A model generated the notes under the pieces. It was given only the letters and a program-made list of their open reading frames with translations, was not told where the DNA came from and ran no database searches. A DNA stretch of 64,000 bases from Bizionia paragorgiae (lineage in GTDB: Bacteria > Bacteroidota > Bacteroidia > Flavobacteriales > Flavobacteriaceae): NCBI RefSeq assembly GCF_900107625.1, contig NZ_FNQK01000004.1, positions 1-64,000 of the forward strand. Direction: 5' to 3'. Within the stretch, counting starts at the first letter, position 1; each line of letters starts with the position of its first letter. This document shows, one piece after another, positions 1 through 64,000 of this stretch. The position numbers and the translations under genes were made by a program.

Positions 1-2
1 TT

Positions 3-74
3 TTGTTTCAACCAATAGCACTTTGGTTTGCCATTTCAGCAATTAATAGATTTATCAGTGCTATGAATGATTAA
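3..74 (+). CDS. C-terminal end of an unidentified protein (5' truncated)
   Basis: One plus-strand frame is open from the window edge to a TAA at 72-74. It encodes about 23 residues with a hydrophobic, tryptophan-containing stretch (LWFAISAINRF) and a polar end (SAMND). It could be the tail of a membrane or globular protein whose body lies outside the window. The composition is plausible but the piece is too short to identify, and chance openness in AT-rich DNA cannot be excluded. Confidence 0.3.
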   Translation: MFQPIALWFAISAINRFISAMND

Positions 75-179
75 AAAGTCACTCTTGTCTGTGTTACGAT
101 ATTACTTTAGTGTCTAAGAATAAATAATTTTAAAAACCGTTATAAAAAACTTCATATAAACGGTTTCATTAGATTTTTG

Positions 180-187
180 TAGTTTTG
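180..187 (+). promoter_or_regulatory. Putative -7 element (TAGTTTTG) of the lipoprotein operon
   Basis: TAGTTTTG matches the Bacteroidota -7 consensus TAnnTTTG and lies 19 bp before the ATG at 207. No clear TTG -33 box sits at the usual spacing, so the call rests on the -7 match and its position. It would serve the three-gene lipoprotein operon. Confidence 0.4.
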
Positions 188-206
188 TTTTTTAATTAAC
201 CGAACT

Positions 207-779
207 ATGAAAGCCATACTACTTTTTGCAATAACGATTTTACTATTTTCCTGTAGTGATGATGAGTTTAACTCAACAAAAAAATCAATTTTAATTGAAA
301 AAGAAAACTCGTTAACTGCACAAGAAAAGATTAGAGAATTACTTTTAAAAACTGAAGGCGATTATGAGCAATTAGCTTGTATTTTTAATAATTCTCCAAG
401 CAGTACAAAACGATTAAAGAATGGAGAAACATTTGCTACACCAGAAGCGGAAATAGAAATAAATAAACATTACAACTACTTTATTGTAAAGGAAAATAGT
501 ATTGATGATTTTAAGGCAGATTGTATTTCATATAAATGGTATAATCACACCAAAAGTTTTATGTCTAACTGGTGGTTTTGGGGTGTCTTTGTAATTTTGA
601 TTATTATTTCTTTCGCAACACTTGATATGGATGGAAATGAACTCTTAATTATCTTTCTTGTTTTATTATTTTATGCTGTAGTCTGGCTTTTAAATTATTT
701 TGGAGGAGAACCAGTTTTCTCTGGTGTTCCAGACAATTTTATTAATACCTTAGATACTGTTTGGGAATCAAAAATATAG
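207..779 (+). CDS. Hypothetical lipoprotein with two membrane segments
   Basis: 190 residues. The N-terminus is a lipoprotein signal (MKAILLFAITILLFSC) with a lipobox ending at Cys16 and an acidic Ser-Asp-Asp-Glu stretch after it. A soluble domain of about 90 residues with paired cysteines follows. Two closely spaced hydrophobic helices (about residues 120-160, starting at WWFWGVFVILIII) and a short C-terminal tail end the protein. It is the first gene of a run with 783-1613 (3-bp gap) and the nuclease-like gene at 1594. I do not recognise the family. From context it may be a membrane-anchored accessory or immunity factor for the downstream nuclease-like lipoprotein, but nothing in the sequence proves this. 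Confidence 0.75.
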   Translation: MKAILLFAITILLFSCSDDEFNSTKKSILIEKENSLTAQEKIRELLLKTEGDYEQLACIFNNSPSSTKRLKNGETFATPEAEIEINKHYNYFIVKENSIDDFKADCISYKWYNHTKSFMSNWWFWGVFVILIIISFATLDMDGNELLIIFLVLLFYAVVWLLNYFGGEPVFSGVPDNFINTLDTVWESKI

Positions 780-782
780 CAA

Positions 783-1613
783 ATGAAAAACTACATATTT
801 ATATTGGTTCTACTATGTCTGTTTAGTTGTAGAAATATGGATACAGAAGAATTGAAAGTTTATAAAAAAGACATCACTTTTAATGAAGCATTATATCTAA
901 TTAATGAGCATAAACAGTTTGAGTTATCAAATAATAAAGATTTTTACAATACGCTATTAAAGCAATCAGAAGCGTATTTTATGAATATTACTAATGATTT
1001 TATTGAAAAGGAATTTAAGATGTCTGGGTCATTTAATGAAATAGGAATCATTAACAGTAAGACTCCCAAGGAACGGTTTTTAATATGGGAATCGAAAATA
1101 AACAACTACTTTTCATCACTATCTTATCTACGATTTATTAAATCTAAAACTAATAATCATTCTAAAAATATAAACAACCAAAGAAGAGCAGAACTTGAAG
1201 AGCTTTTGAACTTTATATCTGAGGATTCCTTATTCCTAAAAAAACAAACAGTTTCAATATTCAATGCCTCTGAAGAGAGTGTAAATTTATCTATTTCCAA
1301 AGCGAACGAAAGTATTAAGGAAAACTTGAAAGATGTAGCTTACACATCAGCCGAGGTAGCTTCAGTAGTTGCAACAGGAGGGACAGCTATTGTTATTGGT
1401 TCAGTTGAAGCGACTGGAATTACTGAAATGGCTTATGATTTTGTTGTCCCAACAGAAGATGAAACTAAAAAAATTCTAATTAAAGAATATTCGAATTTTT
1501 TAGAAAACAATAACATTGATTTTACAATAGATCTTAATCAAAATACTACTCAGTATTATGATAGGTTGATAAAATTAATAAATGATAGAAAAAATGAAAA
1601 AATACGGTTATAA
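783..1613 (+). CDS. Hypothetical lipoprotein
   Basis: 276 residues beginning with a lipoprotein signal (MKNYIFILVLLCLFSC, Cys16). The body is mostly helical and lysine/asparagine-rich. A small-residue stretch near residues 190-215 (Ala, Gly, Val, Thr; TSAEVASVVATGGTAIVIGS) could be a membrane-inserting helix. It starts 3 bp after the previous stop, and its 3' end overlaps the next gene by about 20 bp, so the three are very likely co-transcribed. I do not recognise the family. Glycine/alanine-rich hydrophobic segments are known in polymorphic toxins and their carriers, so a delivery or immunity role is possible but speculative. Confidence 0.75.
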   Translation: MKNYIFILVLLCLFSCRNMDTEELKVYKKDITFNEALYLINEHKQFELSNNKDFYNTLLKQSEAYFMNITNDFIEKEFKMSGSFNEIGIINSKTPKERFLIWESKINNYFSSLSYLRFIKSKTNNHSKNINNQRRAELEELLNFISEDSLFLKKQTVSIFNASEESVNLSISKANESIKENLKDVAYTSAEVASVVATGGTAIVIGSVEATGITEMAYDFVVPTEDETKKILIKEYSNFLENNNIDFTIDLNQNTTQYYDRLIKLINDRKNEKIRL

Positions 1614-3192
1614 AATATTAATATTTATCAGTGTTTTAAACTTCGCTTCTTGTAGAAAAGCATCTAAAGAAGTATTAACTCAAAAGGCTTTAAAACAATT
1701 AATTTATAAAAGCGATGATGTAGCTCCAATACTTAAAGCAAACTTTCAAGAGGATGTATTATCCAAATTAAGTCTGTCATTAGATAACTCTCAAATAAAA
1801 CTATTAGCAAAACAAATTGATAATAATAAACCATTAGCCAAGTTATTAAATGATAATCCAAAAAAAATTAATGTTTGGAATTTTTTATCGCATTCAAAAT
1901 ACTCTAATGAAATCGATGCGATTAATTACTTTAGTAATTTACCTAAAAATCAATTTATTCTAAAAACAACTGATGATGTTGGAGAAATTATTGATGTTAA
2001 TAGCGGAAATGTTTTAGCCAAAGTTTCTGATGAGATAATCTTAGTTACCAAATTAAACAAAAACCCATTTTTAAACCTTAAAAACTTTGCACCTAAAGCC
2101 GTTTATAAAATTAAATCTACCTTATACAGTATAGATGATTTGGGAAGAGTAAATAATGTAAAAACACCTTTATTAAAAATAAATAAAAATACTGTAAATA
2201 TAATTGATGAAGGAGAGCATATTCTTTCATCAAAATTTGGAGGAGTTAATTTAGGAATAAACAAATCTTTCTTATCTATTAATGATTTTAAACAATTAAA
2301 TTCCGATTGGCACTTGGCATTAGTTAATCGAAAAAAAATAAGCGAAGTTAATATTAAGCCACTTTATAGTGATAAATCGGGCATTCCTGATGCTTTTAAT
2401 GTTAGTTATTATGATGGACAAACAAGAATTTTAAAACATATACCTAACAGCTTAAAGAAAACAAATCAGGATGTTTTTGAGCAAATGAAAAGACCTGCAA
2501 TAGGCAAACATATTGATGGTAGAACAACTACTAAATTATTCCCTAAAGACATAACCTTAAAAGGGAATAAACTGTTTTATAACGGAAAGGAATTTGCAAG
2601 TATTGATGCAAAAACTAAAACAATTTTAGTAGATAGAAGAGCTGCTTTAAAAAATGGAATTAATCCATTATTAAGCCATCCTAAACTCCTTGAAAATTAT
2701 AAGTACGTAGTAAAGGATGGAAAAAACACACATATTTTTAAAACGGACAATTTTGGTAGGGTTTACGAAACTGAACATAATATCAAAGAAATAGTCTCAA
2801 AGTCTAGAAATGTGGTTGAGCAGAACAACGCTAAGTTATATGGAGACGAAGTAAGTTCAAAAACGACAATCAAAAACTTAACAAACAAACAGCATCAAAA
2901 GCTTAGTGATGAAGGAGGACATTTTTTAGCAGATTCTGCTGGTGGTATTCCTGAGTCTATCAATATAACAAGTCAAGCTTATAAAGTAAACCATAGCTCT
3001 AAATGGAGAGGTCTGGAGAATAATATCTTAACCTCTGTTAAAAATGGTGATGTTGTAATAGTTAAAAATAGACAACTATATTCTGACAACTCCAGACGTT
3101 CGAGTGGAGCTATTATTGATTTACAAATAAATGGTAAGTCTGAACAATTTACTTTTGATAATATTAATAATACTTTAAAAGATATTCAGTAG
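1594..3192 (+). CDS. Lipoprotein with two tandem Endonuclease_NS_2-like domains (putative nuclease effector)
   Basis: 532 residues from the ATG at 1594; an ATG four codons upstream (1582) is also possible. Residues 1-21 form a lipoprotein signal ending in NFASC. After an unrecognised helical region of about 150 residues come two related domains. The C-terminal copy has DEGGH at 439-443, then a Gly-Gly-Ile-Pro, an Asn-Ile, an Asn, a Trp-Arg-Gly-Leu-Glu and a C-terminal YSDNSRRSS strand. That order (D-x-GGH, GG, N, N, LE, YxxxSxRP-like) is what I know for PF13930 DNA/RNA nonspecific endonucleases, common at the C-terminus of polymorphic toxins. The first copy keeps a similar frame (DEGEH at 205-209, FGG, YSDKS) but loses GGH and most of the Asn/Glu positions, so it looks degenerate. 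The lipid anchor implies action outside the cytoplasm. Nuclease activity is inferred. Confidence 0.75.
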   Translation: MKKYGYKILIFISVLNFASCRKASKEVLTQKALKQLIYKSDDVAPILKANFQEDVLSKLSLSLDNSQIKLLAKQIDNNKPLAKLLNDNPKKINVWNFLSHSKYSNEIDAINYFSNLPKNQFILKTTDDVGEIIDVNSGNVLAKVSDEIILVTKLNKNPFLNLKNFAPKAVYKIKSTLYSIDDLGRVNNVKTPLLKINKNTVNIIDEGEHILSSKFGGVNLGINKSFLSINDFKQLNSDWHLALVNRKKISEVNIKPLYSDKSGIPDAFNVSYYDGQTRILKHIPNSLKKTNQDVFEQMKRPAIGKHIDGRTTTKLFPKDITLKGNKLFYNGKEFASIDAKTKTILVDRRAALKNGINPLLSHPKLLENYKYVVKDGKNTHIFKTDNFGRVYETEHNIKEIVSKSRNVVEQNNAKLYGDEVSSKTTIKNLTNKQHQKLSDEGGHFLADSAGGIPESINITSQAYKVNHSSKWRGLENNILTSVKNGDVVIVKNRQLYSDNSRRSSGAIIDLQINGKSEQFTFDNINNTLKDIQ

Positions 3193-3279
3193 TTAGCCAA
3201 CTACGACAGTAAATTAAAATATTTTTCTAGGCAGTCAATGATTACTGTAAACTTAACCGAGATGAAGCGTTGGCAAATT

Positions 3280-3476
3280 GACCTCATAAAATTTTGGCTA
3301 AAACAATAGGAGAGTGGAGCGTACATATTTTAGGGGTTTAGTAATAAACATTCTCAATTGTTATGACTTTCCAAGGAATTTCTAAGCAATCTTAATGAGT
3401 CACAATATTTCCTAAAATATAGCGTAACGAGCCGTAATTGTTTCCAAAAGTTTATGCAGTCTTGATTTTTTGTTTT
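3280..3476. repeat. Repeat element A, copy 1 (long foldback)
   Basis: A noncoding block of about 197 bp, clearly related to 9416-9610. The last 53 bp or so (3409-3461) look identical to the second copy. It folds on itself: TTTTGG (3292-3297) plus AAACAAT (3301-3307) pair with ATTGTTTCCAAAA (3437-3449), and ATATTTTAGG (3325-3334) pairs with CCTAAAATAT (3411-3420). It begins 87 bp after the nuclease-like lipoprotein gene. Similarity seems to continue to about 3525, interrupted in this copy by a small hairpin at about 3480-3499. Function unknown; it could be a recombination tail or a structured transcript end. Confidence 0.75.
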
Positions 3477-3540
3477 AGGTATTTAGCCTTCGCTAAATAG
3501 TGTTTCAAGACAAAAGATAATGAAAGAAGAAAAAAAGATT

Positions 3541-4115
3541 AATTGAAGTTCTACATATAACAAGTGCATAGAATTTTATTTTTCTTAAAATTTATGCTCT
3601 TGTGGAAAGCTTACGAGAATCTCGTGAAATTTTTTATTACGTACATTTTATCGAATACGCGATTTTTAATAAGAGAAAAAAGGTTAGCTTTTATTTTGGC
3701 GTTGGCAAGCGTTGGCTATCCCGATGTAAAATCGGGACGAGCGCTTGGTAGCGGCAACTGCGAAGTACATCACGAGGACATATTTTTAAAATAAGTATAA
3801 TCCGAGTAATTTAACATAACAGCTAATTATAGATACAAATGTTTTTTAAACGCTGCAAAGCAAACCACTTATTAGTTTAATGACCCAGTTCATAATTCAC
3901 TTAAATAATAAAATGTCCTGAGATATTTTACATAATGCAATTATAGCTAACTATGAGGAACAATTATTCAAGTATGGCGTGTTTGGTTTCCTTTTACATA
4001 ATTGTTGACGATATGAGCCCAAAGGCAATCATATCTACAATTATATAAAATAGCACAGCTATACGGAAACTGCACACACTATATTTGTCCTATAATGTTC
4101 TGCGTTATGTAACTT
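3541..4115. repeat. Repeat element B, copy 1 (multi-hairpin)
   Basis: A block of about 575 bp related to 10136-10742. Conserved hairpins: 3560-3603 (ACAAG-GCATA-AATTTTA paired to its reverse complement, 7-nt loop), 3613-3625 (ACGAG/CTCGT), 3719-3737 (TCCCGAT/ATCGGGA, differing in sequence from copy 2), 3998-4044 (ATAATTGT and GATATGA arms) and 4050-4062 (ATAGC/GCTAT). An outer stem joins TTACATAA (3928-3935) to TTATGTAA (4105-4112). It lies directly after element A with no gene between. It accounts for most of the 1.15 kb between the lipoprotein operon and the STAND gene. Confidence 0.75.
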
Positions 4116-4189
4116 TGCTTTGGTAAAAGCGAAGTTAAATTTCTACATTTTCTTATTTTTTTCTTCTAAAATGTTTCTATACAATGTTA

Positions 4190-4342
4190 ATGGAACACTC
4201 TTTTTACGGAACGACGATAGGAGAGTAGTGGAATGTGTGTGGAATGAATTAAGTGTTCAAAACTTTTCTTAACTATGTGATTCTTTACAAATATTTACCT
4301 ATAAAAAATCTGTATATTTAATTTTAAAACTTACAATTAAAT
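4190..4342 (+). promoter_or_regulatory. Upstream region of the STAND NTPase gene
   Basis: GAACAC (about 4193-4198) and GTGTTC (about 4254-4259) form inverted arms about 55 bp apart. A weak -7-like TATATTTA at 4313-4320 is 22 bp before the ATG at 4343. These are the only signals I see between element B1 and the gene. Regulatory use is inferred. Confidence 0.3.
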
Positions 4343-7300
4343 ATGGCAGGTGAAGCAAGTGTTTTTCAGATGAGTGGTGGTGGTTATGATTATGAACATT
4401 ACGTACAAAGTGGTTTTTTATTAGCAATGATTCTTCAAGGAAGTATTCCTGTATTTCCTAATGGAAAAGTAAGCGAGTTAAGTTTCCAATGTAAAAGATT
4501 AGGTTATGAAACTGATGATTTATTTCTAAAAATAAAAGCTCGATCAAATGAACATAGAATAATTGCACAAATAAAATATAATATATCAATAACAGAAAAG
4601 AACGATACGTTTTTTGATGTTATAAATGCTTTTTGGAAAGACTTTAATAATGATAAGATTTTCGACAAACAGAAGGATAAATTATTTTTAATTAAATCTA
4701 GTTTAACAAATGAAGATAAAAATCAAACACTTGTATTATTAAGTTGGGCATCCACACATAAAGATGAAAAAGATTTTTTTAGTGAAGTTGAGAGAATAAA
4801 AGTTAAGAAAGATAAACTAACTGTATTTTCTAATTTACTGAAACGAGCCAATAATAATGTTGAATTATCAGAAACAGAATTATGGGAGTTTTTAAAATGC
4901 TTACAAATACTAGCTTTTGATTTTATTAGTGAAAGTAGTATAAGTGAGACAAATGCACTCAATTTAATTAAACTTTCAAAATCTAAAAGCATTGATACTA
5001 CATCTTTCGAAATATGGACTTCAATTATAATTAAAGCTAGTGAATACAATAGAAATGGAGGAACCTTAACTTTTGAAGAATTAAAAAAAATAGATTTATA
5101 TAAATACTTTGATTTAACATTAACTCAAGAAGCATTTAAGGCTGTACAAAAGCTCAAAGATGATAGTAGTTTAATTTTAAAACCTTTAAAGTCTAGTATT
5201 CAAGACTACCATATTGAAAGAACTTCAACAAAACTATCAGTTTTAGATTCTATAAATAACTATCCAATTACTTTTATTACTGGTTCTCCAGGTGTTGGCA
5301 AATCAGCAATAGTTAAGGAATTATTATTTGATGAATTAAAGAACGTTTCTCCTTTTATATTTAAAGCCGATCAGTTCAATAAATCGACAATAGCTCAAGT
5401 TTTTGGGGAAATTGATATAACTTATAATCTAGTAGAATTATTTAGTACAATCTCACTAATTCAAGACAAAATACTTATAATCGATAGTGCAGAAAAACTT
5501 TTAGAAGGTGATCCAGATAACGCCTTTAAGCAATTACTAGCAGTAGTTGAAGAAATAGGTGGCTTAAAATTAATCCTAACATCTCGTTCATATGCTGTAA
5601 ATGTAATAACTCAAAAATTTGGAATTAAAAAAGAACTAATTAACTTAATTGAGATACCAAAATTAAATGATGAAGAATTAAAGGAAATACAAGTTGTATT
5701 TCCTCAATTATCTACATTATTTTCTAATAATGAAATTAAAGAAATTATGCGAAGTCCTAAATATCTTGAATTTGGACTTAATGCAATTAATAAAAATGAT
5801 TTTAAATCAGGAACAGAAATTAGCTTAACAGATTTTAAAGATAAACTTTGGTCACAAATTATTGAAAATAGTACTGTAGTACGAAGTGGTCTGCCAAGAA
5901 AAAGAGGAAAAAGTTTTTCACATATTGCTATTGGTAGAGCGAAGTCTATGCAACTTTTCTTTGAACCTAATGATAACGAAATTGATTATGAGGCAGTTGA
6001 AGCTTTATTAAACGATAATGTAATAATTAAAAACAAAAACATTTATGAATTCTCACCGTCTCACGATATTCTTGAAGATTGGGCTCTAATAAAACATATT
6101 TCTAGTATTGAAAAAAAACTTGTAAATAAAGATGAATTATTTACAAAACTTGGAAATCAACCATCGATGAGAAGAGCTTTTAGGTTATGGGTTGAAGAAT
6201 TAATAATAAGTGATATAGATACTGTAGTAAGTTTAATCAAGAAAACATTAGATAATGATAATGTTGAAAATTATTGGACTGATGAAATTTTAACTGCAAT
6301 ATTCAGGTCTAACAATTGTGAACCCTTTTTTGTTAAATTCAAAAATGAACTTCTCGAAAATAATTGTTCATTTTTAAACAGATGTGTCATAATTATAAGA
6401 ACAACTTGTAAAGAATACAATTTAAACAAAGAATCTTCTAATGATATTTTATTTCCAGTTGGATCTGGTTGGCAAGAAATTTTGCACTTTATAGCTGTAT
6501 ATATTGAAAAAACTTCTTCTATTAGAAATTCAATTACTGCATTGTTATTAGACTGGGAATTTAAATATATATTCGAATTTAGTACTTGTACTAGCAATGA
6601 AATTGCGTCAGCAAATATTATTGTTTTACACTATATAAAAGAAATAGAAAACCAAAATGAATATTGGTTTGGGAGATCTGAAACAGATAAAAAAGAAAGT
6701 TTAGTCGAATTGCTATTTGGGTTTGCTGAATATTCTGCAAAAGAAATAGGAGATTTATTAATGAGAGTTAGTAATAGTAGTGATGACGATGATTATAGCA
6801 GATTGAGAGGATTTAATGAATTAGTTGTAAAGAAAGCTTTAGCAGGTTTAAGAAATTACAATTTGATAAAAGTTCATCCCGATTTGTTAATAGAATTAGC
6901 AAACAAGCATTGGAAATATGTTCCGCCAAAGAAAAAGGATAACGAAGGACCTTTTGGATATAGTTTTCCTTCTGCTAATCAAAGAGAAGATTCTTGGGGT
7001 TTAGTTAGACATCGATTTGATTTTTTTCCATCAGGTATATATAAAACATTTGTTTATAATTTTTTAAGACAGCATTCAGGTAAAGCAATAAAGTTTATTA
7101 TTGACTTTACGAACTATATGACATTATCATATTCTAATTCAGAGTATGGTAAAAAAGAAGATTTAAAACTTATTGAAATTGAATTAAATGATGGTAAAAA
7201 AAATGAGCAATTTGGAAATGGATTTTTATGGAATGCATATAGAGGAACTACTGTAACACACTATCTTTTTGAAAGTATTTTATTAAGTTTAGAAAAATAC

Positions 7301-9394
7301 CTATTAAGCATTGCAAAACAAGAAACTTCTGATAATAAGTTTTTAAAAACTATTGTAGATTATTGTTTATCAAATAGTAATTCAGTTGCAATCACAAGCG
7401 TACTTGTAAGTGTTTTTATTGCTTATCCAAAGTCATTTGGTAAATCAATAATACCAATTTTAAAGATTAAGGAGTTTTATGAAATGGATTTAGACAGAGC
7501 TACAAGAGAGCATTCTGCTTTAGCAATCGCTGATTCTCGCATTAGTTTTGCTCAAAAAGAAAAGGCTGATTTTAATAGGCTTCCACATCGTAAAAAGTAT
7601 ACTAGAGGGTTGAGAGATTTAATTTTTCAATATCAAATTAATTATGGTAATTTAAATAAAGAAATTCACGAAATTTTTGATGGTTTTTATAAAACTAGTA
7701 AAGATCACGTTTTATGGGAAAAAGCAATCAACGAAATGGATGTAAGGAAATATGAGGCAACCGTTTTAGACAAAGAAAAAGGACTCATACAACTTGAAGT
7801 GAAATATCCAGAAGAAGTTCAAAAAGCTGTTGAAACTTTTACTATTGAAAGAAAAGATGAAGATACATCATTATCTTTTTCGGGGATTTTACGTAATGCA
7901 AAAGATGGTGATTTAAGTGAATTAACTTTTGAGAAATGGAATAATATTTACACCCATTTTTCGTCAAATGATGTTCAAAAATCAATGTTTGACATGCCAG
8001 TAACTTTGTCTGTAATTGGGTTTAAAGATTTTCCTGAACAGTTAGATAATAAACAAAAAGAATGGTGCATTACAACAATTGCATATACAATTGGTAACAT
8101 AATTAAATATATAAATTCTAGAGGTTATAGTTTTGGTGAGGATATTGGCTTTAATATAATGGAACAACAAACTTCTATTGAAGCATCTCATTTATTATTT
8201 CAAAACATTGATGATGCAAATGATTTATGTGAGGCTGAAATAATGATTTCTTATTTGATAATTAGTGGTCTAGCTGACTATGAGCAAAAATATTTTTTAA
8301 AATACTTTAGAAACTCATTTAGCGAGACACTTCCAGATTTATCGAAAAAACTATTTTTATTCTTAATCAAATATTCCAAATTTATTAAAACGAATAAAGC
8401 AATCAGATTTAGGAGTAAGGAAGAAGAAATAGAATTTAAAGAAAAGGAGTTTGCTTTTATTAAGAAAATTCAAAATGAAAAAACAGAAATTAAAATTGAT
8501 TCTATAAACTTTGATATATATGAACCTCATTTTCTTGTCAGAGCATTGTTTATGATTCCTGTAAAGAGTAATTATAAGTTTCATCAAGATTTTATTTTAA
8601 AACTAATAGAACTTATAATAAATGATTTGAAGTTAGAAATAGGAGATTCTTTTCGTATATCAAAAAAAGACAGGAAAGTTGATATACGCCAAATGATTGA
8701 CTTAAGGTTTTATCTAAATGAAGTTCTTATTTACAATGAAATAGAATTTTCAAAAAAAATGATTGATAGATTAACAAACTTTTATTTTGAAGAGAATTTT
8801 GAGTTTAATTATAATGAAAAAGATTTATATGAATTTGTAAGTGAAATTATTGATACAACAATTACTAGATTTGAAGATGTCATAATAGAAAATAAAGATC
8901 CAATTATTCAAGAGAAATATAGAACCCATTTTTGGTTATTATGGAAACACCTTTATCAAAAAATTGTTTCATCAAAATCTCAACATTTTAGAAAACAACT
9001 ACTCCTAGATTCTAAATGGTCTGTTAAATCCAATAGTTGGATGGTTTTAGATGGAGAAAAAGCATTTTATGAAGAAATGTTAAATTATTTTGGTGATTCT
9101 AGCTTATCTAGTATAATAAATGTTTTTTCAACTTTTGGTGAAAAGATGTTTTTACCTGATGGAATAAAATGGATTGTAAAATTCATTAAAGAAGATATAG
9201 AAAAAGCTAAACATTTAGAATCTAAATCATCTGTAAAGTTAATTAAAATGCTTTTTAATAATCATATAAGTAAAATAAAAGAAGACCAAAATTTAGTTTC
9301 AGATTTTATGTTCATTTTAAATAAAATGGTGGATAATGGTTCCTGTGAAGCATACTTAATTAGAGAATGTGTTATCATTTATAAAATTAGTTGA
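4343..9394 (+). CDS. STAND-family NTPase with N-terminal PD-(D/E)XK nuclease-like domain (putative antiphage protein)
   Basis: 1683 residues. The N-terminus (GGGYDYEHYVQSGFLLAMIL, then GYETDD at 54-59 and QIK at 76-78) matches the (D/E)-x(n)-QxK arrangement of PD-(D/E)XK nucleases of the Cap4/DUF4297 or Mrr type. A P-loop follows at 314-321 (GSPGVGKS), a Walker B at 377-381 (ILIID, with Glu384) and a sensor-like LILTSR at 410-415. The STAND-associated winged-helix motif SHDILEDWAL lies near residue 570. The remaining 1100 or so residues are helical and repeat-like, as expected of a sensor array. Known Avs (AVAST) proteins share this order: effector, STAND ATPase, large C-terminal sensor that recognises a phage protein and triggers the nuclease. 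The Avs subtype cannot be settled by eye. The gene stands alone between elements B1 and A2 and is very AT-rich, consistent with transfer. Confidence 0.85.
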   Translation: MAGEASVFQMSGGGYDYEHYVQSGFLLAMILQGSIPVFPNGKVSELSFQCKRLGYETDDLFLKIKARSNEHRIIAQIKYNISITEKNDTFFDVINAFWKDFNNDKIFDKQKDKLFLIKSSLTNEDKNQTLVLLSWASTHKDEKDFFSEVERIKVKKDKLTVFSNLLKRANNNVELSETELWEFLKCLQILAFDFISESSISETNALNLIKLSKSKSIDTTSFEIWTSIIIKASEYNRNGGTLTFEELKKIDLYKYFDLTLTQEAFKAVQKLKDDSSLILKPLKSSIQDYHIERTSTKLSVLDSINNYPITFITGSPGVGKSAIVKELLFDELKNVSPFIFKADQFNKSTIAQVFGEIDITYNLVELFSTISLIQDKILIIDSAEKLLEGDPDNAFKQLLAVVEEIGGLKLILTSRSYAVNVITQKFGIKKELINLIEIPKLNDEELKEIQVVFPQLSTLFSNNEIKEIMRSPKYLEFGLNAINKNDFKSGTEISLTDFKDKLWSQIIENSTVVRSGLPRKRGKSFSHIAIGRAKSMQLFFEPNDNEIDYEAVEALLNDNVIIKNKNIYEFSPSHDILEDWALIKHISSIEKKLVNKDELFTKLGNQPSMRRAFRLWVEELIISDIDTVVSLIKKTLDNDNVENYWTDEILTAIFRSNNCEPFFVKFKNELLENNCSFLNRCVIIIRTTCKEYNLNKESSNDILFPVGSGWQEILHFIAVYIEKTSSIRNSITALLLDWEFKYIFEFSTCTSNEIASANIIVLHYIKEIENQNEYWFGRSETDKKESLVELLFGFAEYSAKEIGDLLMRVSNSSDDDDYSRLRGFNELVVKKALAGLRNYNLIKVHPDLLIELANKHWKYVPPKKKDNEGPFGYSFPSANQREDSWGLVRHRFDFFPSGIYKTFVYNFLRQHSGKAIKFIIDFTNYMTLSYSNSEYGKKEDLKLIEIELNDGKKNEQFGNGFLWNAYRGTTVTHYLFESILLSLEKYLLSIAKQETSDNKFLKTIVDYCLSNSNSVAITSVLVSVFIAYPKSFGKSIIPILKIKEFYEMDLDRATREHSALAIADSRISFAQKEKADFNRLPHRKKYTRGLRDLIFQYQINYGNLNKEIHEIFDGFYKTSKDHVLWEKAINEMDVRKYEATVLDKEKGLIQLEVKYPEEVQKAVETFTIERKDEDTSLSFSGILRNAKDGDLSELTFEKWNNIYTHFSSNDVQKSMFDMPVTLSVIGFKDFPEQLDNKQKEWCITTIAYTIGNIIKYINSRGYSFGEDIGFNIMEQQTSIEASHLLFQNIDDANDLCEAEIMISYLIISGLADYEQKYFLKYFRNSFSETLPDLSKKLFLFLIKYSKFIKTNKAIRFRSKEEEIEFKEKEFAFIKKIQNEKTEIKIDSINFDIYEPHFLVRALFMIPVKSNYKFHQDFILKLIELIINDLKLEIGDSFRISKKDRKVDIRQMIDLRFYLNEVLIYNEIEFSKKMIDRLTNFYFEENFEFNYNEKDLYEFVSEIIDTTITRFEDVIIENKDPIIQEKYRTHFWLLWKHLYQKIVSSKSQHFRKQLLLDSKWSVKSNSWMVLDGEKAFYEEMLNYFGDSSLSSIINVFSTFGEKMFLPDGIKWIVKFIKEDIEKAKHLESKSSVKLIKMLFNNHISKIKEDQNLVSDFMFILNKMVDNGSCEAYLIRECVIIYKIS

Positions 9395-9415
9395 AATTAA
9401 TTATCGATGTAAAAC

Positions 9416-9610
9416 GACCTCATAAAATTTTGGTAAAACAATAGGTAAGTGGAGCGTCCATATTTTAGGGGTCTAGTAATACAGTTTCTTAATATTTGTA
9501 ACTATACAATAACTTCAAAGCAATCTTAACGAGTTACAATGTTTCCTAAAATATAGCGTAACGAGCCGTAATTGTTTCCAAAAGTTTATGCAGTCATGAT
9601 TTTTTTGTTT
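9416..9610. repeat. Repeat element A, copy 2
   Basis: Second copy of the foldback element, starting 21 bp after the STAND gene's stop. TTTTGG (9428-9433) and AAACAAT (9436-9442) pair with ATTGTTTCCAAAA (9571-9583); ATATTTTAGG (9460-9469) pairs with CCTAAAATAT (9545-9554). The 3' half is almost identical to copy 1, while the loop between the inner arms differs more. Similarity runs on to just before the small gene at 9665. Confidence 0.75.
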
Positions 9611-9664
9611 CTTTTTTTATCAAGAAAAAAAGATAATAAAACTTAAAAATGTATCTTGTTATCT

Positions 9665-10090
9665 ATGAATACTATCAATGAAAACGCTTTAAATTTTATG
9701 AAATCAGAGCTTAAAAAAGCTCAAATAGAAGTTTCAGAAAATGAAAGTGGGAGAGGAGCAGTAGACTTTAATATCACTACTAATAATGGTAATTCTTATC
9801 AATTATTCTTTAAATCTATTGATGCTGTTGCAGAAAAATTTATTAAAATCTCAAAGCAAGATTTAGGAGAATTAAACGAAAATCTTTTAATCAGTTTAGT
9901 TCTTTTAATTGAGAGCAAAGCGAAAGTTTTATATCTAATTCCATCAACAGTATTTTTAAATCCAAACTCTATATTTAAAAGTAATGACGTAATGCTAGCA
10001 CATTTATCGAATTGGGAAATTAGTGTGTTTACAAATGCAATTCCAGAATTAAGTAAATATGCTTTAGAGAATATGATTGACAATCTTTAA
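9665..10090 (+). CDS. Hypothetical protein, possible degenerate restriction-endonuclease-like fold
   Basis: 141 residues from the ATG at 9665; a TTG three codons upstream is less likely. The pattern helix, then AVDFNITT, a short turn, YQLFFKSI, then helices and a strand-like VLYLIPSTVF resembles DUF4365-type PD-(D/E)XK domains. In those a conserved Asp is followed 10-15 residues later by a (Q/E)xK strand and later by a YLIP-like strand. Here the Asp is present but the Q/E position before the Lys is Phe (LFFKS), so catalysis is doubtful. It sits between elements A2 and B2 downstream of the STAND gene. It could be an inactive nuclease, a regulator or an immunity partner. The family call is tentative. 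Confidence 0.65.
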   Translation: MNTINENALNFMKSELKKAQIEVSENESGRGAVDFNITTNNGNSYQLFFKSIDAVAEKFIKISKQDLGELNENLLISLVLLIESKAKVLYLIPSTVFLNPNSIFKSNDVMLAHLSNWEISVFTNAIPELSKYALENMIDNL

Positions 10091-10102
10091 TTGTTGGTTC
10101 TA

Positions 10103-10122
10103 AATATTATGTAAAATAGAAT
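10103..10122. repeat. 20-bp direct repeat, left copy, bracketing element B2
   Basis: AATATTATGTAAAATAGAAT, 12 bp after the stop of the 141-residue gene, is repeated exactly at 10727-10746. The right copy contains the right arm of B2's outer stem, so the left copy is also complementary to B2's left arm (10554-10567). Confidence 0.7.
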
Positions 10123-10135
10123 TTCAGAAAAGCTT

Positions 10136-10742
10136 AATTGGAATTATAAATAGAACAAGTGCTTAGAATTTTATTTTTCTTAAAATTTAAGCTCTTGTGT
10201 AAATTCACGAGAATCTCGTAAAAAAAATCACAACGAACATTTCCTCGAAAACCTGAATTTCAATAATAGTTAAAAGCTAGCTTTTTTTTGGCGCTGGCAA
10301 GCGATGGATAATTGTGTTTAAAATAAATTGCTAGAGCAATTTGATTTTATAAAGCAATCGAGCGCAATTGCAGTGGCAATTTTACATAGCGACTAATTAT
10401 AGAACAAATTGTAGTTCTGAAGATTCTTGATAACTTGCGTATTTGAAAAAACTTGAACCATTGTACAGAATATGAAAGTTATCGATAAGCAAAAACGATA
10501 ATGTTTAATTACCCATATACAAGCGTTTATTATGAAAAAACACATACTGGGATATTTTACATAATATAGAATTATAGCTTACGAATAATAATGAGAACTT
10601 CATAAGCCGTAATTTCTTTTAACATAATTGTTGACGATATAGACCTAAAGGCACTATATCTACAATTATGTGTAAATAGCCTGAAAAACGGCTATACAGA
10701 AATTACTGTACATTTGTACTATAATTAATATTATGTAAAATA
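10136..10742. repeat. Repeat element B, copy 2 (multi-hairpin)
   Basis: A block of about 607 bp related to 3541-4115. Hairpins: 10155-10198 (GCTTA/TAAGC where copy 1 has GCATA/TATGC), 10207-10219 (identical ACGAG/CTCGT), 10325-10342 (AAATTGC/GCAATTT, replacing copy 1's unrelated hairpin), 10624-10669 (GATATAG/CTATATC where copy 1 has GATATGA/TCATATC), 10676-10695 (ATAGCC/GGCTAT) and 10695-10710 (TACAG/CTGTA). The outer stem is a perfect 14-bp pairing of 10554-10567 with 10728-10741, plus 8 bp of AATTATAG/CTATAATT inside it. The pair-preserving differences argue that the folded form is selected. It fills most of the gene-free stretch 10091-10955. Confidence 0.75.
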
Positions 10743-10746
10743 GAAT
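10727..10746. repeat. 20-bp direct repeat, right copy, at the end of element B2
   Basis: Exact copy of 10103-10122. A 12-bp piece of it (TATGTAAAATAG) appears again at 11220-11231, just after the terminator of the CsbD-like gene. Confidence 0.7.
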
Positions 10747-10915
10747 GTTTATTTACTCTTATTCTCTTCAGTTCTTTGTTTATATCTCACCCCTTGTTAA
10801 TGGTTTGCCTCTTACACCTCTTACAAAATATACTCATTAATAAAACTTTAACGCAGTTATAGCATTTCAGCAAAGCCTTTACGCAAATGAGCAAAACACC
10901 AAGGCATTAAAACCG
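10743..10915. other. Gene-free leader between element B2 and the CsbD-like gene
   Basis: I see no gene, strong hairpin or further repeat here apart from the end of the 20-bp direct repeat. It marks the right edge of the accessory region, since the next genes are ordinary core genes. Confidence 0.4.
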
Positions 10916-10923
10916 TAGTTTTG
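10916..10923 (+). promoter_or_regulatory. Putative -7 element (TAGTTTTG) of the CsbD-like gene
   Basis: TAGTTTTG matches TAnnTTTG and lies 32 bp before the ATG at 10956. No TTG -33 box is obvious at the usual distance. Confidence 0.45.
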
Positions 10924-10955
10924 AATAACGATAAATATTAATCTTAAAACTTAAA

Positions 10956-11144
10956 ATGATGAATAGCGAACAATTAGAAGGAAAATGGAAACAAGTTAAA
11001 GGACAATTCAAACAAAAATACGGTGATCTTACAGATGATGACGTGACATACACCGAAGGAAAGTTTGACGAAATGCTTGGTAAAATCCAAGAAAAAACGG
11101 GAAAAACCAAAGAACAACTTTCAGACGAAATCAATAACTGGTAA
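10956..11144 (+). CDS. CsbD-like stress protein
   Basis: 62 residues. The start is MMNSEQLEGKWKQVKGQFKQ; the second Met three bases on could also initiate. The LEGKWKQVKGQFKQKYGDLTDDD and LLGKIQEKTGKTKEQL-like pattern is typical of the small CsbD family (PF05532), hydrophilic four-helix proteins induced by general stress in many bacteria. Their molecular role is not established. It has its own promoter-like motif and a strong terminator at 11187-11220, so it is probably monocistronic. Confidence 0.9.
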   Translation: MMNSEQLEGKWKQVKGQFKQKYGDLTDDDVTYTEGKFDEMLGKIQEKTGKTKEQLSDEINNW

Positions 11145-11186
11145 TTCCAGGTTAAAGCGTTTAGTAACATAAACTTAACGCATATC

Positions 11187-11220
11187 AAGGTGTCATTTAT
11201 AAGAATTGACACCTTTTTTT
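11187..11220 (+). terminator. Rho-independent terminator after the CsbD-like gene
   Basis: AAGGTGTCA (11187-11195) and TGACACCTT (11207-11215) form a 9-bp stem with an 11-nt loop, followed by a run of T. Confidence 0.85.
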
Positions 11221-11331
11221 ATGTAAAATAGTTCATATACTAATGCCTAAATTTTTGCTAAAACTAGAGATAATTGCAAAGCATTTAGTATCTTTAGGTA
11301 ACACAGAGAATTAACTAAAAAATAATACTAT

Positions 11332-11631
11332 ATGGACATAAATTTTGAATACCACGAAGTCGATCCTAGTGAATCACTAGAGTTTTTTGTCACCGAAAAA
11401 CTAAACAAACTTTTTAATAAATACGAATTTATAGTTCGTGCCGATGTGTTTTTTAAAATCCAAAACTCATCTAATAATAACGGAAAAATATCTGGTGTCC
11501 GCTTAAGTGCTCCAGGTCCTCGCCTATTTGCAGAAGCCGATAGCGATACCTATCACAAAAGTGTTACCGAAGCCCTTACGCAACTTGAACGTCAATTAGA
11601 AAAGCGTAAAGGCAAAATGAAGACTCATTAA
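11332..11631 (+). CDS. hpf: Ribosome hibernation promoting factor, short HPF/RaiA type
   Basis: 99 residues, the length of the short HPF class. The N-terminal DINFEYHEVDPSESLEFFVT strand-helix is followed by KLNKLFNKY, an acidic strand, FAEADSDTYHKSVTEALTQL and a basic tail LEKRKGKMKTH. This is the sigma-54 modulation/S30EA fold that binds the 30S decoding region and promotes inactive ribosomes in stationary phase. There is no C-terminal dimerisation domain. A strong hairpin terminator follows directly, within a sequence repeated at 15523. Confidence 0.9.
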   Translation: MDINFEYHEVDPSESLEFFVTEKLNKLFNKYEFIVRADVFFKIQNSSNNNGKISGVRLSAPGPRLFAEADSDTYHKSVTEALTQLERQLEKRKGKMKTH

Positions 11632-11687
11632 CAACAAAACCTCATAAAACAAAAAAAACTGCTTTTCTCAAAGCAGTTTTTTTTTTT
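11626..11687. repeat. Duplicated terminator sequence, left copy
   Basis: About 58 bp starting at CATTAACAACAAAACC is nearly identical to 15523-15581, with a one-base difference in an A run. It contains the stop codon of hpf and the terminator hairpin. Together with the other copy it brackets the two-component pair and the secreted FG-GAP protein gene. Confidence 0.8.
11651..11687. terminator. Bidirectional terminator between hpf and the LytS-like kinase
   Basis: ACTGCTTT (11658-11665) pairs with AAAGCAGT (11670-11677), with an A run before and a T run after. It can end both hpf (+) and the converging kinase gene (-). Confidence 0.85.
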
Positions 11688-11703
11688 GAACTCTCCACTT
11701 ACA

Positions 11704-12801
11704 CTACGCTGCCGGAATTTTTATTAGCGCCACTACTCCTCTATCACTGCAATTCTTTAGATAGAACTTATAATTGGTCTCATAAATGGACTGTAAACGC
11801 TCATTAGTAATTTTTATACCAGATCCATTGCCTAAAGATAATAGCGTTTCGAAATCAGCCGATAACGGTGTTCCGTTATTACTGATTTCAATGTACACAT
11901 ACTGTTCAATTTTATAAATAGATATACTAATAACCAACTCGGTGTGTTCATAAGAATAGCCGTGTTTAATAGCGTTTTCTATTAATGGCTGTATTAGTAA
12001 ACTTGGTACTAATTCCTGTTCTAATCCATCCGTAATCGTTTTTCGTATAATTAAATGATCTGAAAACCGTACAACTATAATATCCAAATACTTATCTAAA
12101 AATTCTAATTCTTTAGATAGAGGGATTAAAGCCTCGTCGTTGTGCTCTATAATACCTCTAAACAAATCTCCAAAATCTGCGATTACATTTTGAGATTTCT
12201 CCGGGTCAATATCAATTAGAGAAGAAATACTGTTTAAGGTATTAAACATAAAATGAGGATGGAGCTGTGAGCGTAACATTTGCAATTTACTAGTCACTAA
12301 TTGCGTTTGTAATTTCGATTTTTGAAGTTCGATTCCTTTTATTTTATTTACATAACTGTAAACATATATTATAGAAATGGAAGAGAAATAAATTAAAAAA
12401 TCCTTGTCCACACCAGCTAAAAACCGATCGAATGAAATATTGTCTATAGCTTCATTCACGCTCAAAAGTCCTGTAAAATACCCTATCGCAGTTATCGAGC
12501 ATAAGGTGGTAAACCCCAATAAAAAAGAAAACAACGCATGTATTAAAAACATTATTTTTAATTGAAAATTCTTATCAATCATTTTATTGGTTAAATAGTA
12601 GGATATGATCATAAAAGCAACAACAATCAGCCACTCCGCAACAAATTCATAGACAAAAAACTCTAACCAATTATAAGATTCGTAAACTCCTCTATTAAGC
12701 TTCCAATTAATTTTTTTTATTAGTTGAAGTGATAACGCTAAAGTTAAAAATGCAACCAAATAGTTTAATAATTGTTTGTTTATTACCGTGTTTGATTTCA
12801 T
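11704..12801 (-). CDS. LytS/YehU-type sensor histidine kinase
   Basis: 365 residues. Four or so hydrophobic helices lie in the first 150 residues, with no periplasmic sensor domain of note. A short coiled linker leads to the His_kinase motif LHPHFMFNTLNS (His181 or His183), the N-box LIENAIKHG and the G-box GNGSGIKITNERL. This is the PF06580 class that pairs with LytTR regulators. It is translationally coupled to the regulator: its start at 12801 overlaps the regulator's stop by 4 bp. The signal sensed is not evident. Short cytoplasmic-facing LytS types of this kind are frequent in Bacteroidota. Confidence 0.92.
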   Translation of the reverse strand: MKSNTVINKQLLNYLVAFLTLALSLQLIKKINWKLNRGVYESYNWLEFFVYEFVAEWLIVVAFMIISYYLTNKMIDKNFQLKIMFLIHALFSFLLGFTTLCSITAIGYFTGLLSVNEAIDNISFDRFLAGVDKDFLIYFSSISIIYVYSYVNKIKGIELQKSKLQTQLVTSKLQMLRSQLHPHFMFNTLNSISSLIDIDPEKSQNVIADFGDLFRGIIEHNDEALIPLSKELEFLDKYLDIIVVRFSDHLIIRKTITDGLEQELVPSLLIQPLIENAIKHGYSYEHTELVISISIYKIEQYVYIEISNNGTPLSADFETLLSLGNGSGIKITNERLQSIYETNYKFYLKNCSDRGVVALIKIPAA

Positions 12802-13574
12802 TTAATACCTAGTTTTTTATAAAACATTTTTTTATAACTATGACCTATTCTAAAAAGAGCATCATCTTTCATCTTTACATCCACCTCCCCGTAATTAGAA
12901 TGGATGAGTTTGTTTATAAAGTTAATATTAACCACTGTCGATCTATGTATCCTACAAAAATCATCGGGTGATATATCGTTTATTATATTATTCAATGAGT
13001 CTCTTAAAACATAAGAAGTATCCGAAGTAAAAACATCGATATAGCTTCTAGAAGCCGTAATATATGTAATGCTCTTTGTGTCTATAAATGATACCGACTT
13101 CCCTGTTTTTACGGCTAGTTTATTTTTAAAAGAAGAAGATTTCCTAGAATTTGTGTCCTCTACACGTTTTAATAAATCGTTTAATTTAGCCTCAAACAGG
13201 GTTTGATTTTGTTGGTTTACATAAGACAAAGCTTTATCCACTGAGGCATTAAACCGGTCTTGTTTATATGGCTTAAGAAGGTAGTCTATCGCAAATAAAT
13301 CGAAAGCTTTAACAGCATAGGTATCAAAAGCGGTGACGAAAATAACCATGGGTGGTTTTACATCAATGTCTTTTAACACTTCAAAACCACTACAATCTTT
13401 CATTTTGATATCCAAAAAAATAAGTGCGGGTTTTAAGTCATTTATCATCTGTATTGCAGACTTTCCCGTTGCAGCCTCTCCTATATAGTGAAGTTCCGGT
13501 CGCTTCAAAACTAAACTATACAAGCGCTTTCTCGCCAAGGGTTCATCATCAATAATTAAACAACTTATCATCAT
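12798..13574 (-). CDS. LytTR-family response regulator
   Basis: 258 residues: a receiver domain with Asp9, Asp10 and the phosphoacceptor Asp55 (LIFLDIKMKD), then a Lys in the LLKPYKQDRF loop. A LytTR DNA-binding domain follows after residue about 150, with FCRIHRSTVVNINFI as the signature. It forms an operon with the kinase. LytTR regulators bind paired direct repeats. A 22-bp palindrome at 13599-13620 just upstream could be an operator or a transcript hairpin. Confidence 0.93.
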   Translation of the reverse strand: MMISCLIIDDEPLARKRLYSLVLKRPELHYIGEAATGKSAIQMINDLKPALIFLDIKMKDCSGFEVLKDIDVKPPMVIFVTAFDTYAVKAFDLFAIDYLLKPYKQDRFNASVDKALSYVNQQNQTLFEAKLNDLLKRVEDTNSRKSSSFKNKLAVKTGKSVSFIDTKSITYITASRSYIDVFTSDTSYVLRDSLNNIINDISPDDFCRIHRSTVVNINFINKLIHSNYGEVDVKMKDDALFRIGHSYKKMFYKKLGIK

Positions 13575-13598
13575 TTTTTTAGTGTAAAACTAACTAAA

Positions 13599-13620
13599 AT
13601 ATACAATAGTAATTGTATAT
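13599..13620. promoter_or_regulatory. Palindrome upstream of the LytTR operon
   Basis: ATATACAAT (13599-13607) and ATTGTATAT (13612-13620) are perfect inverted arms with a 4-bp centre, 24 bp before the regulator's start. It lies in the intergenic region shared with the divergent FG-GAP gene. An operator role is inferred. Confidence 0.45.
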
Positions 13621-13703
13621 AACTCTTTTTAAAAACGTAATATAAAGGCTTTGCAACACTTTCAATACCCTTAGAAAAGAACTTGACACGCTTCGCAACA
13701 ATT

Positions 13704-13737
13704 TTGATAAGCCTAACAACGATAACACCTAGTTTTG
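13704..13737 (+). promoter_or_regulatory. Promoter of the FG-GAP/ASPIC protein gene
   Basis: TTG at 13704-13706, a 23-bp spacer and TAGTTTTG at 13730-13737 match the flavobacterial pattern TTG-N17-23-TAnnTTTG. The start codon follows 28 bp later. Confidence 0.6.
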
Positions 13738-13765
13738 ATTCTTATTAATTTAAAACTAAACACGA

Positions 13766-15514
13766 ATGAAAATTACCGCACTTAGTATTTGCATGCTACT
13801 AACTATTACTAGTTTGCACTCCCAATCGTTTGAAGCCACTAATCTACCGGACATAACAACAACAGCTTCTGGATCTAGAAGTGCTAACTTTGTTGATGTT
13901 AATGGTGATGGATGGGATGACATCTTTTTCTCTAATGGCCCTTCTGGAGGACAAAACAACCTACTTTATATAAATAATACCGATGAAACATTTACTACCG
14001 TAACCTCTGGTGATATGGTCTCTGATGGCAGTAGCTCGGACGGTACGAGTTTTGCAGATGTTGATAATGATGGGGATTTGGATGCGTTTGTAGTGACTTG
14101 GGCTTCGGGGCTTTCTGGAAAAAACTACTTTTATAGGAATGATGGTTCCGGGAGCTTTACTCACGAACCAAGCGTAACTTCTGGTGTCTTCACTTTTTCT
14201 GAAATGGCAACTTGGATTGATGTTAATAACGATCAGAAATTAGATTTATTTTTTACAAGTAGCGCAGGAAATGCAGTGAATAGATATTATGAAAACCAAG
14301 GTGATGGCTCCTTTACAGCGGTATCCAACTTACCGATTACTAATGAATTTTTAGCCACCCGATCTGTAGATTGGGTAGACTACGATAATGATGGGGATTG
14401 TGATTTGTTCCTTACCAATGAAAACAATACAGCCAATTCTCTTTTTAGAAATGATGGCCCTAATAACTTCACGAAAATAACCAACCTTTCTATCGTATCC
14501 GACTCAAAAAGTTCTAGTGGTAGCTCTTGGGCAGATATCGATAATGATGGAGATTACGATTTGTTTATTGCCAATTGGAATAACCAAAACAATCAGTTAT
14601 TTAGAAATGATAATGGCGTTTTCACGGAAATAACATCTTCTGTAATAGCAAGCGGTGGTGGAAACTCTTTCGGATCAGCGTTTGCCGACATTGATAACGA
14701 TGGAGATTTAGATTTGTTTGTTTGTAATGCATTTTCTAACACACAAACCAATAATTTTGTTTATATCAATGACGGCAATGGTAATTTTACACAAGACACA
14801 ACTAGTGATTTAGCTCTACATTCCGGATGGACGTTTGGCTGTGCTTTTGGCGATTATAATAATGATGGCTGGTTAGATTTGATCCTTGCAAATACCCTAA
14901 ATGAAAATCAAAATAATTCACTTTTTAAAAACACAGGTACTGGAAACAACTGGATTAAAATTAACTGTAAAGGTACAGTATCTAATACGTCTGCAGTAGG
15001 TACTAAAGTGCGTATGAAAGCAAATATAAATGGCTCCGATGTGTGGCAAACACGCCGCATTGCTGCTTCTACAGGCTATAACAGCCAAAATAGCTACACG
15101 GTTCATTTTGGCCTAGGAAATGCGACTTCAGTTGATGAACTGGAAATTACTTGGCCTATTGGAACCGTTCAAACATTTACTAATTTAAATGTAAACACCA
15201 CTTACAATAGTGTAGAAAATATGACGCTAAGTACTCCTGAATTTAAAAGAAAATCAACTTCAAAACTTTATCCAAACCCAGTTGGTGATACCTTAAATAT
15301 GGATATAGAATTAAACAAATCGTATTCTAATTTAACCTTATTGATATATGATTTAAAAGGAACATTAGTTTCTAAAATCTCAAAACTAGAGACGTCTAAT
15401 AAATCACTTCAGACCGCACTTAATGTATCACCATTAACAACAGGGACTTATTTATATACTTTGCAAACCGCTAGTGGCCAGTCCTTACTATCTGGTAAAT
15501 TTATTAAGAAATAA
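13766..15514 (+). CDS. Secreted FG-GAP/VCBS repeat protein with ASPIC/UnbV domain and T9SS sorting domain
   Basis: 582 residues. A Sec signal peptide (first 19 or so residues, ending in SLHSQS) is followed by about seven FG-GAP/VCBS repeats. Each has a Ca-binding DxDxDG-like loop (VNGDGWDD, DVDNDGDLD, DYDNDGDCD and similar), forming a predicted beta-propeller. An ASPIC/UnbV domain (about residues 395-485, ending GTVQTFTNLNVN) and a C-terminal Por-type sorting domain follow (LYPNPVGDTL to GKFIKK). The last domain directs export and surface attachment through the type IX secretion system. The gene is divergent from the LytTR pair and may be its target, an inference from position only. The ligand is unknown. 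Confidence 0.9.
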   Translation: MKITALSICMLLTITSLHSQSFEATNLPDITTTASGSRSANFVDVNGDGWDDIFFSNGPSGGQNNLLYINNTDETFTTVTSGDMVSDGSSSDGTSFADVDNDGDLDAFVVTWASGLSGKNYFYRNDGSGSFTHEPSVTSGVFTFSEMATWIDVNNDQKLDLFFTSSAGNAVNRYYENQGDGSFTAVSNLPITNEFLATRSVDWVDYDNDGDCDLFLTNENNTANSLFRNDGPNNFTKITNLSIVSDSKSSSGSSWADIDNDGDYDLFIANWNNQNNQLFRNDNGVFTEITSSVIASGGGNSFGSAFADIDNDGDLDLFVCNAFSNTQTNNFVYINDGNGNFTQDTTSDLALHSGWTFGCAFGDYNNDGWLDLILANTLNENQNNSLFKNTGTGNNWIKINCKGTVSNTSAVGTKVRMKANINGSDVWQTRRIAASTGYNSQNSYTVHFGLGNATSVDELEITWPIGTVQTFTNLNVNTTYNSVENMTLSTPEFKRKSTSKLYPNPVGDTLNMDIELNKSYSNLTLLIYDLKGTLVSKISKLETSNKSLQTALNVSPLTTGTYLYTLQTASGQSLLSGKFIKK

Positions 15515-15522
15515 TTGATACA

Positions 15523-15581
15523 CATTAACAACAAAACCTCATAAAACAAAAAAAAACTGCTTTTCTCAAAGCAGTTTTTTT
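15523..15581. repeat. Duplicated terminator sequence, right copy
   Basis: Near-exact copy of 11626-11687, placed 8 bp after the stop of the FG-GAP gene. The copies lie in the same orientation about 3.9 kb apart. Confidence 0.8.
15551..15581. terminator. Bidirectional terminator between the FG-GAP gene and the DEAD-box gene
   Basis: ACTGCTTT pairs with AAAGCAGT, with flanking A and T runs. It can serve both converging genes. Confidence 0.85.
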
Positions 15582-15615
15582 ATATCTCTATTTTAAATCG
15601 TCTTTAGATTTCCCT

Positions 15616-16734
15616 TTATAAAGTTAGTGTTTTAAAAGAAATCTGTAATTTCTTTTCTACTGCTTTTAATTGTGTCATTTCATTAGAAAGTACTAAAGCT
15701 ATCGATTCTCCTTTTTTACCTGCTCGTGCCGTTCTACCACTTCTATGGGTGTAATATTCTAAATGTTCTGGCAATTGGTGGTGAATAACAAAGCCTAAGT
15801 TATCAACGTCAATACCACGCGCCGATACATCGGTAGAAACCAAAATTTGAAGACTCGTATTCTTAAACGCACGCATCACTTTATCACGATCTTTCTGCGT
15901 CATATCGCCTTCTAAAGCATCTACATTAAAGCCTTCCTTTTGCAATAATTGCTTTAGGCCCTGTGCTCCCGCTTTGGTTTTACAAAAGATTATACCGCGC
16001 TCCTCTTCTCTATCTTCCAATAATCGGATTAAGGTTTCAGGTTTGTTGGCAATCGTTGTTTCTACAAAATAATGTGAAATATTAGCGTTTACAACACTGT
16101 TTCTGTCAATTTCAATGCGCATAGCATCTTTAGACACATAACGCTTTACAATCTCCTTTAAATCCTCAGGCATCGTTGCCGAAAACAGCCACACATTTCG
16201 CGTTCCTGAAGTCGCATTAAGAATGGTATTTAAGTCCTGCTTAAAGCCCATACTCAACATCTCGTCCGCCTCATCTAGAACAATAGTCTTTATCTGTTTT
16301 AAATCGATACAATTTTTATCTAGTAAATCTACCAATCGCCCTGGTGTAGCCACTACAATATGTGTTGTACGCTTTAGGTTTCTAATCTGAATGTCTATTT
16401 TTTCACCGCCATAAACCCCTTCAACAAAAACCTTGGCATCGTTGTATTTGGTAAATTTAAAAAGTTGCTTCTTGATCTGCTGAACCAGTTCGCGTGTTGG
16501 TGATAATATCAAAACCTGAATGGCTTCTACACTCGGATTCACTTTATGTAATGCCGGTATACCGTAAGCTGCTGTTTTTCCTGTACCCGTTTGTGCTAAT
16601 CCTATAAAATCTTTAGCCGAAGCTAATAACATAGGTATCGCCTGCTCTTGGATCTCTGTAGGTTTTGTAATTCCTAATTCTTTTAAGGATTTAACGTAGT
16701 TTTTACGAACTCCTAAATCTTTAAATGTTGTCAT
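15616..16734 (-). CDS. DEAD-box RNA helicase
   Basis: 372 residues containing all DEAD-box motifs in order: Q motif (PTEIQEQAIP), I (AQTGTGKT), Ia (PTRELVQQ), Ib (TPGRL), II (DEAD), III (SAT), IV (GIIFCKT), V (TDVSARGID) and VI (HRSGRTAR). It stops soon after motif VI, without the basic or DbpA-like RNA-binding tail of many RhlE/CsdA proteins, so it is a minimal two-lobe helicase. Its role is probably ATP-dependent RNA or ribosome-assembly remodelling; the exact subfamily is uncertain. It lies 67 bp downstream of another helicase gene on the same strand and may be co-transcribed with it. Confidence 0.92.
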   Translation of the reverse strand: MTTFKDLGVRKNYVKSLKELGITKPTEIQEQAIPMLLASAKDFIGLAQTGTGKTAAYGIPALHKVNPSVEAIQVLILSPTRELVQQIKKQLFKFTKYNDAKVFVEGVYGGEKIDIQIRNLKRTTHIVVATPGRLVDLLDKNCIDLKQIKTIVLDEADEMLSMGFKQDLNTILNATSGTRNVWLFSATMPEDLKEIVKRYVSKDAMRIEIDRNSVVNANISHYFVETTIANKPETLIRLLEDREEERGIIFCKTKAGAQGLKQLLQKEGFNVDALEGDMTQKDRDKVMRAFKNTSLQILVSTDVSARGIDVDNLGFVIHHQLPEHLEYYTHRSGRTARAGKKGESIALVLSNEMTQLKAVEKKLQISFKTLTL

Positions 16735-16801
16735 AATATAGTGTGTAATTAGAAATAATAAATAGCTAAGCCTAGAATCTGTAAATCAATAGTACTAAAT
16801 T

Positions 16802-18355
16802 TTAGTCTTCTGGCGGAAATCCGTGAATCTCTTCAAAAACTTCATCAAAATTAGTACGTAGATACGCGTTTAGTTTTTTGCGGTAATCGTCTTTTAACCA
16901 CTCGACAAAATTAAAGGTACTTTTACTAATACATTTGGTATAACGCTGAATTCTGAAATCGATATCATCACCCAATAGTTTTGCTAATGCTAAAGCATCC
17001 CACAAATCCTCACTGTTTTCAATACAGATTTTAGCGTGATGCTGAATCGAACGTTCTAAAATCACTTTAGACGACTCTCCGTTTCTTATCGATGCGATAT
17101 AATTTTTCTTAATATCAAAATACACGTCTTCCGATTTTGCAAACTCTGCACGAACCGCTTCTGGCATTTCATACCTGAAGTTTTCTTCTAAATCTTCATC
17201 ACTTAAAATACCGTCTAAGTAGAAGTTTGGAGATCTAAAAATCTTTTGCCAATCTAAATCACTTCCCCAAGGACCAAAACGGTGTAAGTTGTTACCCAAA
17301 TCAATCACCGTAAATTTGGACTTGTTCTTTAAAATACGCGACCCACGACCAATCATCTGGTAGTACAATGTTAATGATTTTGTCGCTCTATTTAAAACAA
17401 TACAATCTACAGTCGGCTCATCGAAACCAGTAGTTAAAATACTTACCGAAGTTAAGATGGCATCAGGCGTTTCTTTAAACCATTTTAAGATGGCTTTACG
17501 CTCTTTTTTACTGTTATTATTATCTAAGTGCGCAATAGGATACCCCGCACGTCTAAACGTATCGTAAACGTGTAACGACGTGTTAATACCGTTATTAAAA
17601 ATTAAGGTTTTCTTACCTTTACAACGCTCTTCATACGCTTGAATAAGCTTGGTAAGCATGTCGGTATTCGTGTATAAATCTTCAGAAGATTTTACAGTAT
17701 AATCACCGTTTGCACCTACCACTAATGAGGTTAAACCTACATTGTATGAAAACACTTCTGCGCGTGCTAAAAACTCATTTTCAATTAACGACTGAATAGT
17801 TTCTCCTACAATTAATTCGTTGTAGTTATCCTTCATCGGTAGATTTATATTACTACTTAAAGGCGTTGCTGTAACTCCTAAAATAAAGGACTTTTCAAAA
17901 AACTTGAATAATTTTGTAAATGAGTTGTAGTGCGCCTCATCAATAATAACCAATCCGATATCCGAGATATCTAGTTTGTTATCTGTTAACCTGTTGTTTA
18001 AAGTCTCTACCATCGCTACGAAGCAATTGTAGTTCCCTTGATCTGATAAATCCGCTTTACTATCAATCACCTTATTGGTTACTCCAAACTCCGATAACAT
18101 ATTCGAGGTCTGTTTACACAACTCAATACGGTGGGTCATCACCAAAACTTGTTTCTTGTGATGCTTTAAATACTGTCTTACAATCTCAGAGAATATTACT
18201 GTTTTCCCACCACCAGTAGGCAGTTGGTAAAGCAGATGGTAATCTTCTGGTGCATCTTCAAAACATTTAAAAATTTTGTTTATAGCTCCCCTTTGGTAGC
18301 TATATAAATTCTTTCCTTCCGTGCGTTCTTCTAATTCTAAAGCTGTTACTGACAT
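16802..18355 (-). CDS. SF2 DEAD/DEAH-box helicase (type III restriction subunit-like)
   Basis: 517 residues. Motif I is PTGGGKT, motif II is DEAH, motif III is TAT and motif VI is QMIGRGSRILK, the pattern of SSL2/ResIII-like SF2 ATPases. A C-terminal helical region of about 130 residues has no recognised domain. There is no methylase or specificity gene nearby, so this is not an obvious restriction system. A stand-alone DNA or RNA remodelling helicase is the likely reading. It is transcribed divergently from the DUF1853 gene. Confidence 0.88.
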   Translation of the reverse strand: MSVTALELEERTEGKNLYSYQRGAINKIFKCFEDAPEDYHLLYQLPTGGGKTVIFSEIVRQYLKHHKKQVLVMTHRIELCKQTSNMLSEFGVTNKVIDSKADLSDQGNYNCFVAMVETLNNRLTDNKLDISDIGLVIIDEAHYNSFTKLFKFFEKSFILGVTATPLSSNINLPMKDNYNELIVGETIQSLIENEFLARAEVFSYNVGLTSLVVGANGDYTVKSSEDLYTNTDMLTKLIQAYEERCKGKKTLIFNNGINTSLHVYDTFRRAGYPIAHLDNNNSKKERKAILKWFKETPDAILTSVSILTTGFDEPTVDCIVLNRATKSLTLYYQMIGRGSRILKNKSKFTVIDLGNNLHRFGPWGSDLDWQKIFRSPNFYLDGILSDEDLEENFRYEMPEAVRAEFAKSEDVYFDIKKNYIASIRNGESSKVILERSIQHHAKICIENSEDLWDALALAKLLGDDIDFRIQRYTKCISKSTFNFVEWLKDDYRKKLNAYLRTNFDEVFEEIHGFPPED

Positions 18356-18381
18356 GTAGTTTATTCAAATTTTACAATGTG

Positions 18382-18389
18382 CAAAAATA
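18382..18389 (-). promoter_or_regulatory. Putative -7 element of the SF2 helicase gene
   Basis: On the minus strand this reads TATTTTTG, a TAnnTTTG match 26 bp before the start at 18355. Confidence 0.45.
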
Positions 18390-18417
18390 CAACGTTTTGT
18401 AGGCTTTTCACGATTAA

Positions 18418-18449
18418 TTGCCATAAAAATTTTAAAAAGTGTATTTTTG
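18418..18449 (+). promoter_or_regulatory. Promoter of the DUF1853 gene
   Basis: TTG at 18418-18420, a 21-bp spacer and TATTTTTG at 18442-18449 match the flavobacterial promoter pattern. The -7 element reaches nearly to the ATG at 18459, so the 5' UTR must be very short. It also covers the TTG at 18447, which speaks against that codon as the start. Confidence 0.6.
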
Positions 18450-18458
18450 ATTGCTACT

Positions 18459-19268
18459 ATGACAAACACTTCAGAGGAATACCAAAAACAATTCAGTGGG
18501 TTTTTCAATACCCCTCACCTATTTAATTCCCCCGTAAATGGCTTAGAGCCATACACTAAAAAACCTGAAAACAGCTTTCGATTTCATGCTGCTATAAATC
18601 CGAAAGTGAGACTAGGTCAGCGCGTAGAACGTTTTGTTACTGCCGAACTCTTACAACTTCCAAACTTATCTGTTTTAGTCGAAAATTGTCAGATTAAAAA
18701 TGAACTGCGTACCATTGGTGAGCTCGATTGTTTGTTTTTAGATCACGCCAAGCCTATTCATTTAGAAATTCAATTTAAATTTTATTTATACGACCCCAGC
18801 TTAGGGACTTCTGAAATCGACCATTGTATTGGTCCCATGCGTCGTGACACTTTAAACGAAAAATTAAACAAACTAAAAAACCACCAACTGCCCCTACTCT
18901 ACGCCCCCGAAACCAAGCCTCTACTCGACAGCCTAGAATTACAAGCAGAAGATATCACCCAAAAAATCTATTTTAAAGCACAATTATTTTTACCTCTAGG
19001 AGAATCTGTTACCCTAAAAACACTAAATCCCAATTGTGTTTACGGGTTTTATTTTCATTATGATGATTTAGAACAGTTTGAAGACTGTAAATTTTATTGT
19101 CCTAAAAAAACGGATTGGTTGCTGGATGTTTCTCCAGCAGTCCACTGGCAAACCTATTTGCAAATACTGCCTAAACTAATGACTTATAAAAGTGAAGGGT
19201 ATTCCCCTTTAATCTGGTTAAAAAAACCCAATGGCGAACTCTCCAAATGTTTCGTAGTGGCTTGGTAG
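18459..19268 (+). CDS. DUF1853 family protein (PD-(D/E)XK-like fold)
   Basis: 269 residues from the ATG at 18459. The block LGQRVERFVTAELL, a VLVENCQI strand, TIGELDCLFL and HLEIQFKFYL follow the DUF1853 pattern, in which GELD and the Glu/Lys strand resemble a PD-(D/E)XK core (here Glu-Leu-Asp, then Glu-x-x-x-Lys). Conserved DHCIGPMRRDTLNEKL and PLLYAPE segments follow. The family's function is unknown. It neighbours recQ, topB and two helicases, so a DNA-related role is conceivable. Confidence 0.85.
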   Translation: MTNTSEEYQKQFSGFFNTPHLFNSPVNGLEPYTKKPENSFRFHAAINPKVRLGQRVERFVTAELLQLPNLSVLVENCQIKNELRTIGELDCLFLDHAKPIHLEIQFKFYLYDPSLGTSEIDHCIGPMRRDTLNEKLNKLKNHQLPLLYAPETKPLLDSLELQAEDITQKIYFKAQLFLPLGESVTLKTLNPNCVYGFYFHYDDLEQFEDCKFYCPKKTDWLLDVSPAVHWQTYLQILPKLMTYKSEGYSPLIWLKKPNGELSKCFVVAW

Positions 19269-19365
19269 TTGAAAACTAATGCTATGGCATAACCTAAGAT
19301 TTAAGCGCTCTCAAGGGTTAAAAACTTAACTATTCTTCTTTACTTTGCAGTATTAATTTCTATCC

Positions 19366-21480
19366 ATGATTGACACTGAAATACAAAACCAATTACACAC
19401 GGCTCTAAAAACCTATTTCGGTTACGATAGTTTCCGTGGCCAACAACAGGACATTATAGAAAATGTATTACAAAAAAAAGATACATTGGTTATTATGCCT
19501 ACAGGTGGTGGTAAATCCATTTGTTTTCAGATTCCTGCTGTTGTTTTGGAGGGACTTACCTTAGTAATTTCACCCTTAATTGCTTTAATGAAAGATCAGG
19601 TCGATGGACTTAACGCCAACGGTATTAAAGCCGCTTTTTACAATAGCAGCCAGTCGGCAGAAGAACAACAAAACATTATAGAACAGGCAATCACCAAAGA
19701 AATAAAACTGCTTTATGTGGCACCAGAAAGTCTTTCAGGCTTAGAAAACTTGGTTAATGAAAAATATATTAGCTGTGTCGCTATCGACGAAGCCCACTGT
19801 ATTTCTAGTTGGGGCCACGATTTTAGACCCTCTTACCAACAATTGGGCTTCTTAAAAAAGCAACTCCCCAACACGCCTATTATTGCCCTAACGGCGACTG
19901 CCGATAAAGCCACCCGTCAAGATATTATCGAGCAGCTTGAAATACCACATGCCGATCAGTTTGTGGCGTCTTTCGACAGAAAAAACATTGAGTTGGAAGT
20001 CCGCCCTGCCGATGCTCGTGCAAAGCAAATTATAAATTTTATAAAAAAACACCCCGGACAATCGGGAATCGTGTATTGCCTGAGTAGAAAAAACACGGAG
20101 CAAATCGCTAAAAAATTAAACGATAATGGTATTAATACCGACTGTTACCATGCCGGATTGAGTTTTGAGGATAGAACGCGAGTTCAAGAAGATTTTATAT
20201 TCGATAAAACGCAAGTGGTATGCGCCACTGTAGCTTTTGGAATGGGAATTGACAAATCTAATGTCCGCTGGGTAATTCACCATAATATGCCTAAAAACAT
20301 CGAGGGCTATTATCAAGAAATCGGACGTTCTGGCCGTGATGGTTTAAAAGCAAAAGCCCTGTTGTTTCATAGCTATGCTGATGTGATCCAGCTAAGAAAA
20401 TTTGCTTCTGGAGCTTCTAATGAAGAAGTACAAATCGCTAAACTAGAGCGTATGAAGCAGTTTAGTGAAGCCACTACCTGCCGACGAAAAATTCTACTCA
20501 GCTATTTTGGAGAATTGCTAGCCGATAATTGTGGTAATTGTGACGTGTGTAAAAACCCTCCTAAATTTTTTGATGGGACCGTTATTGCACAAAAAATTCT
20601 ATCTACCATCACCCGAGTGCACCAACAAGAAGCCATAGGGACTCTAATCGATGTGCTTCGTGGGGCCAATAATGCTAATATATTAGACAAAGGCTTAAAC
20701 CGGATTAAAACCTTTGGTATCGGTAACGATATCTCTTGGAAAGATTGGCAACACTACATTATTCAGCTTATAAATCAGGGGATTTGTGAAATCGCTTTTC
20801 ATAAAAATAACGCCCTACAACTCACTGAATTTTCAAACAAAGTCCTATTTAAAGGCCTTAAAGTCTACTTAACGCATCCGGTTCATATTACCGAGCAGGT
20901 AAAAACTACGGTTGCATCGAAAAGAAAAACAGTAAATAGCAATAGTCTATTCGAGCGTCTAAGAAAATTACGTTACCGCATTTCGCTAGAGGAAAACCTT
21001 CCAGCGTATCTTATTTTTAATGATGCGACCTTAAAAGAGATGGAGCGCGTACGCCCTATGTCTGAAAGTGAGTTTTTGACTATTTCCGGTGTCGGACAGC
21101 GTAAAATGGAGGTTTATGGTGATGAGTTTATTGCTGAAATCCTAGATTTTATGGGCTCGAAAATTAAAAAGCCTAAAAAAACAGATACACATTTAGTGAC
21201 TTATGAACTGTACAAATCAGGTTTATCGATCGAGGAAATATCCGTGCAACGAAAATTAAAAGCACCAACAATCTACTCCCATATTGCTAAATTATATGCT
21301 GATGGCAAAGACATTAATATGTATGACTTCGTTTCAAAAAGTGATGTTGAAGCCGTTCATAAAGCTAAAATAGAATTAGAATCTCCAAGTACATTAAAAG
21401 AGTATTTTGAATATTTTAATGAGCAAATGGACTATTTTAAAATCCGTTTGGCTTTAAGTGTTGTGGATAAAGACGCGTAA
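19366..21480 (+). CDS. recQ: ATP-dependent DNA helicase RecQ
   Basis: 704 residues. Helicase core: FGYDSFRGQQQDII (motif 0), PTGGGKS, DEAHCISSWGHDFRP, ALTATA and QEIGRSGRDG. A zinc-binding/RQC region with four cysteines (CRRKIL to CGNCDVCKNPP) follows, then a winged helix, an HRDC domain (FERLRKLRYRI to MEVYGDEF) and a C-terminal helix-turn-helix region (SGLSIEEISVQRKL). RecQ unwinds 3'-5' at forks and recombination intermediates. topB lies 145 bp downstream on the same strand; RecQ and topoisomerase III are well-known partners in decatenation. Confidence 0.97.
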   Translation: MIDTEIQNQLHTALKTYFGYDSFRGQQQDIIENVLQKKDTLVIMPTGGGKSICFQIPAVVLEGLTLVISPLIALMKDQVDGLNANGIKAAFYNSSQSAEEQQNIIEQAITKEIKLLYVAPESLSGLENLVNEKYISCVAIDEAHCISSWGHDFRPSYQQLGFLKKQLPNTPIIALTATADKATRQDIIEQLEIPHADQFVASFDRKNIELEVRPADARAKQIINFIKKHPGQSGIVYCLSRKNTEQIAKKLNDNGINTDCYHAGLSFEDRTRVQEDFIFDKTQVVCATVAFGMGIDKSNVRWVIHHNMPKNIEGYYQEIGRSGRDGLKAKALLFHSYADVIQLRKFASGASNEEVQIAKLERMKQFSEATTCRRKILLSYFGELLADNCGNCDVCKNPPKFFDGTVIAQKILSTITRVHQQEAIGTLIDVLRGANNANILDKGLNRIKTFGIGNDISWKDWQHYIIQLINQGICEIAFHKNNALQLTEFSNKVLFKGLKVYLTHPVHITEQVKTTVASKRKTVNSNSLFERLRKLRYRISLEENLPAYLIFNDATLKEMERVRPMSESEFLTISGVGQRKMEVYGDEFIAEILDFMGSKIKKPKKTDTHLVTYELYKSGLSIEEISVQRKLKAPTIYSHIAKLYADGKDINMYDFVSKSDVEAVHKAKIELESPSTLKEYFEYFNEQMDYFKIRLALSVVDKDA

Positions 21481-21522
21481 AAAGTTGGGCATCGAAAAGG
21501 TAGCACCTTGCTAGTAACGTAT

Positions 21523-21551
21523 AGCGATTTAGGGCATAAATCCCTATCGTT
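21523..21551 (+). other. Imperfect hairpin between recQ and topB
   Basis: CGAT (21525-21528) and AGGG (21531-21534) pair with CCCT (21542-21545) and ATCG (21546-21549), with a 2-nt bulge. There is no T run, so it is not a clear terminator; it may be an mRNA stem between the two genes. Confidence 0.3.
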
Positions 21552-21625
21552 AATAACTCCTTGACTTTCCCTTTTAAAAAACCCTTAAAAACACTTACTT
21601 TGCGTCTTCAAAAACCAAGTATTAA

Positions 21626-23944
21626 GTGAAAGTTTGTATCGCCGAAAAACCGAGTGTAGCTCGAGAGATTGCTACTGTTTTAGGAGCTAACACCAAGCGT
21701 GATGGCTACTATGAAGGCAATGGCTATGCGGTAACCTATACTTTTGGACACTTATGCACCTTAAAGGAACCAAACGATTATAAACCACATTGGAAAAGTT
21801 GGGATTTAAACAACTTACCCATGCTACCGGAAAAATTCGAGACGAAAGTCACCAAGGATTCTGGTATTCAAAAACAATTTAAAATTGTAAAAGGCTTGTT
21901 TGATAAAGCCGATGTGGTGATAAACTGTGGGGATGCCGGGCAAGAAGGAGAATTAATACAACGTTGGGTATTAGATCAAGCGAAGTATAAAGGTGAAGTC
22001 CAACGTCTATGGATTTCCTCCTTAACCACCGAAGCGATTAAAGAGGGCTTTAACAACCTTCAACCGTCTTCCAAGTATGATAATTTATATTACGCCGGGT
22101 TTTCTCGTGCTATTGGTGATTGGTTATTAGGTATGAATGCCACCCGTTTGTACACTGTTAAACACGGGGGCTACAAACAAGTGTTATCTGTAGGGCGCGT
22201 GCAAACCCCAACCTTAGCGATGGTGGTAAACCGCTTTAAAGAGATTGAAAACTTTAAACCACAACCCTATTGGGAATTACAAACCTTATACCGAGAGACT
22301 TTATTTAGCTATGAAGAAGGCCGTTTTACTAATGTTGAAGAAGGGCAAGTCCTCGCGGATAAAGTAAAAGAACACGACTTTGAAATCGTTTCTATCAGCA
22401 AAAAAAACGGTAATGAATATGCACCTAAACTCTTTGATTTAACGGGTTTACAAGTGTATTGCAACACCAAATTCGGTTTTTCTGCCGATGAGACGCTTAA
22501 AATCGTTCAAAAATTATACGAGCAAAAAGTAGTAACCTACCCTAGAGTAGATACCACCTTTTTACCCAATGATGTGTACCCAAAAGTGGAAGGTATTTTA
22601 AGAAACATTACAAAATACAGTGACTTAACAGCACCTCTATTAGGTAAAAAAATCAAGAAATCTAAAAAGGTCTTTGATGATTCTAAAGTCACCGATCACC
22701 ATGCCATTATCCCTACTGGGGTACAAATTAATTTACAGTACAACCAACAACAGGTTTATGATATTATAACCCGACGTTTTATTGCTGTATTTTACGACGA
22801 TTGTAAAGTGGCAAACACAACAGTAATTGGTAAAGCCGATACCGTTAATTTTAAAACTACGGGAAAGGAAATCCTAAGTAAAGGATGGCGCGTTGTTTTT
22901 GAAACTGGCGATTCTAAAACCAAAGAACCCGGACTGTTACCGAGTTTTACTAAAGGTGAAAAAGGGCCACACGAGCCTTCATTCCTAGAGAAAGAAACTA
23001 AACCGCCAAAGCAATTTACCGAGGCCTCCTTATTACGGGCCATGGAAACAGCAGGAAAGCAGGTGGACGATGATGAACTTAGAGATTTAATGAAAGAAAA
23101 TGGTATTGGTAGACCTTCTACCCGTGCCAATATTATCGAAACACTCTTTAGACGCAAATACATAAAGCGTAATAAAAAACAAGTGTTACCTACGATTACC
23201 GGAATTCAGCTTATTGATATCATCCAAAATGATATGCTGAAATCAGCAGAACTTACCGGGCTGTGGGAAAAGCAATTAAAAGATATTGAAAAAGGAGACT
23301 ATAGCGCCGGTGCTTTTATAAAAAATATGAAGCAGATGGTAGACCGCCTTGTTTACGATGTGCGCAGTGAAACCGTAAAAGCTAATATCTCGTATACCAA
23401 TAATAAAACAGGGACTTCTTCTTCTAAGAAATCCTCTAAATCAAAAACTAAATCCGCTAAAAAGGCTGTTGTGGGTCATGCCTGTCCGAAATGCAAATCT
23501 GGACAATTAGTAAAAGGAAAAAGCGCTTATGGCTGTAATTTATACGGTAAGAGCTGTGATTTTGTATTGCCTTTTAGTTATGCTGAAAAGAAAATATCAT
23601 CCAACCAGTACTTAAGATTACTCACTAAAGGGTCGACAGTTAACCTTAAAGGATTTAAAATTGATGGTCATGCTGTGGAAGGCTTACTGCGATTTGATGA
23701 AGCGTTTAAATTAAAACTTGAACCCAAAAAAGGCACAGCTAAAGGTGCAACAAAAACAACTTCCGACGATATAGCTTGTCCGAAATGTAAAAAAGGCACC
23801 ATTATTAGAGGTAAAACCGCCTACGGGTGTAGTGCCTATAAAACAGGATGTGATTTTAGGTTTTCTTACGATGCCATTCGTGAAAAAGCCAACGGCCAGA
23901 CATTAACCAAAGACCTGGTTTATACTATATTAAATGGAGGGTAA
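21626..23944 (+). CDS. topB: DNA topoisomerase III
   Basis: 772 residues from a GTG start. Type IA topoisomerase: TOPRIM domain (CIAEKPSVAREIATVLGA, GDAGQEGELI), active-site Tyr305 in VTYPRVDT, the DHHAIIPTG strand, and ENGIGRPSTRANIIETL. The C-terminus has two zinc-ribbon-like repeats (CPKCKSGQL and CPKCKKGTI) separated by a short domain. It relaxes and decatenates single-stranded or underwound DNA, probably with RecQ upstream. The last 11 bp overlap the next gene, implying co-translation. Confidence 0.95.
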   Translation: MKVCIAEKPSVAREIATVLGANTKRDGYYEGNGYAVTYTFGHLCTLKEPNDYKPHWKSWDLNNLPMLPEKFETKVTKDSGIQKQFKIVKGLFDKADVVINCGDAGQEGELIQRWVLDQAKYKGEVQRLWISSLTTEAIKEGFNNLQPSSKYDNLYYAGFSRAIGDWLLGMNATRLYTVKHGGYKQVLSVGRVQTPTLAMVVNRFKEIENFKPQPYWELQTLYRETLFSYEEGRFTNVEEGQVLADKVKEHDFEIVSISKKNGNEYAPKLFDLTGLQVYCNTKFGFSADETLKIVQKLYEQKVVTYPRVDTTFLPNDVYPKVEGILRNITKYSDLTAPLLGKKIKKSKKVFDDSKVTDHHAIIPTGVQINLQYNQQQVYDIITRRFIAVFYDDCKVANTTVIGKADTVNFKTTGKEILSKGWRVVFETGDSKTKEPGLLPSFTKGEKGPHEPSFLEKETKPPKQFTEASLLRAMETAGKQVDDDELRDLMKENGIGRPSTRANIIETLFRRKYIKRNKKQVLPTITGIQLIDIIQNDMLKSAELTGLWEKQLKDIEKGDYSAGAFIKNMKQMVDRLVYDVRSETVKANISYTNNKTGTSSSKKSSKSKTKSAKKAVVGHACPKCKSGQLVKGKSAYGCNLYGKSCDFVLPFSYAEKKISSNQYLRLLTKGSTVNLKGFKIDGHAVEGLLRFDEAFKLKLEPKKGTAKGATKTTSDDIACPKCKKGTIIRGKTAYGCSAYKTGCDFRFSYDAIREKANGQTLTKDLVYTILNGG

Positions 23945-24521
23945 ACACTATCATTTTAAAATCTATAAACCCTATGGCATGCTTAGCCAGTTTGCTAGCA
24001 ACTCCACGCAACAAAAGCGTAAACGGTTTTTGGGGGAGCTCGATGACTTTCCGGAAAACACCATGCCTATTGGTCGCCTAGACGAAAAAAGTGAAGGCTT
24101 ACTCCTACTCACCACCGATGGTAAACTAAGTCATTTTATTAACAGCTCTGCGATAGAAAAAGAATACTACGCTTTGGTGGACGGCGCCATTTCAGAAGAA
24201 GACATCTTACAGTTATCACAAGGTGTAGAAATCGGATTTAGCGGTAAAAAATACCAAACCAAAGCCTGTAAAGTATTTAAATTAAAACAGGCTCCCAACC
24301 TACCGGAGCGTTCGAAAAAAATTCGTGATGATCGCCACGGACCAACAACTTGGATATCTATTACTTTAACTGAAGGAAAATTTAGACAAGTCAGGAAAAT
24401 GACCAGCGCAGTGGGCTGTCCCACCTTACGATTGGTTCGCGTTCGCGTGGGTAACATACACCTTAACACCATGGATATCGGTGCTGTAGAGCCCGTAAAC
24501 ATACCGCAAACTATCGACTAG
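23934..24521 (+). CDS. Pseudouridine synthase, RsuA/RluE family
   Basis: 195 residues without an S4 domain. The catalytic motif GRLDEKSEGLLLLT holds the conserved Asp; EKEYYALV and EGKFRQVRKM are also family motifs. The short form without S4 matches the RluE-like branch, which modifies U2457 of 23S rRNA in E. coli; the target here is inferred. It overlaps the topB 3' end by 11 bp. Confidence 0.88.
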   Translation: MEGKHYHFKIYKPYGMLSQFASNSTQQKRKRFLGELDDFPENTMPIGRLDEKSEGLLLLTTDGKLSHFINSSAIEKEYYALVDGAISEEDILQLSQGVEIGFSGKKYQTKACKVFKLKQAPNLPERSKKIRDDRHGPTTWISITLTEGKFRQVRKMTSAVGCPTLRLVRVRVGNIHLNTMDIGAVEPVNIPQTID

Positions 24522-24666
24522 TTTTATCTACCAATCTCTATTTTTCATTTTTAGGTTATCTCGGTAAAATCATGCGACTCTACTTTTGTTTTAACTAATA
24601 TTTAAGTGATTATACACCGTAGTCTCTCTAAATCTGAGTATTTTTACATTTAAAAGAACAACATAA

Positions 24667-26043
24667 ATGAAAGAAACACTAGCCACTTTTTTTTACGATT
24701 ACTTTATAAAATTTAACATCCCCGAAACAGCAGCCTTATACCTCAATCTATTAACGATGATTACGGTACTATTAATTGTACTTTACGTTATAGACAGGGT
24801 AACGCGCCGCATTTTAATATCGGTATTCACGCGATTTTCAGGGACTACCAAAACCAATTTTGATGATATTTTATTAAGCCATAACGTGCCTAGAAATTTA
24901 GCGCATATTATACCTTTTGTTATTGCCATACGCTTTATACCTGTTGTTTTCTATCATTTTGAAGATGCCGAAGCCTTCTTTATTAAATCTTTATTGGTAC
25001 TCGGTATCATTATGGTATTATGGATTGTAAGAAGCCTGCTGCAATCCTTAAACAGTTACTTTAAAACCCTTCCAAAATTAAGAGATAAGCCTATTGACAG
25101 CTACATCCAAGTCTTTATGATATTTGCTTGGTTTACAGGGATTATTTTTTCGTTAGCGGTAATAAGCGGTATAGAAATATGGAATTTCTTAACGGGATTA
25201 GGGGCTATATCGGCAGTTATTCTTTTAATATTTAAGGATACTATACTAGGTTTTGTTGCCAGCATACAAGTGGCTATTAACGATATGGTACGCATTGGCG
25301 ATTGGATTACTTTTGACAAGTTTGAAGCCGATGGTGATGTTATAGAAATCACTTTAGCAACGGTGAAAGTTCAGAATTTTGACAAAACCATTACAACCAT
25401 TCCTACCTACGCCTTAATTTCGGAGTCGTTTAAAAACTGGCGTGGAATGACAAACTCTGGGGGAAGACGGATTAAACGACACCTACTTATAAAACAAAGT
25501 AGCATAAAATATTTAACCGATGCTGAAATTATAAAACTAAAAGAAATTCAGATTATTTCAGAGTATTTAACCAATCGTCAAGAGAAACTTAAAGAGTACA
25601 ACTCTAAAAATAACATTAATAAAGACCTCTTATTAAACGGTAGAAATTTAACAAACATTGGTGTCTTTAGAAAATACATTCAAACGTCGCTAGAGATGAA
25701 TCCTGCCTTAAACAAGGATATGATAGCGATGGCAAGACAGTTGCAACCAACGACCCAAGGAATTCCATTAGAAATTTATGCGTTTAGTAGTGACAAGCGT
25801 TGGAAAAACTACGAATATGTGATGTCTGATTTATTCGATCATATTTTAGCGGCAGTGCCTTATTTCGACTTAGAGCTATTTGAACTACCAAGTTCAACCA
25901 GCAGTAAATATATTACCACTAAAACAAAAGGACCGATTGACTCCTATGGAGAAAGAAAGGATAATGAAAAGGAAAGCTCTGAAAAGGAATCTACAGAAGA
26001 TAGTAAAACCGGATTAGATTATAATGATTTAAACCCCAAGTAG
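24667..26043 (+). CDS. MscS-family mechanosensitive channel (YbdG-like)
   Basis: 458 residues. Five or so hydrophobic helices precede the pore-lining and beta-domain signature FLTGLGAISAVILLIFKDTI, then IGDWI and TTIPTYALISESFKNW. The layout resembles E. coli YbdG/MscM. An acidic, serine/lysine-rich C-terminal tail of about 35 residues is extra. It sits in the inner membrane and releases solutes under hypo-osmotic stress. A terminator follows directly. Confidence 0.92.
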   Translation: MKETLATFFYDYFIKFNIPETAALYLNLLTMITVLLIVLYVIDRVTRRILISVFTRFSGTTKTNFDDILLSHNVPRNLAHIIPFVIAIRFIPVVFYHFEDAEAFFIKSLLVLGIIMVLWIVRSLLQSLNSYFKTLPKLRDKPIDSYIQVFMIFAWFTGIIFSLAVISGIEIWNFLTGLGAISAVILLIFKDTILGFVASIQVAINDMVRIGDWITFDKFEADGDVIEITLATVKVQNFDKTITTIPTYALISESFKNWRGMTNSGGRRIKRHLLIKQSSIKYLTDAEIIKLKEIQIISEYLTNRQEKLKEYNSKNNINKDLLLNGRNLTNIGVFRKYIQTSLEMNPALNKDMIAMARQLQPTTQGIPLEIYAFSSDKRWKNYEYVMSDLFDHILAAVPYFDLELFELPSSTSSKYITTKTKGPIDSYGERKDNEKESSEKESTEDSKTGLDYNDLNPK

Positions 26044-26062
26044 GGCTGACTAGTTTAGAACT

Positions 26063-26100
26063 AAAAAAGCCTCGATTTGAATAAAATCGAGGCTTTTTTA
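26063..26100. terminator. Bidirectional terminator between the MscS gene and the cold-shock gene
   Basis: AAAAAAGCCTCGATTT pairs with AAATCGAGGCTTTTTT around a 5-nt loop, a perfect 16-bp stem with A and T tails serving both convergent genes. Confidence 0.92.
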
Positions 26101-26116
26101 ATTTATAATTATACTG

Positions 26117-26575
26117 TTATATTTTCTTAACACGAACGGCATTTAAACCTTTCATTCCTTTTTCTAGTTCAAATTGAACTTTGTCATTTTCGGCAATCTC
26201 ATCGATTAAACCACTAACGTGACAAAAGTATTTTTCACTATCTAGTGCATCAATAATAAATCCGAAACCTTTAGAAGAGTCATAAAATGACACTTTTCCT
26301 TTGTGGATTGGATCTACTTCTTCTTCTTCTCCTTCTTCTTTTTTAGGGACTCCTAAAACAATGTTCTTTGCCTTTACCTTTACTTTGTCCTCTGGATTTG
26401 GTGGCGTATCCGTTAGGTTACCGTTAAAATCTACATAGGCCATAGGTATTCCTGAAGTTCCATTTTCAGCAGCTTCAGCTTTACGGGCTTCCATCTTCTT
26501 TCTTTTCTCTTCTCTCTTCTTGAGGCGTTTTTTTTCTTTTTCTAATTTGTTAAATGTCTGTTGCGACTTTGCCAT
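26117..26575 (-). CDS. Cold-shock-domain protein with charged N-terminal extension
   Basis: 152 residues. The first 35 or so are a lysine/arginine/glutamate-rich coiled-coil-like helix (KLEKEKKRLKKREEKRKKME). A proline-containing linker and an acidic patch (EEGEEEEVD) come next. A cold-shock domain then begins at about residue 92 (GKVSFYDSSKGFGFII, YFCHVSGL), carrying RNP1- and RNP2-like aromatic residues. CSDs bind single-stranded RNA or DNA. The long basic extension sets it apart from 65-75-residue CspA proteins. Confidence 0.92.
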   Translation of the reverse strand: MAKSQQTFNKLEKEKKRLKKREEKRKKMEARKAEAAENGTSGIPMAYVDFNGNLTDTPPNPEDKVKVKAKNIVLGVPKKEEGEEEEVDPIHKGKVSFYDSSKGFGFIIDALDSEKYFCHVSGLIDEIAENDKVQFELEKGMKGLNAVRVKKI

Positions 26576-26629
26576 TCTATTCTTTGGTAAATTGTTATTT
26601 TAAGTTAAAAATTGATAATCAATTATTTA

Positions 26630-26637
26630 CAAAAGTA
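26630..26637 (-). promoter_or_regulatory. Putative -7 element of the cold-shock gene
   Basis: On the minus strand TACTTTTG matches TAnnTTTG, 54 bp before the start codon. That leaves a 5' UTR of roughly 45 nt, compatible with the regulated leaders seen in cold-shock genes. Confidence 0.45.
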
Positions 26638-26670
26638 CGAATTTGTTACGTGAAAACGAAAAAAAATATT

Positions 26671-27372
26671 TTATTCGTTTTTTTCGCTATCTTCTTCTTT
26701 TACAAGCGTTATAGTTGCTTTTACTCCTGTTGCTAAATTCCACTGATTGGAAGATATGATAATTCCTTTGTCATCTAAGACTTCAAATTGCGCTGTATTA
26801 GGTCCGCTAGACCCTTGATTTAACGCTTCGAAATCAATAACATTAGTTCCGGGCTCTAGTTTTAAAAAGAGACCTTTAAAATGTGTTTCCAGTAAAACAC
26901 GCTCACGCACTACTTTTCCATTTACATAAACACGTATTAAATCACCATCGGGATACTGGTGATCGCGGTAAATGATATTTACTCGCATGGCTCGCGTACT
27001 ATACTCTCCCAAATATTGAGTCGTTGTGCTACCGTTTTGACGTCGTTCGTAATCAGGCCTTAATTTTAAGGCGTTTTTTAACTGATCTTGATACAACTCC
27101 GCTGGGTTTCTAAACGGCGTTTCATTAGTGATCGTAAAATGAGGGCGTTTAACCACGGGAAGCTCTTCCTTTTTTGGCGTTTTAACCTCTGTATTCGAAT
27201 CTTCCGGTGTTACACTAATAATCGGCTCAGGGTTTATTATAAGCTCATTGTCCGCTTTAGGGTCATCCACCGCTTCCGCAGGAATGATTATAGACTTGTT
27301 TTCACTGTCTATTTGTGCGTTCACACCCAACGAACAAACAGCTATAAATAAAAAAGCTAACTTAAGTTTCAT
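26671..27372 (-). CDS. Exported protein of unknown function
   Basis: 233 residues with a Sec signal peptide (MKLKLAFLFIAVCSLGVNAQ). A low-complexity, proline-rich linker (residues about 30-75) leads to a beta-rich C-terminal domain, with GDLIRVYVNGKVV, FKGLFLKLEPGTNVIDFEAL and NTAQFEVLDDKG. No catalytic motif is visible. The repeated strand pattern suggests a periplasmic or surface beta-sandwich. I do not recognise a named family. Confidence 0.8.
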   Translation of the reverse strand: MKLKLAFLFIAVCSLGVNAQIDSENKSIIIPAEAVDDPKADNELIINPEPIISVTPEDSNTEVKTPKKEELPVVKRPHFTITNETPFRNPAELYQDQLKNALKLRPDYERRQNGSTTTQYLGEYSTRAMRVNIIYRDHQYPDGDLIRVYVNGKVVRERVLLETHFKGLFLKLEPGTNVIDFEALNQGSSGPNTAQFEVLDDKGIIISSNQWNLATGVKATITLVKEEDSEKNE

Positions 27373-27469
27373 TAAATAATTTGATCTTTGAAACTAAAAT
27401 AAAACAAAAACCATACCTAAGTGTAAATAAAAACTTAAAATTGATTTTGAAAACGACTTTTATAATTTA

Positions 27470-27511
27470 TAAAAACTAAAACAGCCTAAAAACGTAGTGT
27501 TTATAGGCTGT
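27470..27511 (-). terminator. Terminator after the E1 dehydrogenase gene
   Basis: ACAGCCTA (27481-27488) pairs with TAGGCTGT (27504-27511). Read on the minus strand, the stem is followed by TTTTAGTTTTT. Confidence 0.7.
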
Positions 27512-27536
27512 TGTTATTTTAATATGTATTCCTTAT

Positions 27537-29543
27537 TTAATACTCTAAAAGTGCTAAAAGTTCGTTTTCGAATTTATCACGCGATAAATATTGATCTTCT
27601 AAGTGGTTAATAAATGGAATTGGCGTTTCTAAACTAGCAACACGCTTTACTGGTGCGTCTAAATCCTCAAAACAATGTTCCATAATTAATGCCGAAATAT
27701 CACTTGCAATACCTCCAAACATCGAGTCTTCTTGTAAGATAATAGCTCGCCCTGTCTTTTTTACGGATTTATAAATAGTCTCTGTATCCAAAGGTTGTAA
27801 GCTACGTAAATCGATAACATCGGCCTGGATATCCTGATGTTTATCCAATGTGTTTAAAGCCCAATGCACTGCAGCTCCATAAGCAATAACGGTAACATCA
27901 TCACCGGTTCTTAAGGTCGCTGCCTGACCAAATGGAATAGTGAAATAATCGGTTGGCACCTCTTGTCTTATACTTCTATATAATGCTTTATGTTCGAAAA
28001 ACAATACCGGGTTAGGGTCGTTAATCGCAGTAGCTAATAACCCTTTGGCATCCTTAGGGAATGCAGGGTAAACCACCTTTAATCCTGGGGTTTTAGTAAA
28101 CCAAGCCTCATTAGTTTGAGAATGAAAAGGTCCAGCTCCAACTCCAGCTCCACAAGGCATACGCAACACCACATCTGCGTTCTGGTTCCAACGGTAGTGA
28201 GATTTTGCTAAGTAATTAACTACAGGATTAAATCCTGAAGTCACAAAGTCACTAAACTGAAGCTCAACAACACTTTTAATACCCGCAATAGACAGTCCCA
28301 TTCCTGTTTCTACAATCGCCGATTCACAAATTGGCGTATTGCGAACACGGTCTTTACCAAACTGCTCAACAAAACCATCGGTGATTTTAAAGACACCGCC
28401 ATATTCGGCAACATCTTGTCCCATAATTACAAGGTCTTCATGACGTTCCATAGATTGCTTTAATCCTTGAGATACAGCATCTACAAATCGCAACTCTTCA
28501 GTTTTAGAGTTTTCTTTAACCTCTTGATAGTCAAACTCTCTATACACATCATTTAATTCGATAGTTTCCGAAGATTTAATATGTTCTTCAGCTCCAGCGA
28601 TCTCCAAATGCGTATCTATTTCTGCTTTAAACTCTGCTTTTAAACGCTCATCATCAGCTTCCGTTAAAAGCCCTTCCTCCATTAAAAAGTGTTTAAAGTT
28701 TGTAATAGGATCTTTCTCTGCCCAGGCATCCATAAGGTCTTGAGGAACATATTTAGTACCACTCGCCTCTTCATGTCCACGCATCCTAAACGTTTTAAAC
28801 TCTATTAAAATTGGACGTGGATTATTTCGAATGCTTTTAGCCAGTTCAGACACTTTAGTATATACCTCTATAATATTATTACCATCAATAATATGCGATT
28901 CTATACCATATCCAAGAGCTCTATCGGCTAAATCCTTACAATTGTATTGCTCATTAGTAGGTGTCGATAATCCGTAGCCATTATTTTCAATACAAAACAG
29001 CACGGGTAACTGCCATACTGAAGCCACGTTTAAAGCTTCATGGAAATCCCCTTCACTAGTCCCGCCTTCACCTGTAAAAACAGCTGTTGCTTGGTTTTTA
29101 TTTTTAAGTTTACTAGCAAGAGCAATCCCATCGGCAACTCCTAATTGCGGACCCAAGTGAGAAATCATACCCACAATTTTAAACTCCTGGGTTCCGAAAT
29201 GGAAACTGCGATCACGACCTTTAGTAAATCCTGATGCTTTTCCTTGCCATTGAGAAAACAATCGGTGTAATGGAATATTACGGGAGGTAAAAACCCCTAA
29301 ATTTCGGTGCATGGGTAAAATATACTCCTCATCATTCATAGCTAGGGTAACCCCTACCGATATGGCTTCTTGCCCAATACCACTAAACCATTTACTGATA
29401 CGGCCTTGTCGTAACAAGATTAACATTTTCTCCTCGATAGAACGAGGTTTCAACATGGTTTTGTATAATTCTAAAAGGGTCTCATTACTTAGAGCCCCTC
29501 TTTTATAATCTATTTTGCTTTTCATCTCTGAAATTAAGTTCAT
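27537..29543 (-). CDS. Fused E1 alpha/beta subunits of a 2-oxoacid dehydrogenase (branched-chain type)
   Basis: 668 residues. The N-terminal half is an E1 alpha domain with the thiamine-diphosphate motif GEGGTSEGDFHEALNVASVW and ENNGYGLSTPT. The C-terminal half (from about residue 345) is an E1 beta transketolase-like domain with MGQDVAEYGGVF, CESAIVETGMGLSIAG and LRSLQPLDTETI. Such fusions are common in Bacteroidota and are assigned to branched-chain 2-oxoacid or pyruvate-like substrates. They act with E2 and E3, which are not encoded nearby. MKSKIDY six codons in could be the real start, which would leave a more normal distance to the -7 element. Confidence 0.93.
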   Translation of the reverse strand: MNLISEMKSKIDYKRGALSNETLLELYKTMLKPRSIEEKMLILLRQGRISKWFSGIGQEAISVGVTLAMNDEEYILPMHRNLGVFTSRNIPLHRLFSQWQGKASGFTKGRDRSFHFGTQEFKIVGMISHLGPQLGVADGIALASKLKNKNQATAVFTGEGGTSEGDFHEALNVASVWQLPVLFCIENNGYGLSTPTNEQYNCKDLADRALGYGIESHIIDGNNIIEVYTKVSELAKSIRNNPRPILIEFKTFRMRGHEEASGTKYVPQDLMDAWAEKDPITNFKHFLMEEGLLTEADDERLKAEFKAEIDTHLEIAGAEEHIKSSETIELNDVYREFDYQEVKENSKTEELRFVDAVSQGLKQSMERHEDLVIMGQDVAEYGGVFKITDGFVEQFGKDRVRNTPICESAIVETGMGLSIAGIKSVVELQFSDFVTSGFNPVVNYLAKSHYRWNQNADVVLRMPCGAGVGAGPFHSQTNEAWFTKTPGLKVVYPAFPKDAKGLLATAINDPNPVLFFEHKALYRSIRQEVPTDYFTIPFGQAATLRTGDDVTVIAYGAAVHWALNTLDKHQDIQADVIDLRSLQPLDTETIYKSVKKTGRAIILQEDSMFGGIASDISALIMEHCFEDLDAPVKRVASLETPIPFINHLEDQYLSRDKFENELLALLEY

Positions 29544-29556
29544 ACTAATCGTTTTT

Positions 29557-29564
29557 CAAATATA
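29557..29564 (-). promoter_or_regulatory. Putative -7 element of the E1 dehydrogenase gene
   Basis: On the minus strand TATATTTG matches TAnnTTTG, 13 bp before the first ATG and 31 bp before the internal ATG at 29525. Confidence 0.45.
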
Positions 29565-29632
29565 GCATAATTGCCGTAATTGTATTAAAAGGACGTTAAA
29601 AATATGGATTATAATCTTTGCTATGTTTTCTT

Positions 29633-29640
29633 TACATTTG
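29633..29640 (+). promoter_or_regulatory. Putative -7 element of the 2OG-Fe oxygenase gene
   Basis: TACATTTG matches TAnnTTTG. It lies 31 bp before the ATG at 29672 and downstream of the ATG at 29618, which supports the later start. Confidence 0.5.
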
Positions 29641-29671
29641 TAATAATAGATTTATAAATAAAACAACTCAA

Positions 29672-30622
29672 ATGAATAGTATACCTAGCGTTAATTTAGA
29701 AGATTTCATTTCGGGAGATCCTGAAAGAAAGCAAAAGTTTGTCAATGAAATCGGTAGAGCTTATCAAGAGATAGGATTTGTAGCCTTAAAAGGTCATTTC
29801 CTAGATGAAAGTCTTGTTGAAAGATTATATGATGAAATAAAAAACTTTTTCGAATTACCTGTAGAGGTTAAACGCAGTTATGAAATTCCGGGAATTGGTG
29901 GTCAACGCGGTTATGTTTCGTTTGGAAAAGAAAGTGCTAAGGGTAAAAAGGAAGGCGATTTAAAAGAGTTTTGGCACTTTGGTCAATACGTTGATGACAA
30001 TCCTAAATTAGCAGCAGAATATCCAGACAATGTGATTGTTAAAGAGCTTCCTGCTTTTAACGAAGTTGGAAAAGAAGCTTATGGCATGTTAGAAAAAACA
30101 GCTAAATATGTACTACGTGCTTTAGCCTTATATCTCGATTTAGAAGAAACCTATTTTGACAACTTTATTCATAATGGTAACTCAATTTTAAGACCAATTC
30201 ACTACCCTCCAATTACCGAAGAGCCTAAAGCGGCAGAACGCGCAGCAGCTCATGGAGATATTAATTTAATCACCCTTTTAATGGGAGCTCAAGGACGTGG
30301 ATTGCAAGTGCAAAACCATGATGGCGAGTGGATTGATGCTATTGCAGAACCAGATGAATTAATGATTAATGTGGGAGATATGTTATCGCGCCACACTAAT
30401 AATAAACTAAAATCGACTATCCACCGCGTGATTAACCCGCCAAGAGAACAATGGGGAACCTCACGTTATTCTATTCCATTTTTTATGCACCCGATTAGTG
30501 AAATGAAATTAGATGTATTGGAAGGTTGCATCGATGATGAAAATCCGAAACAATTTGACGATATCACCGCTGGAGAATTCCTAAATCAGCGATTAATCGA
30601 ATTAGGATTAATAAAAAAATAA
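29672..30622 (+). CDS. 2-oxoglutarate/Fe(II) oxygenase, isopenicillin N synthase-like family
   Basis: 316 residues from MNSIPSVNLEDF. A DIOX_N-type N-terminus (IGFVALKGHFLDE) precedes the jelly-roll core. The iron triad is HGDINLITLL (His, Asp) and a later His in NKLKSTIHRVINP; the 2-oxoglutarate-binding RYSIPFF carries the Arg and Ser. The substrate cannot be told; the family includes oxygenases of amino-acid and secondary metabolism. An upstream ATG (29618) would add 18 residues but lies before the probable promoter. Confidence 0.9.
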   Translation: MNSIPSVNLEDFISGDPERKQKFVNEIGRAYQEIGFVALKGHFLDESLVERLYDEIKNFFELPVEVKRSYEIPGIGGQRGYVSFGKESAKGKKEGDLKEFWHFGQYVDDNPKLAAEYPDNVIVKELPAFNEVGKEAYGMLEKTAKYVLRALALYLDLEETYFDNFIHNGNSILRPIHYPPITEEPKAAERAAAHGDINLITLLMGAQGRGLQVQNHDGEWIDAIAEPDELMINVGDMLSRHTNNKLKSTIHRVINPPREQWGTSRYSIPFFMHPISEMKLDVLEGCIDDENPKQFDDITAGEFLNQRLIELGLIKK

Positions 30623-30673
30623 AACGTAACGAATCGTTTTAACTATTTAAGAGGATTCACTATTGAATAACAA

Positions 30674-31006
30674 ATGGATTTACAAGACCAGTTAAAATCA
30701 CTTTTTCCTGACCACGAGCCTTCTAATACCGAGGAAGAAACAGAAAACAAAGGCTCGGAGATTTGGATGCAAGACGACCCCATACTCTGTAAATACGAAA
30801 AGCGCAAAGGGAAACCCATCACCATTATTGATGGCTATACTGGTGCTACCGAAGATTTTAAAATTCTAGCCAAAGAACTAAAGCAAACCCTTAGTGTGGG
30901 AGGTAGTTTTAAAGATGATAAAATTATCATTCAAGGGGATTACCGCGATAAGATAATGGCGATTTTAAAGGAGAAAGGATTTAACGTAAAACGTGTTGGA
31001 GGATAA
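30674..31006 (+). CDS. SUI1/eIF1-like translation factor (YciH family)
   Basis: 110 residues. The C-terminal domain ITIIDGYTGATEDFKILAKE, then TLSVGGSFKDDKIIIQGDYRDKI and GFNVKRVGG, is the SUI1 fold. The N-terminal 45 residues are acidic and variable. Bacterial YciH proteins affect initiation fidelity in vitro and are nonessential. First gene of a tight run: the next gene starts 4 bp after its stop. Confidence 0.92.
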   Translation: MDLQDQLKSLFPDHEPSNTEEETENKGSEIWMQDDPILCKYEKRKGKPITIIDGYTGATEDFKILAKELKQTLSVGGSFKDDKIIIQGDYRDKIMAILKEKGFNVKRVGG

Positions 31007-31009
31007 CAC

Positions 31010-31951
31010 ATGACCGAGTCCACTTTACATATCACTAATGGCGAAAGCTTAACCGCATACCTTCAGGAGCTTAATTTTGAAGGCGATTTATTATCGTGGA
31101 ATGAAATGTTATGTGAAGGCCCTACCGTAAGTGATGTTGCCTCGCCAGCGTTTTTAAAATTGCGGAAAGCCTTTTTTAAAGACACTTACGGGTTTGATTA
31201 TAAGGAAAAAGAGTTCAAATCAGAAATCAAACGTTTAGATCGGATTAATGATTACGAGCGTGTAATTTTATGGTTTGAATATGATTTGTTCTGTCATATT
31301 AATATGATAGCCGTTATTAGTCTGCTGATGCAAAAAAAAGCGGTTATCCCTATGTATTTAGTATGTAGCGGACGAATAGAGGGTGAAAATGAATTGAAAG
31401 GTTTAGCTCAACTCACTCCTAAACAACTTAACGACCATTATTCAAATAAAATAAAACTTACCGTAGATGATATTGCGTTAGCCGAAAAAGCATGGTCTAT
31501 CTATTGCAGTGATGATCACAGTAATTTTGGTCCTTTAATTACCCGGCCTTCAAATTTTGTCTATTTAAGCAATTGCTTGAAAGCACATGTAAGACGCTTT
31601 GCCGATACGCGAAGTGGCTTAAACACCTTAGAGTTTAATATTTTAAAACTCATAGACACACACACTATTAATTCAAGGCATCATCTTTCGGGATATGTTT
31701 TGCATTATCAAGGCTTTTACGGTTATAGTGACCTTCAAATAGAGCGTATCATTAACAATTTAGTTGTTTTCTATACAGAAACCGAAGAGGAATTGCTGTT
31801 AAATCGCGAGGGACACTTGGTCTTAGAGCATCAAAAAAATGTATTCAATAGCATTGAAAATCAAATGATTTACGGCGGTGTAAGTAAACGTGATTTTACT
31901 TATTTTAAAGACGAAAACAAACTTATAAAAACAACATTAAATGCCCATTAA
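31010..31951 (+). CDS. DUF1835 domain-containing protein
   Basis: 313 residues. The start TLHITNGESLTAYLQELNFEGDLLSWNEMLCEGP is the DUF1835 signature; a VILWFEYDLFCHINMIAVIS block and a helical C-terminal part follow. The function of the family is not established. Its stop overlaps the next gene's start by 11 bp and it follows the SUI1 gene by 3 bp, so the three are translationally linked. Confidence 0.88.
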   Translation: MTESTLHITNGESLTAYLQELNFEGDLLSWNEMLCEGPTVSDVASPAFLKLRKAFFKDTYGFDYKEKEFKSEIKRLDRINDYERVILWFEYDLFCHINMIAVISLLMQKKAVIPMYLVCSGRIEGENELKGLAQLTPKQLNDHYSNKIKLTVDDIALAEKAWSIYCSDDHSNFGPLITRPSNFVYLSNCLKAHVRRFADTRSGLNTLEFNILKLIDTHTINSRHHLSGYVLHYQGFYGYSDLQIERIINNLVVFYTETEEELLLNREGHLVLEHQKNVFNSIENQMIYGGVSKRDFTYFKDENKLIKTTLNAH

Positions 31952-32810
31952 AGACTCAGAACTAATATTAAATCCAGACGGTAGTGTATACCACCTAAAT
32001 ATTCGTCCGGAGCACTTAGCCAAAACAGTTATTACTGTGGGCGATCCAGATCGTGTAGATGGGGTAACCAAGTATTTTGATAGCGTGAGCTTTAAAACGC
32101 GAAAGCGCGAATTTCATACTCAAACAGGTCTGTATAAAAACAAACCGATTACTGTAATCTCTACAGGTATTGGTACCGATAATATTGATATTGTATTTAA
32201 TGAACTGGATGCTTTAGTCAATATCGACTTAGAGACTCGAGAAATAAAAAAAGATTTAACGGCGTTAGACATCGTTAGAATTGGAACTTCAGGCTCCATA
32301 CAAAAAGACATCCCTATCGACGCCTTTTTAATTAGCGAATACGCTGTGGGATTTGATAGCTTACTTCATTTTTATAACAGTGAAGCTATTCAAAACAAAG
32401 ATATCTCGGAAGCCTTAATAAAACATACTGGATGGGACAAGCAAAAATCAAGTCCCTATGTTGTAAAAGGTGATGATAGCTTATTCAAAAAGTTAAGTTC
32501 CGATAAAACACATGCTGGTTTTACTGCCACTAATGTTGGTTTTTATGGTCCGCAAGGCCGCGTACTACGATTAGCCTTACAAGATGCCGCTTTAAACGAT
32601 AAATTAGCTAGCTTCAATTATAAAGGCCTTAGCATTACCAATATGGAAATGGAAACCTCAGGTATTTATGGCTTAGCGAAACTTTTGGGTCACCGTGCCT
32701 TATCTATGAACGCTATTATTGCTAATCGCGCCACAGGAGAGTTTACAAAAAACGGAAAAAATACAGTAGACAGCTTAATTCAATACACACTAGATAAGCT
32801 TACAGAATAA
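31941..32810 (+). CDS. Nucleoside phosphorylase (uridine phosphorylase-like)
   Basis: 289 residues of the NP-I fold. TVGDPDRVD holds the phosphate-binding Gly-Asp, ISTGIGTDNIDIVFNEL and VRIGTSGSIQKDI the central beta-sheet, and ITNMEMETSGIYGLAKLLGH the ribose-binding MEME motif. It phosphorolyses nucleosides for salvage. The similarity is closest to uridine phosphorylases, but base specificity is not certain. Confidence 0.92.
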   Translation: MPIKDSELILNPDGSVYHLNIRPEHLAKTVITVGDPDRVDGVTKYFDSVSFKTRKREFHTQTGLYKNKPITVISTGIGTDNIDIVFNELDALVNIDLETREIKKDLTALDIVRIGTSGSIQKDIPIDAFLISEYAVGFDSLLHFYNSEAIQNKDISEALIKHTGWDKQKSSPYVVKGDDSLFKKLSSDKTHAGFTATNVGFYGPQGRVLRLALQDAALNDKLASFNYKGLSITNMEMETSGIYGLAKLLGHRALSMNAIIANRATGEFTKNGKNTVDSLIQYTLDKLTE

Positions 32811-32847
32811 CATATAATACGTTCCCTTAGAAAGGAATAGATACACA

Positions 32848-33702
32848 ATGAAGAAAGTAAAAATTGGAGGAGTTCCGGAACATTTTAATTTACCTTGGTA
32901 TTTAGGTTTAAAAAATGGAGAGTACAAAGACGCAGGTATTAACTTACGTTGGGAAGATTATTTTGGTGGTACTGGCGAAATGAATAAAGCCTTACGCAAT
33001 GGAGATATTGATATGGCGGTGATTCTTACCGAAGGTATTATTACCGATATCATTGCAGGAAACAAGAGTAAAATTGTTCAAACTTTTATTCAAACTCCAC
33101 TAATTTGGGGTATTCATGTTGCTGAGCAATCCGATTTTGAATCGGTTAAAGATTTAAAGGGGACTAAAGCTGCTATTAGTCGTTATGGGTCGGGTTCACA
33201 TTTAATGGCTTATGTAAACGCCAAAAAAAACGACTGGGATTTAGAGAGTGACTTAGATTTTGAAGTCATTAAAAATCTAGATGGTGCCGTGGAAGGTTTA
33301 ACAGATGGTGCTGCCGATTATTTTATGTGGGAAAAATTCACCACGAAACCCCTAGTAGATAATGGCACCTTTAAACGCATAGGAAATTGTCCGTCGCCAT
33401 GGCCCTGTTTCGTTATAGCGGTACGAGAAGAGTTCTTAGAAAACAATCGTGAAGAGGTGAAAACCATTTTAGAAATTGTAAATAGAACAACCTTAGACTT
33501 TAAAAATATTCCAAGTATAGATAGAATGATTGCCAATCGCTATAAACAGGAGATTGAAGATGTACAAGAATGGCTATCACTCACAGAATGGTCTCAATCT
33601 CTAATTGATGAGGCTACAATTAATAAAGTTCAAGATCAGTTATTAGCTTTAGAGATAATTCCTAATACATTAGACTACAAAGACTTAGTTGAAGAGTTGT
33701 AA
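32848..33702 (+). CDS. Periplasmic-binding-protein-like protein without a signal peptide (NMT1/THI5-like fold)
   Basis: 284 residues. It starts directly with the ligand-binding strand KKVKIGGVPEHFNLPWYLGL, then GDIDMAVILTEG, DLKGTKAAISRYGSGSH and GAADYFMWEKFTTKPLV, the pattern of type-2 binding proteins of the SsuA/THI5 family. There is no signal peptide or lipobox, so it is probably cytoplasmic. No ABC permease genes are adjacent. It may be a ligand-binding or enzymatic offshoot. It lies 37 bp after the phosphorylase gene. Confidence 0.85.
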   Translation: MKKVKIGGVPEHFNLPWYLGLKNGEYKDAGINLRWEDYFGGTGEMNKALRNGDIDMAVILTEGIITDIIAGNKSKIVQTFIQTPLIWGIHVAEQSDFESVKDLKGTKAAISRYGSGSHLMAYVNAKKNDWDLESDLDFEVIKNLDGAVEGLTDGAADYFMWEKFTTKPLVDNGTFKRIGNCPSPWPCFVIAVREEFLENNREEVKTILEIVNRTTLDFKNIPSIDRMIANRYKQEIEDVQEWLSLTEWSQSLIDEATINKVQDQLLALEIIPNTLDYKDLVEEL

Positions 33703-33752
33703 TAGCTACCACGTAGGGATTGTTATTTATGAAATAAAAATAATTTAACATC

Positions 33753-34343
33753 ATGAAAATCACATCATTAATCATTCTTTCTACCATTTCACAATGTGTG
33801 AGCTTATGTTGCCCTGAAGATGACGATTATAATGGTAATCACTATTTTATAGAAAATAACGAGCTGCTTAGCGTACAAAATAATATTACCCAGCTTAATG
33901 TTGGCGATACCCTATATTTTGAAACGAATATAAATACAATCCAAACCACTACGACTAACGATACTATTGATTTATATGATTTTTCTCGGCCGGATGAATC
34001 TATGCGTTACCATCTATTTGTTTATAAACCAAATAGTAATGATGACCTAGAACCTCTAACTTTAAATGAGAATACGATCATACCGATCACTGGTCCAATT
34101 TTAGTTTCAGAAGATCCTGATAACCCGTATATAACTGTAGAAACAATATTAGAAAATGACGCCTTTAAAAATGTTTTTGGGGTCGTTGTATTGGAAACGG
34201 GAACCTTCTATATTGGTAGTTATCTTGATGCGCCAAACGGGGAAATTAATTTAATAATCAGTAACGGGATTGACGATGTACATATAAACACTAAAATCGT
34301 AAATTCCAATCCGCAAGGTCTCTATCAATTTACCGTCAATTAA
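33753..34343 (+). CDS. Exported protein of unknown function
   Basis: 196 residues. The N-terminus (MKITSLIILSTISQCVSLCC) is a short hydrophobic signal with cysteines at its end that could be lipidated; CVSLCC is only a weak lipobox. The rest is acidic and Asn/Thr-rich, typical of extracellular beta proteins (QLNVGDTLYFETNINTIQ). No family recognised. It may be the last gene of the run that starts at 30674. Confidence 0.75.
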   Translation: MKITSLIILSTISQCVSLCCPEDDDYNGNHYFIENNELLSVQNNITQLNVGDTLYFETNINTIQTTTTNDTIDLYDFSRPDESMRYHLFVYKPNSNDDLEPLTLNENTIIPITGPILVSEDPDNPYITVETILENDAFKNVFGVVVLETGTFYIGSYLDAPNGEINLIISNGIDDVHINTKIVNSNPQGLYQFTVN

Positions 34344-34351
34344 AATTTAAA

Positions 34352-35017
34352 TTACCAGGAAATGGGTGATTTGCCTTGTGCTTTTAGGAGGGTGTTGACT
34401 TGACTAAAATGAGAATTCCCAAACCAATAACCACGGTTTGCACTTAAAGGCGACGGATGACCAGAAGTTAATATGGTATGCTTCGTCTCATCGATTAACT
34501 TAGCTTTCTTTTTTGCGAATCCGCCCCAAAGTAAAAATATAACTTTGTCTTGCTCCTCACTAATCGTTTTAATAACGGCATCAGTAAAGGTTTCCCATCC
34601 TTGCTTTTGATGACTTCCCGCTTCATGAGCACGAACGGTTAATGTGGCGTTTAACAAAAACACCCCTTGCTCTGCCCAACGCTCTAAGTTTCCGGATTGG
34701 GGATACGGAATACCCAAATCAGCTTCTAATTCTTTAAATATATTTACTAAGGAAGGCGGGTGAGGCATTTTATCACTAACACTAAAACACAAACCGTTGG
34801 CCTGATCAAAATTATGGTAAGGATCTTGTCCTATAATTACAACTTTCACAGCGTTAAACGCACACATTTCAAAAGCCTTAAAAATCTCATCTTCTGGAGG
34901 AAAACATGTAGACGTATTATAAGCGTCTTCAACAAAGGCTTTTAACTGCAAAAAATAGGGTTGTTGCATTTCAGATTTAAGGTGTAAATGCCAAGATTCA
35001 GGAAGCGATAACTGCAT
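34352..35017 (-). CDS. ung: Uracil-DNA glycosylase, family 1
   Basis: 221 residues, the usual length. The water-activating loop GQDPYHNFDQANGLCFSV holds the catalytic Asp65 and His68; HPSPLSANRGYW is the minor-groove loop with the second His. The KVIFLLWGG strand is also conserved. It removes uracil from DNA in base excision repair. It is convergent with the preceding gene. Confidence 0.97.
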   Translation of the reverse strand: MQLSLPESWHLHLKSEMQQPYFLQLKAFVEDAYNTSTCFPPEDEIFKAFEMCAFNAVKVVIIGQDPYHNFDQANGLCFSVSDKMPHPPSLVNIFKELEADLGIPYPQSGNLERWAEQGVFLLNATLTVRAHEAGSHQKQGWETFTDAVIKTISEEQDKVIFLLWGGFAKKKAKLIDETKHTILTSGHPSPLSANRGYWFGNSHFSQVNTLLKAQGKSPISW

Positions 35018-35117
35018 ACGGTTTAAAGGGTGTAAGTTTTAAAAGACGAAAATAATGTTATCTTTAAAAATAGAAAATAATTATCTCTTTTTATAGGGTT
35101 TTACTTTCCTATAATTT

Positions 35118-35125
35118 TAAATTTG
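35118..35125 (+). promoter_or_regulatory. Putative -7 element of the YfcC transporter gene
   Basis: TAAATTTG matches TAnnTTTG, 37 bp before the ATG at 35163. Confidence 0.45.
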
Positions 35126-35162
35126 CAGATTAATTAACGCCTTCAGTTTATCCGTATTTAAT

Positions 35163-36656
35163 ATGAAAAACATAAAATTTCCTACAGCTCAGACAATATT
35201 ATTAATCATTGCTGCCTTAGTAACCTTATTAACTTGGTTAGTACCTGCCGGAAAATATAATACTTTAGCTTATGATTCAGCATCGAATACGTTTATTGAA
35301 GTCGCTAAAGATGAAACGAAAACCTTACCTGCTACTCAAGCAACCTTAGACGGTTTATCGATAAAAATTCCTTTAGAGAAATTCACCAATGGAGATATAT
35401 ACAAAGCCATTAATATTCCGAATACCTACCGCGAGTTAGAGTCTAAACCACAAGGTTTAAGCGATTTTATTAAATCCCCAATAAAGGGAATTATAGAAGC
35501 CGCCGATATTATTTTTCTAGTATTAATTATCGGAGGTTTAATTGGTATTATTAATAGTACAGGCGCTTTCGATGCGGGTATCGCTTGGTTGGCGCGCGTG
35601 CTAAAAGGTCGCGAGTATATTTTAATTATTTTGGTCACGACATTAATTGCTGCCGGTGGTACTACTTTCGGACTTGCGGAAGAGACTATTGCCTTCTTCC
35701 CTATTCTTATTCCTGTGTTCCTCGCTGCAAAATATGATGCTTTGGTAGGAATTGCTTGTATATTTATTGGATCTTCAATAGGTACTATGTGTTCCACTAT
35801 TAACCCGTTTAGTACTATTATTGCTAGTGATTCGGCTGGAATAAATTGGACAACAGGGTTGCCGGGTCGTATATTTATGCTATTAAGCTGTTTAGCAATT
35901 TGTATATTTTATATTATGCGTTACGCAAAGCGCGTTAAAAATGACCCTACTAAATCTATAATTTACGATCAGAAAGAACAAATTGAAGCACTTTTTGGAG
36001 ACAAAAAAGACCAAACAGTAACTTTTACTTTTCGCCTACGTTTAGCACTTTTTGTATTTGCTCTTTGCTTTTTAGTCATGATTATTGGAGTGTCTATGTT
36101 AGACTGGTGGTTTTTAGAAATGACGTCTACGTTTTTAGTGGGTGCGATTATAATTGGAATTATCACCCAAATTAGTGAATCCGATTTCGTAGAAACCTTT
36201 GTAAAAGGAGCTGCTGATTTATTAGGGGTTGCCTTAATTATTGGAATCGCTCGTGGTGTAACGGTTATCATGGCCGATGGTTTAATTAGTGACACCATGT
36301 TATTTTATGCTAGTGGTATTACCGAAGGCATGTCTAAAGGATTATTTGCAAGCGTAATTACTTTAATTTATGCTGGACTATCGTTTTTTATCCCAAGTTC
36401 TTCAGGGATGGCTGTATTAACAATGCCCATCATGTCTCCTTTAGCAGATACTGTAGGTATAGGACGTGAAATTGTAGTTAACGCTTACCAATACGGATTA
36501 GGGTTATTTTATTTAATTAATCCTACAGGTTTAATTTTAGCCTCTTTAGCTGTAGTAAAAGTTGGTTTTAATAAATGGTTAAAGTTTATTATGCCACTAT
36601 TTATTGTATTAATAGTGTTTACTTTATTAGTTATGACAGTTTCAGTATACCTATAA
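35163..36656 (+). CDS. YfcC-family membrane transporter
   Basis: 497 residues with about 12 hydrophobic helices. The N-terminal LLTWLVPAGKYNTLAYD, the GGTTFGLAEETIAFFPILIP loop and the IGSSIGTMCSTINPFSTIIAS hairpin are typical of YfcC/DcuC-related carriers. The PSSSGMAVLTMPIM segment near residue 420 is a second re-entrant motif. Substrates proposed for the family include C4-dicarboxylates, short-chain fatty acids and basic amino acids; none can be chosen from sequence alone. Confidence 0.9.
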   Translation: MKNIKFPTAQTILLIIAALVTLLTWLVPAGKYNTLAYDSASNTFIEVAKDETKTLPATQATLDGLSIKIPLEKFTNGDIYKAINIPNTYRELESKPQGLSDFIKSPIKGIIEAADIIFLVLIIGGLIGIINSTGAFDAGIAWLARVLKGREYILIILVTTLIAAGGTTFGLAEETIAFFPILIPVFLAAKYDALVGIACIFIGSSIGTMCSTINPFSTIIASDSAGINWTTGLPGRIFMLLSCLAICIFYIMRYAKRVKNDPTKSIIYDQKEQIEALFGDKKDQTVTFTFRLRLALFVFALCFLVMIIGVSMLDWWFLEMTSTFLVGAIIIGIITQISESDFVETFVKGAADLLGVALIIGIARGVTVIMADGLISDTMLFYASGITEGMSKGLFASVITLIYAGLSFFIPSSSGMAVLTMPIMSPLADTVGIGREIVVNAYQYGLGLFYLINPTGLILASLAVVKVGFNKWLKFIMPLFIVLIVFTLLVMTVSVYL

Positions 36657-36682
36657 ACTAGGCAACTTTCAGTCTCTTTTAT

Positions 36683-36720
36683 ACGCTTAAAAAGATGTGG
36701 AGACACGCTTAAAAAGGTGT
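36683..36720 (+). promoter_or_regulatory. Direct repeat with 22-bp period upstream of the MutS2-like gene
   Basis: ACGCTTAAAAAGATGT (36683-36698) and ACGCTTAAAAAGGTGT (36705-36720) differ at one base and are spaced two helical turns apart. GGTG/CACC (36717-36728) forms a small hairpin at its end. It could be an operator or part of the YfcC transcript end. Confidence 0.4.
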
Positions 36721-36775
36721 TTTCACCCCTATCAAGCAAACTGCAGTAAAAGTTTATGGTTTAAATAGGAATACG

Positions 36776-36783
36776 TAACTTTG
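36776..36783 (+). promoter_or_regulatory. Putative -7 element of the MutS2-like gene
   Basis: TAACTTTG matches TAnnTTTG and lies 58 bp before the ATG at 36842. Confidence 0.45.
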
Positions 36784-36841
36784 TTATCGCTAAGCAAGAT
36801 TAATTTAACAAAGCGAATGTACCGCCTTTGCGGCTAAACTA

Positions 36842-39013
36842 ATGATAAGTATTCACGAAAAAACATTACAAGATTTAGAGTTTTCAACGGTTTTAGAACA
36901 AGTAAGTGAACACTGTGTAACCCACCTTGGACATTTAAAAACTTTAGAAATCACACCGTTCAAAAATAAAGAGCAGCTTCTAAAAGAGTTACAGCTCACG
37001 AACGAATATGTCTCTTCTTTTTATAACGATAATCGTATTCCTAACCACGGATTTGATACGATTACCAAAGAAATCCAATTACTTAAAATCGAAAACACTT
37101 TTTTAGAGCCTCACAGTTTAAAAAAGATTGTTTCTATATCCTTAACTAGCAATGAGATTGTCAGCTTTTTAAAAAAGTTTGAAGTGTACTACCCGGGCTT
37201 ACAGGCTTTCTCCTCTCAAATAGAAGTTACTAAAGCCATTATTGAGCGTATAGATGCTGTAATTGACAGGTTTAATGATGTTAAGGATAATGCCTCACCT
37301 TTACTTTTTGAGATCCGTCAAAGTATCAATGCGTTAAAAGGCAAAATTAATTCTAGTTTTACATCGGCTTTAAACCTGTATCACGGCTTAGAATACTTAG
37401 ATGATATTCGAGAATCGGTGGTCGATAATAAACGTGTTTTAGCTGTAAAAGCCATGTACCGCCGTAAGGTTAAAGGTGCTATTATGGGAGGGAGTAAAAC
37501 AGGAAGCATTGTGTATATTGAGCCTGAAGCTACCCTACAACACACCCGTGAATTAAATAATTTAGAATATGAAGAGAGCGAAGAAATCGTTAGAATTCTA
37601 AAGCAGGTTACAAATTATTTACGCGACTTTTTACCACTCATAGAATACTATCAACTGTTTTTAACAGAAATGGATGTTATTTCTGCCAAGGCTAAATATG
37701 CGCGCTCTATAAACGGTATTCTACCTGAAATTACAGAAGAAAAAAATGTATACCTCAGGGATGCCTATCACCCACTACTCTATTTAAACAATCTAGAGAA
37801 AAAAGAAAAAACCTATCCGCAAACCATACAACTCGATCAAGAGAGTCGTATTATAGTCATTTCCGGACCCAATGCCGGAGGTAAAAGTATCACGCTTAAA
37901 ACCGTAGGCTTACTACAACTGATGCTTCAAAGCGGAATGTTAATCCCTGTTCACGAACGCAGTAAAGTGAGTGTTTTTGATCGGATTTTAACCGATATTG
38001 GTGACAATCAATCTATAGAAAATCATTTAAGTACCTATAGCTACCGATTAAAACAAATGAATTACTTTTTAAAGAAATGTAATAAAAACACCTTGTTTTT
38101 AATTGATGAATTTGGAACTGGATCAGACCCTGAATTAGGAGGTGCTTTAGCTGAAACCTTTTTAGAAGAATTCTACGCTAGAAATGCCTATGGAATAATA
38201 ACAACACATTATGCGAACTTAAAGATTCTTGCTAGTGAAAAGCCTGAAATGATTAATGCGAATATGATGTTTAACGAACGCACCTTAGAACCTATGTACC
38301 GCTTGGCACTTGGGCAACCAGGAAGTTCTTTTACCTTTGAAGTCGCACAAAAAAACGGTATTCCTTACAGCTTAATTAACCGAGCTAAAAAGAAAATAGA
38401 ACGCAGTAAAGTGCGTTTTGATGCCACTATTGCAAAACTTCAAAAGGAGCGTTCACGACTAGAGAAAACGTCTGAATCACTAAAAATTAACGAAAAGAAA
38501 AAACAGACTGAAGCCGATAAGCTAGAAGGTATTAATGAGAAAATTCAAAAAAAGCTAGAAAGCTATCAGGAGCTTTACGACGAAAACCAACGGTTAATTT
38601 ACTTGGGTCAGAAGGTGAATGATATCGCCGAGAATTTCTTTGAAAACAATCGTAAGAAAGAATTATTATCTGAACTCTTTAAATTGGTTCAAATAGAAAA
38701 CTCGAAGCGTAAACGCCTAACTGCTAAAGAGAAAAAAATCACGAAAGCAAAAGTGTCTCAAGTCAAAAAAGAGGCTGAAAAGAAAGTAGAAGTCATTCGT
38801 GAGAAGAAAAAGAAAGCGAAAGAAAAGGCTGTGGTTATAGAAAAACCAAGACCGACTTTAAAGGTTGGTGATCGCGTGCGAATGAGTGATGGTCGATCGG
38901 TTGGGAGTATTGATAAGATTGAAAAAAACAAAGCCACAGTAAACTACGGGTTGTTTACAACCTTAGTAAATATTGATTTGTTAGATTTAGTTGAAGCCGT
39001 AAAGAAAACCTAA
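36842..39013 (+). CDS. MutS2-like DNA mismatch repair family ATPase without Smr domain
   Basis: 723 residues. Helical core and clamp region, then the MutS ATPase: Walker A GPNAGGKS at 342-349, the Walker B LFLIDEFGTGSDPELGGALA, and TTHYANLKIL. A long coiled-coil (about residues 520-660) follows, and a KOW-like beta-domain (VGDRVRMSDGRSVGSIDKI) ends the protein. MutS2 proteins usually have a C-terminal Smr nuclease domain; it is absent here. There is also no mismatch-recognition domain I. A role in ribosome-collision or recombination control, as for other MutS2 proteins, is plausible. The next gene starts one base after its stop. Confidence 0.92.
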   Translation: MISIHEKTLQDLEFSTVLEQVSEHCVTHLGHLKTLEITPFKNKEQLLKELQLTNEYVSSFYNDNRIPNHGFDTITKEIQLLKIENTFLEPHSLKKIVSISLTSNEIVSFLKKFEVYYPGLQAFSSQIEVTKAIIERIDAVIDRFNDVKDNASPLLFEIRQSINALKGKINSSFTSALNLYHGLEYLDDIRESVVDNKRVLAVKAMYRRKVKGAIMGGSKTGSIVYIEPEATLQHTRELNNLEYEESEEIVRILKQVTNYLRDFLPLIEYYQLFLTEMDVISAKAKYARSINGILPEITEEKNVYLRDAYHPLLYLNNLEKKEKTYPQTIQLDQESRIIVISGPNAGGKSITLKTVGLLQLMLQSGMLIPVHERSKVSVFDRILTDIGDNQSIENHLSTYSYRLKQMNYFLKKCNKNTLFLIDEFGTGSDPELGGALAETFLEEFYARNAYGIITTHYANLKILASEKPEMINANMMFNERTLEPMYRLALGQPGSSFTFEVAQKNGIPYSLINRAKKKIERSKVRFDATIAKLQKERSRLEKTSESLKINEKKKQTEADKLEGINEKIQKKLESYQELYDENQRLIYLGQKVNDIAENFFENNRKKELLSELFKLVQIENSKRKRLTAKEKKITKAKVSQVKKEAEKKVEVIREKKKKAKEKAVVIEKPRPTLKVGDRVRMSDGRSVGSIDKIEKNKATVNYGLFTTLVNIDLLDLVEAVKKT

Positions 39014-39014
39014 A

Positions 39015-39440
39015 ATGATTTCCATTCCCAAACATAAACAACTGATTTTATTTGATGGCGTCTGCAATTTGTGTAATTCGTCTGTTCAGTATATTATTCG
39101 TCAGGATAAAAAAAACACCTTTTTATTTGCGGCATTACAAAGTGACCTAGGGAAAGCGCTTTTAACGCAATACAAAATAGACAGAACGAAAACAGATTCT
39201 ATACTCTTATATGTACCCGAAAAAGGTGTGTTTTCTAAATCTACAGCGGCTTTACACATTGCAAAACACCTTGGCTTTCCAACCCAATTATTAGTAGTGT
39301 TTTTGGTTGTGCCTGCCTTTATACGAAATTTAGTGTATGATTTTATAGCTAGGAATAGATATAAATGGTATGGTAAAAAGGATCATTGTATGATTCCTAC
39401 TCCAAACTTGAAAGCTAAGTTTATTGACCAAACCCCATAA
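39015..39440 (+). CDS. DCC-family thiol-disulfide oxidoreductase-like protein (DUF393)
   Basis: 141 residues. LILFDGVCNLCNSSVQYIIRQD has the Asp-Gly-x-Cys-x-x-Cys motif of the DCC family, followed by FLFAALQSDLGKAL and a C-terminal KYRWYGKKDHC-like region. The CxxC suggests redox activity, but substrates are unknown. One base separates it from the MutS2-like gene, so they share a transcript. Confidence 0.9.
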   Translation: MISIPKHKQLILFDGVCNLCNSSVQYIIRQDKKNTFLFAALQSDLGKALLTQYKIDRTKTDSILLYVPEKGVFSKSTAALHIAKHLGFPTQLLVVFLVVPAFIRNLVYDFIARNRYKWYGKKDHCMIPTPNLKAKFIDQTP

Positions 39441-39472
39441 AAAAGTCTGAATTAATTATATTCAGACTTTTA
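39441..39472. terminator. Bidirectional terminator after the DCC-family gene
   Basis: AAAAGTCTGAAT pairs with ATTCAGACTTTT around a 7-nt loop. It lies between convergent genes. Confidence 0.85.
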
Positions 39473-39507
39473 GTATTAGTTTACTTAGATTGGCACTCTT
39501 TTATAAA

Positions 39508-39753
39508 CTAGCTTATTTTGATTGTACCGTCTTCTGATGAAATCAATTTGATATACATAACCTTATTATAATTTATAATATCAATTTCATCCAGCTTTTT
39601 AATACCTTTTACGTCAATAACGTAAGATTCAGTTAAAGTCTGGTTTGTTTCTTCTGTATAAATAGACTCATTAGATTTAACAGTATCGTTAACCTCCTGA
39701 GCAGTTGCGAAAGAAGCGAATAATAATAAAAATAATGTAGATAAAAATTTCAT
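39508..39753 (-). CDS. Small exported protein of unknown function
   Basis: 81 residues with a clear signal peptide (MKFLSTLFLLLFASFATAQ). The mature part is about 62 residues, acidic, with predicted strands (ESYVIDVKGIKKLDEIDI, KVMYIKLISSEDGTIKI). No family recognised. Periplasmic location is likely. Confidence 0.75.
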   Translation of the reverse strand: MKFLSTLFLLLFASFATAQEVNDTVKSNESIYTEETNQTLTESYVIDVKGIKKLDEIDIINYNKVMYIKLISSEDGTIKIS

Positions 39754-40083
39754 TTGTTTGGTGTATACTATTTATAACACTATAAAGATAAGGGGGTTAA
39801 AAAGTTAAATAGAATTTAATCGATGAAAGACCTAAGAATTTGATTAACACAGTAAATGTGCTAATTTTATCGATGAACAACATCTGTATACTTAAACTAT
39901 GTTGTATTTATTTAAGGGACACTAATTACAACATTATAAGCGCTTTACAATTCTAAATTCCTAAATGGCTATTCAACTAGTAAGATAGCTACACTTGTAA
40001 AAGCATACACTTTACGTACTAAAAAGTCCAGTTTACGAAATATGATTTTAATCGCTTGCTATTATCTTCTATATTCACAGTAC
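39754..40083. other. Gene-free stretch upstream of the candidate small RNA
   Basis: I see no coding frame with coding character here. A weak -7-like TATATTCA lies at 40070-40077, just before the structured RNA candidate, without a -33 box at normal spacing. The rest appears featureless. Confidence 0.4.
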
Positions 40084-40231
40084 AGAAGTCTCAAAATATA
40101 ACTAATTAACTTAACCCCAATTTCTGTTAATTGGGAATGAATTAAGTTCTCTTAAAGACCATAGTCTACTCTTTAAAAGGTTCTAAGCATTGCGATTAGA
40201 AAAAATTAATCTGTATTTTGAGACTTTTTTT
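40084..40231 (+). ncRNA. Candidate structured small RNA with closing stem and terminator-like T run
   Basis: A perfect 13-bp stem joins AAGTCTCAAAATA (40086-40098) to TATTTTGAGACTT (40214-40226), followed by TTTTT. Between the arms are further stems: ATTAA/TTAAT (40105-40109 with 40206-40210), CCCAATT/AATTGGG (about 40115-40134), GAC/GTC around 40157-40167, and CTAA/TTAG (about 40183-40199). A multibranched RNA of about 145 nt ending at an intrinsic terminator would explain this, and the T run fits only the plus strand. It is not recognisable as 6S, tmRNA, SRP RNA or RNase P by eye. There is no coding frame. Confidence 0.5.
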
Positions 40232-40290
40232 AAAGCAACACGCTTCATTAATCTTCAATCTAAAAAGCTTAAGTAAACGACCTGAGAAAT

Positions 40291-41121
40291 TTAGGGTTTT
40301 AGGGTTCCATATTCGGTCCAAGACCCATCGTAAACTTTAGTCTGTTTAAAATCGGCTACCTCTGCTGCTAAATCTAAAATGCAGGCCGTTAACCCAGATC
40401 CACAAGAAAATACTAGCGTATTATTCTTAGGGGTTACGCTGTTAAACAAACGTACTAACTCCTCTTTTGGTTTTAATTTACCTTCTACTAAACACCTTTC
40501 AAAGGGTAGGTTTTTAGAATTTGGAATGGTACCACTTCGCAATCCCTCTCGAGGTTCTGGAACTTCACAGCGAAATCGCTCAGCACTTCTAGCGTCAATA
40601 ATAGTATGTTTTTCACTTTGAGATAGGACGTCTAGATCCTTGAAATACGTTACCCTATCAGGATTAAAAACCGCCTTAAAATCACCTTTGGGCTTACTGT
40701 TGTTTCCCTTTGGCTCTGTAGGATAATTTTGCTCAATCCAAGCCGGTAAACCACCATCTAAAATAGCACTATTAGCGTGACCAAAAGTTTTAAAAAGCCA
40801 CCATACGCGTGCACTTGAATAGACACCTTTATCGTCATAAACCACAATGGCACTGTCTGAGTTAACCCCTAATTTTCTAGCTTCCTCTTGAAATTGTGAA
40901 GCGGAAGGAATGGTATTAGGAAAATCACTTGACAGGTCACTAAAACGCCCTTTCAAATTAAAAAATTGTGTATTTGGAAGCTGCACTTCTGATGAAACAT
41001 TTTCGTTTTGAGCAGTCACTTTAACCATGCTCGCATCAAAAATTAAAAGGTTTGAAGCGTTTAAATTTTCCCGAAGCCAATCGGCAGACACAATAGGGCT
41101 AGAAAGTGATAGTTTAGACAT
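40291..41121 (-). CDS. Thiosulfate/3-mercaptopyruvate sulfurtransferase
   Basis: 276 residues with two rhodanese domains. The first (SADWLRENLNASNLLIFDAS, VVYDDKGVYSSARVWWLF) is inactive; the second carries the catalytic loop FSCGSGLTACI. CGSG(L/V)T is the loop of mercaptopyruvate-type enzymes. It transfers sulfane sulfur to cyanide or thiols. It ends about 60 bp from the candidate RNA, and the symporter gene lies just upstream on the same strand. Confidence 0.93.
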   Translation of the reverse strand: MSKLSLSSPIVSADWLRENLNASNLLIFDASMVKVTAQNENVSSEVQLPNTQFFNLKGRFSDLSSDFPNTIPSASQFQEEARKLGVNSDSAIVVYDDKGVYSSARVWWLFKTFGHANSAILDGGLPAWIEQNYPTEPKGNNSKPKGDFKAVFNPDRVTYFKDLDVLSQSEKHTIIDARSAERFRCEVPEPREGLRSGTIPNSKNLPFERCLVEGKLKPKEELVRLFNSVTPKNNTLVFSCGSGLTACILDLAAEVADFKQTKVYDGSWTEYGTLKP

Positions 41122-41146
41122 ATAACATCAGATTAATACATTTATT

Positions 41147-42472
41147 TTAATGCGTATTTTTAGTGCGTGGATAATTATCGTCCCATTCTTTTGGTTTCGG
41201 ATCTTTTAATTTCCCTAAGGACTTCGCTACAAGCATAGATACTGTGGCATCTCCGGTAACATTTACCACCGTTCTACACATATCCAACGGCCTATCTACC
41301 GCAAAGATTAAGGCCAATCCTATAGGTAATAATTCTTTTGGAAAACCTATAGACTCTAAAACTATAACAAGCATTACCATTCCCGCACTAGGTACGGCAG
41401 CACTTCCAATAGAAGCTAATAATGCCGTAGCAACGATAACTAATTGATTGGTGAAAGTCAAACCTTCAGGCCATATTACTTGCATTATAAATACTGCGGC
41501 TATACCTTGATATAAACTAGTTCCATCCATATTTACTGTCGCTCCAACAGGTAAAACAAATCCGGAAACTTCTTTATCTACTCCCAAATGCTCTTCTACA
41601 CGCTCCATTGTAACTGGTAATGTTGCGGCACTACTACTAGTTGAAAAGGCTAGTAATTGCGCTGGACTAAATCGGCTTAAAAACCATAATGGTGATTTCT
41701 TAGTATAAATAAAAATAAGGAACAGGTAAAAACATATCATTAAAAACAGGCCTAAAACCACACATCCCGCATAATAAAGGAGTTTTACTAAAATCTCCGT
41801 ATCGTCGAAAGCTATGATAACATTTGCTAATAACGCAAAAACGGCATACGGTGCAAACAGCATGATTAAATCTACCATTTTCATTACGACCTCATTTAAG
41901 GAGTCGAAAAACCGCACTAAAGGTTTCGCCTTTTTCTTAGGTATTAATAAAAGACAGATACCAACAAACATGGCAAAAAAGATAACTTGCAGCATTTCAG
42001 GTTTAGCAAATGCATTAAAAATATTACTTGGAAACACATCGACTAAAGGTTGCAACGGACCGGTTTCTTTTTGCATATGGGCTTTACCAATCATAATATC
42101 GGCCGAGCCCTGATAGGTATCTTTAATCTTCTCTATGGTGTCTTGCGGCATGCCCTCACCAGGTTTAAAAGTGTTTACAATGGTTAGACCAATAACAATA
42201 GCGATAATGGTCGTTCCCATATAAATACTTATGGTTCGTAGCCCCATAGATTTAATCTTAGAAATATCTTTTAAATCTGAAATTCCTTTAATTAAAGACG
42301 CTAATATTAAAGGAACGGCAATAAGTTTTAGCAAATTAATAAATATGGTACCAAACGGCTTTATCCAATCGGTTACAAATCCTTTTCCACCATCTATGGA
42401 GTTCATTATAAACCCAAAGATGACTCCTAGAACCATTCCAATAATTATTTTCCAGTGTAATGCTAATTTCAT
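41147..42472 (-). CDS. Dicarboxylate/amino acid:cation symporter (SDF family)
   Basis: 441 residues, about eight transmembrane helices plus two re-entrant hairpins. The family signatures are the serine-rich FSTSSSAATLPVTM loop, GATVNMDGTSLYQG, SIGSAAVPSAGMVML and DRPLDMCRTVVNVTGD. It takes up glutamate/aspartate or C4-dicarboxylates with Na+ or H+. The last motif carries an Arg that often marks acidic substrates. Confidence 0.95.
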   Translation of the reverse strand: MKLALHWKIIIGMVLGVIFGFIMNSIDGGKGFVTDWIKPFGTIFINLLKLIAVPLILASLIKGISDLKDISKIKSMGLRTISIYMGTTIIAIVIGLTIVNTFKPGEGMPQDTIEKIKDTYQGSADIMIGKAHMQKETGPLQPLVDVFPSNIFNAFAKPEMLQVIFFAMFVGICLLLIPKKKAKPLVRFFDSLNEVVMKMVDLIMLFAPYAVFALLANVIIAFDDTEILVKLLYYAGCVVLGLFLMICFYLFLIFIYTKKSPLWFLSRFSPAQLLAFSTSSSAATLPVTMERVEEHLGVDKEVSGFVLPVGATVNMDGTSLYQGIAAVFIMQVIWPEGLTFTNQLVIVATALLASIGSAAVPSAGMVMLVIVLESIGFPKELLPIGLALIFAVDRPLDMCRTVVNVTGDATVSMLVAKSLGKLKDPKPKEWDDNYPRTKNTH

Positions 42473-42508
42473 AATTGCTTTTTAGTAATTCAGTACGTAT
42501 TAATTCTT

Positions 42509-43570
42509 CTATTTATACATTTTATTCAGTAGAAAGTAGTCAGCCAATACCAAAGCGGCCATAGCTTCTACTATAGGAACAGCTCTAGGTACAACACAAG
42601 GATCATGTCTCCCTTTGCCTTCTACAATGACACGATTACCTTTATTATCAATAGAATCTTGCGGTTGCATAATGGTCGCTACAGGTTTAAAAGCCACACG
42701 GAAATAGATATCCATTCCGTTACTAATCCCCCCTTGAATACCACCAGATAAATTTGTTTTTGTAGAGCCATCAGGATTAAAAACATCATTATGCTCACTA
42801 CCTTTCATTTTCGCCCCACAGAATCCACTACCATACTCAAAGCCTTTTACCGCATTTATAGACAGCATGGCTTTTCCAAGTTCGGCATGTAATTTATCGA
42901 ATGCAGGCTCTCCTAATCCAATAGGAACATTTTTTAAAACGCAAGTGATGGTACCTCCAATGGTATCCCCTTGTTTTTTAATTTCTTTAATTCGGGTAAT
43001 CATCTTTTCTGCAGTCACAGTATCGGGACAACGCACGACATTGGATTCTGTTTTTGAAAAGTCTAAATCTTGATACGGTTTATCGATAAAAATATCTCCC
43101 ACCGAAGAGGTGAAAGCTTCTATTTTTATCCCCTCAAGCATTTGCTTGGCAATCGCGCCTGCAACCACACGACATGCGGTTTCACGAGCCGAACTACGTC
43201 CGCCACCACGGTAATCGCGGTGCCCATATTTTTTATCGTACACATAGTCGGCATGACTTGGACGATAGGTATCTTTTATATGCGAGTAGTCTTTAGATTT
43301 TTGATTGGCATTTTCAATAATAAAGCCTATTGGAGTCCCAGTAGTTTTACCTTCAAATATTCCAGATAAAAAACGAACCGTATCCGGTTCTTTTCTTTGG
43401 GTGACAATTGCCGATTGTCCGGGCTTTCTACGATTCATCTCATTTTGAATCGCCTCGAAATCTATGGTAATATTTGGTAAACAACCATCAATAATTCCGC
43501 CAATGGCTTCACCATGAGATTCACCAAACGTCGTTACATTAAATAGTTTTCCAAAGGAATTTCCTGCCAT
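42509..43570 (-). CDS. aroC: Chorismate synthase
   Basis: 353 residues. [18 protein letters not shown] is the first signature; [20 protein letters not shown] and [12 protein letters not shown] are the second and third. It converts EPSP to chorismate using reduced FMN, the last shikimate step. The length is normal. It lies 36 bp upstream of the symporter gene on the same strand. Confidence 0.97.
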
Positions 43571-43686
43571 ATTTTATTTTTACGCTAATGTAATTGTAAA
43601 ATCACAGAAACAAAAATTGTAGTTTAATTTTATGTAGTTCTTATTTTTTGCCCTAAATTTAATAAAATATAAAAAAACCACCTGAA

Positions 43687-44541
43687 ATGATTTCAAAAAC
43701 CCATTTTTTTTCACTGTTAATGTGTCTGTTTTTAGTTGTGTCATGCTCTGATGACGACACCAATAATGATGGTCCTAATGGCACCGGAACGCCTGCTACA
43801 AACACAAATTATTTTCCGACGAACCTAGATAGTTATTGGAATTATGATGTTGAAATAAACAGCACGGTAACAACTAATCCTGAATTTTCTACCGATCAAC
43901 TCACTGTTGCGAGTATCGATAATTCTAGTTTTACACTTTCTGCTAATAACGGACTACCACCAAATGGAACAATGAGTGGCATTTTAATTAGTGGTACTTT
44001 AACAAACACCAACAGCACATTAAGTTTAAATGGTGTATTAGGGTTACCAGCAGAACTTGCTGATATCATTGATTTTGATATTACTTTAAATAACGCTATC
44101 CTCTACGATACGACAGCACCTAATAATAGCGTGCTATTTACTATGAGTGACCAAGTCACGCAAGATATTCAAGGTATACCGCTAACCCTAGCCTATGAAG
44201 TGCAATCAACAGGTTTAAATGTTTATGATACTATTACACTTAATGGCGAAACATACACTAATGTGGTTGCTAGTGAAATCACTTTAAATCTTGGTGCAGT
44301 CGCGACTTATGATTTTAATGGCTTTCCAATAAGTATCGATGTATTGGACCCGCAAGACCTATTAATCGTTACGAGTTACTATGCTGAAAATATAGGGCTG
44401 GTACATGCAGAATCTCAATTTGATTATGAAATAAATGCTACAGCCCTGGCAGCCTTAGCAAATATAGGGGTGAATTTAACTATTCCACCTACGGGCTCTG
44501 GGACTAATGTACAGGTTCTTAATAGCTACGGTCCGCAATAG
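43687..44541 (+). CDS. Hypothetical lipoprotein
   Basis: 284 residues. A lipoprotein signal ends at LFLVVSCSDDD. A Gly/Thr/Asn linker leads to a beta-rich domain beginning NYFPTNLDSYWNYDVEINS, a pattern common at the start of exported Bacteroidota lipoproteins of unknown function. The mature part is Asn/Thr-rich. It is divergent from aroC and convergent with the oxidoreductase gene that ends at 44554. No family recognised. Confidence 0.8.
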   Translation: MISKTHFFSLLMCLFLVVSCSDDDTNNDGPNGTGTPATNTNYFPTNLDSYWNYDVEINSTVTTNPEFSTDQLTVASIDNSSFTLSANNGLPPNGTMSGILISGTLTNTNSTLSLNGVLGLPAELADIIDFDITLNNAILYDTTAPNNSVLFTMSDQVTQDIQGIPLTLAYEVQSTGLNVYDTITLNGETYTNVVASEITLNLGAVATYDFNGFPISIDVLDPQDLLIVTSYYAENIGLVHAESQFDYEINATALAALANIGVNLTIPPTGSGTNVQVLNSYGPQ

Positions 44542-44553
44542 AGAAACACCTAT

Positions 44554-47481
44554 TTATATAAGGGCTTCTTTTAGAATAGTGATGGGATGTTTAGCTTCCC
44601 GCTGCGTCCCATCTTTTATTTGGTGTCTACAACTCGTTCCGTTGGCAGCTATAAGGGTTTCTAATGGCGCTTTACGAACCGAAGGAAATAATGTTTGCTC
44701 TCCAATTGTCATGCTTAGCTCGAAATGTTCCTTTTCATAACCAAAACTTCCTGCCATTCCACAACAACCACTTGGTATAATAGTTACTTTGTAATTTTCA
44801 GGAAGATTTAACACATTAAAACTATGAATTTGATTGCTTAGCGCCTTTTGATGACAATGTCCATGAAACTTAATAGTTTTAGATTCTGAAGTAAATTGAG
44901 CTGCTGAAATAGTACCATTTGAAATCTCTTGGCTTAAAAACTCCTCAATTAAAAACGTGTTTTTCGCAATGTTTTTAGCTGCTTCGCGATCATCCGCTAG
45001 TTTTAAATACTCATCTCTAAAGGTTAAAATTGCTGAGGGTTCAATACCTAAAAGTGGCACCTTATCAGAAATATGCTCTTTATAAAGTTCTATATTTTTA
45101 TTCGCCACTGCTTTTGCTTCTTCTAAAAAGCCTTTAGAAATAAAGGTGCGACCAGACTCTTCATTTTTGATGAGTTTAACATCGTAGTTTAGGGCCTGTA
45201 AAAGCGCAAGGGCATCACGGCCAATTTCGCTGTCTAAATAATTCGTAAACTCATCATTAAATAAGTAAACCGTTTTAATAGTCGGATTATCGCCTGTTTT
45301 ATGTAAAGTCTTTAGGTAGCTTTCGTGTAAGGTAACGCTAGATACCAAGGGTAGGGTTCTGTGCTGGGCTATCCCTAATGTATTTTTAATAATTCCGGAT
45401 GTAAATCGGTTAGAAAACACAAAATTAGTAAGTCTATAAAACCGTTGTCCAATCGCATTGTATTTTGTGTTATGGGCAAACAATTTTGTTCTTAGATCAA
45501 CGGGGTTATCTTTATGGTATTGGTAAAGAAACTCTGCTTTTAGCGTGGCTACATCTACACTACTCGGACATTCGCTAGCACAGGCTTTACAACTTAAACA
45601 CAAGTCGAAAACGGCCTTTAATTCCTGATGATTAAACTTATTATGCTCTGTCGAGTTTGTTAAAAATTCTCTTAAAGCATTCGCTCGCGCTCTTGTGGTA
45701 TCTTTTTCATTTGCAGTAGCTCGGTAACTAGGACACATGGTACCGCCAAACTCCACTGTTTTTCTACAATCACCAGAACCATTACATTTTTCGGCCGCTC
45801 TTAAAATACCTTGCGAAGCGGAGAAATCTAAGAAGGTCTCAATTTGCGGCTCTTTTCTATCTGTTTCATAGCGCAAATTGGCATCCATTGCGTAAGCTTC
45901 AACAATTTTTCCTGGATTAAAAATACATTCCGGATCGAAAGCTGCTTTGATACGTTTTAATACCTCGTAATTGGCTTGACCAATCATTATTGGAATAAAC
46001 TCAGCTCTAACTATCCCATCGCCGTGTTCACCACTAAAAGAACCCTGATATTTTTTCACCAAATGTGCTACACGCGTGGTGATTTCTCTAAACAACGCCA
46101 CATCTTCAGCTTGTTTTAGATCTAAAATAGGTCGCAAATGCAGTTCACCGGCCCCAGCATGAGCATAATACACTGCCTTTTGATTAAAGCCTTTCATCAA
46201 GGCTGTAAAATCTGTAATATAATCGCTTAAATCTGCAATGGCAACGGCTGTATCTTCAATACAAGCGACCGCTTTTTTATCGCCTATAATATTTCCTAAT
46301 AGTCCTAAACCAGCACTTCTTAAATCTGCAGCTTTATGAATAGCATCCCCTATTAGTACACTATGAGCATAACTCAATTGGGAGTCCTCCAAAGTTTTAA
46401 TAAGTGCCTCGGCTAATGTCTTAGCTTTGGTACTGGTGTCCGCTTTTATTTCACAAAGCAAAATAGCCATAGGATCACCTTGAATAAAGGTTCTATTTTC
46501 TGTTTGTGTTTTGTTTTGTTTGGTACAATCTAATATGGTTTTATCCATCATTTCACAGGTAAACAACTCGTGTTTCATTACCGGAACAACCGCCTGTAAA
46601 CAATTTTCAATACTCTCAAAATGCGCTGCTACCACTATAGACTCTTGAGGCGGCAAAGTATCCAACTGTAAGGTGATTTCCGTTGTAAACGCTAAAGTAC
46701 CTTCACTTCCTGTTAACAGCTTACACATATTAAAAGTGCCCTCCACTTCAGAAAAGACTTCTGTTTGAATGAGCTCATCAATAGCATATCCGGTATTTCG
46801 GCGGTGTATTTCTGACTTAGGAAACTGTGAAACGATTTCTTGCTGTACGTTCTCCTTACTCAAATCATCATAGATTGCCCGATAAATACTTCCTTCTAAA
46901 GTTTTTAAAAAACGTTTGGCCTCAAACTCTTTTACAGAGAGTTTTGAAAAGGAAACTTCACTCCCATCGCTTAACAACGTGTTTAAAGCGACCACTTTAT
47001 CACGAGTAACACCATATTGAATAGATGTGGTTCCCGATGAATTATTGCCGACCATACCTCCTATCATACAGCGGTTTGATGTGGATGTATTTGGTCCGAA
47101 AAACAAACCGTAAGGTTTTAAATAGTTATTTAGTCGGTCGCGAACAACTCCGGGTTGAACCCGTATCGTTCTATCGGCCTCATTAAAACTAATGATTTTA
47201 GTAAAATATTTAGAAACATCTACAACAATACCTTCTCCTACACATTGACCTGCTAACGATGTTCCTGCTGTTCTTGGTATTAAAGAGGTTTTATGCTGTT
47301 TTGCAAAGGCAATTAATAACTGAATATCTTCTTTGGTTTTAGGCAATGCCACTGCAAGAGGTAACATTCTATAAACAGAAGCGTCTGTAGCGTATAATAC
47401 ACGCATTAACTTGTCGTAATGTAAATCGCCTTCTAATTGTTGCTCAAGTTCTCTGAGCGCCTTGTTTATCGTTGTTTCCAT
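44554..47481 (-). CDS. FAD-linked oxidase/Fe-S fusion (D-lactate or glycolate dehydrogenase-like)
   Basis: 975 residues. The first half is a PCMH-type FAD domain (PRTAGTSLAGQCVGEGIVVD, MVGNNSSGTTS) and FAD-oxidase C-terminal domain with YYAHAGAGELHLRPILDL and GSFSGEHGDGIVR. After about residue 560 come a cysteine-rich linker, a 4Fe-4S motif CLSCKACASECPSSVD, and a CCG-like end (GHCHQKALSN, PSGCCGMAGSFGYE). GlcD and GlcF are thus joined in one chain. It probably oxidises a 2-hydroxyacid and passes electrons to quinone. The exact substrate is not shown. Confidence 0.93.
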   Translation of the reverse strand: METTINKALRELEQQLEGDLHYDKLMRVLYATDASVYRMLPLAVALPKTKEDIQLLIAFAKQHKTSLIPRTAGTSLAGQCVGEGIVVDVSKYFTKIISFNEADRTIRVQPGVVRDRLNNYLKPYGLFFGPNTSTSNRCMIGGMVGNNSSGTTSIQYGVTRDKVVALNTLLSDGSEVSFSKLSVKEFEAKRFLKTLEGSIYRAIYDDLSKENVQQEIVSQFPKSEIHRRNTGYAIDELIQTEVFSEVEGTFNMCKLLTGSEGTLAFTTEITLQLDTLPPQESIVVAAHFESIENCLQAVVPVMKHELFTCEMMDKTILDCTKQNKTQTENRTFIQGDPMAILLCEIKADTSTKAKTLAEALIKTLEDSQLSYAHSVLIGDAIHKAADLRSAGLGLLGNIIGDKKAVACIEDTAVAIADLSDYITDFTALMKGFNQKAVYYAHAGAGELHLRPILDLKQAEDVALFREITTRVAHLVKKYQGSFSGEHGDGIVRAEFIPIMIGQANYEVLKRIKAAFDPECIFNPGKIVEAYAMDANLRYETDRKEPQIETFLDFSASQGILRAAEKCNGSGDCRKTVEFGGTMCPSYRATANEKDTTRARANALREFLTNSTEHNKFNHQELKAVFDLCLSCKACASECPSSVDVATLKAEFLYQYHKDNPVDLRTKLFAHNTKYNAIGQRFYRLTNFVFSNRFTSGIIKNTLGIAQHRTLPLVSSVTLHESYLKTLHKTGDNPTIKTVYLFNDEFTNYLDSEIGRDALALLQALNYDVKLIKNEESGRTFISKGFLEEAKAVANKNIELYKEHISDKVPLLGIEPSAILTFRDEYLKLADDREAAKNIAKNTFLIEEFLSQEISNGTISAAQFTSESKTIKFHGHCHQKALSNQIHSFNVLNLPENYKVTIIPSGCCGMAGSFGYEKEHFELSMTIGEQTLFPSVRKAPLETLIAANGTSCRHQIKDGTQREAKHPITILKEALI

Positions 47482-47592
47482 AGTCTGTTAAAGGGCACTA
47501 ATATCGTCGTTTTAATTCGCAAATTAATAAATACTTAACGAATGTTAACAAAAGATTAGTAGGGAAAAGAAACAACCAAACGTTTTATATGT

Positions 47593-47600
47593 TAATTTTG
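47593..47600 (+). promoter_or_regulatory. Putative -7 element of the outer-membrane protein gene
   Basis: TAATTTTG matches TAnnTTTG, 30 bp before the ATG at 47631, in the region divergent with the oxidoreductase gene. Confidence 0.5.
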
Positions 47601-47630
47601 GATTACTAATTTTAAAATCAACATATAATT

Positions 47631-48137
47631 ATGAAAAAAGTAATTTTATTGACTGTTGCTATTTTAGGTTTTGGATTTGCAGCTTCCGCTCAAACAATCT
47701 CAAAAAATGCAATTGGTTTACGTTTAGGTGACAGTGATGGATTTGGTGCTGAAGTTTCTTACCAACGTGCGCTATCTGACAACAATAGGTTAGAGCTTGA
47801 TTTAGGTTGGAGAGACGGAAAACATTACGATGGCTTTAAACTAGCAGGTATTTACCAATGGGTATGGAATATTGATGGTGGATTTAACTGGTATGCTGGT
47901 CCTGGAGCTGGTTTTGGTGCTTATAGCATTGACAATGATTACAAAAAACACGGACATTTTGAAGATGACAGTGATACTTTTGTATTCTTAGCTGGTGATA
48001 TAGGTATCGAATACAATTTTGATTTCCCATTATTACTGTCCTTAGATTTCAGACCTGAGTTAGGTTTTGGTGATGACAAGTTTGACAATAATGATTTAGA
48101 CTTTGATATTGCCTTAGGAATAAGATACCAATTCTAA
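47631..48137 (+). CDS. Outer-membrane beta-barrel-like exported protein
   Basis: 168 residues. The signal peptide is MKKVILLTVAILGFGFAASAQ. The mature part alternates aromatic and polar strands (LELDLGWRDGKHYDGFKLAG, WYAGPGAGFGAYSI, FPLLLSLDFRPELGFG) and ends in IALGIRYQF, a C-terminal aromatic residue as used by barrel-assembly machinery. About eight strands fit a small barrel of the OmpW/Opa kind. The function is unknown. A strong terminator follows. Confidence 0.85.
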   Translation: MKKVILLTVAILGFGFAASAQTISKNAIGLRLGDSDGFGAEVSYQRALSDNNRLELDLGWRDGKHYDGFKLAGIYQWVWNIDGGFNWYAGPGAGFGAYSIDNDYKKHGHFEDDSDTFVFLAGDIGIEYNFDFPLLLSLDFRPELGFGDDKFDNNDLDFDIALGIRYQF

Positions 48138-48161
48138 AAACAGTTAAAATATAATACTAAG

Positions 48162-48189
48162 AAAGCACTTCGATTGAAGTGCTTTTTTT
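48162..48189. terminator. Bidirectional terminator after the beta-barrel gene
   Basis: AAAGCACTTC pairs with GAAGTGCTTT around GATT, then a T run; it faces the convergent bshA. Confidence 0.88.
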
Positions 48190-48218
48190 ATGTTTTAAGA
48201 TTAAGGAAATATATAAAA

Positions 48219-49352
48219 TTATAGTTTACAATTTCGTAGGGTTTCTTCGTAAATCGCTTCATACTGCGGTACAATATTGGCAATAGCAAATTTTTGAGCT
48301 TGCGCTTTAGCATTCTTTTTAAACTGCTGTAAAGTGTTCTCGTCTTTTAGAATTTTAATCGCATTCATACTCATCTCGTCAATATCGCCAACATCACTTA
48401 AAAACCCTGAAAACCCTTGCTCGTTAACCTCTGGAATTCCTCCTGTATTACTGGATATCACGGGCACCCCTGAGGCCATAGCTTCTAATGCCGACAAACC
48501 AAAACTTTCGGCTTCACTAGGCAGTAAAAACAAGTCAGAAAAACATAAAATTCGATCGATTTCATTACTATTTCCAAAGAACACAACCTTATCAGTAATG
48601 CCTAATTTTCTACATAAACGTTCTGCAGGCTCTCGTTCCGGACCTTCTCCAACCATCATTAATTTAGCAGGAATTGACTTTTGAACATTATAGAATATTT
48701 TAATAATATCAAGAATCCGCTTTACAGGTCTGAAATTACTAATATGAGTAATTATTTTCTCGTCTTCGGTAGCCATCATAGCCCTTTGACAATCGGTAAA
48801 ATCATGATTAAACTTATTTAAATCGATAAAGTTGGTAACCACTTTTATATCATTCTTAATATCAAATAATCGCAAGGTATCCTCACGAAGACTTTTAGAT
48901 ACTGCGGTTACGGCATTAGATTTATTAATGCTAAACGTGACTGCGGGCTTATAAAACGGGTGACTCCCAACTAAGGTAATATCGGTACCATGTAAAGTGG
49001 TTACAAAAGGAATATAAATACCGTCCTCTTGCAACATTTTTTGCGCCATATAAGCGGCGTAAGCGTGAGGAATAGCGTAATGAACATGAAGTATATCTAT
49101 TTCATGAAGCTTAACCATATCGACTAATTTACTCGATAAAGCCAATTCGTAAGGTTGGTAATGAAACAGCGGGTACTCTGGAACATTCACCTCGTGGTAA
49201 TGTACATTATTACCTAATAATTCTAAACGCACCGGTTGATTATAGGTTATAAAATGAATATTATGACCTCGCTTAGAAAGTTCTAAACCTAATTCTGTTG
49301 CGACAACTCCACTCCCTCCAAACGTTGGGTAACATACAATTCCTATTCTCAC
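48219..49352 (-). CDS. bshA: N-acetyl-alpha-D-glucosaminyl L-malate synthase (bacillithiol pathway)
   Basis: 377 residues of the GT4 fold. MRIGIVCYPTFGGSGVVATELG is the BshA N-terminal donor loop; HYAIPHAYAAYMA, HGTDITLVG and EGPEREPAERLC are family blocks, and AESFGLSALEAMASGVPVI is the GT4 E-x7-E motif. It joins UDP-GlcNAc and L-malate, the first step in bacillithiol synthesis. The start of the GH3-family gene's transcript lies upstream on the same strand; the GH3 stop is 17 bp before bshA, so the two may be co-transcribed. Confidence 0.95.
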   Translation of the reverse strand: MRIGIVCYPTFGGSGVVATELGLELSKRGHNIHFITYNQPVRLELLGNNVHYHEVNVPEYPLFHYQPYELALSSKLVDMVKLHEIDILHVHYAIPHAYAAYMAQKMLQEDGIYIPFVTTLHGTDITLVGSHPFYKPAVTFSINKSNAVTAVSKSLREDTLRLFDIKNDIKVVTNFIDLNKFNHDFTDCQRAMMATEDEKIITHISNFRPVKRILDIIKIFYNVQKSIPAKLMMVGEGPEREPAERLCRKLGITDKVVFFGNSNEIDRILCFSDLFLLPSEAESFGLSALEAMASGVPVISSNTGGIPEVNEQGFSGFLSDVGDIDEMSMNAIKILKDENTLQQFKKNAKAQAQKFAIANIVPQYEAIYEETLRNCKL

Positions 49353-49369
49353 CTTTTAATATTTTTTAT

Positions 49370-52309
49370 CTATTTAATAGCTTCGTAAATAACCTCTTGA
49401 ATATTGGTTCTAATATCCTCTCTTAAAAGCATATTCTTTCCTTTTGATGTAGGATAGGTTCTATTGGCTAAAAATACGTAAACTAATTCTTCTTCTGGAT
49501 CTGCCCAAGCGTAAGTACCGGTAAATCCTGAGTGACCAAAACTAGTCATAGACACACAACCACACGTTGGACCTTGTTCTCCTAATTGAGGTTTGTCGAA
49601 ACCAACGCCTCGCCTTACATTTTTCTCACAATAATAACAGGTATTAAATTTATCGATAGTTTCTGGATTTAGATACCGTACCCCACCATAAAATCCTTTT
49701 TGTAAGTACAGTTGCATTATTTTAGCAATATCATTAGCATTACTAAACACCCCCGCATGGCCACCAACACCACCTTGCATGGCCGCTCCCATATCGTGTA
49801 CATACCCTTGTACCTTTTGAAACCTGTAATAATCATCTTCTTCTGTTGGAGGAATTTTGGTATTCGAAATGGTCTTGTATGGGTTATAAAGGGTGTGATT
49901 TGCTCCTAGGGAGCTATAAAAACGATCTTGAGCAACTTCATCTAAGGTTTTGTTATAATGTTTTTCTATATACTGTTTGATAATATAATAAGGTAAATCG
50001 CTATAGCGGTAACGCAATCTATTTAATAAATCGGTATCCTTTATAATCTTAGGAATTGAATCTTGATAATCATCACGCATAAATAAATGCGGAGCGACTT
50101 CTGTAGTAAACCCTGGTTTGCTAGTCGTGCTATAGTACTTGGTTGAAGGTTTTTTTGTTACCGAATCTAAAGTGGCGTAATAAAATGGAATCCACGGCTT
50201 CAATTGAGCGTAATGGGATAACATTTTTTTAATAGTCATGTTTTTCTTATTCGAATTTTTATAATAGGGTAAAATTTCAGATAGTTTAGTATCTAACGAT
50301 ACAATACCTTGTTCTTCTAACTGCATTAATAAGGGTAAAGTCGCAACTATTTTTGTTAAGGATGCCACATCATAAATATCGTCTGACTCTACAGGTCTAT
50401 TACCCTCATAGGTATGTTTACCAAAATTTTTATTGTAAATAACTTTACCTTTCCTAGCCACTAGAATTTGTATACCTGGCGTCATTTTTTGATTCACAGC
50501 ATAGTGAGCAATAGAATCTATTTTTTTTAACTTTTCAGAATCCATCCCCACACGCTCAGGAATGGTATATCCTAAACGTTCTAAGCTATTTTTTTGAATA
50601 CCATCTCCTACTTTAAAATAAGGTCCTGCTGATACTGGTAAAGTACCTTTTGCTGTAATAGCACCAAATAACAACTGCGCTGTTTTTTCCTGAGCCACTT
50701 GACTATTTTGGTAGCTAACAACAACACTCTCAATATTGGTTATAGACTCTATATCTAACAAGGCATAAGGTCTTGTAAAGATATTTAGTATTACGGTATT
50801 AGTACGTGCTATTTCGTACAGCCACGTGAGCTCTTTATTAGTAAACTCGTAGCTTTTCCACGGATTATCATTAGACTTATGGAATCCCACAATAACCGTA
50901 TTGTAGTTTTGTAGCTTTTCTATTAACCCATCTAAATTAGGGGCTTCAATTTTGTGAACTTTACCGTATTTTTTTAAGGCTTCATAAAACGCACTGCCAT
51001 CATCATTTCCTAAAGAAACATACGCTATTTTTTTGGTCTCCAAATGTCTTATCGGTAATAATTCCTTAGGATCATGCGCCACGGTAATAGCGTTTTCCAT
51101 TAAGGTTTCATAAAGCGCATAATCTTGTATACGATTTAAGTCATCTACCAAATTAGCTGTTCCTATAGGTTCATATTTATTTAATCCGACTTTATATTTA
51201 GCTTGTAATATTTTTTTTACTGAAAGTGCCAAGCGGTCTTCGGTAATAGCACCACGTTCGTAGGCTTCAGCGATTTTATCAATCCCTTTCTCTACGTTTT
51301 CAGACATCAGCATCACATCATTTCCTGCTAAAAAAGCAGCTAAATCAATTTCACCAGAATTTGAAGACTGAGACACCGTCTTCACAAAGTCTGCCGCACC
51401 TTTCATGGTAAGGGCATCAGTAAAAATTAAACCTTTAAAACCTAAACGTTCTTTTAGAATATCGGTTACAATGGTTCTAGATAATGATGATGGTCGTCCG
51501 TCTTGAGCTTCTAAACTCGGTACATTTAAATGCGCAACCATAACACTAGACAAGCCTTCAGTTATCAATTTTCTGTACGGATAAAGCTCGATCGAATCTA
51601 TACGTTTTTGGTTGAATGCAATCGTTGGAAGTGTTTTATGAGAATCACTAGCTGTATCTCCATGTCCTGGAAAATGTTTTGCACTAGCTAAAACACCAAC
51701 ACTTTGCATCCCTGTCATAAAAGCCATTGCTTTCTCGGTAACATTGTCTCTATCTTCACCAAAAGAACGATTTCCAATAATTGGGTTTTTCGGATTGGTA
51801 TTGATATCTACTACAGGTGCGAAGTTAAAATGCACACCTAAACGCTTACTGTGTTCTCCTAATTGGCGCCCTGCCTGTTCTATTAATTTCGGGTCCTTAA
51901 TAGCACCCAAGGTCATATTCCAAGGAAAAGAGAAGGTGGAATCTAAGCGCATACTTAGGCCCCACTCGGCATCCATCCCAATTAGTAAAGGCGTTTGCGA
52001 AGCGGCTTGCAATTCATTATTCAATTTGGCCTGACGAACGGGTCCGCCCTTAGAGTAAATTATACCTCCAATTTTCTGATCTTTTATCAGCCGTATAATT
52101 TTGTTTTTATTGGCTTGTGACTGATTAGAAAATACTTGAACCATGTACAATTGTCCGATCTTTTCTTTTAAAGTTAAGGAACTGTAGACACTGTCAACCC
52201 ATTTTTGCTGACCGGTAACATCTTTGGCCAATAAAGGATTAACTGACTGCTGAGCAGTTAAAGTTAGAGAAAAGATAAAAAATATGAGGGCGTAACTATA
52301 TTTTAGCAT
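49370..52309 (-). CDS. GH3-family glycosidase fused to a beta-lactamase-type serine hydrolase
   Basis: 979 residues with a signal peptide (FFIFSLTLTAQ). The GH3 N-terminal domain has KHFPGHGDTASDSHKTLP, the Asp-His pair typical of NagZ-type N-acetylglucosaminidases, and the GLIFTDALTMKGA strand. A GH3 C-terminal-like domain follows. From about residue 590 lies a beta-lactamase/PBP4-like domain with VASLTKIVATLPL (Ser-x-x-Lys nucleophile), a Tyr-containing YSDLPYYI and FGHSGFTGT. It probably acts in the periplasm on peptidoglycan fragments. This two-domain fusion is common in Bacteroidota. Confidence 0.93.
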   Translation of the reverse strand: MLKYSYALIFFIFSLTLTAQQSVNPLLAKDVTGQQKWVDSVYSSLTLKEKIGQLYMVQVFSNQSQANKNKIIRLIKDQKIGGIIYSKGGPVRQAKLNNELQAASQTPLLIGMDAEWGLSMRLDSTFSFPWNMTLGAIKDPKLIEQAGRQLGEHSKRLGVHFNFAPVVDINTNPKNPIIGNRSFGEDRDNVTEKAMAFMTGMQSVGVLASAKHFPGHGDTASDSHKTLPTIAFNQKRIDSIELYPYRKLITEGLSSVMVAHLNVPSLEAQDGRPSSLSRTIVTDILKERLGFKGLIFTDALTMKGAADFVKTVSQSSNSGEIDLAAFLAGNDVMLMSENVEKGIDKIAEAYERGAITEDRLALSVKKILQAKYKVGLNKYEPIGTANLVDDLNRIQDYALYETLMENAITVAHDPKELLPIRHLETKKIAYVSLGNDDGSAFYEALKKYGKVHKIEAPNLDGLIEKLQNYNTVIVGFHKSNDNPWKSYEFTNKELTWLYEIARTNTVILNIFTRPYALLDIESITNIESVVVSYQNSQVAQEKTAQLLFGAITAKGTLPVSAGPYFKVGDGIQKNSLERLGYTIPERVGMDSEKLKKIDSIAHYAVNQKMTPGIQILVARKGKVIYNKNFGKHTYEGNRPVESDDIYDVASLTKIVATLPLLMQLEEQGIVSLDTKLSEILPYYKNSNKKNMTIKKMLSHYAQLKPWIPFYYATLDSVTKKPSTKYYSTTSKPGFTTEVAPHLFMRDDYQDSIPKIIKDTDLLNRLRYRYSDLPYYIIKQYIEKHYNKTLDEVAQDRFYSSLGANHTLYNPYKTISNTKIPPTEEDDYYRFQKVQGYVHDMGAAMQGGVGGHAGVFSNANDIAKIMQLYLQKGFYGGVRYLNPETIDKFNTCYYCEKNVRRGVGFDKPQLGEQGPTCGCVSMTSFGHSGFTGTYAWADPEEELVYVFLANRTYPTSKGKNMLLREDIRTNIQEVIYEAIK

Positions 52310-52424
52310 AAAAATAATAATCTATAAAACTGTTACATTGGTGTAACAAATTGAATAACGACAAATTAGTATAATTCTTATTATTAAATAAGAACTTTAA
52401 GACAGTTTTGTGGTATGAAGTAAA

Positions 52425-52460
52425 AATAACTGCTGCCAATAATAATTGGCAGCAGTTATT
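52425..52460. terminator. Terminator of the envelope/Fe-S operon
   Basis: A perfect 16-bp stem (52425-52440 with 52445-52460) around a 4-nt loop, followed by T-rich sequence on the minus strand. It abuts the stop codon of the 52461-52946 gene. Confidence 0.9.
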
Positions 52461-52946
52461 TTATTTTAAGAAGCGATTATGCCAGCTTTCGCTAGCGGGA
52501 ACCTCCCAGTTCTCTTTATATTCGCCAATATTTGTAACGAGGTTATTGAAAACAATAGTGTTTTTAGAAACCGCTTTATCTTTAGCCATTTTTCTAAAAT
52601 CGGTTAATGTTTTATAAGCGACGTACTCGCCTTGCTTATAAGAAACATTCATTTTATCCATTAAATCCACGTTGTATTCTTTTTCTAACTGTTGGATAAA
52701 GTGAACCGAGCTGTCTACACTACATCCGGTTGCTGCCTGTACGTTCTGATTGACAGCTAAAATTATAAAACGTTTGTATTTAATCTCGTATCCTGCTTCT
52801 AAATCGGTTCCATGAGCGGCCCAATTAGAAATAAACACGTTTAATTTTTCTTTAATTTCTTCTAATTCTACATCCGAAAATGAGCGATTAGCTTGATATA
52901 TCCAAACTTTTGAAGTTTCTGGAAGTGTATTAAAATCTACTAACAT
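52461..52946 (-). CDS. Conserved protein of unknown function (no ATPase motifs)
   Basis: 161 residues. It begins VDFNTLPETSKVWIYQANRSFSD and contains WAAHGTDLEAGYEIKYKRFI and a conserved GCSVDSSVHFIQQLEKEY. I recall flavobacterial homologues often labelled 'ABC transporter ATPase', but there is no Walker A, Walker B or LSGGQ motif here, so that label is not supported. The conserved Cys in GCSVDSS and nearby His could form an active or metal site. It is the last gene of the minus-strand run, directly before a strong terminator. Confidence 0.85.
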   Translation of the reverse strand: MLVDFNTLPETSKVWIYQANRSFSDVELEEIKEKLNVFISNWAAHGTDLEAGYEIKYKRFIILAVNQNVQAATGCSVDSSVHFIQQLEKEYNVDLMDKMNVSYKQGEYVAYKTLTDFRKMAKDKAVSKNTIVFNNLVTNIGEYKENWEVPASESWHNRFLK

Positions 52947-52974
52947 TAGTGTATTTACTTTAAAAAATGACAGT

Positions 52975-53178
52975 TTACTCCTTTTTTTTACCTGCTTTTC
53001 TTAAGGAATAGTAATTGATACCGGCCATAAATAAACCGAATAAAAAAAAGTGAATTAAAAATTTAAAAATCGAAAACGGAACATCATCATTATAATCAAA
53101 AGCCGCCATTACTCCGGCGTAAACTAAACCGGCAAAAATGCCAGGTAGAATATACTTCTTTTTATCTATGCGTGTCAT
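52975..53178 (-). CDS. Small membrane protein
   Basis: 67 residues from the ATG at 53178 (MTRIDKKKYILPG). This start lies one base after the stop of the Fe-S gene and is preferred over an upstream in-frame ATG inside that gene. Two transmembrane helices (GIFAGLVYAGVMAAFDY and FLIHFFLFGLFMAGINYY) and a basic tail (KAGKKKE). No family recognised. Its place in the operon suggests an envelope role. Confidence 0.8.
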   Translation of the reverse strand: MTRIDKKKYILPGIFAGLVYAGVMAAFDYNDDVPFSIFKFLIHFFLFGLFMAGINYYSLRKAGKKKE

Positions 53179-53179
53179 A

Positions 53180-53971
53180 TTACAAATCTTGAGCGTTTGC
53201 GATAAGTTCGGCAATATCCATCACTTCTACATCTGCTTCTTTTTCTTTTCCTTTTACCCCATCGGTCATCATGGTATTACAGAATGGGCATCCGGCAGCG
53301 ATAATTTGAGGTTTTGTTTCTAGAGCTTGCTCTGTTCTCTCAATATTTATGTCTTTATTTCCTTGTTCTGGTTCTTTAAACATTTGCGCACCACCAGCTC
53401 CACAACATAATCCACGAGACTTACAGCTTTTCATTTCTACGAGTTCGGCATCCAGTTTTCTAATTAATTCCCTTGGCGCTTCGTAGACATTATTAGCACG
53501 ACCTAAATAACACGGATCATGGAAAGTAATACGCTTTCCTTTATACTGTCCGCCTTCAATAGTTAATCGTCCCTCGTCTAATAGTCCCTTTAAAAATTGG
53601 GTATGGTGAACCACTTCATAGTTACCTCCTAAGCCAGGGTATTCATTTTTTATGGTGTTAAAACAGTGCGGACAAGCGGTAACGATTTTTTTAATTTCGT
53701 AAGCGTTCATTACTTCAATATTAGTAACGGCTTGCATTTGAAACAAAAATTCATTTCCTGAGCGTTTAGCGGGATCTCCGGTACAGCTCTCTTCGGTTCC
53801 TAATACGGCAAACTCTACATTTGCTTTATTTAATAACCTCACAAAGGCTTTTGTAATTTTTTTGGCTCTATCATCAAAGCTTCCAGCACATCCTACCCAG
53901 AAAAGTACTTCTGGTTGTTTGCCTTCTGCCATATATTCTGCCATTGTTGGCACTCTAAGTTGTTCGCTCAT
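53180..53971 (-). CDS. CCG-domain (Fe-S)-binding protein, HdrB/LutA-like
   Basis: 263 residues. Cysteine motifs in order: WVGCAGSFDDRAKK, CPHCFNTIKNEYP, HDPCYLGRANN, a CxxxGLCCGAGGAQMF block and AGCPFCNTMM. This is the duplicated CCG domain of HdrB, LutA and GlcF-type proteins, which ligate unusual 4Fe-4S centres or heme-like sites. The membrane Fe-S protein at 54905 in the same run is the probable electron-transfer partner, giving an HdrD/E-like complex in two chains. The substrate is unknown. Confidence 0.92.
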   Translation of the reverse strand: MSEQLRVPTMAEYMAEGKQPEVLFWVGCAGSFDDRAKKITKAFVRLLNKANVEFAVLGTEESCTGDPAKRSGNEFLFQMQAVTNIEVMNAYEIKKIVTACPHCFNTIKNEYPGLGGNYEVVHHTQFLKGLLDEGRLTIEGGQYKGKRITFHDPCYLGRANNVYEAPRELIRKLDAELVEMKSCKSRGLCCGAGGAQMFKEPEQGNKDINIERTEQALETKPQIIAAGCPFCNTMMTDGVKGKEKEADVEVMDIAELIANAQDL

Positions 53972-54027
53972 ATCGATGAGTTTTATGTTTTATACGTGTG
54001 AAGCCGTTTAACAACGGCATTAATTAT

Positions 54028-54468
54028 TTATTTCTTATCGTCAAAGACCTGAATAGTAACTTTTTTTTCTACCAAATCTGTAAACTTTCCTTTATACTGT
54101 GTTGCTTTTACCAGGTGATTGTCTATCCAATGGTAATTTCCTCCACGAGGTTTCCCCATTAATAAGCTATGAAATTTAAAGCCGTGTTTATCTAACCACT
54201 CGGTTGTTACGGTTCTATGTGCTTCTAATCGGGACGTGAAAAAGCAAATCATGTGGCCTTCATCGTACCATTTATTACAGGTTGCTAAGGCATCTAAATA
54301 CGGTAAACAGGTTGCCATACGTTCAGGTTCCTCATTCGGGATATCGTCTGTAATTGTACCATCGATATCAATTAAATAATTTTTTACACCTTCAGGTAAT
54401 ACAGGACTCACTTTTTCGCCTGCTTCTACTTTCTCATGTAAAAATTTATCAGCCTCTTCTCTTTTCAT
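54028..54468 (-). CDS. HAD-superfamily phosphatase-like protein
   Basis: 146 residues. LIDIDGTITDDIP is the HAD motif I (DxDGT), FFTSRLEAHRTVT is motif II (ST), and HWIDNHLVKA near the end holds an Asp in place of motif IV. The short cap-less form resembles the small HAD proteins labelled 'phosphoheptose isomerase' in Bacteroidota, a label the fold does not support. The substrate is unknown. Its start overlaps the stop of the preceding gene. Confidence 0.88.
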   Translation of the reverse strand: MKREEADKFLHEKVEAGEKVSPVLPEGVKNYLIDIDGTITDDIPNEEPERMATCLPYLDALATCNKWYDEGHMICFFTSRLEAHRTVTTEWLDKHGFKFHSLLMGKPRGGNYHWIDNHLVKATQYKGKFTDLVEKKVTIQVFDDKK

Positions 54469-54827
54469 TAGTTATCAATTTCTCCGTCTGGTGTTATTGA
54501 AGCGAAATCGTCTTTCGATATCCTTATATAAATAGCTAATTTTTTATAGCCATTTTCCATCCTATTTAGTGGCGCGTACTTTTCAATATCTGCTCGGCGT
54601 AACGCCTCTTCCCCTATTTTTTCAATTTGAAAGTCTGTGCAATAATCACAAAACACTTTTTTTAATATAATGTTCTCGGCATTATTATCTTTAAATTGTA
54701 TCTCGGTATATGCCTTTATTTGTAATGAATCCTTAGTATAGGACTGCGCGCTACTTTCGCTAAGCCCATAGGTGCTGAATATAATAATTAGAAGTATTAT
54801 GTTCTTATTAAGTATATTCATTTTCAT
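54468..54827 (-). CDS. Small exported protein of unknown function
   Basis: 119 residues with a signal peptide (first 27 or so residues, ending SESSAQ). The mature part has a KVFCDYCTDFQIEKIGEEALRR segment with a CxxC pair and a beta-rich end (YKKLAIYIRISKDDF). The CxxC could bind metal or form a disulfide. No family recognised. It is inserted between the membrane Fe-S gene and the HAD gene of the operon. Confidence 0.75.
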   Translation of the reverse strand: MKMNILNKNIILLIIIFSTYGLSESSAQSYTKDSLQIKAYTEIQFKDNNAENIILKKVFCDYCTDFQIEKIGEEALRRADIEKYAPLNRMENGYKKLAIYIRISKDDFASITPDGEIDN

Positions 54828-54904
54828 TGTTTAAATTAAGAGTTATTCATTCTACAATTAGCATTACTGCAACGGCTTGTGATGCACCGATTTTAATAGC
54901 ACCA

Positions 54905-56215
54905 CTAGTTTTCGTCTTTCCAATTTAATCTATCCATTTGATTGTATGGCCATGGCGCTCCATTATTCTCAATGTTCGTCATCATATTATTCAACTCCAT
55001 TGGTGCTGCCGACTCTTCCATTACTAAATAACGACGCATTTCCATAATAATGTTTAATGGATCGATACTTACTGGACACGCTTCCGTACAGGCATTACAA
55101 CTCGTACATGCCCACAGTTCTTCTTTAGTAATATAATCGTTTAATAATTGTTTACCGTCGTCTACAAAAACACCTTTATTAGCATCAATGTTTTTTCCAA
55201 CTTCTTCTAAACGGTCTCTAGTGTCCATCATAATTTTACGAGGAGATAATTTTTTCCCCGTTAAGTTTGCGGGACACTCACTAGTACAACGACCACATTC
55301 TGTACAAGTGTATGCGTTTAATAAATTTATCCAACTTAAATCTTGAACATCACTTGCTCCAAATTTTGCTGGAGCCTCATCTTCTGCTCCCGCTTCTGGC
55401 GCAGCAAAAGGATCGGCATCCGGATCCATCATTAACATCACCTCTTTAGTAACGGCATCGTCATTATCAAATTGACCTTTTGGGTTAATTTTACCGTAAT
55501 ACGTGTTCGGGAATGCTAAAAGAATATGTAAGTGTTTAGAGAAATATAGATAATTTAAGAAAATTAAGATTCCTATAATATGTAACCACCATGCGGCACG
55601 TTCTATAATATGTAAGGTGCTTTCAGAGAAATCGCTAAATAAAGGAGCGATATACTGGCTGACTACGTTTCCTAGACCTGCATTTTGAAAGCTCACATCG
55701 GTAGCATTCATAATTAAAAACAGGGCCATTAAGACCATTTCAAAATACAGAATAATATTACCATCGCTTTTTGGCCACCCTTTCATTTCGGCGCTCATAA
55801 AGCGTTTAATTTTAATGATATTACGACGTATCCAAAATACCACTACTGCAACAAAAACTAGGGTTGCTAATATCTCAAAACTTCCTATAAGCACGCCATA
55901 AAACCCGCCTAAGCCAGAAAGAATTCGATGTGTTCCAAATAATCCATCGATAATAATTTCTAACATTTCAATATTAATAATCACAAAACCGACGTAAACA
56001 ATAACGTGAAGAAAACCAGAAACTGGTCGTTTCACCATTTTACTTTGGCCAAGTGCAATCATGATCACGTTTTTCCAACGCTCAGATTTATTATCATTGA
56101 TATCTTTAGCCTTTCCTAATTTAATATTACGGATAAGCTTTTTTACATTCGATGCAAAATATCCGATTCCCGCTATTAAAACGATTGCAAATAAAATATT
56201 TGGTATATAATCCAT
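54905..56215 (-). CDS. Membrane (Fe-S) protein, HdrE/NarI-like plus 4Fe-4S domain
   Basis: 436 residues. About five transmembrane helices in the first 240 residues include conserved histidines (FLHVIVYVGFVIIN, ERAAWWLHIIGILI) that could hold heme b. A soluble region follows with two 4Fe-4S motifs, CTECGRCTSECPANLTGKK and CTSCNACTEACPVSIDP. This is the layout of HdrE-like cytochrome b fused to HdrC. With the CCG protein it could form a quinone-linked thiol/disulfide or similar oxidoreductase. The partner enzyme activity is unknown. Confidence 0.92.
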   Translation of the reverse strand: MDYIPNILFAIVLIAGIGYFASNVKKLIRNIKLGKAKDINDNKSERWKNVIMIALGQSKMVKRPVSGFLHVIVYVGFVIINIEMLEIIIDGLFGTHRILSGLGGFYGVLIGSFEILATLVFVAVVVFWIRRNIIKIKRFMSAEMKGWPKSDGNIILYFEMVLMALFLIMNATDVSFQNAGLGNVVSQYIAPLFSDFSESTLHIIERAAWWLHIIGILIFLNYLYFSKHLHILLAFPNTYYGKINPKGQFDNDDAVTKEVMLMMDPDADPFAAPEAGAEDEAPAKFGASDVQDLSWINLLNAYTCTECGRCTSECPANLTGKKLSPRKIMMDTRDRLEEVGKNIDANKGVFVDDGKQLLNDYITKEELWACTSCNACTEACPVSIDPLNIIMEMRRYLVMEESAAPMELNNMMTNIENNGAPWPYNQMDRLNWKDEN

Positions 56216-56250
56216 AATTATGATTAGTTTGATGTAATTGGTCTTTTATA

Positions 56251-57195
56251 TTATTGTCTTGGATCTTCCGGTTCTGTGTACTCTTTTGCTTTTCTTCCGA
56301 AAACGGATACGTGAATATAACGTTTCGGGTTCAGTTTAAAATCTTGTAATAATTCTCTTAACTGCTCTGATGCAATTTCAAGATTGTTATATAGGTCTTC
56401 GTCTTTAAGTAGTTTCCCCATCGACCCCTCTCCGTCTTCTAAGCCATTTAATAAGCCGTTTACATTGTTTAAGGTCTGATCTAACTTACCAACGGTTTGC
56501 GCGATATCAACTTCTTTCAAACTTCCAGAAAGTACTGCTAAATCTTCACTAACTTTATTAAAATTAGTAATGGCACCATCTAAATTAGTTTCGTTGGTGG
56601 TTACTAATCTATTAAAGGATGCTGCTAAGGTTTGAAATGATTTTAAAGTGGTATTAAATTCTGCTAAAGCGTTTTTTAACCCTTGTTCAGAATCGTCAGT
56701 AACTAAACCATTTAAATTTATTAATAAGGAATCGGCAGATTGTAGTGTTCCATCAAGACCTGAACTAATATCTGAGAAATTCTTGGTCAAGCCTGTAATA
56801 AGCCCTTCTTCTACTACCGACGGAATAAAATCTCCTGAAACGGCTATTTCAGTCCCTTTTCCTTCAACAATTGCTAAGGCATTACCTCCCATTAAACCCG
56901 TTTCATACATACGTATTTTACTGTCTTTCGGGAATTTTAAATCGTTATCAACCGAAATTTCAACACGTGTTTTACCCGTTTCAAAATCGTATTTTATCTC
57001 ATTAATTTTACCGATTTTATTACCTCTAATCGTTACTGGAGAGGATAAAGATAAAGCGTTGTAGTCGAATTGTGTATAATAAGTATTTTTAGATTTAAAA
57101 ATATTCTCGCCTTTCAGATAGTTAAATCCGAAAATAAAAAATAAAATTCCTAAAATAACTAAAAGTGCTGTTTTAACTTCTCTTGATATTTTCAA
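56251..57195 (-). CDS. MlaD/MCE-family lipid transport protein
   Basis: 314 residues. One N-terminal membrane helix (ALLVILGILFFIFGFNYL), then an MCE domain (FDYNALSLSSPVTIRGNKIGKI to GGNALAIVEG) and a long helical coiled-coil C-terminus. MCE proteins form hexameric rings or tubes that move phospholipids between membranes. No MlaE or MlaF gene lies next to it. It is 58 bp downstream of the amidase gene and 35 bp upstream of the membrane Fe-S gene. Confidence 0.92.
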   Translation of the reverse strand: MKISREVKTALLVILGILFFIFGFNYLKGENIFKSKNTYYTQFDYNALSLSSPVTIRGNKIGKINEIKYDFETGKTRVEISVDNDLKFPKDSKIRMYETGLMGGNALAIVEGKGTEIAVSGDFIPSVVEEGLITGLTKNFSDISSGLDGTLQSADSLLINLNGLVTDDSEQGLKNALAEFNTTLKSFQTLAASFNRLVTTNETNLDGAITNFNKVSEDLAVLSGSLKEVDIAQTVGKLDQTLNNVNGLLNGLEDGEGSMGKLLKDEDLYNNLEIASEQLRELLQDFKLNPKRYIHVSVFGRKAKEYTEPEDPRQ

Positions 57196-57222
57196 AGTAA
57201 ATTTTGTTTAATTGGTAAGAAA

Positions 57223-57230
57223 CAAAAATA
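57223..57230 (-). promoter_or_regulatory. Putative -7 element of the MCE gene
   Basis: On the minus strand TATTTTTG matches TAnnTTTG, 27 bp before the MCE start. This could be an internal promoter within the run. Confidence 0.35.
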
Positions 57231-57253
57231 AAATAAAATTAGAAAGAATACCC

Positions 57254-58369
57254 TTAATTATCGTCTTGTTTTAAGGCTTTTTCTAAACTAATACGTTTTC
57301 CATCCCTATAAGCGACAACAAAACTCGATGTGTAGCCTTTTTTCTTGGCTTGGGTCTCCATGAGTCTAATCTTATTATAGTCTGAAGTGTAGCCATAAAA
57401 ATACTTATAAAGGTTACCTTCTTTTTCTCGAGCCACCTCTTGAAGCCCTTTAAAATTAAAAGGTTTCAAGTCTAATTTTTTAGAACTAGCAGCTATTTGC
57501 ACTTTAAAAACGGTGTTATTAATAATTTTTTCAGGCACAGCTAAAGACACATCTTCCACTTCCTTTATAAAATAGGTATCCACAAAGTTCTTTTCTATAG
57601 CCTCTTTATAGTCTACTATGGCATTACTCATAGCTTTAGCCAATTCTAACTGCCCTTTTGAAGAGTTTAAATACTTCCCTTCACTCGTATTAGTAATAAA
57701 GCCTGTCTCCACTAGAACACTAGGCATAACGGTTTGGTGTAGCACAATAAAACCGGCCTGCTTAACCCCTCTGTTTTTTCTTTTTAAAGAATAGGTGAAA
57801 TTATCTTGAATGCGCTTAGCCAACTGGATACTTTGATCTAGGTACTCCTCTTGCATTAATGTTAAGCCTATAAACGACTCTGGGGAATTGGGATCGAAAC
57901 CTTGGTAGTTTTTTTCGTAGTCGTCCTCTAAAAAAATTACTTCGTTCTCTGCTTTAGCGACATTAAAATTGGTTTCATTTCTATGAGTACCCAAAACAAA
58001 TGTTTCTGCACCGTAAGCTTGTGATGTGTGGGCATTACAATGCACAGACACGAACAAATCGGCATTAGCCTTATTGGCAATTTTACCACGCTTAAATAAA
58101 TCGACAAAAATATCAGTCTTACGCGTGTAAACCACTTTGATGTCTTTGTTCTTTTCCAATTCCTTACCTACAGCTAACACAATTTTTAAAGCGATATCTT
58201 TCTCTTTAAAACCGTATTTAGAAGGCTTACCAGGATCTTTCCCTCCATGCCCTGCATCTAACACAACAACAAATTTTTCATTATTATGTTGTGCGTGAGT
58301 GGTTGAGAACACAAAAAGTGTTAATATTGTTATTAGGGATACGAAAAATGTTTTTCTGTTCGTTTGCAT
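57254..58369 (-). CDS. N-acetylmuramoyl-L-alanine amidase (Amidase_3)
   Basis: 371 residues. Signal peptide ending HAQH. Zinc amidase core: VLDAGHGGKDPG (Zn His), the VSVHCNAH strand and the catalytic Glu in VETGFITN. The C-terminal 90 or so residues (KVQIAASSKKLDLKPFNF to YTSSFVVAYRDGKRI) look like a SPOR domain, which binds denuded septal peptidoglycan. It splits daughter cells or remodels the wall in the periplasm. First gene of the minus-strand run, divergent from lptD. Confidence 0.93.
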   Translation of the reverse strand: MQTNRKTFFVSLITILTLFVFSTTHAQHNNEKFVVVLDAGHGGKDPGKPSKYGFKEKDIALKIVLAVGKELEKNKDIKVVYTRKTDIFVDLFKRGKIANKANADLFVSVHCNAHTSQAYGAETFVLGTHRNETNFNVAKAENEVIFLEDDYEKNYQGFDPNSPESFIGLTLMQEEYLDQSIQLAKRIQDNFTYSLKRKNRGVKQAGFIVLHQTVMPSVLVETGFITNTSEGKYLNSSKGQLELAKAMSNAIVDYKEAIEKNFVDTYFIKEVEDVSLAVPEKIINNTVFKVQIAASSKKLDLKPFNFKGLQEVAREKEGNLYKYFYGYTSDYNKIRLMETQAKKKGYTSSFVVAYRDGKRISLEKALKQDDN

Positions 58370-58451
58370 ATAAATTGTAACCTATTTTTAAAGCTTTTAG
58401 TATCGTTTTTTAAATTTTATTGAATAATAAATAATTCATAAAAAATATATG

Positions 58452-58459
58452 TAATTTTG
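58452..58459 (+). promoter_or_regulatory. Putative -7 element overlapping the lptD start
   Basis: TAATTTTG matches TAnnTTTG. Its last three bases are the TTG that would start the longest lptD frame. If the motif is used, the transcript begins after that codon. Confidence 0.35.
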
Positions 58460-61231
58460 GCAATTCAAAAACCGAGCCATACTTTAGCAAAAATACATTT
58501 AAAAGCATTGCATACAAATAGATTTCATATACTTTTTGCCTTAAGTTTTACAGTGTTTATTAACACGTTAAGCTATGCACAAGACAGACCCGGTTCCGGA
58601 ATTCCTATTAGTCCAAACCCTAAAACAACCACTCCACAAATTGAAAAAGATACACTTTCTAGCAAAGAGGAACTCCTTATCATAAACGAAAAAGCATTGG
58701 ACTCTACATTAACCGATTCTACAAAGCAAAAAAAAGGGCTTTTAGAAGGTATTGTAAGCTATAAAGCAACAGATTACACTTCCTTTAACCGCAAGGAAGA
58801 AAAATTATACCTATATAATGAAGCTGAAATCATCTATAAAGATATGCAGATTAATGCGGGAACTATTGTTATTGACTACAGTAAAAATGAGGTTTATGCT
58901 GGGCGTTTAAAAGATTCACTAGGAGAATATTCTCAGCGTCCTGTTTTTAAACAAGGTGAAAGTGTTGTGGAACCCGACTCTATCCGGTTTAACATAGATA
59001 CCGAAAAAGCTTTGATATGGAATTCTAGAACAGAGCAAAATGGAGGAACTATAATCGCTGAAAAAACAAAAAAAGAAAACGATTCTGTATTTTTTATCAG
59101 TAATGGAAAATTTACGACCTCGAAAAATTTAGACGATCCCGAGTATTACTTTTTACTTAGAAAAGCTAAAATTGTACCAGATAAAAAGGTCGTTACAGGA
59201 TTAACAAATTTGTTTATCTACGATGTACCAACGCCCATAGGAATGCCATTTGCTTATTTCCCATTAACAAAAAAACAAACGTCGGGAGTTATATTCCCTA
59301 GTTTTGGAGAACAGAATAATCGAGGGTATTTTTTACAAAATGGAGGGTATTATTTTGCCATTAGTGATTACTTTGACCTAGCGACTTTAGGCGATTATTA
59401 CACCAATGGTAGTTATGGACTGCGTTTAGAATCTAAATATAATGTACGTTATCGTTTTAATGGTAATTTCGGGTTCCGTTACGAAAACATTATTAATAGT
59501 GAGCGCGGCTTTCCTGATTATTCAAAAAACACCATTTATAATTTGAGATGGTCGCACACGCAAGACGCGAAATCGAACCCTAGTTCTCGCTTTTCGGCCT
59601 CTGTAAACCTTGGAAGTAGTCAGTACTACCGAGAGTCGGTAAATCAGATTAACACGGCGAGTTTTTTAAACAACACCCTATCGTCTTCTGTATCTTACTC
59701 TAAGACTTTTAAGGGAGAACCTCAAGTAAACACGAGTTTAACAGCCACACACTCACAAAACACACAGACTCAACAAATTAATATGACCCTTCCAACCTTT
59801 CAAGGAAGTGTTGGGCGAATTTATCCTTTTGCTCCCTCTGAAGGCACTAAAAAGGGAATCATTAAAAACATCAACTTTCAGTATAATCTAAGAGGAGAAA
59901 ACAGAATCTCTACTACCGACTCTTTATTCTTTAAACAAGAAATGTTTGATGATGCCAAAATAGGTTTAAAGCACTCTATTCCTATTAATACGAACTTTAA
60001 GGTATTAAAACATTTTAGTATTTCGGCGGGAACCAATTTTGAAGAAAATTGGACTTTTAAAACTTTTGATCGCCATTACGACCAGGTAAATCAAGAGGTT
60101 GTGATTACCGAGCAAAATAAATTTGATGCTTACCGAACGTATAATTTTAGCACGAGTATTGGTACCACTATATACGGGTTATTCAACTTTGACAAGAATA
60201 GTGAAGGTAAGGCCATCCAAGCGATCCGCCACGTTATGCGGCCCTCGGTGAGTTATAATATCAACCCCGCATTCGACAACTATTACGACACCTACGAAGT
60301 CATAGATGCGAACGGCACAACTTTAGAAGAAGTGGAGTACTCCCGTTTTCAGAACACGTTATACGGCGCCCCAAATAAAAATTATGGTAGCAGCATCGGA
60401 CTTTCCTTAGCTAATAATTTGGAAGCTAAAGTCCGCGATAGAGATACCACACAGGTAGAACCTAAGAAAATTGTCTTATTAAACAATTTAAACTTCTCTA
60501 CCGCTTATAATTTAGCTGGTGATTCGTTACGTTGGAGTCCTGTTAGAGTAACTGGGGGAACACAGATATTTAACAATAAAATGACTGTTAATTTCGGAGC
60601 TACATTAGACCCGTATGCTTTAGATAATAACAATAAAAAAATAGATAAATTTAACGTTAATAACGGTGGTAGTTTATTTAGAATGACGAGCGCTAACTTA
60701 ACTATGGGCTATAGCTTTAGTAGTGATGGTAAAGGTGATAAAACTAGCGAAAGCAGTAGAAATGAAACCCTACAAAGTGGAGGACGCGACGATGATTTAT
60801 TTGGGCGTTCTGAAGATTTTGCTGAAGACCAGTTTAATGCTTATGACGACAACGATGAAGAAGAGGAAGATGAAGAACCAAGTAAATTATATAATTTTAA
60901 TATCCCTTGGAACGTTCGTTTAGCTTATGCCGTTAACTACAATAATGTCGCAAGGCAAAATGAAATCTCTTCACACTCTTTAATGTTTTCTGGAGACTTA
61001 GAAATTGCACCACGTTGGACTATTGGAGCGTCTTCGGGTTACGACTTTAAAAATCAAGGTTTCTCTTATACCCAATTGCGTTTTCAACGGGATTTATTAA
61101 GTTGGAAAATGAACTTTAGTTGGATTCCTTTTAGTACCAGAACCTCTTGGAACTTTTTTATAGGTATAAAATCTAATATTCTACAAGATGTTAAATATGA
61201 AAAAAGAAGGCAACCAGACGAGCGTTTATAA
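58457..61231 (+). CDS. lptD: LPS-assembly protein LptD
   Basis: 924 residues from a TTG start; an internal TTG at 58508 would give MHTNRFHILFALSFTVFINT, a compact signal peptide ending SYAQ. No in-frame ATG precedes the mature region. The OstA/LptA-like beta-jellyroll spans about residues 95-300 (YLYNEAEIIYKDMQINAG to YFPLTKKQTSGVIFPSFGE), followed by a large C-terminal barrel of aromatic strands. An acidic, disordered loop (EEEEDEEPSK) lies near residue 812. LptD inserts LPS or related glycolipids into the outer membrane. It is an outer-membrane protein, fitting with the amidase and MCE genes on the other strand. Confidence 0.9.
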   Translation: MAIQKPSHTLAKIHLKALHTNRFHILFALSFTVFINTLSYAQDRPGSGIPISPNPKTTTPQIEKDTLSSKEELLIINEKALDSTLTDSTKQKKGLLEGIVSYKATDYTSFNRKEEKLYLYNEAEIIYKDMQINAGTIVIDYSKNEVYAGRLKDSLGEYSQRPVFKQGESVVEPDSIRFNIDTEKALIWNSRTEQNGGTIIAEKTKKENDSVFFISNGKFTTSKNLDDPEYYFLLRKAKIVPDKKVVTGLTNLFIYDVPTPIGMPFAYFPLTKKQTSGVIFPSFGEQNNRGYFLQNGGYYFAISDYFDLATLGDYYTNGSYGLRLESKYNVRYRFNGNFGFRYENIINSERGFPDYSKNTIYNLRWSHTQDAKSNPSSRFSASVNLGSSQYYRESVNQINTASFLNNTLSSSVSYSKTFKGEPQVNTSLTATHSQNTQTQQINMTLPTFQGSVGRIYPFAPSEGTKKGIIKNINFQYNLRGENRISTTDSLFFKQEMFDDAKIGLKHSIPINTNFKVLKHFSISAGTNFEENWTFKTFDRHYDQVNQEVVITEQNKFDAYRTYNFSTSIGTTIYGLFNFDKNSEGKAIQAIRHVMRPSVSYNINPAFDNYYDTYEVIDANGTTLEEVEYSRFQNTLYGAPNKNYGSSIGLSLANNLEAKVRDRDTTQVEPKKIVLLNNLNFSTAYNLAGDSLRWSPVRVTGGTQIFNNKMTVNFGATLDPYALDNNNKKIDKFNVNNGGSLFRMTSANLTMGYSFSSDGKGDKTSESSRNETLQSGGRDDDLFGRSEDFAEDQFNAYDDNDEEEEDEEPSKLYNFNIPWNVRLAYAVNYNNVARQNEISSHSLMFSGDLEIAPRWTIGASSGYDFKNQGFSYTQLRFQRDLLSWKMNFSWIPFSTRTSWNFFIGIKSNILQDVKYEKRRQPDERL

Positions 61232-61303
61232 TTAACCGCTGCGTTTAAAGTCTAACTTAATAGCTACAGACACCCATTTTATTTAATCTAAATATATTTT
61301 AAA

Positions 61304-61684
61304 ATGAAAACAATAATCAATACACCAGATGCTCCTGCGCCTATTGGCCCTTACAGCCAAGCCGTTTTATCAGGAAACACATTATACACTTCTGGTCAAA
61401 TCGCATTACATCCTAAAACAGGAGAATTAATTACAGGTGATATCACGTCGGAAACGAAGCAAGTTATGGAAAATATGAAAGCTGTTTTAGCTGCTGCCGG
61501 CATGACGTTCGAAAACGTTATTAAAGCCTCTATATTTGTTAGCGACATGGGGAATTTTGCAGAAATCAATAGTGTTTACGGATCTTATTTTGATGAAAGT
61601 ACTGCTCCAGCTCGAGAAACTGTTGAAGTCGCAAACCTACCTAAGTATGTAAATGTTGAAATTAGTATGATTGCCGTTAAATAA
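61304..61684 (+). CDS. ridA: RidA-family reactive intermediate deaminase
   Basis: 126 residues. NTPDAPAPIGPYSQAVLSGN and YTSGQIALHP open the chorismate-mutase-like fold; ARETVEVANLPKYVNVEISM ends it, with the conserved Arg that binds the substrate carboxylate. It hydrolyses 2-aminoacrylate and other enamine/imine by-products of PLP enzymes. The length is normal. Confidence 0.96.
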   Translation: MKTIINTPDAPAPIGPYSQAVLSGNTLYTSGQIALHPKTGELITGDITSETKQVMENMKAVLAAAGMTFENVIKASIFVSDMGNFAEINSVYGSYFDESTAPARETVEVANLPKYVNVEISMIAVK

Positions 61685-61690
61685 ATACGC

Positions 61691-61719
61691 ATTAGTTTTT
61701 AGTATGAAAACTAACTAAT
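61691..61719. terminator. Hairpin spanning the stop of the kinase gene
   Basis: TTAGTTTT pairs with AAAACTAA around 7 nt, in the 7-bp gap between ridA and the convergent kinase. The stem covers the kinase stop codon. Weak as a terminator because no long T run follows. Confidence 0.35.
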
Positions 61720-62549
61720 CCATCTATAGGCCGTTTTATAAAGCGGCCTGTTTTAAATCCGTACTCTTTAGCCACACTATTTATCTCGTCTTGACAAAAG
61801 AACGCTAAGGAGCCAGCAAAATGTACCGGATGCTTTTTAATTTCTTCTGCATACTGCAAGATCATAGTTTCTGCAAACAAACGCATGCCCTTTAAAATAA
61901 GATTCTTTCCATAATCTGTTTCTCTATTGTGGACTAAAAACTCGGCAAACTGCGCTAGATACGCATTGGGGTTGGGTTGTTTGTACAGATTATACTTAAT
62001 GGTATCGGGCGTTAAATCGTAGGTCTTTTCAAAGCTTATTTTTAAATCTTCAGGCATGCTATTAAAGTAATAATCACGTATTAGTTGCTTGCCAAAATAG
62101 TTACCCGAGGCATCATCCATTAAGGTGTACCCTAAAGACACTATTTTTTGGTGTGTGTTTTTACCGTCATAAAAACTACAATTCGATCCCGTTCCTAAAA
62201 TACAAACTACGCCAGCTTCATTTTGAGAAGGCATGGTCGCGTGTATTGCAGCCATAGTATCTTCTTTAACTGAAACCTCGGCATGAGCAAACACCTGTTT
62301 TAATACCACAGTCAGTAAAGCTTTTGGCTTAGCCGTTCCGCATCCTGCGCCGTAAAAATGCACCTCAGAGATTGTGTCTCTAAGCGCCGACAAATCGGTT
62401 GAACGGGTTATAATCCCCTGAAGTTCATCGGTGTTTAATATTGCAGGATTAAGACCTTTAGTTCTTATTTTTTGAGAGGGTGAACCAGTACTTTTATCTA
62501 CTACAATCCAATCACATTTTGTCGATCCGCTATCGGCAATTAAAATCAT
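61692..62549 (-). CDS. BadF/BadG-type ATPase, N-acetylglucosamine kinase-like
   Basis: 285 residues. The actin-like ATPase fold: the phosphate-1 loop LIADSGSTKCDWIVVD, the phosphate-2 loop VCILGTGSNCSFYDG, and a DDASGNYFGKQLIRDYYF segment. The C-terminal HFAGSLAFFCQDEI fits the adenosine motif. These small kinases phosphorylate GlcNAc or related amino sugars, consistent with the GH3 glycosidase elsewhere in the window. The substrate is inferred. Confidence 0.88.
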   Translation of the reverse strand: MILIADSGSTKCDWIVVDKSTGSPSQKIRTKGLNPAILNTDELQGIITRSTDLSALRDTISEVHFYGAGCGTAKPKALLTVVLKQVFAHAEVSVKEDTMAAIHATMPSQNEAGVVCILGTGSNCSFYDGKNTHQKIVSLGYTLMDDASGNYFGKQLIRDYYFNSMPEDLKISFEKTYDLTPDTIKYNLYKQPNPNAYLAQFAEFLVHNRETDYGKNLILKGMRLFAETMILQYAEEIKKHPVHFAGSLAFFCQDEINSVAKEYGFKTGRFIKRPIDGLVSFHTKN

Positions 62550-62572
62550 ACGCTCTTATTATATTAAAAAGC

Positions 62573-62604
62573 AAAATGATCTAGAGCAGCACTCCAGATC
62601 ATTT
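62573..62604 (-). terminator. Terminator after gap
   Basis: AAATGATCT pairs with AGATCATTT, plus GAG/CTC inside a mismatch. Read on the minus strand it is followed by TTTTGCTTTTT. Confidence 0.7.
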
Positions 62605-62627
62605 AGCACAATATCAAAACTAGTCAA

Positions 62628-63641
<1,014 letters not shown>

Positions 63642-63646
63642 TTATT

Positions 63647-64000
63647 TTAAGTGGTCATAATATCTGACACACGCATTAATTCTTTATTTATTTTCGATTT
63701 TCCTTTCACCGCATTCTCCAAGGGGGTTAATTGAATTTTATCGTTGATTAAACCCACCATAAAATTCGACTGTCCTTCTAAAATAGTTTCTACAGCTTTC
63801 ACTCCCATTCTACTAGCCAACACCCGATCGAAGCACGACGGTGATCCCCCGCGTTGCATATGACCTAATACAGAAACACGCACTTCATATTCTACCATAT
63901 GCTCTTCGACATAGTCTTTTAATTCGAATACGGTTTTCCCTATCTTATCCCCTTCGGCAACGATTACGATACTCGAAGATTTACCCGATTTTTTACTGCG
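63647..64000 (-). CDS. pfkA: 6-phosphofructokinase, C-terminal part (truncated by window edge)
   Basis: 118 codons in frame to the window edge, including the stop. SIVIVAEGDK and VRVSVLGHMQRGGSPSCFDR match the C-terminal effector and substrate half of bacterial PfkA. The gene continues beyond 64000, so the start is not visible. It transfers phosphate from ATP to fructose-6-phosphate; gap follows in the same operon. Confidence 0.92.
   Translation of the reverse strand, partial: RSKKSGKSSSIVIVAEGDKIGKTVFELKDYVEEHMVEYEVRVSVLGHMQRGGSPSCFDRVLASRMGVKAVETILEGQSNFMVGLINDKIQLTPLENAVKGKSKINKELMRVSDIMTT

Follow-up and report, generated by a model that had tools for sequence, protein, structure and literature searches.

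The first 64,000 nucleotides of contig NZ_FNQK01000004.1 of Bizionia paragorgiae (hereafter the window) almost certainly carry a genuine plus-strand gene for a structured RNA, judging by covariation among relatives. As modelled, this RNA is ~144 nt long (40086-40229, plus strand; the ends are those of the covariance model). It very probably belongs, as far as sequence comparison tells, to a family that is not in the Rfam library searched.

Architecture of the RNA element

The element lies in a gap of 537 bp separating two ORFs, 39508-39753 and 40291-41121, both on the minus strand. Its closing stem is perfect over 13 bp, 40086-40098 (AAGTCTCAAAATA) being the exact reverse complement of 40214-40226, and seven T's on the plus strand (40225-40231) close the 3' end of the ~144-nt structure. 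The stem, the T run, and the gene-free gap with its minus-strand flanking genes had been noticed in a preliminary description drawn from the letters of the sequence, and all of them stood when the complement, the gap, and the ORF strands were recomputed. Of 2000 dinucleotide shuffles of this gap, 8 contain a perfect inverted repeat of at least 13 bp with arms no more than 160 nt apart. The genome of B. paragorgiae holds a single copy of the element.

Across 39 elements (see next section), the family folds as a four-way junction in which two hairpin tips are conserved, namely UYCNGUUA in P2 and GUCWA in P3. The closing stem P1 (5' arm, 40086-40098; 3' arm, 40214-40226; plus strand) covaries across the family, and so do the hairpins P2, P3, and P4 that it encloses. 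P2 (40108-40148, plus strand) is made of a lower helix (40108-40114/40142-40148) and an upper helix (40116-40122/40129-40135), with a one-sided bulge on the 3' side and a hexaloop (40123-40128) lying inside the conserved TYCNGTTA, a motif present in 33 of the 39 elements. Taking sequence and structure together, CC...TYCNGTTA...GGA is found in 32 of them. P3 (40149-40179, plus strand) pairs 40149-40158 with 40170-40179 around a loop (40159-40169) that harbors GTCTA at 40164-40168; GTCWA is found in 35/39 elements. P4 (40181-40201, plus strand; helix 40181-40186/40196-40201) has a variable loop and differs in sequence and length across the family. Runs of at least four T's across the 3' end are observed at 31 of the 39 loci. 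A loop-loop contact between P2 and P3 (GUUAG/CUAAC), judged by eye, fails in the window copies and was dropped.

Folded on its own, the plus strand of the window copy gives z = -3.8, with none of 200 shuffles equally stable. The reverse strand is more stable (z = -6.9), and the minimum-energy fold of the plus strand contains the closing stem with an interior unlike the family consensus. The fold of a single copy is thus misleading as to both strand and interior, which are settled by comparative data.

Conservation, covariation, and strand

A DNA search of 99 genomes, including that of B. paragorgiae, retrieved the element from two other Bizionia genomes (G001 and G002), together with two further matches of 25-26 bp in G028 and G054. 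Exact 14-mers were found in 6 of 397 genomes, three of them the genus members and the others represented by L013-L015. Among the three genus members, mean column identity reaches 91% in the element vs 73% over ~0.6-0.7 kb including it. Placed on the four-way junction, these three sequences have 97.3% of cells paired and a two-sided change in 7 of the 50 pairs, and all three pairs varying on one side only give G-U on the plus strand.

A covariance model of the three genus members (R1), run on 60 genomes, added four genera through strong matches (E <= 3.5e-9), two copies being present in two of these genera. Matches left out of modelling were L023/L026 (tandem-repeat array), L027, L028, and others weaker than L022. 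The array at L023 (G015:C23) consists of long units with a weak model match and is, judging by its sequence, an unrelated repeat. A nine-sequence model (R2), in which 37 of 50 pairs show two-sided change, was searched against 397 Flavobacteriaceae genomes and places the RNA in at least 36 genomes, at least 26 of 237 genera, and at least 39 places (E <= 3.3e-10); these counts are lower bounds, with eight candidates scored per genome and 361 genomes without a match. Each genome carries one or two copies. The threshold removed the reverse-strand matches to the same places (23 of 62). One of the 39 copies, L102, is counted but doubtful, having the lowest score and neither GTCWA nor a synteny marker. 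The window copy scores 158.6 bits with R1, 132.6 bits with R2, and 118.9 bits with a further model, R3, and is itself part of all three training sets.

When fitted to the model, the 39 sequences display two-sided change in 46 of 50 pairs, and 90.8% of their cells are paired, vs 69.3% for shuffled and 28-53% for slid controls. A stem not conserved in relatives was one of the two outcomes that the preliminary description named as refuting it; the stem is in fact kept at 39 loci, with compensatory changes. When 20 of the 39 were aligned free of the model (MAFFT/RNAalifold), P1, the two parts of P2, and P3 came out again, with compensation in 26 of 35 pairs; P4 was not recovered from these 20 sequences. 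With regard to strand, the fitted 39-copy alignment holds 132 G-U vs 33 A-C cells, which points to the plus strand. The plus strand is also the more stable fold in 32/39 copies, the window copy not being among them. The ~145-nt plus-strand small RNA first put forward from the letters alone is thus supported by covariation and by the preference for G-U over A-C cells.

A contig scan with a 20-base pattern produced 44 stretches. Among the 12 of them included in an R1 search of 25 sources in all, only L047, from Bizionia saleffrena and at the same place as L003, is strong. For nine of the 44, the complete genome was searched with R2, and three of these nine genomes contain matches, all weak (E 0.06-0.46). 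In an order-level sample of 148 genomes and 63 genera, the genome of B. paragorgiae is the sole match among the 21 genomes listed, 10 of which belong to genus g151, and this sample says little on other families.

Gene neighbourhood

The RNA occupies a common address. At 34 of the 39 loci, at least one marker gene of the same neighbourhood is found, the markers being mutS2, a DCC1-like gene, a DUF4139 gene (which we take to be MuiA-like), MATCAP (PF08014), a rhodanese gene, and a dicarboxylate symporter gene. The common layout reads mutS2, DCC1-like gene, RNA, and convergent genes. In the window, the upstream synteny marker is a DCC1-like thiol-disulfide oxidoreductase gene (39015-39440, plus strand; PF04134). 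The next gene upstream of the RNA lies on the opposite strand (39508-39753, minus strand) and encodes a secreted-looking 81-aa protein without a Pfam match. The downstream neighbour is a convergent rhodanese-like sulfurtransferase gene (40291-41121, minus strand; PF00581). The 81-aa protein is kept in place in the three Bizionia genomes, and relatives of it are encoded near the RNA in L090 and L101.

The downstream neighbour is convergent in 37/39 loci, its stop codon often overlapping the T run. Because of this gene order, a cis-regulatory leader or riboswitch is disfavoured. In eight of the 39 loci, the window among them, the gene before the RNA is read from the opposite strand, and at these eight the RNA therefore cannot belong to its 3' UTR.

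Upstream direct repeats and putative regulator

Upstream of the window copy, two direct repeats, TTTACGTA and TTTACGAA, start at 40011 and 40032, that is, 21 bp apart (40011-40039, plus strand), and form a putative LytTR-type operator, to which a weak third copy may be added at 39990-39997. They are the only 21-bp pair with at most two mismatches to TTTACGNA on either strand of the 64-kb window, and similar repeats are aligned upstream of the RNA in both G001 and G002. Thirty loci possess a testable upstream region, defined as 70 nt or more of non-coding sequence. Counted free of any motif, 9 of these 30 regions contain a 9-nt stretch matching at eight or more positions 21 bp on (mean 0.76 and maximum 3 in 100 composition-only shuffles), and other lags between 12 and 33 give 0-2. 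The pair TTNACTCA occurs at 21 bp in 19 of the 30 (mean 0.57 and maximum 3 in 60 shuffles) and at neighbouring periods in 2-5 of the 30, the motif having been read off the same loci in which it was counted and the shuffles keeping base composition only. At a tolerance of three mismatches, this pair is absent from 11 of the 30 loci, including the window and G001 (four mismatches each) and three copies at a second address. A TAnnTTTG-like -7 box is found in the last 50 nt of 24/30 regions, a mild enrichment (mean 16.8 and maximum 23 in 200 shuffles); the last 50 nt before the window copy hold no TAnnTTTG within one mismatch.

The second address lies beside a signal peptidase II gene and accounts for three copies, L019, L021, and L096. 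By eye, these share another block, GAATTAGCCTTTA ... ACCTACCTT, at most ~160 nt upstream. Because the TTNACTCA repeats are absent and this other block is common to them, the second-address paralogue seems to be controlled differently.

Genome-wide, the TTNACTCA pattern exceeds its reversed control in all eight genomes counted (70 vs 26 summed, the RNA's own sites included). The excess is largest in G402 (15 vs 5) and G235 (23 vs 6), and slight in G261 (4 vs 3) and G010 (5 vs 4). The Bizionia form TTTACGNA, at no more than two mismatches, is unenriched in the genome of B. paragorgiae (41+23 vs 66+59 in controls) and also below control in both congeners. In G402, G235, and G007 (L112, L128, L140-L149), TTNACTCA-like pairs or triplets, 21 bp apart, precede many genes. 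For a chosen set of repeat sites, the genes that follow appear by eye mostly secreted or envelope-associated, and the pattern suggests that the repeat-bearing genes may constitute a regulon.

All 16 genomes checked, each of them RNA-bearing, encode an orthologue of a particular LytTR response regulator, which in B. paragorgiae lies at G000:C23:34622-35374. The regulator is encoded beside a repeat site in the congeners G402 and G235, and a LytS-type kinase is seen in G235. These two are the only ones of the 16 genomes with repeats within 1.5 kb of that regulator, which is not above other spacings (20 bp: 2; 23 bp: 4). Since AraC-type proteins can also use such repeat spacing, LytTR is the leading guess for the regulator class, from the shape of the operator. 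As described in PMC11347149, LytTR domains bind operators made of direct repeats spaced by about two turns of the helix, and according to PMC4227749, AgrA binds direct repeats upstream of promoters, the promoter-proximal ones being centred near -60.

The DUF4139 host gene

A DUF4139 gene lies upstream of the RNA in 11 loci, and in nine of these the RNA starts 5-17 nt past the stop codon of that gene. This 3'-UTR form does not apply to the window copy, and the 537-bp gap contains no detectable DUF4139 remnant. Of the 11 DUF4139 genes, eight have a 21-bp TTNACTCA pair in front of them, namely six of the nine adjacent ones and two with a wider gap (mean 0.53 and maximum 3 in 100 composition-only shuffles). 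The remaining three are L206, without repeats, L200, cut by a contig end, and L208, for which the region read was that of another ORF. Two DUF4139 genes beside the RNA (L020:1643-3133 and L024:1646-3136, minus strand) have CarboxypepD_reg-like and TonB plug domains inserted within DUF4139.

Locus L080 can be compared with that of a congener (G047; L202/L076). The DCC-side sequence and the first DUF4139 codons align at 76% identity, after which the alignment jumps to the last 43 codons, a C-terminal stub, followed by the intact RNA. One repeat pair is visible on the DCC side and a further pair between the stub and the RNA. Because this internal deletion of ~650 codons spares the repeats and the RNA, the protein has, in at least this case, been lost and the RNA kept.

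Comparison with known RNA families

Rfam 15 gives no match at gathering threshold over the 64-kb window. The element with its flanks has seven matches at E <= 10, all far below the family thresholds, and the element in nine further loci (one of them, L023, unrelated) gives nothing at gathering threshold. The Rfam comparison, which the preliminary description had suggested with Bacteroidota 6S models in mind, thus returned no family for the window and located 6S RNA elsewhere: 6S-Flavo (RF01685) is on another contig (G000:C39:158763-158888, 101.3 bits), with no match at the present locus, and a 6S identity was rejected. 6S-Flavo also lies on contigs different from that of the RNA locus in both other genus members. 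ARAGORN reports no tRNA or tmRNA in the window, and 40000-40290 is without a match in the phage collection, which set aside these two origins. A Flavo-1 RNA (RF01705, 52.3 bits, above gathering) is found at L022:2946-3011, ~1.3 kb from the RNA. The literature searches brought up no description of the present RNA in the portions of text that they covered.

Proposed function and alternatives

The structure of the RNA, its conservation and strand preference, the synteny, the repeats before the RNA or its host gene, and one host-gene deletion are directly supported; from them we infer a scheme for its expression, regulator, processing, and action in trans. By analogy with VR-RNA and RNAIII, the balance tips slightly towards a regulatory RNA that would combine LytTR-type control with trans action. 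The ~145-nt plus-strand RNA would fold into the four-way junction, P1 being closed by its ends around the hairpins P2, P3, and P4, and would end at the T run. A LytTR-type response regulator, bound to the direct repeats with 21-bp spacing, would activate its promoter. With a DUF4139 gene between repeats and RNA, the RNA would be made as an mRNA 3' UTR and presumably cut out, and with this gene absent, it would be its own transcription unit. It would most likely act in trans, the P2 tip UYCNGUUA and the P3 loop GUCWA being exposed to mRNAs or to a protein, and may adjust expression alongside the other genes that carry the repeats, many with products of secreted or envelope-associated appearance. 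More tentatively, and with the odds rather against so complete a picture, a single LytTR-type regulon in part of the Flavobacteriaceae may include a trans-acting cloverleaf-like RNA at a fixed address, borne in a 3' UTR or, after loss of the protein gene, free and made from a promoter of the same kind; the RNA, and not the protein, would then be what the locus conserves. If so, this would be an sRNA caught gaining independence from the mRNA of its host envelope protein.

The next most likely reading after the LytTR-controlled trans-acting RNA, and a doubtful one, is that the RNA binds a protein, as a scaffold, a sponge, or a polymerase- or ribosome-associated RNA, with P2 as the protein site. 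P2 is constant in sequence and structure (32/39) beyond what a pairing seed alone would need, and the closed multibranch form speaks in the same sense, but zero Rfam families match the element, and it is found in one or two copies per genome, many with an apparently regulated promoter. Less probable still is a purely terminal role, in which the structure would protect or end the mRNAs of convergent genes, as their 3' end or as a terminator working both ways, and have no function as a free RNA. Such a role would go with the convergent downstream gene in 37/39 loci and its stop codon often overlapping the T run, with the nine copies starting 5-17 nt past a stop codon, and with the T run in 31/39. 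A terminator, however, has no need of conserved loops, and an intrinsic one was rejected, the T run following a stem that encloses ~115 nt of other structure and not a short G+C-rich hairpin. The opposite-strand upstream neighbour in the window and seven other loci leaves no upstream mRNA needing an end there, the RNA survives the loss of most of the host ORF in L080, and repeats stand directly before the RNA in many lineages.

Homology to Rfp18 is very unlikely. This F. psychrophilum sRNA, needed for normal protease mRNA levels, comes from the same bacterial family and is, as described in PMC9723704, strongly structured, with at least three stem-loops. The same account gives it as widely conserved in the genus Flavobacterium, whereas R3 finds only three weak matches (E 1.8e-4 to 0.0097) to the present RNA among 101 Flavobacterium genomes (the genus taken as that which includes F. 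plurextorum), 32 candidates having been scored in most genomes; the two RNAs are set apart here by description, not by direct alignment. A DNA-level element, whether a MITE (small transposon) or a repeat able to form a cruciform, can be given hardly any credit. The long terminal inverted arms would suit it, but the element is present once in its own genome, the arm sequences change with pairing kept, a common neighbourhood surrounds it at 34/39 loci, and one-sided changes favour G-U over A-C, a preference relevant to RNA and not to DNA; a MITE was rejected on the single copy and the covarying arms.

As a one-address RNA covarying across 26 genera, the element would offer a tractable sRNA for other flavobacteria: a promoter switch is predicted, both conserved loops are open to mutation, and loci that have or lack the host protein gene form natural comparisons. 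The L080 deletion makes the passage from a 3'-UTR RNA to a free gene directly testable in a congeneric pair. The genus Flavobacterium, one species of which is the source of 85 newly named RNAs (PMC9723704), appears to be without the present RNA.

Relation to known regulatory systems

Two regulatory RNAs resemble the LytTR-controlled trans-acting RNA proposed here, namely RNAIII, which is larger and encodes a peptide, and VR-RNA, whose regulator VirR we take to be of the LytTR kind. 21-bp direct repeats upstream of the RNA, by which such control would be recognised, are found at 19/30 loci (9/30 when counted motif-free), and in the window at 40011/40032. In Clostridium perfringens, a response regulator drives VR-RNA via two spaced promoter repeats (CCAnTT, 15 nt, CCAGTT), and the 5' and 3' ends of VR-RNA are predicted to pair, according to PMC4963840. 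Unlike the flavobacterial RNA, VR-RNA is 386 nt long (PMC4963840), belongs to Firmicutes, and has a known regulator, that of the flavobacterial RNA being deduced from operator shape. RNAIII of Staphylococcus aureus depends for its transcription on AgrAC, as stated in PMC4963840, and its LytTR regulator AgrA uses direct repeats upstream of promoters (PMC4227749). It comes from a different phylum, and the likeness drawn here is one of control logic.

6S-Flavo, a long RNA closed by its ends, occurs in the same bacteria; unlike the present RNA, it lies on another contig in the three Bizionia genomes, and RF01685 has no match at the RNA locus. RcoM1 and CoxC, whose hosts belong to a different phylum, have operators that control protein genes, unlike the flavobacterial RNA locus. 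As described in PMC11347149, these operators are composed of three direct repeats two helical turns apart, those of RcoM1 being TTCNNGCA at 12-13 bp intervals. The stretch TTCACTCA of the RNA-family repeats agrees by eye with the TTCNNGCA given there for RcoM1 at 5/6 specified positions.
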